Part shown: one piece after another, positions 1 through 28,516 of the stretch | How positions within the stretch are numbered: the first letter of the stretch is position 1 | How the letters are laid out: each line of letters begins with the position of its first letter | Source: a virus | Virus record (IMG/VR): IMGVR_UViG_3300043409_000851 | Span: 1 to 28,516 of that record | DNA length: 28,516 nucleotides | Direction: 5' to 3' (one strand) | Program-made: the position numbers and the translations under genes | Notes under the pieces: model-generated | The model's database searches: none | Told to the model about the DNA's origin: nothing | Seen by the model: only the letters and a program-made list of their open reading frames with translations

Positions 1-2
1 AC

Positions 3-308
3 AATGGCCCCGAAGTGGCTTACCACTTAGGTGCAAACCCCCGAGAAGCGGAACGGATTTCACGTCTTTCGCCTATCATGCAAGCCAAAGAGATCGGGAA
101 GATTGAGGCTCAGTTAACCGCAAACCCACCGATTAAAAAGACTTCAAACGCGCCAGCGCCTATTTCACCTGTATCAGCCCGTACGACCGGTTCACCGGCA
201 TACGATACGACTGATCCACGTTCTATCAAGTCAATGTCTACTTCCGAGTGGATTGAGGCAGAAAGAGCAAGACAGGTAAGGAAGCACGAAGCGCGCAACC
301 TCCGCTAA
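3..308 (+). CDS. Phage scaffold-like protein, C-terminal end (5' truncated by window edge)
   Basis: The reading frame is open from the first complete codon of the window, so this is the tail of a longer gene. A GTG at 15 is probably an internal valine, since the residues before it (NGPE) fit the family pattern. The visible ~101 residues are hydrophilic and charged, with a helical segment (LGANPREAERISRL) and a Pro/Ser/Thr-rich linker, ending in a basic helix. Such tails are typical of capsid scaffolding proteins, which guide coat assembly and leave the procapsid; their basic C-terminal helix usually contacts the coat protein. It sits 19 bases upstream of the coat gene, the standard scaffold position. 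The scaffold call is from position and style rather than a diagnostic motif. Confidence 0.6.
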   Translation, partial: NGPEVAYHLGANPREAERISRLSPIMQAKEIGKIEAQLTANPPIKKTSNAPAPISPVSARTTGSPAYDTTDPRSIKSMSTSEWIEAERARQVRKHEARNLR

Positions 309-327
309 CTTATTTTAGGAAATTATC

Positions 328-1536
328 ATGGCAAATAGCATTCTAACCATCGATATGATCACACGGAAGTGCCTCGAAATCCTTGAGAACAACTTAGTGA
401 TCAGTCGCAACGTCAATCGTCAGTACGACGATTCCTTCGCCATTGAAGGCGCAAAAATCGGTTCAACCCTGCGTATTCGTCTACCTGACCGCGCCTTGGT
501 AACCGACGGTGCCGCCTTGCAAGTGCAAGACGACAACGAGCAATACACAACTTTGGCTGTTGCAAGCCAAAAGCACATTGGCGTGAACTTCACCTCTGCC
601 GAACTCACCATGCAATTGGATGACTTTGCAGAACGCGTTCTCAAGCCCCGTGTGTCGCAATTGGCATCAAGCGTTGACGCTGACGTAGCTTCTGTCTACA
701 AAAGCATTTACAACGCAGTAGGCACCCCTGGCACGACTCCTTCGACTTCTGCTGTTCTGCTTGCAGCACAACAGAAACTTAACGAGTTTGCTACCCCCAT
801 GAGCCCACGTTATGCGACTGTTAACCCAGCCGCCAACGCCGGTTTGGTCGAGGGCTTGAAAGGTCTGTTTAACCCAACTGGTACTATCAGCCGTCAGTTC
901 AAGAACGGTATGATGGGCGAAGGCGTATTGGGCTTAGACGAGATCAATATGTCGCAGTCGATTGTTCAGCACACCACAGGTGTTTCGCCAACTGCTCCAA
1001 TCGTGGCGACTGCGGTTACAACTGAAGGCTCAACCTCGCTTGCCATTAGCTTTACAAGCGGTTCACCCACGTTCAAGATTGGTGACGTGTTCACCATTGC
1101 TAGCGTGTTTGCAGTCAACCCACAAACCCGTCAAACAACTGGCTCGCTGCAACAGTTTGTCGTAACTGCTGACGTAACTGTTTCGTCAACAACTACCGCA
1201 ACGCTGACAGTTCAACCGCCTATGTATACCTCGGCTAACGCCTTGGCTACTATCAATGCGTTCCCCGCAGCTAGCGCTGTGTTGACGTTCTTGGGTGGAT
1301 CGGCAACAGCCTACCCGCAAAACTTGATCTATCACAAAGATGCGATCACGTTAGCGACTGCTGACTTGCTGTTGCCACAGGGTGTTGACATGGCCTCACG
1401 CCAAGTCCATAACGGTATTTCGTTGCGTATCGTGCGTCAGTACGATATTAACAACGACCGTATGCCTTGCCGTGTGGACGTCTTGTACGGTTTTGCAGCC
1501 ATTCGTCCGGTTACCGCCGTGCGTTTGTGGGGCTAA
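328..1536 (+). CDS. Major capsid (coat) protein, P22 gp5-like
   Basis: This 402-aa protein builds the icosahedral head. The N-terminus (ANSILTIDMITRKCLEILEN) and the following stretch on insertion of an ordered arm (VNRQYDDSFA, KIGSTLRIRLP) match the pattern of P22-type coat proteins, which have the HK97 fold with an extra inserted domain. Residues about 220-320 form a Thr/Ser/Val-rich beta segment that could be that inserted or surface domain. The length agrees with the family (about 400-430 aa). The ATG at 328 has an AGGA ribosome site nine bases upstream. It follows the scaffold-like gene and precedes a putative decoration protein, as expected of a head module. A hairpin just after the stop may isolate or stabilise its mRNA. 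Confidence 0.9.
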   Translation: MANSILTIDMITRKCLEILENNLVISRNVNRQYDDSFAIEGAKIGSTLRIRLPDRALVTDGAALQVQDDNEQYTTLAVASQKHIGVNFTSAELTMQLDDFAERVLKPRVSQLASSVDADVASVYKSIYNAVGTPGTTPSTSAVLLAAQQKLNEFATPMSPRYATVNPAANAGLVEGLKGLFNPTGTISRQFKNGMMGEGVLGLDEINMSQSIVQHTTGVSPTAPIVATAVTTEGSTSLAISFTSGSPTFKIGDVFTIASVFAVNPQTRQTTGSLQQFVVTADVTVSSTTTATLTVQPPMYTSANALATINAFPAASAVLTFLGGSATAYPQNLIYHKDAITLATADLLLPQGVDMASRQVHNGISLRIVRQYDINNDRMPCRVDVLYGFAAIRPVTAVRLWG

Positions 1537-1543
1537 ACAGAGT

Positions 1544-1559
1544 GGGGGCGTAAGCCCCT
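1544..1559 (+). terminator. GC-rich hairpin after coat gene (attenuator or mRNA-stability element)
   Basis: A GGGGC / GCCCC stem with a GTAA tetraloop lies eight bases after the coat stop codon. The bases that follow are pyrimidine-rich (TTCTTCT) but not a pure T run, so full termination is doubtful. It more likely gives partial termination or protects the 3' end of coat mRNA, raising coat over downstream genes. Confidence 0.5.
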
Positions 1560-1588
1560 TCTTCTAAACTTTTTAAAGGAATTTCATC

Positions 1589-1984
1589 ATGGCACTTCCA
1601 AATGGCGCAGGTGGCTATCAATTCGGTGATGGCAACGAAACCGAAATCAACATGGTCACGCAAGTGGCTCCTACAGCTAAAGTAGCCGCAGCCACTCTGA
1701 CTGCTGCTGAATTAGCAACTGGCATCATCACCTACACGGGTGCTGCTGTTGCGTTAACTATGCCCTTGGGCACATCGTTAGACACAGCGTTTCCAAGCAT
1801 GAAAGTCAATAGCTGTTTTGACTTTTACATTATTAACATCGGTGGCACAAACGCTGCTACGGTCACGGCTAACACCGGCGTGACTTTGGTGGGCGTTGCA
1901 GCAGTTTCGGCTAACACCGCTTGCAATTGGCGCGTTCGCAAGACCGCTGACGCAACTTACGTCGCTTACCGCGTAGCAGGTTAA
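1589..1984 (+). CDS. Putative capsid decoration / head-associated protein
   Basis: A 131-aa protein rich in Ala, Thr, Val and Gly with alternating hydrophobic residues, predicted all-beta, with no signal peptide or membrane segment. It opens with a glycine-rich arm (MALPNGAGGYQFGDGNE) and continues with repeated ATVTANTGVTL-like strands. Small beta proteins coded just after the coat gene often decorate the capsid surface. The gene has its own ribosome site (AAAGGAA) and is bracketed by two hairpins, which suggests strong, separately tuned expression, as for an abundant virion protein. No catalytic motif is visible. Decoration is inferred from position and composition. It could also be a head fibre or a minor structural protein. 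Confidence 0.55.
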   Translation: MALPNGAGGYQFGDGNETEINMVTQVAPTAKVAAATLTAAELATGIITYTGAAVALTMPLGTSLDTAFPSMKVNSCFDFYIINIGGTNAATVTANTGVTLVGVAAVSANTACNWRVRKTADATYVAYRVAG

Positions 1985-1990
1985 CGCGTA

Positions 1991-2015
1991 GAGGGGTGGG
2001 TGATCCTCACCCCTC
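1991..2015 (+). terminator. Perfect 8-bp hairpin after the decoration-like gene
   Basis: GAGGGGTG (1991-1998) pairs perfectly with CACCCCTC (2008-2015) across a nine-base loop, six bases after a stop codon. No T run follows, so this looks like a partial terminator or an mRNA-stabilising structure separating the highly expressed head genes from the neck genes. Confidence 0.5.
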
Positions 2016-2030
2016 GCACTAGGATTCTGA

Positions 2031-2195
2031 ATGCACATTTACCTCAAGCACCCCGTACACGGCAACAAAGTGGCAATTTCTCATTTGGAAGCCGAAAATG
2101 ACGTGAAAAACGGGTGGGAAGTATATAATTTAGACGCGCCGGTGGTCGAGGCTGCGCCTGTGAATGAGCTAAAACGACGTCGTAAAACGGAGTAA
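2031..2195 (+). CDS. Small hypothetical phage protein (54 aa)
   Basis: An ORF of 54 codons starting with ATG at 2031 (MHIYLKHPVHGNKVAI) and ending just two bases before the next gene. It has an acidic middle and a very basic end (ELKRRRKTE). The upstream AGGATTCTGA offers a ribosome site (AGGA). It fills a gap between the decoration-like and gp4-like genes that would otherwise be empty. Codon use and tight spacing support it as real. Short proteins of this type, often beginning MKVYLKHPVHG, occur in phage head modules, but their job is unknown to me. A head-completion or joining role would be a guess from position. Confidence 0.65.
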   Translation: MHIYLKHPVHGNKVAISHLEAENDVKNGWEVYNLDAPVVEAAPVNELKRRRKTE

Positions 2196-2197
2196 GT

Positions 2198-2914
2198 ATG
2201 ACTACAACCACAGCCGGTGATCAAATCAATGGGGCGTTACGCCTAATCGGTCAACTGGCTGAAGGTGAAGAACCGTCGGCTGCGACCGCTAATGATGCGT
2301 TAGCCGCACTCAATCAAATGATCGACTCATGGAATACTGAGCGATTGTCGGTGTTTTCAACACAAGACCAAGTGTTCTCTTGGCCACCAAATTTTGCAAC
2401 GCAAACTCTTGGCCCCACGGGCGACTTTGTAGGTAACCGCCCTATTCTGATAGATGACTCAACTTACTTCCGCGATGCGTCTTCGGGCATTTCGTTTGGC
2501 ATTAAGTTAATCAATCAACAGCAATATGACGGCATTGCGGTCAAGACCGTGACGTCCACCTACCCGCAAGTTATGTTTGTTAACATGAATTATCCCGACA
2601 TTACGATGACCGTCTATCCGGTGCCTACCAAGGTATTGGAATGGCACATTATATCGGTCGAGGAATTGACTACCGCTGCATTGTTGTCCACACCCTTGGC
2701 GTTTCCACCAGGCTATCTTCGCGCCTTTCGTTACAACTTAGCGTGTGAACTAGCGCCTGAATTTGGTGTTGAGCCCTCACCCCAAGTGTCGCGCATTGCA
2801 ATGTACTCCAAGCGCAACATTAAACGCATCAACAACCCTGACGATATTATGTCGTTGCCTTATTCGATTGTTGCAACGCGTCAACGCTTCAACATTTTTG
2901 CTGGCAACTACTAA
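2198..2914 (+). CDS. Head-to-tail connector, P22 tail accessory factor gp4-like
   Basis: A 238-aa neck protein. The N-terminus (TAGDQINGALRLIGQLAEGE...) followed by NDALAALNQMIDSWNTERL is the helical signature of the P22 gp4-like family. Those proteins bind under the portal as a ring, extend it, and provide the site for gp10 and the tail. P22 gp4 also has peptidoglycan-hydrolysing activity, but this sequence shows no clear catalytic motif and that activity should not be assumed. The length is somewhat above the 166 aa of P22 gp4 because of a longer beta-rich middle and C-terminal part. A GGAG ribosome site precedes the ATG. Its stop overlaps the start of the gp10-like gene by one base (TAATG), which implies coupled translation. 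Confidence 0.8.
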   Translation: MTTTTAGDQINGALRLIGQLAEGEEPSAATANDALAALNQMIDSWNTERLSVFSTQDQVFSWPPNFATQTLGPTGDFVGNRPILIDDSTYFRDASSGISFGIKLINQQQYDGIAVKTVTSTYPQVMFVNMNYPDITMTVYPVPTKVLEWHIISVEELTTAALLSTPLAFPPGYLRAFRYNLACELAPEFGVEPSPQVSRIAMYSKRNIKRINNPDDIMSLPYSIVATRQRFNIFAGNY

Positions 2915-4440
2915 TGAAGTCGCCCATCCTCGGTTCATCCTATGTGACCCGCAGCATCAACGCGGCTAACAATCGCATGGTCAACTTGTTCCCCGAGGTA
3001 ATTGCCGAAGGCGGCTTGGAGCCTGCGTTCTTAAACAGGGCGCCAGGGCTTGAACTATTAGTCGCTGTAGGCACAGGCCCCGTGCGTGGGCTTTGGCAAT
3101 ACGGTGGTTACGGCTATGTCGTGTCAGGCAACACGCTTTACCGCATTGATAACCAATACGCCATTACAACGCTCGGTGTAGTTGCCAACGATGGCCCTGT
3201 GTCAATGGCTGATGATGGTAACTATTTGTTTGTAGCGTGTAACGGCCCAAGTTTTATCTACAACGCCACGACTACTATATTTGCACAGATTACGGACGTA
3301 GACTTCCCTGGTGCCTTAACAGTATCGTACCTTGACGGGTATTTTGTATTTATTGAGCCCGATAGCCAGCGCGTATGGGTAACAGAATTGCTTGACCCGC
3401 TGCTAATTGACCCGCTTGATTTTGCAAGCGCCGAGGGTAGCCCCGACGGTTTAGTGTCATCCATTACCGATCACTCAGAGATTTGGTTGTTTGGCACAAC
3501 CTCAGTTGAAGTTTGGTACGACGCCGCCCAAGGTTCGGGTTTTCCCTTATCGCGCATTCAAGGCGCGTTTAACGAGATTGGGTGTGCTGCAACCTTTTCG
3601 GTTGCCAAACTAGACAACGGTTTGTTTTGGTTAGGCGCTGATAATCGTGGGCAAGGTATTGTCTACCGCTCACAAGGCTACACCGGTGTGCGAATCAGCA
3701 CCCACGCAATTGAATGGCAGATTCAACAGTACGGCGACATTTCAGACGCCATTGCCTACACTTATCAGCAAGACGGTCATTCGTTTTACGTTTTGACATT
3801 CCCTACCGCGCAAGCAACTTGGGTGTATGACGTTGCCGCGCAAGCATGGCATGAGCGGGCAAGTTTTAGTAATGGCGACTTTAGTCGTCATCGCAGCAAT
3901 TGCCAAATGTTTTTTAATAACGAAGTTATCGTAGGTGACTTTCAAAACGGCAACTTGTACGCTTTTGATTTAGAAGTCTACGCTGACGGCCCACGCACTC
4001 AAAAATGGCTGCGCTCATGGCGGGCGTTGCCTACCGGCACCAATAACTTTAAGCGCACCGTTCAACACTCTTTGCAACTAAATTGCGAATCCGGCGTGGG
4101 GCTGCAAGGCCGCACCGAGATACCAGGGCGCGTGTATTTAAGCCCCATGATCGTATCGGGCTCAATCGGTATTGTTGATGAAATTGAAATTATTATGTCG
4201 GTAGACGATTATGTGCAGCCTTTGGTAATGCTGCGCTGGTCAGACGATGGTGGCCACACTTGGTCAAACGAGCATTGGCGATCAATGGGCGGTATAGGCG
4301 AGTACGGCACCCGCGTCATTTGGCGTCGTCTTGGCATGACTGAAAAGTTGCGTGACCGAGTGTATGAGATTTCAGGCACCGATCCGGTCAAGATTGCCAT
4401 CATGGCGGCTGAACTTGACGTTGAGGCAACCAAAGCATGA
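2914..4440 (+). CDS. Packaged DNA stabilisation protein, P22 gp10-like
   Basis: A 508-aa protein beginning MKSPILGSSYVTRSINAANN with the phrase RMVNLFPEVI, typical of the gp10 family. These proteins form the hexameric ring below gp4, plug the head after packaging and hold the tail needle and tailspikes. Repeated beta-blade segments (GLWQYGGYGYVVSGNTLYRI, GLFWLGADNRGQGIVYRSQG) fit the beta-propeller-like body known for the family. The length is close to P22 gp10 (472 aa). The start overlaps the gp4-like stop. The end overlaps the next small gene by four bases (ATGA), so the neck genes are translationally coupled. Confidence 0.87.
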   Translation: MKSPILGSSYVTRSINAANNRMVNLFPEVIAEGGLEPAFLNRAPGLELLVAVGTGPVRGLWQYGGYGYVVSGNTLYRIDNQYAITTLGVVANDGPVSMADDGNYLFVACNGPSFIYNATTTIFAQITDVDFPGALTVSYLDGYFVFIEPDSQRVWVTELLDPLLIDPLDFASAEGSPDGLVSSITDHSEIWLFGTTSVEVWYDAAQGSGFPLSRIQGAFNEIGCAATFSVAKLDNGLFWLGADNRGQGIVYRSQGYTGVRISTHAIEWQIQQYGDISDAIAYTYQQDGHSFYVLTFPTAQATWVYDVAAQAWHERASFSNGDFSRHRSNCQMFFNNEVIVGDFQNGNLYAFDLEVYADGPRTQKWLRSWRALPTGTNNFKRTVQHSLQLNCESGVGLQGRTEIPGRVYLSPMIVSGSIGIVDEIEIIMSVDDYVQPLVMLRWSDDGGHTWSNEHWRSMGGIGEYGTRVIWRRLGMTEKLRDRVYEISGTDPVKIAIMAAELDVEATKA

Positions 4441-4637
4441 ACATTACTCAAATTCCCGCGCCTCGCGTACCGGTGGTTGACCCCGCTACGGGGCTTATGT
4501 CACGCGAATGGTTTAGATTTTTTAACGCTCTATACGAACAATTGGGCGGCGGTGCGGGCGGGGCTTCAGGCACTTTTACAACAACCGACTTTAAAACCGT
4601 GACTGTTGTCAACGGCATCATTACAGGGATAGTCTAA
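4437..4637 (+). CDS. Small conserved phage protein between neck and fibre genes
   Basis: A 66-aa protein starting in an ATGA overlap with the gp10-like gene and ending in a one-base overlap with the fibre gene. Residues 10-40 contain VPVVDPATGLMSREWFRFFN, a motif seen often in short phage proteins next to tail-fibre genes, followed by a Gly/Ala/Ser linker and a short beta end (KTVTVVNGIITGIV). The gene occupies the slot where P22 codes its tail needle (gp26), but it is far too short and lacks a long coiled coil, so I do not call it a needle. It could be a fibre adaptor. Function unknown. Confidence 0.65.
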   Translation: MNITQIPAPRVPVVDPATGLMSREWFRFFNALYEQLGGGAGGASGTFTTTDFKTVTVVNGIITGIV

Positions 4638-5602
4638 TGTCCATCAATATCTCAGCCTTTGCCGGTGCGGGCGCGCAATTCTTTGACAGCAACGGTGACC
4701 CGCTTACGGGCGGCTTGATATACACCTACCTGTCGGGCACTACCACGCCAGTTACGACTTATACCAGCCGCGACGGCACGACTAACAACACCAACCCGAT
4801 TGTGTTGGACGCGGCGGGGCGCACACCGGCTGAGATTTGGCTAGACGGTGGGGTGCTGTACAAGTTTATTTTAAAAACTTCGGCTTTTGTGCAGATCGGG
4901 TCGTATGACGATATTCCCGCAATTAACGACACGACCACCTTTAGCAACCTAATTACGGTAGCCGGTACTAACACGCTGACCGGCTTGGCTACACCCGCAT
5001 TGTCAGGTTATGCTGCGGGCGCACAATACAGTTTTATTGCTCAGAACAACAACACCGCAGCGGTGACCATTGACATCGACACGTTAGGTGTTAAGTCAAT
5101 TACCAAGTTTGGCACTACAGCACTTGAAGCAGGCGACATTATCGCCGGTGCGCTCATGCTCATTGAGTACGACGGTACGCGTTTTCAGTTGCTTAACGTC
5201 ACTAACAACAATTTTAAGTACATTGTTGAACCAACAACTATTTCGGCAACTGCGGCGACTGGCACAATCAACTACGACGTGGCGACACAATCCATTGTGT
5301 ACTACACGACTAACGCCACCGCCAACTGGACAATGAACTTTAGAGCGTTGTCCTCGGCGACTCTTAATAGCTTGATGTCTACGGGTCAGACCATTACGGT
5401 TACCTTTATGGCAACTCAAGGTGCGACCGCCTACTACAACAGCGCGGTCACCATTGATGGTACGTCTGTCACACCTAAATGGCAAAGTGGTATTACGCCA
5501 AACGCCGGTAGCGCAAACTCAGTAGACACCTACACTTACGCCATCATCAAAACGGGTAACGCAGCCTTTACCGTGTTGGCTTCGCAAACAAGGTACGCAT
5601 AA
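4637..5602 (+). CDS. Tail fibre / tailspike-like protein with N-terminal virion-anchor domain
   Basis: A 321-aa protein. The first ~95 residues (AGAQFFDSNGDPLTGGLIYTY, TYTSRDGTTNNTNPIVLDAAGR, EIWL) form the anchor domain common in podovirus fibres, which attaches a receptor-binding protein to the tail hub. The remainder is Thr/Asn/Ala-rich beta sequence with no visible enzyme motif, ending in a possible C-terminal receptor-binding or trimer domain (residues ~200-321). It is short for a tailspike enzyme (P22 gp9 is 666 aa), so it is more likely a short fibre or an adaptor for the glycine-rich protein that begins directly after its stop. Start overlaps the previous stop (TAATG). Confidence 0.75.
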   Translation: MSINISAFAGAGAQFFDSNGDPLTGGLIYTYLSGTTTPVTTYTSRDGTTNNTNPIVLDAAGRTPAEIWLDGGVLYKFILKTSAFVQIGSYDDIPAINDTTTFSNLITVAGTNTLTGLATPALSGYAAGAQYSFIAQNNNTAAVTIDIDTLGVKSITKFGTTALEAGDIIAGALMLIEYDGTRFQLLNVTNNNFKYIVEPTTISATAATGTINYDVATQSIVYYTTNATANWTMNFRALSSATLNSLMSTGQTITVTFMATQGATAYYNSAVTIDGTSVTPKWQSGITPNAGSANSVDTYTYAIIKTGNAAFTVLASQTRYA

Positions 5603-6427
5603 ATGCCACGCTTATCGACCATTGGTGTAGCAGCCTCGGGCGCGTTTGGCTTTGGCACAAACGCGTTGATCCCTATTGACTTGCTGCTGATTGCCGGTGG
5701 CGGGGGAGGGGGTAACAGCGGTGGTGGTGGAGGCGGTGCGGGCGGCTATTTGGCGTCAACCGCTAAATTAACTAGCGGCACCCTTTATACCGTTGTAATT
5801 GGCGGCGGCGGCAGCGGGGATAGCAACGGTAGTAACTCTACTTTTTCTACATTAACCGCCGTTGGTGGTGGTAGAGGTGGTGGAACTGCAGGTAATAATG
5901 GTGCAACCGGTGGCTCGGGCGGCGGTGCAATAAACGGCGACATTAGCGGTGGCGCGGGTGGCGGTGCGGGTACGTCTGGTCAAGGTAACGCCGGTGGCAG
6001 TTCAAGCGCAGGAACTTATGCAGGCGCAGGCGGTGGTGGTGGTGCAAGTGCAGCGGGTGGTGGCGGTGCTGCATACCAAGGTGGTAACGGCGGCGCGGGT
6101 ACTTCATCTTCAATTACCGGCACGGCAATTACCCGTGCGGGCGGTGGTGGCGGGTATGATTCCAACGGCACGGCGGGCACAGGCGGTGCGGGCGGTGGCG
6201 GTCAAGGCACACAATACCCTGCGGGGCCTGGCGCTACTAGCGGTACGATTAACACCGGAAGTGGTGGTGGCGGCGGTGATGCTGCAGGGGGTGCTGCGGG
6301 CAGCGGTGGGTCAGGCTTTTTTGCTATTCGCTATCTCGGGCCTCAACGCATGACTGGTGGCACTTACTCGCTTGTGGCGGGCTATTCAATCCACGTCTTT
6401 AATACTTCAGCGAGTTTGCAGACATGA
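5603..6427 (+). CDS. Glycine-rich tail tip adhesin-like protein
   Basis: A 274-aa protein with a ~65-residue N-terminal part, then long runs of Gly broken by Ala, Ser, Asn and Thr (residues ~30-240), and a short non-repetitive C-terminus (FFAIRYLGPQRMTGGTYSLV...). This matches the glycine-rich domain found in phage receptor-binding proteins, including the polyglycine-helix adhesins of T4-like phages (gp38 type), where loops between glycine segments set host specificity. The non-glycine inserts here (for example around AYQGGNGGAG and TRAGGGGGYDS) would be the candidate contact loops. The gene begins immediately after the fibre stop codon and ends in a four-base overlap with the next gene. DNA is full of GGT/GGC triplets, a substrate for recombination. 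Confidence 0.7.
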   Translation: MPRLSTIGVAASGAFGFGTNALIPIDLLLIAGGGGGGNSGGGGGGAGGYLASTAKLTSGTLYTVVIGGGGSGDSNGSNSTFSTLTAVGGGRGGGTAGNNGATGGSGGGAINGDISGGAGGGAGTSGQGNAGGSSSAGTYAGAGGGGGASAAGGGGAAYQGGNGGAGTSSSITGTAITRAGGGGGYDSNGTAGTGGAGGGGQGTQYPAGPGATSGTINTGSGGGGGDAAGGAAGSGGSGFFAIRYLGPQRMTGGTYSLVAGYSIHVFNTSASLQT

Positions 6428-6828
6428 GTTACTTTGCAAAAGTTCCTGTCTTGGTTGACGGCAAAGGTATTGTCGATGACGTCATTCGTGCCGATCAAGC
6501 GTTTATCGACACCGGCCTTGTGGGTGATCCAAGCCTGTGGTGGCAAACGTCGTACAACACTCATGGCGGCATTTATTACATACCCAATACCGATACACCT
6601 GATCCTGACCAATCAAAGGCGCTCAGAGCCAATTATGCGGGGCTAGGCTATACGCTTGACACGACCGTTGTTCAAGACAGCGTAGTGGGTGTGTTCTACG
6701 CACCCCAACCGTTTCCATCGTGGACGATTGGCCCACCGACTTGGCTTTGGCAAGCACCTGTACCGTACCCGTCAACGGGTGGGCCGTACTATTGGGATGA
6801 AGCAACGCTATCGTGGGTGCCGGAATGA
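6424..6828 (+). CDS. Phage tail-associated protein with C-terminal P-Y-WDE-SWV motif
   Basis: A 134-aa protein resembling small proteins widespread in T4-like cyanophages and other environmental phages, beginning MSYFAKV with DDVIRADQAFIDTG, then DPSLWWQTSYNTHGGIYY, then YAGLGYTLD. The C-terminal tail PYPSTGGPYYWDEATLSWV is the hallmark of such proteins and often ends tail-fibre-type proteins. The exact role is not known to me; it could be a fibre-attachment or tail-assembly protein. It is joined to both neighbours by ATGA overlaps, inside the fibre cluster, which supports a tail role. Confidence 0.7.
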   Translation: MSYFAKVPVLVDGKGIVDDVIRADQAFIDTGLVGDPSLWWQTSYNTHGGIYYIPNTDTPDPDQSKALRANYAGLGYTLDTTVVQDSVVGVFYAPQPFPSWTIGPPTWLWQAPVPYPSTGGPYYWDEATLSWVPE

Positions 6829-7259
6829 AGGTGACCTTTAATCTTCCGACAATGGTCAGCAAGGTGCAAGCCTTGCAAGACGTTATTTCTAAAATGCCTC
6901 AATACGAGCCTGAAACTAAGCATACGTTTCACGCAGGGATGTATTGCCGCGAAGTGTGGCGACCAGCGGGCGTAATAGTTGTAGGTAAGATTCACAAAAA
7001 AGAACACTTCTATTTGATCGTGTCGGGAACAGTAGCTATTACAACAGATGAAGGGGTAAAATCCGTGACAGGGCCTCATTTGCTGTGCAGTAAGCCTGGC
7101 ACTAAACGCGCTGTCTATGCGGAAACAGATGCGCTTTGCATGACGTTCCATGTAGTTGACGCCAAAACAATTGAAGATGCAGAGCATGAATTGGTTGAAG
7201 AGGATGACTCAAGTATGTTCACCCTTGGAAACAAACTTAAAAATGAGGTGTTGACATGA
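6825..7259 (+). CDS. Cupin-fold protein of unknown role in tail cluster
   Basis: Start at ATG 6825 is preferred over a GTG at 6813 because it gives the ATGA overlap used by its neighbours, yielding 144 aa. Residues ~40-115 have a double-stranded beta-helix pattern: VGKIHKKEHFYLIVSGTVAI resembles cupin motif 1 (two His, then Glu/His, then Gly) and CSKPGTKRAVYAETDALCMT resembles motif 2 (P-G...), but the classical metal-binding set is incomplete. The C-terminus is acidic (ELVEEDDS). Cupin-like genes occur sporadically in phage tail clusters, perhaps modifying or decorating virion glycan-binding parts, but no substrate can be proposed. Next gene overlaps by four bases. Confidence 0.65.
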   Translation: MKVTFNLPTMVSKVQALQDVISKMPQYEPETKHTFHAGMYCREVWRPAGVIVVGKIHKKEHFYLIVSGTVAITTDEGVKSVTGPHLLCSKPGTKRAVYAETDALCMTFHVVDAKTIEDAEHELVEEDDSSMFTLGNKLKNEVLT

Positions 7260-8329
7260 CTTTTTGGGTAGCTGGAGCCGTCGCCGTAGGCACAATCGGC
7301 AGCGCTGTTATCAGTTCAAACGCAGCGTCAAAGGCTTCTCGCGCGCAGATTGATGCAACGCAAGACGCTAACGCAACTCAATTGCTAATTTCGCAGCAAC
7401 AGCTTGCCGCGCAAAAAGAAGCGCTTGATAAACAAATTGCGGCGGCGGGTTCGACCGTTGATAAGCAACTGCTTGTCCAACGCGACACGCTTGAACAGCA
7501 ATTGGCTTTTCAGCAACGGATGTACGATCAGACGCGCGCAGACTTTGCGCCGTACCGCGAGTCAGGCACCGCCAACCTTAATCAACTTAATACGCTTTTA
7601 GGAATCGGTGGTAACACAGGCGCTGCCGACTACGGTCGTTTTAAGACGGCTGATTTTACGCCGACTGATTTTGCAGCCGGTATTGACCCTGGTTACGCTT
7701 TTCGAGTTAAAGAAGGTTTGAAAGGCATTGACCGTCAAGCTGCTGCGCGCGGTGGACTCATCTCGGGCAACGCTTTGAAAGCCGCGTCAGGTTTTGCGGG
7801 TGAGCAAGCCTCGCAAGAGTACAGTAACGCGTTCAATCGGTTTCAAACTATCCGTGGCAATACTCTTCAACCATTTCAAGTGGGCGCTGCTGCTGGTCAA
7901 AGTGCTGCGGCCATGCAAGGTCAAGCCAACTTAAACTTTGGCACCGCAGGCGGTCAAGCCATAGCTAATGCAGGGCAAGGCGCGTCTAGCGCGTATGGTG
8001 CGTTAGGCACAGGCACTTACAACGCAGTCGGCAATTACGGTACTGGCGTGTCAAATACACTTGGCGCGTACGGCACTAACGTCAGCAACAACCTTATCGG
8101 CGCGGGCAACGCTGCGGCGTCAGGTTATGTCGGCGGAGCCAACGCGTTTAATCAAGGCGTAAGCGGGTTAACAAACGCGTACTACCAAAACAGATTGCTT
8201 AATATGTACGCAAAAAATAATCCTAGCACACCTGTGGGATCAAATTACACTTACAACACCATGATGAATAATGGTGGTTTTGGGTCAGGTAACGCGTTTG
8301 GCAATCAAGATTTAGGCCAAAATTTCTAA
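7256..8329 (+). CDS. DNA ejection (pilot) protein, P22 gp7-like
   Basis: A 357-aa protein with a hydrophobic glycine/alanine-rich N-terminus (FWVAGAVAVGTIGSAVISS), then a long Gln-rich coiled coil (residues ~30-100), then the conserved block DFAPYRESGTANLNQL and DPGYAFRVKEGLKGIDRQAAARGGL, and a Gly/Ala/Asn-rich C-terminus. The central block is the recognisable core of gp7/'DNA transfer protein' homologues, which are packaged in the head and ejected with the genome to form a channel across the cell envelope. The first ~20 residues could be removed by cleavage, as in P22 gp7. The ATGA start overlap couples it to the cupin-like gene. Confidence 0.78.
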   Translation: MTFWVAGAVAVGTIGSAVISSNAASKASRAQIDATQDANATQLLISQQQLAAQKEALDKQIAAAGSTVDKQLLVQRDTLEQQLAFQQRMYDQTRADFAPYRESGTANLNQLNTLLGIGGNTGAADYGRFKTADFTPTDFAAGIDPGYAFRVKEGLKGIDRQAAARGGLISGNALKAASGFAGEQASQEYSNAFNRFQTIRGNTLQPFQVGAAAGQSAAAMQGQANLNFGTAGGQAIANAGQGASSAYGALGTGTYNAVGNYGTGVSNTLGAYGTNVSNNLIGAGNAAASGYVGGANAFNQGVSGLTNAYYQNRLLNMYAKNNPSTPVGSNYTYNTMMNNGGFGSGNAFGNQDLGQNF

Positions 8330-8340
8330 GGAATTAAATT

Positions 8341-10113
8341 ATGCCAGTTGATGCCAATATTGCTTTGGGCATACGCCCTGTAGAACAAGTTAATATGCTT
8401 GGCCAAATGGCGCAAGCAATGCAAATTCGTCAAGCAAATCAAGAATACGAAGACACCAACGCATTGCGCGAAATTTCAGCTAAGTATGGCGGTAACATTT
8501 CAAGCCCCGAGTTTCTTAGGGAAGTTGGAATGCAAAACCCTAAATACGCGGCCGATTTAAGAACTAAAGCATTAGCCAATGACAAGACTACCGGCGAAAT
8601 TGTTAAGTCACGACTTGAAACGTCGCGTGAGTTACTCTCAAACGTGCGTACGCCGGAAGAGTATTTGGCTTGGCATCAAGGCAATCATAAAGATCCTTTG
8701 ATAGGCCCTCTCTTGGCATCTAAAGGGATTACCGCCGACACATCAATGGCAACTATTCAAGAATCATTAAGAAAGCCTGGTGGATTTGAGGAATTGCTTA
8801 AAAGATCAGCAATGGGTCTTGAAAAGTTTTACCAAGACCAAACGTCGCGTCGTAATGCAGACACAACGTCAGGCGCAGGCTATTTGCAAGCCGGTATTGC
8901 GCGTGAACGGTTAACTATGGAGCAAGCCGAACAAGCCAATATTGCTAGAATTTTGCGCGGCGAACCACCTGTTGCTACTGGTACAATTCCCGCCGCGCCA
9001 ATGACCGGCGGTGGTGGTGGTGGTGGTGGGGTAGCACCTATGACTGGCGGCGGCGCGACACCACCCACACGCGGTACTGCTCCTGTTGTTGCGCCAATGT
9101 CAGGTGCCGCACCAATTGGCAGCACGCCTATGCCTGTTGCAACAGCCGTACAGCCAAACGTAAACGGATTAAACGTAAACCCCGCAGCACCAATTACGCC
9201 AAACGTAAATGCGCTTACTGCGGACGCAATTCCTCCAGAAATAGCGCAAATACAAACAAAAATTAGTCAACTAATTAGTTCAGGTAGCCCTAAAGCAATA
9301 GCCGCTGCGGATGCGTTAATTAAACAACACAATTTGTTAATGCCTACGCGGCAAATTGTTCAAAACACTAAAGGTGAATATAACGCTGTTGATCAACGTA
9401 CTAGTGTTTCTACACCAGTATTAGACGCCGCCGGAAAACAATTAGTTGGCAAATTGCCGCCTGAACAATTTGAAACCTCTTATAGAAAAGTTGTTGGTGA
9501 AGCTAAAGGTAACCGCGATGTAGGTATGGTTACAGCCGCAACTGCTGCAACTGACAATTTGCCTAAACTGTACGAAACACTTGACCAGCTTAAAACATCT
9601 GACGCAATTACTGGCTTTGGCGCTGAAATTATTAAAAATATTGAAGCCGCAAAAGCTAAGTTTACCGGTGATATAAAAGCAGGCAAAAAAGTTGCGGATA
9701 CTCAAATTTTAGATGCCATGTTGGGTTCTGACGTATTCCCCATGATCCAATCACTAGGCATCGGCGCAAGAGGCATGGACACCCCCGCCGAACGCGAATA
9801 TATTCGTGGCGTAATGACCGGCACTATTAACATGGACAAAGCCGCGTTAATTAAATTAACTGAAATTCGTAAAAACATTGAAGAACGTGCCATTAACACA
9901 TACAACCGAAATGTTGATAACGGTACGCTTGATAAGTTTTTTGAAACCGAAGGAAGATCGCCGCAAAAAATTGACGTGCCTACATACACACCTAAAACCA
10001 CCACACCTCAAAGTGGTGGTGGGGTGCGCGTAAGTTTGCCGGACGGACGCTCGGTTACATTGCCAAACGCCGAAGCAGCCGCTAAATTTAAAAAAGACGC
10101 GGGGATTCAATAA
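8341..10113 (+). CDS. Putative internal virion / ejection protein (590 aa)
   Basis: The gene has a clear AAGGA site before ATG 8341. Residues 1-200 are helical (QMAQAMQIRQANQEYED..., EVGMQNPKYAADLRTKAL). Residues ~215-300 are a low-complexity linker with eight consecutive glycines, repeats of APMTGG / APMSG, and a PNVNGLNVN/PNVNAL repeat. Residues ~330-540 are again helical. The C-terminus has VRVSLPDGRSVTLPNAEAAA, a short beta-hairpin motif that I associate with ends of phage internal proteins. Its place between the gp7-like gene and a third large Ala-rich gene mirrors the P22 gp7-gp20-gp16 set. Direct similarity to gp20 cannot be claimed from what is visible. Virion location is inferred. 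Confidence 0.65.
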   Translation: MPVDANIALGIRPVEQVNMLGQMAQAMQIRQANQEYEDTNALREISAKYGGNISSPEFLREVGMQNPKYAADLRTKALANDKTTGEIVKSRLETSRELLSNVRTPEEYLAWHQGNHKDPLIGPLLASKGITADTSMATIQESLRKPGGFEELLKRSAMGLEKFYQDQTSRRNADTTSGAGYLQAGIARERLTMEQAEQANIARILRGEPPVATGTIPAAPMTGGGGGGGGVAPMTGGGATPPTRGTAPVVAPMSGAAPIGSTPMPVATAVQPNVNGLNVNPAAPITPNVNALTADAIPPEIAQIQTKISQLISSGSPKAIAAADALIKQHNLLMPTRQIVQNTKGEYNAVDQRTSVSTPVLDAAGKQLVGKLPPEQFETSYRKVVGEAKGNRDVGMVTAATAATDNLPKLYETLDQLKTSDAITGFGAEIIKNIEAAKAKFTGDIKAGKKVADTQILDAMLGSDVFPMIQSLGIGARGMDTPAEREYIRGVMTGTINMDKAALIKLTEIRKNIEERAINTYNRNVDNGTLDKFFETEGRSPQKIDVPTYTPKTTTPQSGGGVRVSLPDGRSVTLPNAEAAAKFKKDAGIQ

Positions 10114-11966
10114 TGGATTATGACGCTTTAGCTAAACAATACGGCGGCACCATTGAGGCTGCGCCCGTAGACTATGATGCGTTAGCTAAACAATATGGTG
10201 GCGTTGTGCAAACCGGCGAAGGTATGCCAATTGCTCGACAACCAGGCTTTGCTCAAACTAGCCCTAATTTATATAAAGGCTTAGTTACCGCGCGCGAATA
10301 CGCAGGGCCAACAATTGAAGCGTTAGGCGCGGCGGGCGGCGGCTTGTTGGGTACATCGTTAGGCCCATTTGGTACTGTGGCTGGCGCGGGTTTAGGGTAT
10401 GGTATTGCAAAAGAAGGATTGAATGCTGCGGATGTAGCGCTAGGATTAAGACCGCCTCGCACCCCGTATCAAACGGTGCAAGAACCCGCGCAAAACGTCA
10501 TGGAAGGTGCAATGTTTGAAGGCATTGCGCCCGCACTTGTTCGCGGCGCAACCGGCATTTTAGACATCGGCAATCGTACGGCGTTAAAAGCTAAAAAGAT
10601 TGCGTCTGAAACGCTTGGGGGGATTGACATCCCCGCGTTTAAAAATATGCTTGGGCGCGGTGGTGAGGTTACTGCCGCTCAAGCTACTGCTGGTATTGAT
10701 AGACCTGCATGGCAAGCGTTAAATGAACGTGTCATAGGGCGCAACGTATATAGCGCCGACATTGCGTACACCACAAAAGAAGCACAAGAAATTGCGCGCC
10801 GTGCGGGCATTACAAACGTAACGCCGGACTTGGCCAAAAGCATTAAAGAACGTGATTTGTTATCTAGACCTTTTTATGAAGCAGCCGATAAAGCAGTTGT
10901 GCCTATTGATGACGCTTTAAAAACTATTTTTGATCGTATGCCAGCAGGCACGTTAAAAGCGGCTGCTGAAATAGCAAAAATGGAAGGACGCCCATTTATT
11001 ATGGGTACGGCTAAAGCTGCGGAATCGGTGCCAAGCGGGGTGTTAGACGCTGCGGGCAAACCAATTATGAAAGACATCCCCGCTGTAATCCCTGAGATTA
11101 CCGGTGAATCGTTGCACTACATTAAACGCGCGTTGTCTGACATTGCTAACGCTGCACCGTCTGCACAAGGATTAGGGCGCGACACGCAAAACGCAGCCCG
11201 TGGTGTATTAAAAGAATTTATTGGTGAGTTTGAAACCCGCGTACCCGCGTATGGCGAAGCGCGTAAATTGTTTTCTGAGGCATCCGGCCCTGTTAACCAA
11301 GCAACCGTTTTAAACGCCATGATGAAGGTGTTGGAGCAGCCTGGAGGTGGCGAGCGGGTTATGCCATTTTTAAATGTGCTTGGCCGAGGTGAGCAAGCGT
11401 TGCTTAAAAAAGCTACTGGCTTTGCGCGTTACGAATCAGGTGATTTAGCAAAGATTCTTACTAAAGAGCAAATGGCTGCGGTAGATGACGCAACCAAACA
11501 AATGACACGCGACATTAAGATTTCTGACCAAGCCTCGACAGGTAAAGAGGCATTGGCTGAAGTCTTAAAAGGCAACTTAAAATTGTTTCGTTTGCCGACT
11601 ACTTTCAATTTTAAAGGCACAATCGCCAACGAAATGTTGTCAAAAATTGAAGGCAAAGTTGGCGCTAAAGTAATGGACGCTTTAACCGAAGGTTTAAAAA
11701 CTTCTAAAACCGCAGAAGAGTTATTTTCTGTGCTGCCAGCGCATGAGCGTGTTAAAGTTTTAAGTACGATATATGATGCGGCGGCAAATTCAGGTAGAGC
11801 TCAACGCGCAATACGAACTGGTGCAAAAGAAGCTGCAACACAAGACGAAAAAAATAATCCATTTGTTTACGCGGGTAGTAAAGTGTCAGATTTGTATGAC
11901 TTTGCTACCGAACCTCGCAACAAATTAACCCCTGTGCAACCAAACCGCAACAACTTGAGGCCGTAA
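10113..11966 (+). CDS. Putative internal virion / ejection protein with DYDALAKQYGG repeats (617 aa)
   Basis: Its ATG overlaps the previous stop by one base. The N-terminus carries two near-perfect copies of DYDALAKQYGG, at residues 2-12 and 20-30, a motif recurrent at the ends of phage internal proteins. Residues ~65-110 are Gly/Ala-rich and hydrophobic (ALGAAGGGLLGTSLGPFGTV), able to insert into membranes. The remainder is long helical sequence. As the last and largest of three such genes it could play the role of P22 gp16, which joins the ejection channel in the inner membrane. No peptidase or lysozyme motif was seen. The AT-richer third-codon choice of this gene and the previous one differs somewhat from the capsid genes. 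Confidence 0.62.
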   Translation: MDYDALAKQYGGTIEAAPVDYDALAKQYGGVVQTGEGMPIARQPGFAQTSPNLYKGLVTAREYAGPTIEALGAAGGGLLGTSLGPFGTVAGAGLGYGIAKEGLNAADVALGLRPPRTPYQTVQEPAQNVMEGAMFEGIAPALVRGATGILDIGNRTALKAKKIASETLGGIDIPAFKNMLGRGGEVTAAQATAGIDRPAWQALNERVIGRNVYSADIAYTTKEAQEIARRAGITNVTPDLAKSIKERDLLSRPFYEAADKAVVPIDDALKTIFDRMPAGTLKAAAEIAKMEGRPFIMGTAKAAESVPSGVLDAAGKPIMKDIPAVIPEITGESLHYIKRALSDIANAAPSAQGLGRDTQNAARGVLKEFIGEFETRVPAYGEARKLFSEASGPVNQATVLNAMMKVLEQPGGGERVMPFLNVLGRGEQALLKKATGFARYESGDLAKILTKEQMAAVDDATKQMTRDIKISDQASTGKEALAEVLKGNLKLFRLPTTFNFKGTIANEMLSKIEGKVGAKVMDALTEGLKTSKTAEELFSVLPAHERVKVLSTIYDAAANSGRAQRAIRTGAKEAATQDEKNNPFVYAGSKVSDLYDFATEPRNKLTPVQPNRNNLRP

Positions 11967-11967
11967 C

Positions 11968-12222
11968 ATGGATTGGCAAAACGTCATCAACGTAGGCGTA
12001 GGATCACTATTCGCAGTCGGCGGATGGTTTTGCCGCCAGTTATGGGATTCGGTTAAAGAACTCAAGACCGACATCTCTGACCTTAAGCTGCACGTCAGCG
12101 ACGCCTACGTCAAGAAATCTGAAATGGATACGCTTAAAGGCGAGATGGACAAACGCTTTGACCGTGTTGAGATGCTGCTCGACCGAATATTCGACAAACT
12201 TGAATCGAAGGTAGACAAGTAA
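11968..12222 (+). CDS. Small membrane-anchored coiled-coil protein in lysis cassette
   Basis: An 84-aa protein with one N-terminal hydrophobic segment (VINVGVGSLFAVGGWFC, residues ~6-22) followed by a long charged coiled coil (KELKTDISDLKLHV to FDKLESKVDK). This topology, N-in anchor plus soluble helix, fits an inner-membrane spanin-like or holin-partner protein. It starts one base after the ejection protein stop and overlaps the holin start by one base. No outer-membrane spanin lipoprotein is evident beside it. The alternatives are an antiholin or a haemolysin XhlA-like protein. Assignment to lysis is by position. Confidence 0.6.
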   Translation: MDWQNVINVGVGSLFAVGGWFCRQLWDSVKELKTDISDLKLHVSDAYVKKSEMDTLKGEMDKRFDRVEMLLDRIFDKLESKVDK

Positions 12223-12587
12223 TGGATCCAATTACCATCCTCGCAGCCCTTGGCCCGTTGGCCGTTGATCTTGGCAAGTCCTTAATCGGGCGTTTCATTC
12301 AGTCTGACGTCTACAAACCGACCAACATCGGTGAGTACACGCAAATGCGTAACACCGACCTTGAGATGTTTAAGGCGATGAACAATGTAGGCGCTGGTGG
12401 CAGCACTTACCCGTGGGTTGAAGCCGTGGTGAGGCTTATGCGCCCGTCCGTAGGCGCTATCGTGTTAGGTACTTGGTCGTTTATGATGCTGACCGGTCAA
12501 GACAACCCAGCGGTCAACAATTTTGCAAGCGCCGTAGGTTTTTATCTCTTCGGTGACCGCACCCTGTTCTACGCACAGAAGAAATGA
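12222..12587 (+). CDS. Putative holin (three-helix, GTA-holin type)
   Basis: A 121-aa protein with hydrophobic stretches at residues ~5-25 (ILAALGPLAVDLGKSLIG), ~80-95 (VGAIVLGTWSFMMLTG) and ~100-115 (FASAVGFYLFGDRTLFY), separated by a soluble loop that includes a short amphipathic region. This resembles the 'holin of 3 TMs' family first described for gene-transfer-agent release. Holins make the inner-membrane hole through which endolysin reaches the wall. Direct overlap with the endolysin gene (ATGA at 12584) and with the upstream membrane protein gives a compact lysis cassette. The helix count is by eye. Confidence 0.7.
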   Translation: MDPITILAALGPLAVDLGKSLIGRFIQSDVYKPTNIGEYTQMRNTDLEMFKAMNNVGAGGSTYPWVEAVVRLMRPSVGAIVLGTWSFMMLTGQDNPAVNNFASAVGFYLFGDRTLFYAQKK

Positions 12588-13117
12588 AAAGTAATTTTGC
12601 AAAGTCTTTTAGCCTGATGCTGCAAAGCGAAGGCGGCTTTTCAGATAACCCCGCCGATAACGGCAACCACTTACCCGATGGTAGAGCCGGTTGCACTAAC
12701 TTAGGTGTCACCCAAACCGCGTGGGAAGAGTACGTTGGGCATAAGGTCAGCACTCAAGATATGCGCGACCTAACCCCCGCAACCGTAATGAATTTTTATA
12801 AGCAACGCTACTGGGACACGGTTAAGGGCGACGCCCTACCAAACGCGCTGGACTACCTCGCCTTTGATATGTCGGTCAACTCAGGCTCGGGGCGCTCAAT
12901 CAAATTGATTCAAAGATCGGTAGGCGCAACCGAAGACGGTCACCTCGGCCCACTCACCATGCAAGCCATTAGCGTTTGGTCAATACGCCAACTCATTGAT
13001 AAATTCAGCAACACCAAAGCAGATTTTTACAAGTCCTTGAATAACCCGACTTTTCAAAAAGGTTGGTTAAACAGGGTTGAGCATACTAAAGCCAACGCAT
13101 TGGAGATGTTATCGTGA
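12584..13117 (+). CDS. Endolysin, GH108-type lysozyme with C-terminal peptidoglycan-binding region
   Basis: A 177-aa muramidase that cleaves the murein glycan at lysis. The N-terminal domain shows the GH108 pattern: LMLQSEGGFSDNPADNGN with catalytic Glu16 in E-G-G, then GCTNLGVTQ and FYKQRYWDTVKGDALP. From about residue 87 the sequence FDMSVNSGSGRSIKLIQRSVG...DGHLGPLTMQAI is the companion peptidoglycan-binding-like domain. The length is standard for the family (about 165-185 aa). No signal peptide is seen, so it depends on the holin coded just upstream. The start overlaps the holin stop by four bases, and its own stop overlaps the next gene by four. Confidence 0.88.
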   Translation: MKSNFAKSFSLMLQSEGGFSDNPADNGNHLPDGRAGCTNLGVTQTAWEEYVGHKVSTQDMRDLTPATVMNFYKQRYWDTVKGDALPNALDYLAFDMSVNSGSGRSIKLIQRSVGATEDGHLGPLTMQAISVWSIRQLIDKFSNTKADFYKSLNNPTFQKGWLNRVEHTKANALEMLS

Positions 13118-13647
13118 AATTTTTAATACTATTTTTGCTTACGTTTAGCGTTCAAGCCCAAACCATAGCGGTCTGCAAGGGTGAGTACGCCCTCTGCGCG
13201 GCCTCACCCGCAACGCTCACCGGCAAGACCATTAGCGTACAAGGCAAGACCTTTAAAGAAGGCGTGGCAGTTTGCCCTGTGCTAACAGGCATGGCGGTCG
13301 CCAACATGACGCTCATGCAAGGCAGTTGTGATGCGCCCAAAGGCAAAGTGTGGAGTCTGTTCGGTGTGCCGCCCTTGACTAGTTACCCCCAGGCACCCGA
13401 TTGGTCAGTACAGCCCGCTGTGTTTAGGTCATTCAAAGTGGGCGACACGCCCACGACCGGCATGAGCAATATGTGGGCAATGCTTTGCACCAAGCAAACT
13501 AAGCAAGTCAACGGCGTGACTTTGGCCTCTTGCTACGGGCCGGTGATGGAGTCGCCTTGGACGGGCAACCACGTTGTAAGTGGCGAAACCGCGTTCACCC
13601 AAGCACCCGTGGGTGCCTCATATCCGGTAGGTGGTAACGTACCATAG
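13114..13647 (+). CDS. Secreted protein of unknown function at the end of the late operon
   Basis: A 177-aa protein with a typical signal peptide (MKFLILFLLTFSVQAQ, probable cut after the Ala-Gln-Ala region near residue 15) and six or more cysteines (CKGEYALC, C-P, C-D, C-T, SCYG), consistent with disulfide bonds in the periplasm. Trp/Pro-rich segments (SLFGVPPLTSYPQAPDWSVQP) suggest a compact beta domain. It follows the endolysin with a four-base overlap and is the last gene of the plus-strand late operon. It might be a lysis accessory, a superinfection-exclusion protein or a host-modifying factor. I do not recognise the family. Confidence 0.7.
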   Translation: MKFLILFLLTFSVQAQTIAVCKGEYALCAASPATLTGKTISVQGKTFKEGVAVCPVLTGMAVANMTLMQGSCDAPKGKVWSLFGVPPLTSYPQAPDWSVQPAVFRSFKVGDTPTTGMSNMWAMLCTKQTKQVNGVTLASCYGPVMESPWTGNHVVSGETAFTQAPVGASYPVGGNVP

Positions 13648-13656
13648 CACTCTGCG

Positions 13657-13696
13657 CCACAAGGGGATGTACGGTTTGCTGTACCACCCCGTGTGG
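13657..13696. terminator. Long imperfect hairpin between convergent operons (candidate bidirectional terminator)
   Basis: Sixteen-base arms at 13657-13672 and 13681-13696 pair except for three positions (outer CCACA/TGTGG, then GGGG/CCCC, then GTAC/GTAC), around the eight-base loop GGTTTGCT. It lies ten bases after the late operon stop and 55 bases before the end of the oppositely transcribed gene. No T run follows on either strand, so it may act as a Rho-dependent stop, an RNase III site or a structural block rather than a classical intrinsic terminator. Confidence 0.5.
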
Positions 13697-13750
13697 ATTG
13701 AGCGCGCAATGCGCCCTGTCCAGTTGGCGTCAGTTCTATCTGAGTATTGA

Positions 13751-13936
13751 TTAGTATTGTTTCGCGCAGTATTCACAGTACCCCTCCTTGAGTTCACTAC
13801 AAACTTGACCACACCCGTCGCAGACCCACTCGGGCGGGTAGACGTGGGGCTTTTCGCGGGTGGTGTGAAACCACAACAAAGCACCCACCATCAACGCCAT
13901 AGAGGCGTAGAACCACATTATGATTTCGTAGAGCAT
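13751..13936 (-). CDS. Small membrane protein with C-terminal zinc-ribbon-like cysteines
   Basis: A 61-aa protein with one hydrophobic helix (residues ~4-24, IIMWFYASMALMVGALLWFH) and a cysteine-rich end: C39-x2-C42-x3-C46 ... C54-x2-C57, probably one zinc site on the cytoplasmic side. It is the last gene of the long minus-strand operon. Its ATG lies inside the end of the upstream small gene, right after an A8 run, with only a weak ribosome site (TTGGA). It may therefore depend on translational coupling or a frameshift from that gene. Function unknown. Confidence 0.65.
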   Translation of the reverse strand: MLYEIIMWFYASMALMVGALLWFHTTREKPHVYPPEWVCDGCGQVCSELKEGYCEYCAKQY

Positions 13937-14061
13937 TTTTTTTCCAATAAGATTTGAATGTCTACGCGCAGCATTAGGTGTTGCTGGCGCAGCCGTGCAA
14001 TGTCGTCGTCAATCTGTGCAAGGTTCTCGATGATCTGTTTGTAGACTTGGCTCTCGGTCAT
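13918..14061 (-). CDS. Tiny coiled-coil protein (47 aa)
   Basis: Starts at ATG 14061 within an ATGA overlap with its upstream neighbour and runs to TAA at 13918. The sequence MTESQVYKQIIENLAQIDDDIARLRQQHL then MLRVDIQILLEKK has a regular heptad-like pattern of hydrophobics, a short helical coiled coil. Near its end it contains GAA AAA AAA, a perfect A AAA AAA slippery heptamer. Slipping back one base there would continue translation directly at the ATG of the membrane/zinc protein. Tight overlaps support the gene as real. Function unknown. Confidence 0.65.
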   Translation of the reverse strand: MTESQVYKQIIENLAQIDDDIARLRQQHLMLRVDIQILLEKKCSTKS

Positions 14062-14240
14062 TCTTTTCTCAATATTTCAATAGCGGCAACAACATCAAGT
14101 GCTGCGCCCGTTCTTAACGCAGCTAACGCACCACGCATTTTTGCTTGTAAGCTGTCAATTAAAATTGTTTGCAATCTGACGTGGCGCTCAAGTTCGTCAA
14201 GCAGCGTTTGTAGTTCGCGGGCTTCTTTCATTTCTGCCAC
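14058..14240 (-). CDS. Small helical phage protein (60 aa)
   Basis: Charged, helical protein (MAEMKEARELQTLLDELERHVRLQTILIDSLQAKMRGALAALR...) with leucine heptads in the first half. It overlaps the next gene by four bases (ATGA) and its own start overlaps the preceding gene by thirteen, so the block is read as one polycistronic unit. No DNA-binding or enzyme motif can be seen. It may dimerise, perhaps with the similar coiled-coil product coded downstream. Function unknown. Confidence 0.65.
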   Translation of the reverse strand: MAEMKEARELQTLLDELERHVRLQTILIDSLQAKMRGALAALRTGAALDVVAAIEILRKE

Positions 14241-14428
14241 CTTGCTCTAATGTTCTCAACAGCAACCTCAAGCACCGCACGGCGGATGTCTTCTGCTCTA
14301 CCGGCCATCTCCTCAACCAACCGCGCGCAAGCCTCGCGTTCCATCAGGATGGCATTTTCAACAGCCGCAACCATAGCAACCTTGACTTGTTTTTTGCAGT
14401 CTTCAAAGCCTTTTTCGTATGGGGTCAT
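14228..14428 (-). CDS. Small helical phage protein beginning MTPYEKGFEDCKKQ (66 aa)
   Basis: Amphipathic helical protein. The middle (MEREACARLVEEMAGRAEDIRRAV) matches a pattern common to short early-region phage proteins of unknown function, in which EREACAxLVE recurs. Its ATG sits in a four-base overlap with the stop of the ribbon-helix-helix gene, suggesting coupled translation. It has no membrane segment. I know of no assigned function for this group. Confidence 0.65.
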   Translation of the reverse strand: MTPYEKGFEDCKKQVKVAMVAAVENAILMEREACARLVEEMAGRAEDIRRAVLEVAVENIRARWQK

Positions 14429-14571
14429 TTCGCCTCCAACCCAGTCTTAACCAAGTGAATAATCTGACGGCTCACCGAGCGTGTCTGGCCATCGGCAAGT
14501 GCCTTAACAACCTTAAACAACTCAATCGGCATACGGATAGTTACAAAGTGGTCTTTAGGTTCTTGTTTCAT
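14425..14571 (-). CDS. Ribbon-helix-helix-like DNA-binding protein (48 aa)
   Basis: Starts at ATG 14571, with a GGAGTAACT ribosome site six bases upstream. The sequence HFVTIRMPIELFKVVKAL has the alternating beta strand (VTIRMP) followed by a helix, then GQTRSVSRQIIHLVKTGLEAK supplies the second helix. This is the MetJ/Arc-type fold in which a dimer inserts the beta ribbon in the DNA groove. At 48 aa it is close to the Arc and Mnt size of P22. It may regulate the late or middle genes of this phage. No toxin partner is visible, so I do not call it an antitoxin. Confidence 0.7.
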   Translation of the reverse strand: MKQEPKDHFVTIRMPIELFKVVKALADGQTRSVSRQIIHLVKTGLEAK

Positions 14572-14573
14572 AG

Positions 14574-14792
14574 TTACTCCCTAGTTTGATAACGGTCAAG
14601 ACTCTGTTCAGCATCAATTTGGATAGCCTCAAACACGGCAGATTGCCCTGCCTTGCGCTCAAGCCACGGTGCGGCATAACCTCGGTTATCCATGACTGTG
14701 TAATCGCCACCGCGCCAAACGGCAATCTGCGCGGGTATGCCACCAAGGCGGCATTCAATTAACGTAGCGTGGTTCAAGTGTTTAACTTTCAT
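14574..14792 (-). CDS. Hypothetical phage protein (72 aa)
   Basis: ATG 14792 has an AAGGA ribosome site at good distance, and is preferred over internal or alternative frames across the same span. The protein (MKVKHLNHATLIECRLGGIPAQIAVWRGGDYTVMDNRGYAAPWLERKAG) looks like a small beta domain followed by a C-terminal helix. No cysteine motif, signal or membrane segment. It lies two bases upstream of the start of the ribbon-helix-helix gene's leader. Function unknown. Confidence 0.6.
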   Translation of the reverse strand: MKVKHLNHATLIECRLGGIPAQIAVWRGGDYTVMDNRGYAAPWLERKAGQSAVFEAIQIDAEQSLDRYQTRE

Positions 14793-14801
14793 GTCGGATC
14801 C

Positions 14802-14927
14802 TTAATTGGTGATCTTGGTGGCTAACAACTGACGCGCCTTGATTGCTGCCTCTGACTTCGGGTCAGCGTCATCAAGCAACGCCAACACGACTGTCAGTAA
14901 TTCCATGCTCCATTCTTGTAATGCCAT
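14802..14927 (-). CDS. Tiny hypothetical protein (41 aa)
   Basis: ATG 14927 follows a perfect AAGGAG ribosome site with seven-base spacing, strong evidence for real translation of this short frame (MALQEWSMELLTVVLALLDD then ADPKSEAAIKARQLLATKITN). It is acidic and helical with a hydrophobic stretch too short to be a clear membrane segment. A GC-rich 5-bp stem (GGGGC/GCCCC, about 14942-14966) lies just upstream of the ribosome site, in the gap before the Cys4 protein. Function unknown. Confidence 0.6.
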   Translation of the reverse strand: MALQEWSMELLTVVLALLDDADPKSEAAIKARQLLATKITN

Positions 14928-14973
14928 GATGCTCTCCTTATGCCCCCTTGGTCATATCGCAGGGGCGGTTGTT

Positions 14974-15156
14974 TTATTTGCTTTCGAAATAACGGGCTTC
15001 GGTGCCGCAGCCAGTAGCCTCAAGCCCGCGTTCTGTTTCCGCTAATATCTTGCGAAACTTTGGCTCGCCTGTAACTAAACTAATTCCTAGTGGACGCACA
15101 CACTCCATGCCTAGCTTAGTGTTGTCAAAGTGCTTGCAGTCTTTGCATAATTTCAT
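14974..15156 (-). CDS. Small Cys4 zinc-ribbon-like phage protein (60 aa)
   Basis: Cysteines C4-x2-C7 (KLCKDCKHF), C19 and C50 make a plausible zinc site. The pattern C-x2-C-x-H-F ... C-x-R-P ... C-G-x-E-A-R-Y-F-E is typical of short early phage proteins of unknown function. It starts with an AAGGA site inside the last 32 bases of the VRR-NUC gene, so the two are closely coupled. It might assist nuclease or modification enzymes coded upstream, but only position suggests that. Confidence 0.7.
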   Translation of the reverse strand: MKLCKDCKHFDNTKLGMECVRPLGISLVTGEPKFRKILAETERGLEATGCGTEARYFESK

Positions 15157-15484
15157 GTTGGTTCCTTAGTTGATTGATGGCGTCTTCTGCACCATGACCC
15201 ACAATAACACAATAATTCACACTTTGTAAATATTTAATCATTAATTGTTGTTCTTTTGATAAAACACCACCTTTTGCCTTTTTCATCTCCACCCACACGC
15301 GCCATGCAGGGATGAAAAGATCAGGTATGCCAGGCACAACGCCCTCGACTTTTAACTTCATGGCCTGTGACTTAGAACGCAAACCGCCATTTGGAATCGC
15401 AAAGATTAATGTATCCGGATATGTCTGCCTAAACCACATCACTACTCGGGCTTGTTCTAGGTGTTCTGATACGGTTGTAACCAT
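15125..15484 (-). CDS. VRR-NUC domain nuclease
   Basis: A 119-aa nuclease of the PD-(D/E)XK superfamily. Start at ATG 15484 is chosen over the longer frame because a GGAG site lies just upstream and it begins one base after the stop of the preceding gene. Key residues: N-terminal helix Glu (SEHLEQARV), AIPNGGLRSK, then GIPD with D55, E66-x-K68 (WVEMKK) and a QQ pair at 79-80, the usual VRR-NUC order. Stand-alone versions like this are frequent in phages and are thought to resolve or cut branched DNA during replication or recombination; the eukaryotic FAN1 nuclease carries the same domain. The helicase and recombinase genes nearby agree with that. Confidence 0.85.
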   Translation of the reverse strand: MVTTVSEHLEQARVVMWFRQTYPDTLIFAIPNGGLRSKSQAMKLKVEGVVPGIPDLFIPAWRVWVEMKKAKGGVLSKEQQLMIKYLQSVNYCVIVGHGAEDAINQLRNQHEIMQRLQAL

Positions 15485-15485
15485 G

Positions 15486-16301
15486 TCAATCTCCGCAGAA
15501 GCAAGCAATATCGCCATCATCAAACAAATTATTTTGATTTATGTTGTTATCAATTATTTGTTGATAACTAGGTCGATCTTTTCTAAAAACATTGCCTTGT
15601 CCACTACCAACAATAGACGCTTCCATTTTTGCCCACCACAACGCACGTTCAGGTTCTTGACGGATCAATCCAACAACTTTTGGCAATGCTTTTAAAAAAC
15701 ACAAATCACAATTGCCGCCTACGGTTTCGCCATTAACGATTGGCAATTGCAAATCAAATGCTTGTTCATTCCAAAAATTAAATATATCTTGTTTAACAAT
15801 TTTTGCAGATACCAACGGCGTTTTGTATATAGGAATTTTTGCCGAACGCCTTGCTTCGTCATATCGTATTCCAACAAAATCATTGTTATCTTTTTCTGAA
15901 TGATCCCAACCAAGACTTTTAAGATATTTGTGAATGGTTTGTATTTTTAAAGTGCCTGTACACCATCTTTGAGCAGGATTTGGCAATTTATTATATTTTT
16001 TAATAACTGCCTCAAAAGGCTCTCCATTGCGTGATGCTGTATCAAAATTTACAACCTTAAATCTGGCTTGCGAATCTTCAAACTCAACCCAATTAATTTT
16101 CACGCCCCAATTTGTTTCGCAATCTTTAATAAATTGCAATGTTGCATGATGTTCTTTACCTGTGTTGGCAAAGCATACTATTGCTTGGTCAGGCAATTGC
16201 CCCCCCCCAGCCTCTAAAACTTTGTAAAGCATATAGGCCGAGGTTCGCCCACCACTAAAGCTGATGCACGTTGGCTCTGTAATTTTGTATGGATTTACCA
16301 T
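15486..16301 (-). CDS. PAPS-reductase-like PP-loop protein (phage phosphoadenosine phosphosulfate reductase family)
   Basis: A 271-aa member of the adenine-nucleotide alpha-hydrolase superfamily. The PP-loop is SFSGGRTSAYML (S16-GGRTS-21), which binds and cleaves ATP or an adenylylated sulfur compound. Cysteines at 114 (RWCTGTLK), 198 and 201 (CDLC) and the end CFCGD could hold a cluster or carry sulfur. Real PAPS reductases act in sulfate assimilation, but relatives (DndC, TtcA types) modify DNA or RNA with sulfur, and the phage forms have no proven role. The gene is strongly AT-rich against its neighbours (17 G+C of 60 in 15541-15600) and carries a G9 tract encoding Gly32-34. It overlaps the helicase end by seven bases. 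Function is open: sulfur modification or anti-defence are the main options. Confidence 0.8.
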   Translation of the reverse strand: MVNPYKITEPTCISFSGGRTSAYMLYKVLEAGGGQLPDQAIVCFANTGKEHHATLQFIKDCETNWGVKINWVEFEDSQARFKVVNFDTASRNGEPFEAVIKKYNKLPNPAQRWCTGTLKIQTIHKYLKSLGWDHSEKDNNDFVGIRYDEARRSAKIPIYKTPLVSAKIVKQDIFNFWNEQAFDLQLPIVNGETVGGNCDLCFLKALPKVVGLIRQEPERALWWAKMEASIVGSGQGNVFRKDRPSYQQIIDNNINQNNLFDDGDIACFCGD

Positions 16302-17905
16302 AATCTTTTAACCACCTTATAAAATTTGCCATCACGCTTATACGAAATTGTGCTTGGCGGGTTGGACTCATTCATCTGTGTAACCAAGTACGTTAACGGT
16401 ACTTGCGCTTGATCAATGCCGGACAATGTTGCATCAGAGCGCCTTGCAATGTCATGCAGCAACTGAATGGCTTTAGTGCCCGCATAGCCCTGATTTAGCA
16501 CCGGCAGGTACTCTGTGATGGGTGGGTCAGTCAGGCCACCGTAATAAGTTAAGGCGATCATTTCGTTGCCCGAGGCGCGGCTAACGTGCTTGCGCCAATT
16601 CCACTCAGTCACCGGCATATCTACGCCATCCAAGCCCATGATGTCGTCGTGGCGCAACACTAATTTCTTTTCAGGCGCCGGAGGGAATGGTGTGCCGCAG
16701 TTGGGGCATTCATGGGCAGAGATATGGACGATCTCATGGCATACGTCGCACACTTTCACAGGCGCCTCACCCTCACCTAATCCACCTTTCTTTGGTGGCT
16801 GCACGTTGGTGATTGGCCCGTGCATCTCAACCACCCCTGCAAAGTCCAGCACCAAGCAATGATCGGTGTGACTCTTGGGACGCATTCCACGCCCTGCCAT
16901 CTGGACGTAGAGTGACGCTGACATGGTGGGACGAAGCATGGCAATCAGATCAATGTCGGGGTAGTCAAAGCCGGTAGTCAATACGTTTGCGTTCGTTAGC
17001 GCACATATGCGCCCCGCCTTAAACTCGGTCAGGATCCTTTCACGCTCCGCTTTGGGCGTGTCACCGGTCACGCAGGCCGCGGTTACGCCCTGGTTGATTA
17101 ACTCTTGGCAGACGTGCTGTGCGTGTTTGACGCCCGCGCAAAAGAATAGCCAAGCGCGCCTACTGCCCGCAAGCTTGATCACTTCCCGCACCACGGCAAT
17201 GTTCTTGTCAGCGTTATCCACGGCGGCTTGCAACTCCGCGTCGATGTACTCGCCACCACGCTTATGCACACCGCTAACATCCAACCGCTCTGTTGTTAAT
17301 TTGCTACGCAAGGTCGCCAAATATTTTTTATGTACCAACTCCTCAATGCTGACCGGTTCAATCAGCGCATCAAACAATGCGGGTTTATCCGTGATTAAAC
17401 CGTGCCCAAGGCGGTACGGCGTGGCGGTCAAGCCTACGACCCTCAAATGTGGATTGATCGCTTGTAGGTCGTTTAAAAGGCTGCGGTAACCACCCTCATC
17501 CTTGTGGCTCACTAGGTGACACTCATCCACAATCACCAAGTCGATGTGACCGAGCAGCGGTGCCTTAGTCCTGACGCTTTGAATGCCGGCAAACGTAATG
17601 GGCTCACCCAACTGGCGCTTGCCAATACCCGCCGAGTAGATGCCTAAGGGGGCGTTTGCCCAATGCAAGCGCATCTTCTCAGCATTTTGCACAATCAATT
17701 CTTTGACGTGAGTAAGCATTAGGATGGTGGTTTCAGGCCATTCCTGCAAAGCGTTCTTGCAAAGTGCAGCCACAATGTGGCTTTTGCCCGAGCCGGTGGG
17801 TAGGACTAGGCAGGGGTTGCCGATCGGGTGCGCGTTGAACCAGGCGTATAGCTGATCGATCGTGCGTTGTTGGTAGTCACGGAGCATTATTTTTACATCC
17901 GTCAT
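16295..17905 (-). CDS. SF2 DEAD/DEAH-box helicase with zinc-ribbon
   Basis: A 536-aa SSL2/RecQ-like superfamily-2 helicase. Seen motifs: Q-like N-terminus RDYQQRTIDQLYAW; Walker A PTGSGKS (36-42); DECH box (127-130); GLTATP (158-163); TTGFDYP (310-316); motif VI QMAGRGMRP (335-343). A four-cysteine zinc ribbon follows (C386, C389, C400, C403) and a C-terminal ~120-residue domain resembling the extension of phage helicases of this type. It likely unwinds DNA in phage replication, recombination or repair. Base composition is GC-rich (39 of 60 in 17041-17100), unlike the genes on both sides. It overlaps the methyltransferase gene by four bases. Confidence 0.9.
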   Translation of the reverse strand: MTDVKIMLRDYQQRTIDQLYAWFNAHPIGNPCLVLPTGSGKSHIVAALCKNALQEWPETTILMLTHVKELIVQNAEKMRLHWANAPLGIYSAGIGKRQLGEPITFAGIQSVRTKAPLLGHIDLVIVDECHLVSHKDEGGYRSLLNDLQAINPHLRVVGLTATPYRLGHGLITDKPALFDALIEPVSIEELVHKKYLATLRSKLTTERLDVSGVHKRGGEYIDAELQAAVDNADKNIAVVREVIKLAGSRRAWLFFCAGVKHAQHVCQELINQGVTAACVTGDTPKAERERILTEFKAGRICALTNANVLTTGFDYPDIDLIAMLRPTMSASLYVQMAGRGMRPKSHTDHCLVLDFAGVVEMHGPITNVQPPKKGGLGEGEAPVKVCDVCHEIVHISAHECPNCGTPFPPAPEKKLVLRHDDIMGLDGVDMPVTEWNWRKHVSRASGNEMIALTYYGGLTDPPITEYLPVLNQGYAGTKAIQLLHDIARRSDATLSGIDQAQVPLTYLVTQMNESNPPSTISYKRDGKFYKVVKRLW

Positions 17906-18561
17906 CGGTTTCTAACTCCGGTGTAATCTGTCGCCTTAACCTTAACTACGCTAAAAGCAAAACGCCAAACACTTGAGCAATCAATAGAATCAATCAACTC
18001 AACCTGGCGCCAATGACATAATCCCCAAGTTACAATTTGATCAATAATTGTGTCTTCAGATGGATTTGGTTCGCCAAAATAAGCAATTAAATGAGTTTGC
18101 GTAATTCCGTTAAGGACATTGACGTAAGGTTTTGGCATAGTGACAAAAATTAAACCGTTGTCAATTAAAAGAAATATGTCAGGGAATAACCTACTTGGGA
18201 AACCATAAGGATCAAGATCAATAACGGTAAATTTCTTTTTTTCAGCAATCATTTTGTGAAATAACAAAAAACTATCGCCGGTCTTGCAATACTTTCTGTC
18301 GCAAGCGGTAACTTGCCCAAACTGTTCATAAACATTAGTTAAATTTCCTCGACCCGCAAACAATTCAAGAATGTCATGGCCATTTTGAACATTTAAATTT
18401 CGCATAACCCATTCAATTTGATTTGTTTTTTCATTTGGATGATGCACTTCTGAACTATTAATTGCTTGTTTTTCACGCACAACGTCGTGCCGAATTGCCC
18501 GATATGTTTTTGTAGGTTCTGGTGGCAATTCTAAAAATGAAAGTTGTTTGATTTTGGCCAT
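17902..18561 (-). CDS. SAM-dependent methyltransferase-like protein with Trm1-style DPYG motif
   Basis: A 219-aa class I methyltransferase. SAM-binding motif I is ILELFAGRGNLT (residues 64-75), motif II acid is in ACDRK (D88), and the catalytic-region motif IV is VIDLDPYGFPS (113-123). D-P-Y/F-G followed by P is characteristic of Trm1-type tRNA guanine-N2 methyltransferases rather than the DPPY of adenine-N6 DNA enzymes, though full Trm1 is much longer and has a C-terminal domain absent here. The substrate could be DNA or RNA. AT-rich (21 G+C of 60 in 18241-18300) between GC-richer genes, so probably acquired. It is linked by overlaps of one base with the nuclease gene and four with the helicase. 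Confidence 0.72.
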   Translation of the reverse strand: MAKIKQLSFLELPPEPTKTYRAIRHDVVREKQAINSSEVHHPNEKTNQIEWVMRNLNVQNGHDILELFAGRGNLTNVYEQFGQVTACDRKYCKTGDSFLLFHKMIAEKKKFTVIDLDPYGFPSRLFPDIFLLIDNGLIFVTMPKPYVNVLNGITQTHLIAYFGEPNPSEDTIIDQIVTWGLCHWRQVELIDSIDCSSVWRFAFSVVKVKATDYTGVRNR

Positions 18562-19580
18562 TACCCCACCACCTTCGCACCAAATATCTCACGCGCCTCG
18601 CCAATAAACTTGTCATCACTTGCACACGCAGATGGATTTGCCACAATCTCACGGCTTGTAAAGGTTTCCCAGTCACTCACGCCATTCTTGATGTCACCAT
18701 CAGGCGTTATCCAAATGATTGCCTTGCCTTCAACTTTATGCTGCCACGGCACTAGGTCAGGGTGCAAGACGTGCGCCTCGCAGCCCACTTTTTGATTCTC
18801 AAAATCAAGTGTCACGTCATATTCTGCACAATGCCAGGTGCCGTCATCTCGAGCGGTACTGTTGGTACAAGTACGGCAATTCACTTCCTTGGTCAGCTTA
18901 GTCTTATGGCAAAACTCATGTGCCGCGCAAAACCGGCACTCAAACCAAGTTGGGTCGGTGCTAATGGGTGGTGGCATACGGTCGGCTTTGACTAGTCGAT
19001 GCCCGCGGTCGATGGCCTTTTGTGCCACAGCCTTATCAAGTCGCACCCGTTCTGTATAGATTTCGTCATTATCTTTACATATGGCGTAGTACAAAGCGCG
19101 GTCAACACCCGCACCCATCATGTACGCTTGCATCTGAACATAGTGCTGGGGCTTGCTCTTCTCAACCCCGTTTTTCTCGAGATCATCAAACGATTTCTTA
19201 CCGTGGGTCTTGATTTCTAGGACATGGCGCGTTTTGGGCGCATCGGGCACCCCTGACTCAATCACCCCGTCCATGCTGCCGCTAACGTGGCAACCGAAGT
19301 CCACCCTGCTTTGGTTCTCACCCGTGCGTTGCACGTCCATGCCGATGGCGCGCAGGTCAGACACAACTCGGGCTTCCTCTTCTTGACCCCGCCTAAACAG
19401 GCGCAGAATGCGCCCAGGGAACCTTTCGACCACAGCCATGCGAAACGATAGCCATAACCACCTGTCGCAGACATGGCCAAGGACGCTAGCCCCCATGTGG
19501 GGGCGTGGCTCATCTTGAATTAACTCATGGTGCTTGTCGATCAGGGCTGAAATGGTGTACTCTGACTCCGGTATCTTCAA
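18561..19580 (-). CDS. Cas4/RecB-like PD-(D/E)XK exonuclease
   Basis: A 339-aa nuclease. The active-site order is visible: H-x..., G-S-M-D104-G, E122-I-K124 (LEIKTH) and QHYVQMQAY (145-153, the RecB-family Q-Y motif). Cysteine C38 plus a cluster of cysteines after residue 215 (FECRFCAAHEFCHKTK, NCRTCTN) resemble the Fe-S-binding set of Cas4/AddB-like nucleases. A C-terminal ~90 residues is extra, with another zinc-like C-x2-C pair. It would trim DNA ends for recombination with the Sak4-like protein, or process replication intermediates. SD is AAGGAG eight bases before ATG 19580. A GC hairpin is placed just upstream of that. Confidence 0.82.
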   Translation of the reverse strand: MKIPESEYTISALIDKHHELIQDEPRPHMGASVLGHVCDRWLWLSFRMAVVERFPGRILRLFRRGQEEEARVVSDLRAIGMDVQRTGENQSRVDFGCHVSGSMDGVIESGVPDAPKTRHVLEIKTHGKKSFDDLEKNGVEKSKPQHYVQMQAYMMGAGVDRALYYAICKDNDEIYTERVRLDKAVAQKAIDRGHRLVKADRMPPPISTDPTWFECRFCAAHEFCHKTKLTKEVNCRTCTNSTARDDGTWHCAEYDVTLDFENQKVGCEAHVLHPDLVPWQHKVEGKAIIWITPDGDIKNGVSDWETFTSREIVANPSACASDDKFIGEAREIFGAKVVG

Positions 19581-19598
19581 TGGTATCTCCTTGGTTTT

Positions 19599-19632
19599 AT
19601 GCCCCCAACCGCAAGGTCAGGGGCATTTTTTT
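19599..19632 (+). terminator. Hairpin with T7 tail on the plus strand (antisense to the operon)
   Basis: ATGCCCC (19599-19605) pairs with GGGGCAT (19620-19626), with ACC/GGT inside and a GCAA loop, followed by a run of seven T (19626-19632) on the plus strand. All nearby genes are on the minus strand, so as a terminator it would stop antisense transcripts, for example read-through from the late operon. On the minus transcript the same stem sits 19 bases before the nuclease start and could affect its translation. Confidence 0.55.
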
Positions 19633-19666
19633 AAGGGGCGGGGTGTCAATTTGGCCGTGACTACTT

Positions 19667-19720
19667 GTGCGTTGGAAGGCAAGAAAAACACGCACCTACG
19701 ACATCCTTGAATGCTTGCCT
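19667..19720 (-). other. Candidate H-type pseudoknot in the intergenic leader of the Cas4-like gene
   Basis: Two inverted repeats are interleaved: GTGCGT (19667-19672) with ACGCAC (19690-19695), and AGGCAAG (19677-19683) with CTTGCCT (19714-19720). The order arm 1, arm 2, arm 1', arm 2' allows a pseudoknot with 6- and 7-bp stems in RNA of either strand. It lies in the 156-base gap 19581-19736, which has no gene. Its function, if any, is unknown. Chance pairing cannot be ruled out. Confidence 0.35.
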
Positions 19721-19736
19721 AACCACCCCTGCTTTT

Positions 19737-19877
19737 TTACTCTTCAGCTTTAACTGGCAACTGTGGGATCGCCTGGGCACGGATCTTGGCAATTAAGCCT
19801 TCCACCTGCTCATAGGGTTGGCGCCCAAGCATCGCCATAATTACATTAATTTCCTCAAGCGTAAGTTCTAAAGTCAC
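19737..19877 (-). CDS. Tiny hypothetical protein (46 aa), GTG start
   Basis: The frame starts with GTG 19877, chosen because an AAGGAG site lies eight bases upstream. The product is MTLELTLEEINVIMAMLGRQ then PYEQVEGLIAKIRAQAIPQLPVKAEE, all helical. Such LTLEEINVILAALGxxPYxxVxxLIxKI proteins are recurrent in phage early regions, which supports the call, but the role is unknown. It lies twelve bases downstream of the DUF669-like gene. Confidence 0.7.
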   Translation of the reverse strand: MTLELTLEEINVIMAMLGRQPYEQVEGLIAKIRAQAIPQLPVKAEE

Positions 19878-19889
19878 GTTCAATACTCC

Positions 19890-20366
19890 TTATTTTTTAA
19901 CCCAAGGTGGGGACGCTTTTGCTGTTGCTGCTGGTGCTGCTGCTAGTGCGGCTTTGGGTGGCGCCGCACCGCTTGCTTTGAAACCCTTTACGTCGTTGGA
20001 CGCGCCGTACTGCTCAGACTCTCTGATCTCAAGCTTAATCATCAACTGACCGCCAATCAACTGATCGGTGTCTTGCACCGTTGCCAAGCCAATGGCGCGC
20101 ATGATCTCGCCTAACTGCTCGCGTCCAATCTTCTCAGCCGTGGGGTTTGGGTTCTTAATGTTGAGATTGCCAAAGATCACCCTGCCTTGGTGCGTTGGGC
20201 CAGTAATGTCGTACCTGACGGCGATGTACTTGCCTGTGCCAGCCTTAGTAACCTTGATTTCTGCACCGTTTACCACCGCGGTGTACCAACCCGCGGGCAA
20301 AGGTTCAAAGTTGCGATCAGATACGGGGAGCGAGTCAACGCTGAAAGTTTCGTCTAGTTGTGCCAT
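19890..20366 (-). CDS. DUF669-family protein, likely ssDNA-binding / recombination accessory
   Basis: A 158-aa protein. FEPLPAGWYTAVVNGAEIKVTKAG-type N-terminus (residues ~20-45), KYIAVRYDITGPTHQGRVIFGNLNI and the tail low in complexity (AALAAAPAATAKASPPW) are the family pattern. The mid-part is a beta barrel-like OB region and the end is a flexible tail, similar in plan to single-strand binding proteins. In phages it usually lies beside a Sak4/RecA-like ATPase, as here (three genes away). It probably coats ssDNA or helps the recombinase, by inference from context. Start has only a weak GGAAT site. Confidence 0.78.
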   Translation of the reverse strand: MAQLDETFSVDSLPVSDRNFEPLPAGWYTAVVNGAEIKVTKAGTGKYIAVRYDITGPTHQGRVIFGNLNIKNPNPTAEKIGREQLGEIMRAIGLATVQDTDQLIGGQLMIKLEIRESEQYGASNDVKGFKASGAAPPKAALAAAPAATAKASPPWVKK

Positions 20367-20369
20367 GAT

Positions 20370-20741
20370 TTATTCCTTTACGATTGTGAAAGATGGGCGA
20401 CCGTTACTGGTCGTAATAGCTTCGAGCAATGGTGCGGTAATGCGTGGGTCTGCTGATTCCCACGCTGAAACATTTACTTCGGGTGTCCAACGGAAAAGGC
20501 TAGACAAGTGATCAGTCAAGCCATACTCAGCAGCTAAATCTTGAAGCTTGATGCTGTTTACTTTGCGATCGAGGCGACCAACGATCTTGACCTTAAACCC
20601 ATCAGCCTCGACGTTTTGGGTATTGCTTAACGTCTTGGGGATGTTGAAAGCTTTGATAATCTGATCCTCAATTGAGCGGCGATCAGCAACTGCTTTCTTT
20701 TCGTCGGCTTTGGCGTCTAGCCATTGTTGGTAGAGTGTCAT
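20370..20741 (-). CDS. Conserved phage protein in recombination cluster (123 aa)
   Basis: N-terminal helical arm (YQQWLDAKADEKKAVADRRSIEDQI) followed by a small beta domain (GFKVKIVGRLDRKVNSIKLQDLAAEYGL) and C-terminal NGRPSFTIVKE. This plan, a charged helix plus beta domain, is seen in short phage proteins coded between Sak4-like and DUF669-like genes. I do not know an assigned function. Overlap of four bases with the preceding gene and three bases to the next indicates coordinate expression. A role in recombination is inferred from its neighbours. Confidence 0.7.
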   Translation of the reverse strand: MTLYQQWLDAKADEKKAVADRRSIEDQIIKAFNIPKTLSNTQNVEADGFKVKIVGRLDRKVNSIKLQDLAAEYGLTDHLSSLFRWTPEVNVSAWESADPRITAPLLEAITTSNGRPSFTIVKE

Positions 20742-20953
20742 GATTGCTCCCTTGCTTTCATCATTTCGTCAGCTATATTGAATGAATCCGTCACTATCAA
20801 TTTACATTCATTCCAATTAACGTCAGACCATTCAGTACTACTAGCAAGAATGCCTTGAAGTGCTTTAGCCGCAAAATAATCGCGCAACGTCATGCCTCGG
20901 TCAAAATCTCCCTCCGCATAGACAACTGGAAATGCTGGTTCTTTGTTGTCCAT
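20738..20953 (-). CDS. Small conserved phage protein, GMTLRDYFAAKA motif (71 aa)
   Basis: The start is set at ATG 20953, one base after the stop of the ATPase gene, not at the longer upstream frame which would run into the ATPase in another frame. The GMTLRDYFAAKALQGIL motif (residues ~20-37) is very common in short proteins of phage early regions and prophages, usually after a short acidic N-terminus as here (MDNKEPAFPVVYAEGDFDR). The C-terminus is helical (NIADEMMKAREQ). Function not known. Confidence 0.75.
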   Translation of the reverse strand: MDNKEPAFPVVYAEGDFDRGMTLRDYFAAKALQGILASSTEWSDVNWNECKLIVTDSFNIADEMMKAREQS

Positions 20954-20954
20954 T

Positions 20955-21626
20955 TCAACCACCAATCTTTGCAATAATGGCACCCAAGTCCGGTGCTTCC
21001 CAAGTGTCCAGCTTGCCCGAGCGATCCTTGGCTTGCCAAATCCCATCGCTATCGCACATCAACGCACGTTGTGCCACGCCCTCTGCATCTTTCTCAACGC
21101 GTAGTGCCAGCACTTCGTCAAAGAAGTAAGGCAGCGCTTGCCCAGTCTTGTTGCCAGGCATAGACGGCGCGTAGAGAATGCGCCCCGACTCATCAGCAGT
21201 TTTCTCACACTTCGCTGTGAAATATATGTGCTTGCCAGGTATATCGCGAAAGGCGCGAATAATGTCGTACATTTGCTCTTGCATGGCACCATAAGCTTGG
21301 CGAGGATCCTTAGCAATTTTCTTCTCATGATTCAGCACCACCTCGGCAATCTCTGAGATTGAATCAAGTGCAATCGACTCAAACTGTTTTGCTTCGTCTG
21401 ATTCAATCAACCAACGATACGCTTCCATCAGCGTGTCGTAAGATGACACCTCGACAAAAGGTAGGTCTGCATCGACAATCGACAACAATCCACCTTCAGC
21501 CGATAACACAACGGGGTTTGGCAGAGTGGGGATCAGGCTTGTTTTACCGGCACCTGCTTGTGCGTAAACTAACAACTTCACGCCATTGGCGTGTAGACCT
21601 TTCGTGCTTCTAAGATTGATAGCCAT
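20955..21626 (-). CDS. Sak4-like RecA-fold ATPase (phage recombinase)
   Basis: A 223-aa AAA/RecA-fold ATPase. KLLVYAQAGAGKTSLIPTLP holds Walker A (GAGKTS, residues 25-30), and FESIALDSISEIAE holds a Walker B with D88. A Glu/Gln region (GAMQEQMYDII) and HIYFTAKCEK follow. This is the Sak4 type of phage annealing/strand-exchange protein, which works with an SSB-like partner. The DUF669-like protein downstream could be that partner, and the Cas4-like nuclease the end resection enzyme. It is the first gene of the minus-strand early operon, with a TAGGAG ribosome site and a TTGACA promoter element upstream. Confidence 0.85.
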   Translation of the reverse strand: MAINLRSTKGLHANGVKLLVYAQAGAGKTSLIPTLPNPVVLSAEGGLLSIVDADLPFVEVSSYDTLMEAYRWLIESDEAKQFESIALDSISEIAEVVLNHEKKIAKDPRQAYGAMQEQMYDIIRAFRDIPGKHIYFTAKCEKTADESGRILYAPSMPGNKTGQALPYFFDEVLALRVEKDAEGVAQRALMCDSDGIWQAKDRSGKLDTWEAPDLGAIIAKIGG

Positions 21627-21674
21627 TTGTGGCTCCTAAAGTTGATCGCTTGTCGGGGCTCCGTTTAGCGATTG

Positions 21675-21723
21675 ATTGAATTATTGCATGATAAATGTTA
21701 TTGTGTCAACAAGATAATTCAAT
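21675..21723. promoter_or_regulatory. Divergent promoter region with 10-bp inverted-repeat operator
   Basis: ATTGAATTAT (21675-21684) and ATAATTCAAT (21714-21723) are perfect inverted repeats 29 bases apart. For the minus-strand operon there is a -35 TTGACA (21709-21704) and an 18-base spacer to AATAAT (21685-21680), which overlaps the left arm. GATAAT (21713-21718) overlapping the right arm is a possible -10 for the plus-strand HTH gene, but its -35 is poor. The small HTH protein coded at 21745 is the natural candidate to bind here. Confidence 0.55.
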
Positions 21724-21744
21724 TTAATTTAAAAAGGTGCAAAA

Positions 21745-21936
21745 ATGTTAACAATTGAGCAAATCCGAGAGTTGATGCACGATAGGTCGGTGCCTATTGT
21801 TGCGGAGTTGGCGGGGGTGCATTACAACACCCTGCTAAATATTAAAAACGGTGTAAACAAGAATCCCTCCTATGAAGTGATTAAGAAATTGTCTGAGTAT
21901 TTTCAGCAAAAAGGGGAACTAGATGCACATAGATAA
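21745..21936 (+). CDS. Small HTH (Cro/XRE-like) regulator
   Basis: A 63-aa protein that is nearly all helix-turn-helix: IEQIRELMHDRSVPIVAELAGVHYNTLLNIKNGVNKNPSYEVIKKLSEYF, with VAELAGVHYNTLLNIKNG as the turn and recognition helix. It lies beside a divergent promoter and inverted-repeat operator and probably represses the early operon and itself. It has the Cro-like size, without a cI-type C-terminal protease/dimer domain. No opposite-strand repressor or integrase is in the window, so this does not establish a temperate life cycle. Ribosome site is AAAGGTG. Confidence 0.8.
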   Translation: MLTIEQIRELMHDRSVPIVAELAGVHYNTLLNIKNGVNKNPSYEVIKKLSEYFQQKGELDAHR

Positions 21937-22108
21937 AGAGTTGAGCATTTATGTTGATGAAACGGCTATATCAACGGTTTTTACTAGTTATGTTGATCTT
22001 TTTGTAATTAAAAAAACTGCTGGAGAACATTCTGCGAAGATCAATTTGCCCTTAAAAGAAGCAATTGAACTCCGTGACTTTTTAAATTATTGCTATCCCA
22101 AACCATGA
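21923..22108 (+). CDS. Hypothetical protein between HTH and replication genes (61 aa)
   Basis: ATG 21923 lies inside the end of the HTH gene and has an AGGGG site just upstream. The product (MHIDKELSIYVDETAISTVFTSYVDLFVIKKTAGEHSAKINLPLKEAIELRDFLNYCYPKP) is a small beta-then-helix domain. It has no recognised motif. Its stop overlaps the replication protein start by four bases (ATGA). Gene position suggests a regulatory or replication-accessory role. Confidence 0.65.
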   Translation: MHIDKELSIYVDETAISTVFTSYVDLFVIKKTAGEHSAKINLPLKEAIELRDFLNYCYPKP

Positions 22109-24111
22109 GCCTCCCTATGACAACAACAACAAAACTTGAGGCAGCGCTAACCTATGCGTCTTGGGGTTGGCCAGTATTTCCCTTGGTGGCGCTACGAAAG
22201 AACCCAGCGACTCCGGACGGGTTCTACAACGCCACCACGGACACGGATCAAATCAAAGAATGGTGGGCAAAAGACCCGAATTACAACATCGGCATCCCGA
22301 CTGGCGAGGTGTCAGGGATCGTGGTGTTTGACATTGACCCGCGCAATGGTGGAGACGATAGTTGGTCTACATTTCAGCACGAGTTGGGCTCTGTACCGGA
22401 CGAATCGATTTGCCAGTTGACCGCAGGGGGCGGGCAACATTATGTTGCCAAATGGTACGACGGTTTAAAAAGTTGCAAGCCTCGCCCTGGCATTGATTTC
22501 TTGTCTACCGGCAATTATTTTGTAGCTTCACCTTCGTTTGTGATCCCAACTAAAGACGGCACGATTGAAAGCGCGCGCACCTATGAGTGGGAAGTCTCAG
22601 GCGACCCGACAGACGGTGCAATGCCTTTTTCTATCCCTGAGCCTTGGCGCGTAGCTTTGGCGGTCAAAAAGGTTATTTCAAACGCTAGTGATTCACCTCT
22701 GATATGCGGTAGCCGTAACGTAGGTCTGACCGCTATGGGTGGTTTGATGCGCCACGGGGGCTTTTCGAGTGCCGAGATATATGCCGCACTATCTAAGGCC
22801 AATGAGGATCGATGCGAAATAGCATTGCCCGATTCTGAAATTCGACAGATTGCCCAAAGTGTTGCCCGTTACACGCCTGACCATGATGTGGGTGCAAGTG
22901 CAGCGCTCGGGGATGCAGCCGCTGAATCTATTTTAAATGACCAACCTAAGCACCCGCTATCCACCTTTGTTCACTACGACCTAGACAACATTCCCCCTAC
23001 CGAGTATGTGTTAGACGGCATTATGGAGGCGGGAGTGGTGTTGGTGGTTGGCTCGGCAGCATCAGGTAAGACCACCCAATTGTTGCCCCTCCTTACCCGT
23101 GTCACCCATCTATGTGACCCTGACGACCCCCTTAAACCTCTCCTTCGTCGCAAGTTGATCTGGGTGTCCGAGGATCCTAAACAGGCATTGCGAATCTTAC
23201 GATCGATGCGTGAGGCAGGGCATTTTGGCACCCATAGCGCGCGCGAGGTGTCCGAATGGATCAAGGTGGTAGCCGCCGCCCGCCTGGCACCCGAAATAGT
23301 CGCCCAGGTCGCACCGTTTTACGAAACCATGGCAGTTGACAACATTAGCGCAGACGGTGAGGTATTTAGCGCCAATCCGGTCGTGGCGTTCGATACCAAT
23401 AATAGCGTATTTGATCTTGAGAATGAGTCCGACAACAGCGAGGTCGGACGTGCCATGGCAGTTTTAAAGCAAAAGTTTAGGGGCATCCCGCTTGTGTTGG
23501 TTGGGCATATTGCCAAAGCACTTAAACGTGCCGATGTGGTCGATTTCAGCGCCCGCGGTGCCGGCGCTTGGGAGGCAGATGCTAATCAAGTTATGTACAT
23601 GATCAAAGAAGATGATGGCAAACGGTGGCTTGAGATCGTATCTGCCAAGCATCGATTTTTTGCCCGTGCGGACGGGATCTTGTTTGGTGCCAGCATCAAC
23701 GTGATCAAGACGCATGACATCTTGGGCAACAAAATAACCGAAACCCTGATCCATGGGGTGCCTGAAATTGTCGAGGCCGGCGGTAAAAGTGAGATAGCAA
23801 AAGTTAAAGAAAAAAACCGAAAGGATGCAGATCTAGCAGCCCGACAATTGCTCTTGAAGCAAAAAGAAGAGGCGGTGATATCGGCGTTGAATTTACTCAA
23901 TAAAACTGAATACCGCACTAAAACAGAATTAACTGAGCGGATCGGTGGTAATAAGAATCAAGCCCTTGAAGTGATCGACGCTATGGTTGCGCGTGGCATG
24001 ATTAACGCCATTTATACGCCATTTGAAGCCCCAATTGAGAAGCGCCCAGGGCGACATGAGGCAGGGTATGTCATGCCGAAATCGTACAAAAAAGAGTCGG
24101 ACGGTGACTAA
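22105..24111 (+). CDS. Bifunctional primase-polymerase / RepA-like helicase replication protein
   Basis: Start set at ATG 22105 by its ATGA overlap with the previous stop (a TTG at 22090 is less likely), giving 668 aa. N-terminal prim-pol domain: ASWGWPVFPL, NIGIPTG, FDIDPRNGG (catalytic Asp pair, 75-83), GGGQHY (108-113). Residues ~185-245 look like a PriCT-1 linker (GSRNVGLTAMGGLMRHGG...). C-terminal RecA-like helicase: Walker A GSAASGKTT (306-314), ISEDP-like WVSEDPK, VVAFDTNNS and VLVGHIAKA. The end (~550-668) has a winged-helix-like region. It would make primers and unwind DNA at the origin. The adjacent GTACCGCTA repeats are the likely binding site. Confidence 0.88.
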   Translation: MSLPMTTTTKLEAALTYASWGWPVFPLVALRKNPATPDGFYNATTDTDQIKEWWAKDPNYNIGIPTGEVSGIVVFDIDPRNGGDDSWSTFQHELGSVPDESICQLTAGGGQHYVAKWYDGLKSCKPRPGIDFLSTGNYFVASPSFVIPTKDGTIESARTYEWEVSGDPTDGAMPFSIPEPWRVALAVKKVISNASDSPLICGSRNVGLTAMGGLMRHGGFSSAEIYAALSKANEDRCEIALPDSEIRQIAQSVARYTPDHDVGASAALGDAAAESILNDQPKHPLSTFVHYDLDNIPPTEYVLDGIMEAGVVLVVGSAASGKTTQLLPLLTRVTHLCDPDDPLKPLLRRKLIWVSEDPKQALRILRSMREAGHFGTHSAREVSEWIKVVAAARLAPEIVAQVAPFYETMAVDNISADGEVFSANPVVAFDTNNSVFDLENESDNSEVGRAMAVLKQKFRGIPLVLVGHIAKALKRADVVDFSARGAGAWEADANQVMYMIKEDDGKRWLEIVSAKHRFFARADGILFGASINVIKTHDILGNKITETLIHGVPEIVEAGGKSEIAKVKEKNRKDADLAARQLLLKQKEEAVISALNLLNKTEYRTKTELTERIGGNKNQALEVIDAMVARGMINAIYTPFEAPIEKRPGRHEAGYVMPKSYKKESDGD

Positions 24112-24144
24112 GTATGTTTGTACCGCTAATGTACTGCTATGGCT

Positions 24145-24172
24145 TAATTTGCTCAAAAAGTGAGCAAAATTA
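24145..24172. other. Inverted repeat within the iteron region
   Basis: TAATTTGCTCA (24145-24155) faces TGAGCAAAATTA (24161-24172) over a five-base AAAAG spacer, matching except for one extra A/T. It directly follows the first two iterons and could be a protein-binding dyad or a hairpin that stops transcription from the replication gene. No T run follows on the plus strand. Confidence 0.45.
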
Positions 24173-24213
24173 GTGGTACTGCGGTACTGGTACTCCTTAA
24201 ACATACATACCCT

Positions 24214-24243
24214 GTACCGCTAACCTTGGGGGGTTAGCAGTAC
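24214..24243. other. 12-bp iteron-containing stem-loop
   Basis: GTACCGCTAACC (24214-24225) pairs with GGTTAGCAGTAC (24232-24243) through a TTGGGG loop, with a single G-T wobble. Two repeat units face each other, so this could be an operator dyad, an extruded cruciform at an origin, or the nick/priming hairpin. Confidence 0.5.
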
Positions 24244-24293
24244 ATATACAGATATTAATAGTACCGCTATGTACCGCTAGTACCGCTGTACCG

Positions 24294-24815
24294 CTAATCT
24301 AGGGTTTTAGGTTCATTAGGGGTGATATCGGTCACGTCCAAAAGCCGAGCCTCGGCTTGCTCCAAAGCTTGTACAATGGATATTTGTGTGTGTGTAACAC
24401 TCACATCGATTTTGTCCCCCCATTGTTTGGGGCGAAGCTTTGACGCCGACCATTTCCGTGCATCGATCCTGAGTCGTTGACGGTTCACCCAGGCGTTGAT
24501 TAAGGCGGGATCTAGATCGGCTGGTGGCATCTCGTCCGATAGGTCAACCAGTTCATCTGCTAAATAATCCCCGCGCTCTTCCATGCAAGCCCTGTACTTG
24601 GTTTGTAGTTCAGGGTTCTGTCTTAGTTGATACATAGCCGTGGCATAAGACATTTGCACCTCCTTGGTGGCGCTCATTAAGCTTTTGCCCTCCGTGATGC
24701 GCTCTAAGATCACCGGCCACACCTCACGCACGGTATAGGCGATATTGTGGCTACCGAGCCGCCTAAGCTTGCCGTCATAACTATGCTGTTCTTGCGCTGT
24801 CTTTGCTTTTTGCAT
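24294..24815 (-). CDS. Terminase small subunit-like protein (TerS)
   Basis: A 173-aa protein. The N-terminal part has a helix-turn-helix-like segment (EGKSLMSATKEVQMSYATAMYQLRQNPEL, residues ~42-70). The conserved terminal block RIDARKWSASKLRPKQWGDK (116-135) is the Sf6-type small terminase signature. TerS binds the packaging site and hands DNA to the TerL motor. Here it is on the opposite strand from TerL and about 2 kb from it, which is unusual. Its stop codon overlaps the last iteron. A GGGG-type ribosome site is present before ATG 24815 in the leader, which contains AT-rich DNA but no clear promoter that I can assign confidently. Confidence 0.8.
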   Translation of the reverse strand: MQKAKTAQEQHSYDGKLRRLGSHNIAYTVREVWPVILERITEGKSLMSATKEVQMSYATAMYQLRQNPELQTKYRACMEERGDYLADELVDLSDEMPPADLDPALINAWVNRQRLRIDARKWSASKLRPKQWGDKIDVSVTHTQISIVQALEQAEARLLDVTDITPNEPKTLD

Positions 24816-24901
24816 CGTTTACCCCACAAAGTGATTAATATTTTAATTCAAGGCGTTATGGGCGATTTTAATAGAAATACACGTTAATGTACTAGAGGCG
24901 T

Positions 24902-24924
24902 AAAAAAACCCGCCTGAGCGGGTT
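24902..24924 (-). terminator. Intrinsic terminator of the GP88-like operon (minus strand)
   Basis: AACCCGC / GCGGGTT arms (24918-24924 and 24907-24913) with a four-base TCAG loop are followed on the minus strand by seven T (24908-24902). This ends transcription from the GP88-like gene and the two micro-ORFs and implies that TerS, 87 bases further on, has its own promoter. Confidence 0.85.
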
Positions 24925-24943
24925 CTGATGCGTTTTAGATGGG

Positions 24944-25006
24944 TTATAAATCAAAGACTAGTATTGCAAGTATGACTATGGCCGCGGCAACAAGTGAAAT
25001 GGTCAT
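24944..25006 (-). CDS. Micro membrane peptide (20 aa)
   Basis: ATG 25006 follows a GAGAG site. The product MTISLVAAAIVILAILVFDL is almost entirely a single membrane helix. It ends 20 bases before the terminator stem. It follows another micro membrane ORF by eight bases. Such peptides (as in small toxins, KdpF-like subunits or phage membrane modulators) are hard to confirm from sequence. The good spacing to an SD-like site and the paired arrangement are the support. Confidence 0.5.
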   Translation of the reverse strand: MTISLVAAAIVILAILVFDL

Positions 25007-25014
25007 GCTGGCTC

Positions 25015-25089
25015 TCAAATAAAATTGAAAAGAATTAGGGCAATGAACATCAATACGAGCCCGATTGCTGCGTGGATTTTTTCTAGCAT
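25015..25089 (-). CDS. Micro membrane peptide (24 aa)
   Basis: ATG 25089 has an AGGA site six bases upstream. Product MLEKIHAAIGLVLMFIALIL then FNFI is a charged N-terminus plus one hydrophobic helix. It lies 42 bases downstream of the GP88-like stop and before the 20-aa peptide, both inside one terminator-closed transcription unit. It may be a small membrane subunit or toxin-like peptide. Real expression is not shown by sequence alone. Confidence 0.5.
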   Translation of the reverse strand: MLEKIHAAIGLVLMFIALILFNFI

Positions 25090-25131
25090 GGTTAGTCCTT
25101 TAGGTAATGGCCACTTGCGTGGCCGTGGAAG

Positions 25132-25869
25132 TTATGCTGCTAATTTGATAGGAATAATTTTGCGAAGGGTATCAACTACAAAAGGACCTGTATCCTTTTT
25201 GGCTTGGCCTTTGGCATACAAAGCCACAATACGGTTTTTGGGCTCAACATGACGGATGTCGCTATTGTCGCCAGGTATCACGCGCAAACCCAAAAAGCTT
25301 TTAGGGATATCGGCCACGGTTCTAAATACAACAGCAATACGCATTTTGCTAGCAATGGCTTGCTGTACATACTTTTGGTATGCCAGCGCACCACTATAGG
25401 AAAATGTCAGATCATAATTTGCCGGTACGTTTTTACGGTTTGCAAGCTTTGTGTAATCGTAAAACTGTACTTGGGGAAATAAAGCAAAAATACTGGTGTA
25501 TGCAATACCCTTGTATGTAACCGGTATATTTTCCCATCTAATGTCGCTTGTGCCGTTTAGGCGCACTATTGGCGTTAAGCTTTGGCGCATTGCTTGGCGA
25601 ATTAAAGCAAAAACACTATCGATTAATTCGGCCATGAATGAATCACGATCATTAAAAAACCAATCTGTTTTTGATAGCCTAGCGATTTGTACGCTAGTGA
25701 ATGCGCCACGACCAGCACTAAACAGGCAAGGTGCCTCGCATTCTGCAAGCTTGGCCATAGGGCAAACCTGCCGGCCTGATAGGTCGCTAGGTGTTAAATA
25801 CAGTATGCCGGTAAGAAAACCAAGCTTTAAACCTTTTACTGTTTTTGCATCGGATGATATTGAGAGCAT
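25132..25869 (-). CDS. GP88-like (mycobacteriophage gene product 88) cysteine-motif protein
   Basis: A 245-aa protein that I recognise by its N-terminal pattern: LKLGFLTGILYLTPSDLSGRQ then C36-PMA-x4-C44-x3-C48 and LFSAGRGAF. This C-x7-C-x3-C set resembles metal or Fe-S ligands. GP88-family proteins occur in phages, plasmids and bacteria and have no proven function to my knowledge. The C-terminal half has IRLNGTSDIRWENIP, FALFPQVQFYDYTK and DLTFSYSG, consistent with an enzyme-like alpha/beta barrel. It is the first gene of a small minus-strand unit with an AGGA site, ending in a strong terminator, and preceded by an inverted-repeat leader. It is isolated from replication and packaging genes, so it resembles an accessory (moron) gene. 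Confidence 0.7.
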   Translation of the reverse strand: MLSISSDAKTVKGLKLGFLTGILYLTPSDLSGRQVCPMAKLAECEAPCLFSAGRGAFTSVQIARLSKTDWFFNDRDSFMAELIDSVFALIRQAMRQSLTPIVRLNGTSDIRWENIPVTYKGIAYTSIFALFPQVQFYDYTKLANRKNVPANYDLTFSYSGALAYQKYVQQAIASKMRIAVVFRTVADIPKSFLGLRVIPGDNSDIRHVEPKNRIVALYAKGQAKKDTGPFVVDTLRKIIPIKLAA

Positions 25870-25905
25870 GATGTTGTCCTGGTTTGATTAATCAGATTAG
25901 GGTTG

Positions 25906-26006
25906 TGCATTAACAGATCGTTTTCTCCTTCGCTCCCTATGCTTACTACTTCGGGTCTTATAGTGCTTTGTGAAGCACCGGAACCATCAATCAATCTGTT
26001 AATGCA
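25906..26006. other. 101-bp inverted-repeat element with internal hairpin (structured RNA or operator)
   Basis: A perfect 13-bp inverted repeat, TGCATTAACAGAT (25906-25918) and ATCTGTTAATGCA (25994-26006), encloses 75 bases that contain the perfect hairpin GTGCTT-TGTG-AAGCAC (25963-25978). On the minus strand TATAAG, a possible -10 element, follows this hairpin. It lies upstream of the GP88-like gene. It could be an RNA leader with a long closing stem, a pair of operators, or a short mobile element; no target-site duplication is evident. Confidence 0.5.
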
Positions 26007-26010
26007 TAAT

Positions 26011-26055
26011 CACAATACCACACAATTACACACAATCCTCTCAATTGCTCACAAT
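26011..26055. repeat. CACAAT direct repeats in 10-bp helical phase
   Basis: CACAAT occurs at 26011, 26021 and 26031, with a degenerate copy at 26041 (TCAATT) and another CACAAT at 26050, next to an AT-rich TATATATA stretch. The exact ten-base period puts each copy on the same face of the helix. It leads into the larger GCACAATG repeat array. Confidence 0.6.
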
Positions 26056-26103
26056 ATATATATTGATCGATTCTAGTTATCAATAGGCAAACCCTATTGC
26101 ATC

Positions 26104-26268
26104 ATGTTGCAGCGCACAATGATCGAGCTGTGAATGTTGCATTGCACAATGCTGTTGCATTGCACAATGTTGCAGCGTCATGCTGCGTTGCAGCACAACG
26201 CTATGTTGCAGCGCAGCCATTGCAGCGCAGCAACCATGCCGCACCGCGGCAATGTTGCAGCGCAACAG
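26104..26268. repeat. TGTTGCA-GCACAATG repeat array, about 16-18 bp period
   Basis: Imperfect 16-18 base units of the form (A/C)TGTTGCA(GC/TT)GCACAATG lie at 26104, 26134, 26152, 26167, about 26185, 26203, 26219, 26236 (degenerate) and 26252. The second and third units differ at one base. The array contains dyads such as TGTTGC/GCAACA. Long open frames here on both strands (Cys/His/Gln/Ala-rich translations) are products of the repeats. Candidates: packaging site for TerS, a second origin, or a regulator-binding array before the late operon. Confidence 0.65.
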
Positions 26269-26281
26269 CCAAGGGGATGGG

Positions 26282-26341
26282 GGGGGGGAGCCCTGCCAAG
26301 GAGCCCTAGCTAGCGGAGGGTTCACCCCCAAAATTTTTTTT
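26282..26341 (+). terminator. Strong plus-strand terminator upstream of the TerL operon
   Basis: A 13-base arm with seven G then AGCCCT (26282-26294) pairs with AGGGTTCACCCCC (26317-26329), with one mismatch and one G-U, across a 22-base loop. AAAA and a run of eight T follow (26334-26341). It lies 55 bases before the start of the 155-aa gene, so it would stop leftward-origin transcripts crossing the repeats. The G10 run nearby (26279-26288) is length-variable in principle. Confidence 0.6.
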
Positions 26342-26396
26342 ATTAAATATTTCCAATCCCATTTACAATCAGCACTAAATCTCACGGAGTCCGGCA

Positions 26397-26864
26397 ATGG
26401 CCAACGAATTACTGCCCAAGAATCTAAATATGCTGCGCTACTCTCTAGAGAGCATGACACCTGAAGAGCGGCGTAAGCTGTTGGCGTTAGAAGAGTCAGC
26501 TAATAGCGAAGATTTTATGATGCGCCAAACCATGATGGGTGAACAGCCTAGTCGGCAATCACCATTTCAAGGCATGGTGATGGGCAACTCGGGTGGCTAC
26601 AATGTGCAACTGCCCAACGGTCAAACGGTTCCTTTCATGCCCGAAACGCTAATGGCGCGCGGTGGCTACCAAGGCGACAATTTACGCGCGGGCGTTAATG
26701 GCGTCATGGTACGGATGCCGGACGGCACGATTAAGATGATGCCTGGCGGCATAGACGCGGGGTACAACGCTGACCTTGGCAACGGCAGCAATTTAGATAT
26801 TGGTGGAATGTATGGCCCGCGCGGTATGTTTAACGTCAACGCCCGCTACAGCAAGAAGTTTTGA
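26397..26864 (+). CDS. Hypothetical phage protein upstream of TerL (155 aa)
   Basis: ATG 26397 has a GGAG site. The product starts with a helical region (LESMTPEERRKLLALEESANSED) and continues as Met/Gly/Pro-rich sequence with QLPNGQTVPFMPETLMARGG, MVRMPDGTIKMMPGG and a C-terminal beta-repeat (GYNADLGNGSNLDIGGMYGP RGMFNVNARYSKKF), like a small outer-membrane-type or surface beta segment. It is not a canonical TerS, which is coded elsewhere. It overlaps TerL by one base (TGATG). Possibly a virion or packaging accessory; function unknown. Confidence 0.65.
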   Translation: MANELLPKNLNMLRYSLESMTPEERRKLLALEESANSEDFMMRQTMMGEQPSRQSPFQGMVMGNSGGYNVQLPNGQTVPFMPETLMARGGYQGDNLRAGVNGVMVRMPDGTIKMMPGGIDAGYNADLGNGSNLDIGGMYGPRGMFNVNARYSKKF

Positions 26865-28384
26865 TGCAAACGACACAGTACAGCGCCGCCGAAGAGATGC
26901 GCCTCATGTCAGCGCTTTGGTCACCCAAGATCAAGGATGACCCACTAGCGTTCGTCTTGTACGCGTTCCCATGGAGTCAGAAAGGTACGCCCTTAGAAAA
27001 CTTCTCAGGCCCACGCAAATGGCAGCGCGAAGTCTTGACTGACCTGACCGCACACATTAAGCAGAACGGCGGCAAGGTTGACTTTGACACCTTCCGCATG
27101 GCTACATCATCCGGTCGCGGTATTGGCAAGTCTGCGCTAGTCAGTTGGCTAACCCTGTGGATGCTCTCCACACGGATTGGCTCGACAACCATCATTTCAG
27201 CCAACAGCGAATCGCAGCTACGATCGGTCACTTGGGCAGAGATTACCAAGTGGTTAGCAATGAGCTTAAACAGCCATTGGTTTGAAGTCTCAGCCACCAG
27301 ACTCATGCCCGCTAAGTGGATGACTGAGTTGGTCGAGCGTGACCTAAAGAAAGGCACACGCTATTGGTCGGTTGAGGGACGCCTGTGGTCAAGCGAGAAC
27401 CCTGATGCGTATGCAGGGGTTCACAACTACGACGGTGTGATGGTGATCTTTGATGAGGCCTCCGGTATTGACGACGCCATTTGGGCGGTGACTGCTGGCT
27501 TCTTTACCGAGAACACGCCTAACCGCTTTTGGTTGGCGTTCTCTAACCCGCGCCGCAATACCGGTTACTTCTACGAATGCCACAACTCTAAGCGTGACTT
27601 TTGGAATACTAAGATTGTGGATGCAAGAACGGTTGAGGGCACCGACAAGGCCGTCTACCAGCAGATCATTGACGAATATGGCGCAGATTCATCACAAGCG
27701 GCGGTTGAGGTTTACGGTGACTTCCCCTCTGCGGGTGATGATCAGTTCATATCGTCCTCAATCGTTGACGAAGCCATGCGTAGAGCCCGACTCAAAGACC
27801 TGTCCGCCCCCATTATTGTGGGTGTTGACCCTGCGCGGTTTGGTTCAGACTCGACTGTCATTGCGATCCGCCAAGGGCGTGACATTATTGGTATCAAACG
27901 CTTCAAGGGCGACGATACGATGACGGTGGTGGGACACGTCATTGAGGCGATTGAGGAATATAAGCCCGCGTTGGTCGTGATTGACGAAGGTGGCGTGGGC
28001 GGAGGCGTGGTGGATAGATTGAAAGAGCAGCGGTACAAGATTCGAGGCGTGAATTTTGGAAATAAATCCAAAAATCCGCTCATGTATGGTAATTTAAGGG
28101 CTCAGATGTGGGGTGATATGCGTCAATGGTTAAAAACTGCATCGATTCCTAGTGACAGAATACTTAAAACTGATTTAATATCACCTGTAATGAAGCCGGA
28201 TTCAAAAGGAACTATCTTTTTGGAGTCTAAAAAGGATATGCGGGCGAGGGGGTTGGCTTCTCCGGACGCAGCAGATGCTATATGCGTGACGTTTGCGTTT
28301 CCTGTCGCGCACCGTGAGTATGTAGAACCTAAGAGTCGCAATTATTCGCCAAACGGCGTACAAACTTCTTGGATGGGGGCCTGA
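26864..28384 (+). CDS. Terminase large subunit (TerL)
   Basis: Start at ATG 26864 (the TTG at 26861 is avoided because ATG overlaps the previous stop), giving 506 aa. ATPase domain: Walker A region GRGIGKSALVSW (84-95), Walker B VMVIFDEAS (192-200) with catalytic Glu. Nuclease domain: VGVDPARFGSDST (D322), VVIDEGGVGGGV (D374) and SPDAADAICV near the end, matching the RNase H-like active site. This is the DNA packaging motor and headful or cos nuclease. The length agrees with the family. No TerS precedes it; the 155-aa gene does. The next gene starts two bases after its stop. Confidence 0.9.
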   Translation: MQTTQYSAAEEMRLMSALWSPKIKDDPLAFVLYAFPWSQKGTPLENFSGPRKWQREVLTDLTAHIKQNGGKVDFDTFRMATSSGRGIGKSALVSWLTLWMLSTRIGSTTIISANSESQLRSVTWAEITKWLAMSLNSHWFEVSATRLMPAKWMTELVERDLKKGTRYWSVEGRLWSSENPDAYAGVHNYDGVMVIFDEASGIDDAIWAVTAGFFTENTPNRFWLAFSNPRRNTGYFYECHNSKRDFWNTKIVDARTVEGTDKAVYQQIIDEYGADSSQAAVEVYGDFPSAGDDQFISSSIVDEAMRRARLKDLSAPIIVGVDPARFGSDSTVIAIRQGRDIIGIKRFKGDDTMTVVGHVIEAIEEYKPALVVIDEGGVGGGVVDRLKEQRYKIRGVNFGNKSKNPLMYGNLRAQMWGDMRQWLKTASIPSDRILKTDLISPVMKPDSKGTIFLESKKDMRARGLASPDAADAICVTFAFPVAHREYVEPKSRNYSPNGVQTSWMGA

Positions 28385-28385
28385 A

Positions 28386-28516
28386 ATGCCAAATTCACAA
28401 GCAATCGGCGTAGCGTACGCTGATCCTGAATTTACTACCGTCTACGCAAGCCAAGAAATTGGTTATGCCACCGGCGCCCAAGGCGCGGTTACTCAAGCAA
28501 CTAGCAAATCAACCGG
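28386..28516 (+). CDS. Start of a further late gene (3' truncated by window edge)
   Basis: The ATG at 28386 is one base after the TerL stop, in an operon-like spacing. Only 43 residues are visible: MPNSQAIGVAYADPEFTTVY then ASQEIGYATGAQGAVTQATSKST. The Ala/Gly/Thr-rich style resembles small structural or decoration proteins, as at 1589-1984. In P22-like phages the portal gene would soon follow. Too little is present for a function. Confidence 0.6.
   Translation, partial: MPNSQAIGVAYADPEFTTVYASQEIGYATGAQGAVTQATSKST

Follow-up and report, generated by a model that had tools for sequence, protein, structure and literature searches.

Among the described systems closest to the locus studied here, replication of pRN1 requires a structured element just downstream of the gene for a prim-pol/helicase/winged-helix protein, and in this system a small regulator gene, the initiator gene (orf56/orf904) and the non-coding element follow one another directly; the DNA motifs bound by the protein are unidentified according to its authors (PMC4234260). 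RSF1010 combines an iteron origin with a RepA-type helicase and an AEP-type primase carrying PriCT_1, distributed over the three separate proteins RepA, RepB' and RepC, of which RepC binds the iterons. The alpha protein of the satellite phage P4 contains an SF3 helicase, and P4 has a second repeat region, crr. Primase, helicase and an origin-binding winged helix are joined in one P4 protein that is paired with a repeat-containing origin (ori/crr; PMC4234260). In PLE, a phage-satellite RepA initiator binds three semi-palindromic iterons of ~30 bp, and origin variants differ in specificity (PMC8263062). For prim-pol proteins of the PrimPol-PV1 group with a RepA helicase and a winged helix, origin recognition by the winged helix had been put forward as a mere suggestion (PMC5862659).

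The window, i.e., the whole stretch of 28,516 nucleotides analysed here, comes from a virus with a P22-like gene set. That assignment, already made in the sequence-only reading, fits the Sf6-type TerS, the head genes and MW202867.1, which in gene order is the closest complete relative with an annotation; there, the same Sak4/Cas4 exonuclease/helicase block is followed by cro, repA and head genes of the P22 kind. When species genomes were scanned, the prim-pol matches were all distant ones. The window also carries a phosphoadenosine phosphosulfate reductase-like gene (15486-16301) with a possible auxiliary or DNA-modification function. The genes of interest are:

21745-21936, plus strand: Cro-like HTH gene, upstream of the initiator gene
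22090-24111, plus strand: initiator gene, with Prim-Pol, PriCT_1, AAA_25 (RepA-type helicase) and a predicted C-terminal winged helix
23782-24108, plus strand: C-terminal domain of the initiator (residues 565-673), predicted long helix plus winged helix
23953-23991, plus strand: predicted recognition helix (residues 622-634)
24294-24815, minus strand: Sf6-like terminase small subunit gene, terS (PF20901, E 3e-23), the convergent neighbour

The initiator domains were assigned with Pfam (PF09250, E 5e-29; PF08708; PF13481, E 3e-11). The open reading frame opens at TTG 22090, and ATG 22105, which overlaps the upstream stop codon, is the likelier start. A full-length model of modest confidence (pLDDT 70.6) yielded structure matches to RSF1010 RepA and to the pRN1 prim-pol, and the helicase part, an AAA_25 domain, matched RSF1010 RepA and DnaB-like proteins. 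Modelled alone with AlphaFold2 (pLDDT 78.5), the C-terminal domain gave winged-helix fold matches; its sequence had no significant family in PDB or Pfam (best PDB E 0.4; weak MarR, TrmB and HTH matches). The C-terminus is thus predicted to be a winged helix on the basis of models and of fold matches at a middling Z of 8-9, a range in which unrelated winged helices rank too. The initiator gene and its homologues are mosaic: two PrimPol, two AAA and several C-domain alleles are combined in many ways, which suggests that recombination within the gene is frequent.

With an AEP, PriCT, a RepA-type ATPase and a predicted C-terminal winged helix, the protein has the composition of the PrimPol-PV1 proteins with RepA helicase (PMC5862659). 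Like pRN1, it combines a prim-pol and a predicted winged helix with an element directly 3' of the gene; pRN1, however, has an SF3 helicase and a single stem-loop of ~100 nt with no iterons, whereas the window pairs a RepA-type helicase with clear iterons. P4 differs in its TOPRIM primase and SF3 helicase, in place of which the window has Prim-Pol and AAA_25, and RSF1010 in its separate proteins. The same order of Cro-like gene, initiator and iteron array occurs in MW202867.1 and the cultured phages 1N2-2, PB15 and CGphi29, with the Cro-like gene in the same position, but their iterons are different ones and the three cultured phages have a TOPRIM-type primase domain; no origin is annotated in the stretches of the four records that we examined. 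The locus is best read, by analogy, as a cro-initiator-origin cassette like those of pRN1 and P4, but with a RepA-type helicase.

Directly after the initiator gene, the 177 bp at 24120-24296 hold seven direct and two inverted copies of GTACCGCTA, nine in all, none of which has more than one mismatch. The array thus contains multiple clustered short direct repeats in non-coding DNA and fills the 182-bp gap between the prim-pol/helicase gene (plus strand, ending at 24111) and the convergent terS on the minus strand, whose stop codon (24294-24296) is supplied by the last iteron.

24120-24128, plus strand: direct iteron, exact
24131-24139, plus strand: direct iteron, GTACTGCTA
24171-24179, minus strand: inverted iteron, one mismatch
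24179-24187, minus strand: inverted iteron, two mismatches, GTACCGCAG
24214-24222, plus strand: direct iteron in one arm of the central dyad
24235-24243, minus strand: inverted iteron, one mismatch, in the other arm of the central dyad
24261-24269, plus strand: direct iteron, exact
24271-24279, plus strand: direct iteron, exact
24280-24288, plus strand: direct iteron, GTACCGCTG
24288-24296, plus strand: direct iteron, exact; its CTA is the terS stop codon on the opposite strand

At least seven direct and up to three inverted copies in about 177 bases, the last four of them 8-10 bases apart, had been claimed from the sequence alone. This description holds if the third inverted copy is allowed two mismatches, and the last four direct iterons follow at 10, 9 and 8 bp. 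The claimed position after the prim-pol/helicase gene was likewise borne out, whereas "before TerS" had to be corrected: terS is on the minus strand and the flanking genes converge. At one mismatch or fewer, GTACCGCTA occurs 18 times in the whole window, half of these (9/18) in 24120-24296, while dinucleotide shuffles of the whole window contain 4.5 copies on average. At the density seen in the rest of the window, a stretch of 182 bp would hold 0.06 copies, corresponding to a Poisson P of ~2e-17, a naive value given that the word was picked after seeing the cluster. When the best 9-mer was picked anew in each shuffle of the region, none of 100 shuffles reached nine copies.

We collected about 80 relatives by scanning viral contigs twice. 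An array stands at the equivalent place in every close relative whose DNA continues past the stop codon, and nearly every relative has one after the initiator stop, yet the repeat sequence can be wholly different. Repeat types comprise GTACCGCTA, ATACCGCTA and CATACCGCTT and, in more distant relatives, ATACYACATG, TGGGACA, AACGTAGCA, ACCGTCACA, a GTACGG type and a CCCCC type. Conservation beside homologous prim-pol genes, a check proposed in the sequence-only reading, was thus seen in nearly all relatives, with a differing repeat word. In 55 of 67 relatives, no other 9-mer cluster of the locus equals that of the post-stop stretch; the scan's complexity filter suppresses the CCCCC family, which makes up several of the other 12 loci. 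The common layout is direct copies, inverted copies, a palindrome and then more copies, the palindrome being centred on CTTTAG, CTATAG or CTTAAG in relatives and degenerate in the window. The cultured phages 1N2-2 (an Idiomarinaceae phage), PB15 (an Alteromonas phage) and CGphi29, in which the helicase and C-terminus are homologous, also have other iterons and a palindrome after the gene, clear in 1N2-2 and PB15 and weakest in CGphi29. No array was found within reach of the homologous initiator of L063 or in the BFK20 gp43 and MW202475 relatives, and a pattern match in L020 was rejected as a chance match within a coding region.

The repeats change together with one part of the initiator. In a comparison of 17 close loci that include TerS, the distance between iterons correlated with that of the initiator C-domain (Mantel r 0.653, p 0.0002), far less with AAA_25 (r 0.20) and not with PrimPol (r 0.086), i.e., the correlation decays with distance along the initiator gene. 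In the same loci, the value was -0.027 for the N-half of TerS and 0.311 for its C-half, falling to 0.127 with the C-domain controlled; the TerS C-half and the C-domain are equally close to the array, although the former is conserved and thus a weak control. Part of the correlation arises because C-domain and iterons are neighbours. Such linkage does not explain, however, the concerted change of nearly all copies on both strands within an array. In all 19 loci compared, the recognition-helix residues match the repeat type, the helix start NKNQ going with GTACC, SKNT with ATACC, DRNK with CATACCGCTT and D[RK]AK with AATACCGCTAA. Where the iterons are ATACCGCTA, relatives have S in place of N621, which lies just ahead of the helix, and T in place of Q624; in the model, both positions fall where the predicted recognition helix starts. 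PrimPol, AAA and TerS alleles, in contrast, each occur with several repeat types. As in an iteron-type origin, the repeats therefore adjoin an initiator gene whose predicted DNA-binding domain covaries with them, and we propose the C-domain as the iteron reader.

The same comparisons bear on whether the array could be a pac site bound by TerS to begin headful packaging. It abuts terS, and pac sites that contain repeats occur in other phages, e.g., P1 and SPP1. The covariation with TerS that this would entail is lacking in its N-half, however, and one TerS type goes with several repeat types: L054-L062 have a near-identical TerS, of the type in the window, but their initiators differ in the 3' half and their arrays are of the CCCCC type. 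Moreover, the next gene in other families is not this terS, and in 1N2-2 and CGphi29 terS lies elsewhere. We thus attach very little likelihood to a pac function of this array; TerS is not part of the origin module, since its alleles do not track the iterons.

A second array was noted at 26105-26270, between the divergent GP88 gene and the gene preceding TerL. It comprises seven TGCRNYGCA-type words (TTGCAGCGCA, TTGCATTGCA) and recurs with 4-9 copies in nine relatives (L024, L025, L026, L029, L033, L036, L049, L058 and L062). Because it is present whatever iteron type these relatives have, its reader is probably not the initiator, and it is a candidate pac site or operator array.

Within the first array, three structural elements accompany the iterons:

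24143-24173, no strand assigned: AT-rich stem-loop TTTGCTCAAAAAGTGAGCAAA, in most close relatives
24194-24203, no strand assigned: degenerate palindrome TCCTTAAACA, a degenerate copy of TCCTTAAGGA of close relatives
24213-24244, no strand assigned: hairpin or dyad with one iteron per arm, a paired layout kept in close relatives

The palindrome is the counterpart of the CTTTAG- or CTATAG-centred palindrome of other families, and the AT-rich stem-loop could represent an unwinding region or a terminator. An Rfam search gave no match. In four loci of the ATACC group (L028, L009, L034 and L036), the central-hairpin iterons stay GTACC while nearly all others have changed to ATACC; L009 has one further GTACC copy outside this hairpin.

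Stem-loops and the Cro-like gene upstream of the initiator would both suit a regulatory role, with the array acting as an operator, e.g., for the Cro-like HTH protein, or as a terminator that stops both convergent transcripts. Yet two convergent genes both end at the array, which is therefore not in a promoter position, no iterons occur near the initiator promoter and no terminator-like site was found in the array region. Termination would also not need repeats that change with the initiator C-domain. Either regulatory function is therefore very unlikely.

More weight, though still little, is due to the idea that the region forms one long structured stem-loop as proposed for pRN1, the repeats merely building the stem. 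The predicted folding of each strand is much stronger than that of shuffled sequences (z -6.3 and -5.3), the alignment of close relatives contains paired changes, compensatory in the dyad at 24213-24244, and pRN1 requires its stem-loop intact (PMC4234260). Most paired changes are automatic, however, if all copies change together, and the spacing of inverted versus direct copies differs in several relatives (e.g., L035 and L030), so that a long stem is not kept in register. As a full account of the repeats we consider this unlikely; it is nevertheless compatible with an iteron origin and does not exclude it, and the region may have a structural role beside protein binding.

DnaA boxes near iterons are common, although not universal and so not strictly defining for such origins. 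In the loci of the TGGGACA family taken together, the 300 bp that follow the initiator stop contain 14 exact copies of the box TTATCCACA and the other ~430 kb only two, an enrichment beside these arrays of ~170-fold over the rest of the loci. Boxes lie ~120-190 bp past the initiator stop in L072, L074, L079, L081, L082, L085, L088, L093, L094, L096, L099 and L104. Since several overlap the start of the downstream ORF, part of their conservation could be coding; the boxes of L074 and L088 and the first box of MW202867.1 appear to be non-coding by their position ahead of the ORF. No DnaA box was found in the array of the window or of its close family. GC skew, a check suggested earlier, showed no extreme at the array, but we rejected it as an origin test because its extremes follow gene direction.

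Repeats of this kind might also serve partition, incompatibility or copy control of a phage-plasmid. The TubR centromere is iteron-like, and TubR was among the weak winged-helix matches of the C-domain. Against this, no partition ATPase or TubZ-like gene was found among the window proteins scanned, and the repeats track the replication initiator, so that we find such a locus barely credible.

Taken together, positions 24112-24298 very probably represent a phage replication origin of the iteron type, serving the phage's own one-polypeptide initiator. The iteron origin with a Rep-like neighbour suggested by the sequence-only reading thus gains support from conserved arrays, from their covariation with the C-domain and not the TerS N-half, and from the DnaA boxes of the sister family. 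The array, its conservation beside the gene, the concerted change of its copies and the covariation with the C-domain are read directly from the genomes compared; binding, melting, helicase loading, priming and the replication mode we infer by analogy with pRN1, P4 and RSF1010 (PMC4234260). The C-terminal winged helix would bind the direct and inverted copies of GTACCGCTA, and the initiator would assemble on the array. Its RepA-type helicase part might then open adjoining AT-rich or dyad DNA, the Prim-Pol part would make primers, and host polymerase would extend them. Cro-like regulator, initiator and origin may be exchanged as one cassette, within which the repeats would coevolve with the recognition helix.

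Our literature search found no description of these origins, and an S. thermophilus phage origin has reportedly been described earlier. We lean somewhat toward a broader reading, in which the loci belong to a widespread, undescribed class of phage origins. Single-protein initiators with PrimPol or TOPRIM, a RepA-type helicase and a winged helix would act at an iteron-plus-palindrome origin directly after their own stop codon, as a mobile cassette whose specificity switches via few recognition-helix residues, with the repeats changing in concert. For the origins of uncultured phages, this gives a simple rule, namely to look just past the primase-helicase stop codon. The phages offer dozens of natural recognition-helix/repeat pairs, among them near-minimal switches in which N/Q becomes S/T as G becomes A, and origin recognition is therefore directly testable. 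Repeats that change with the DNA-reading end of the enzyme may hint at how such enzymes find their start site.
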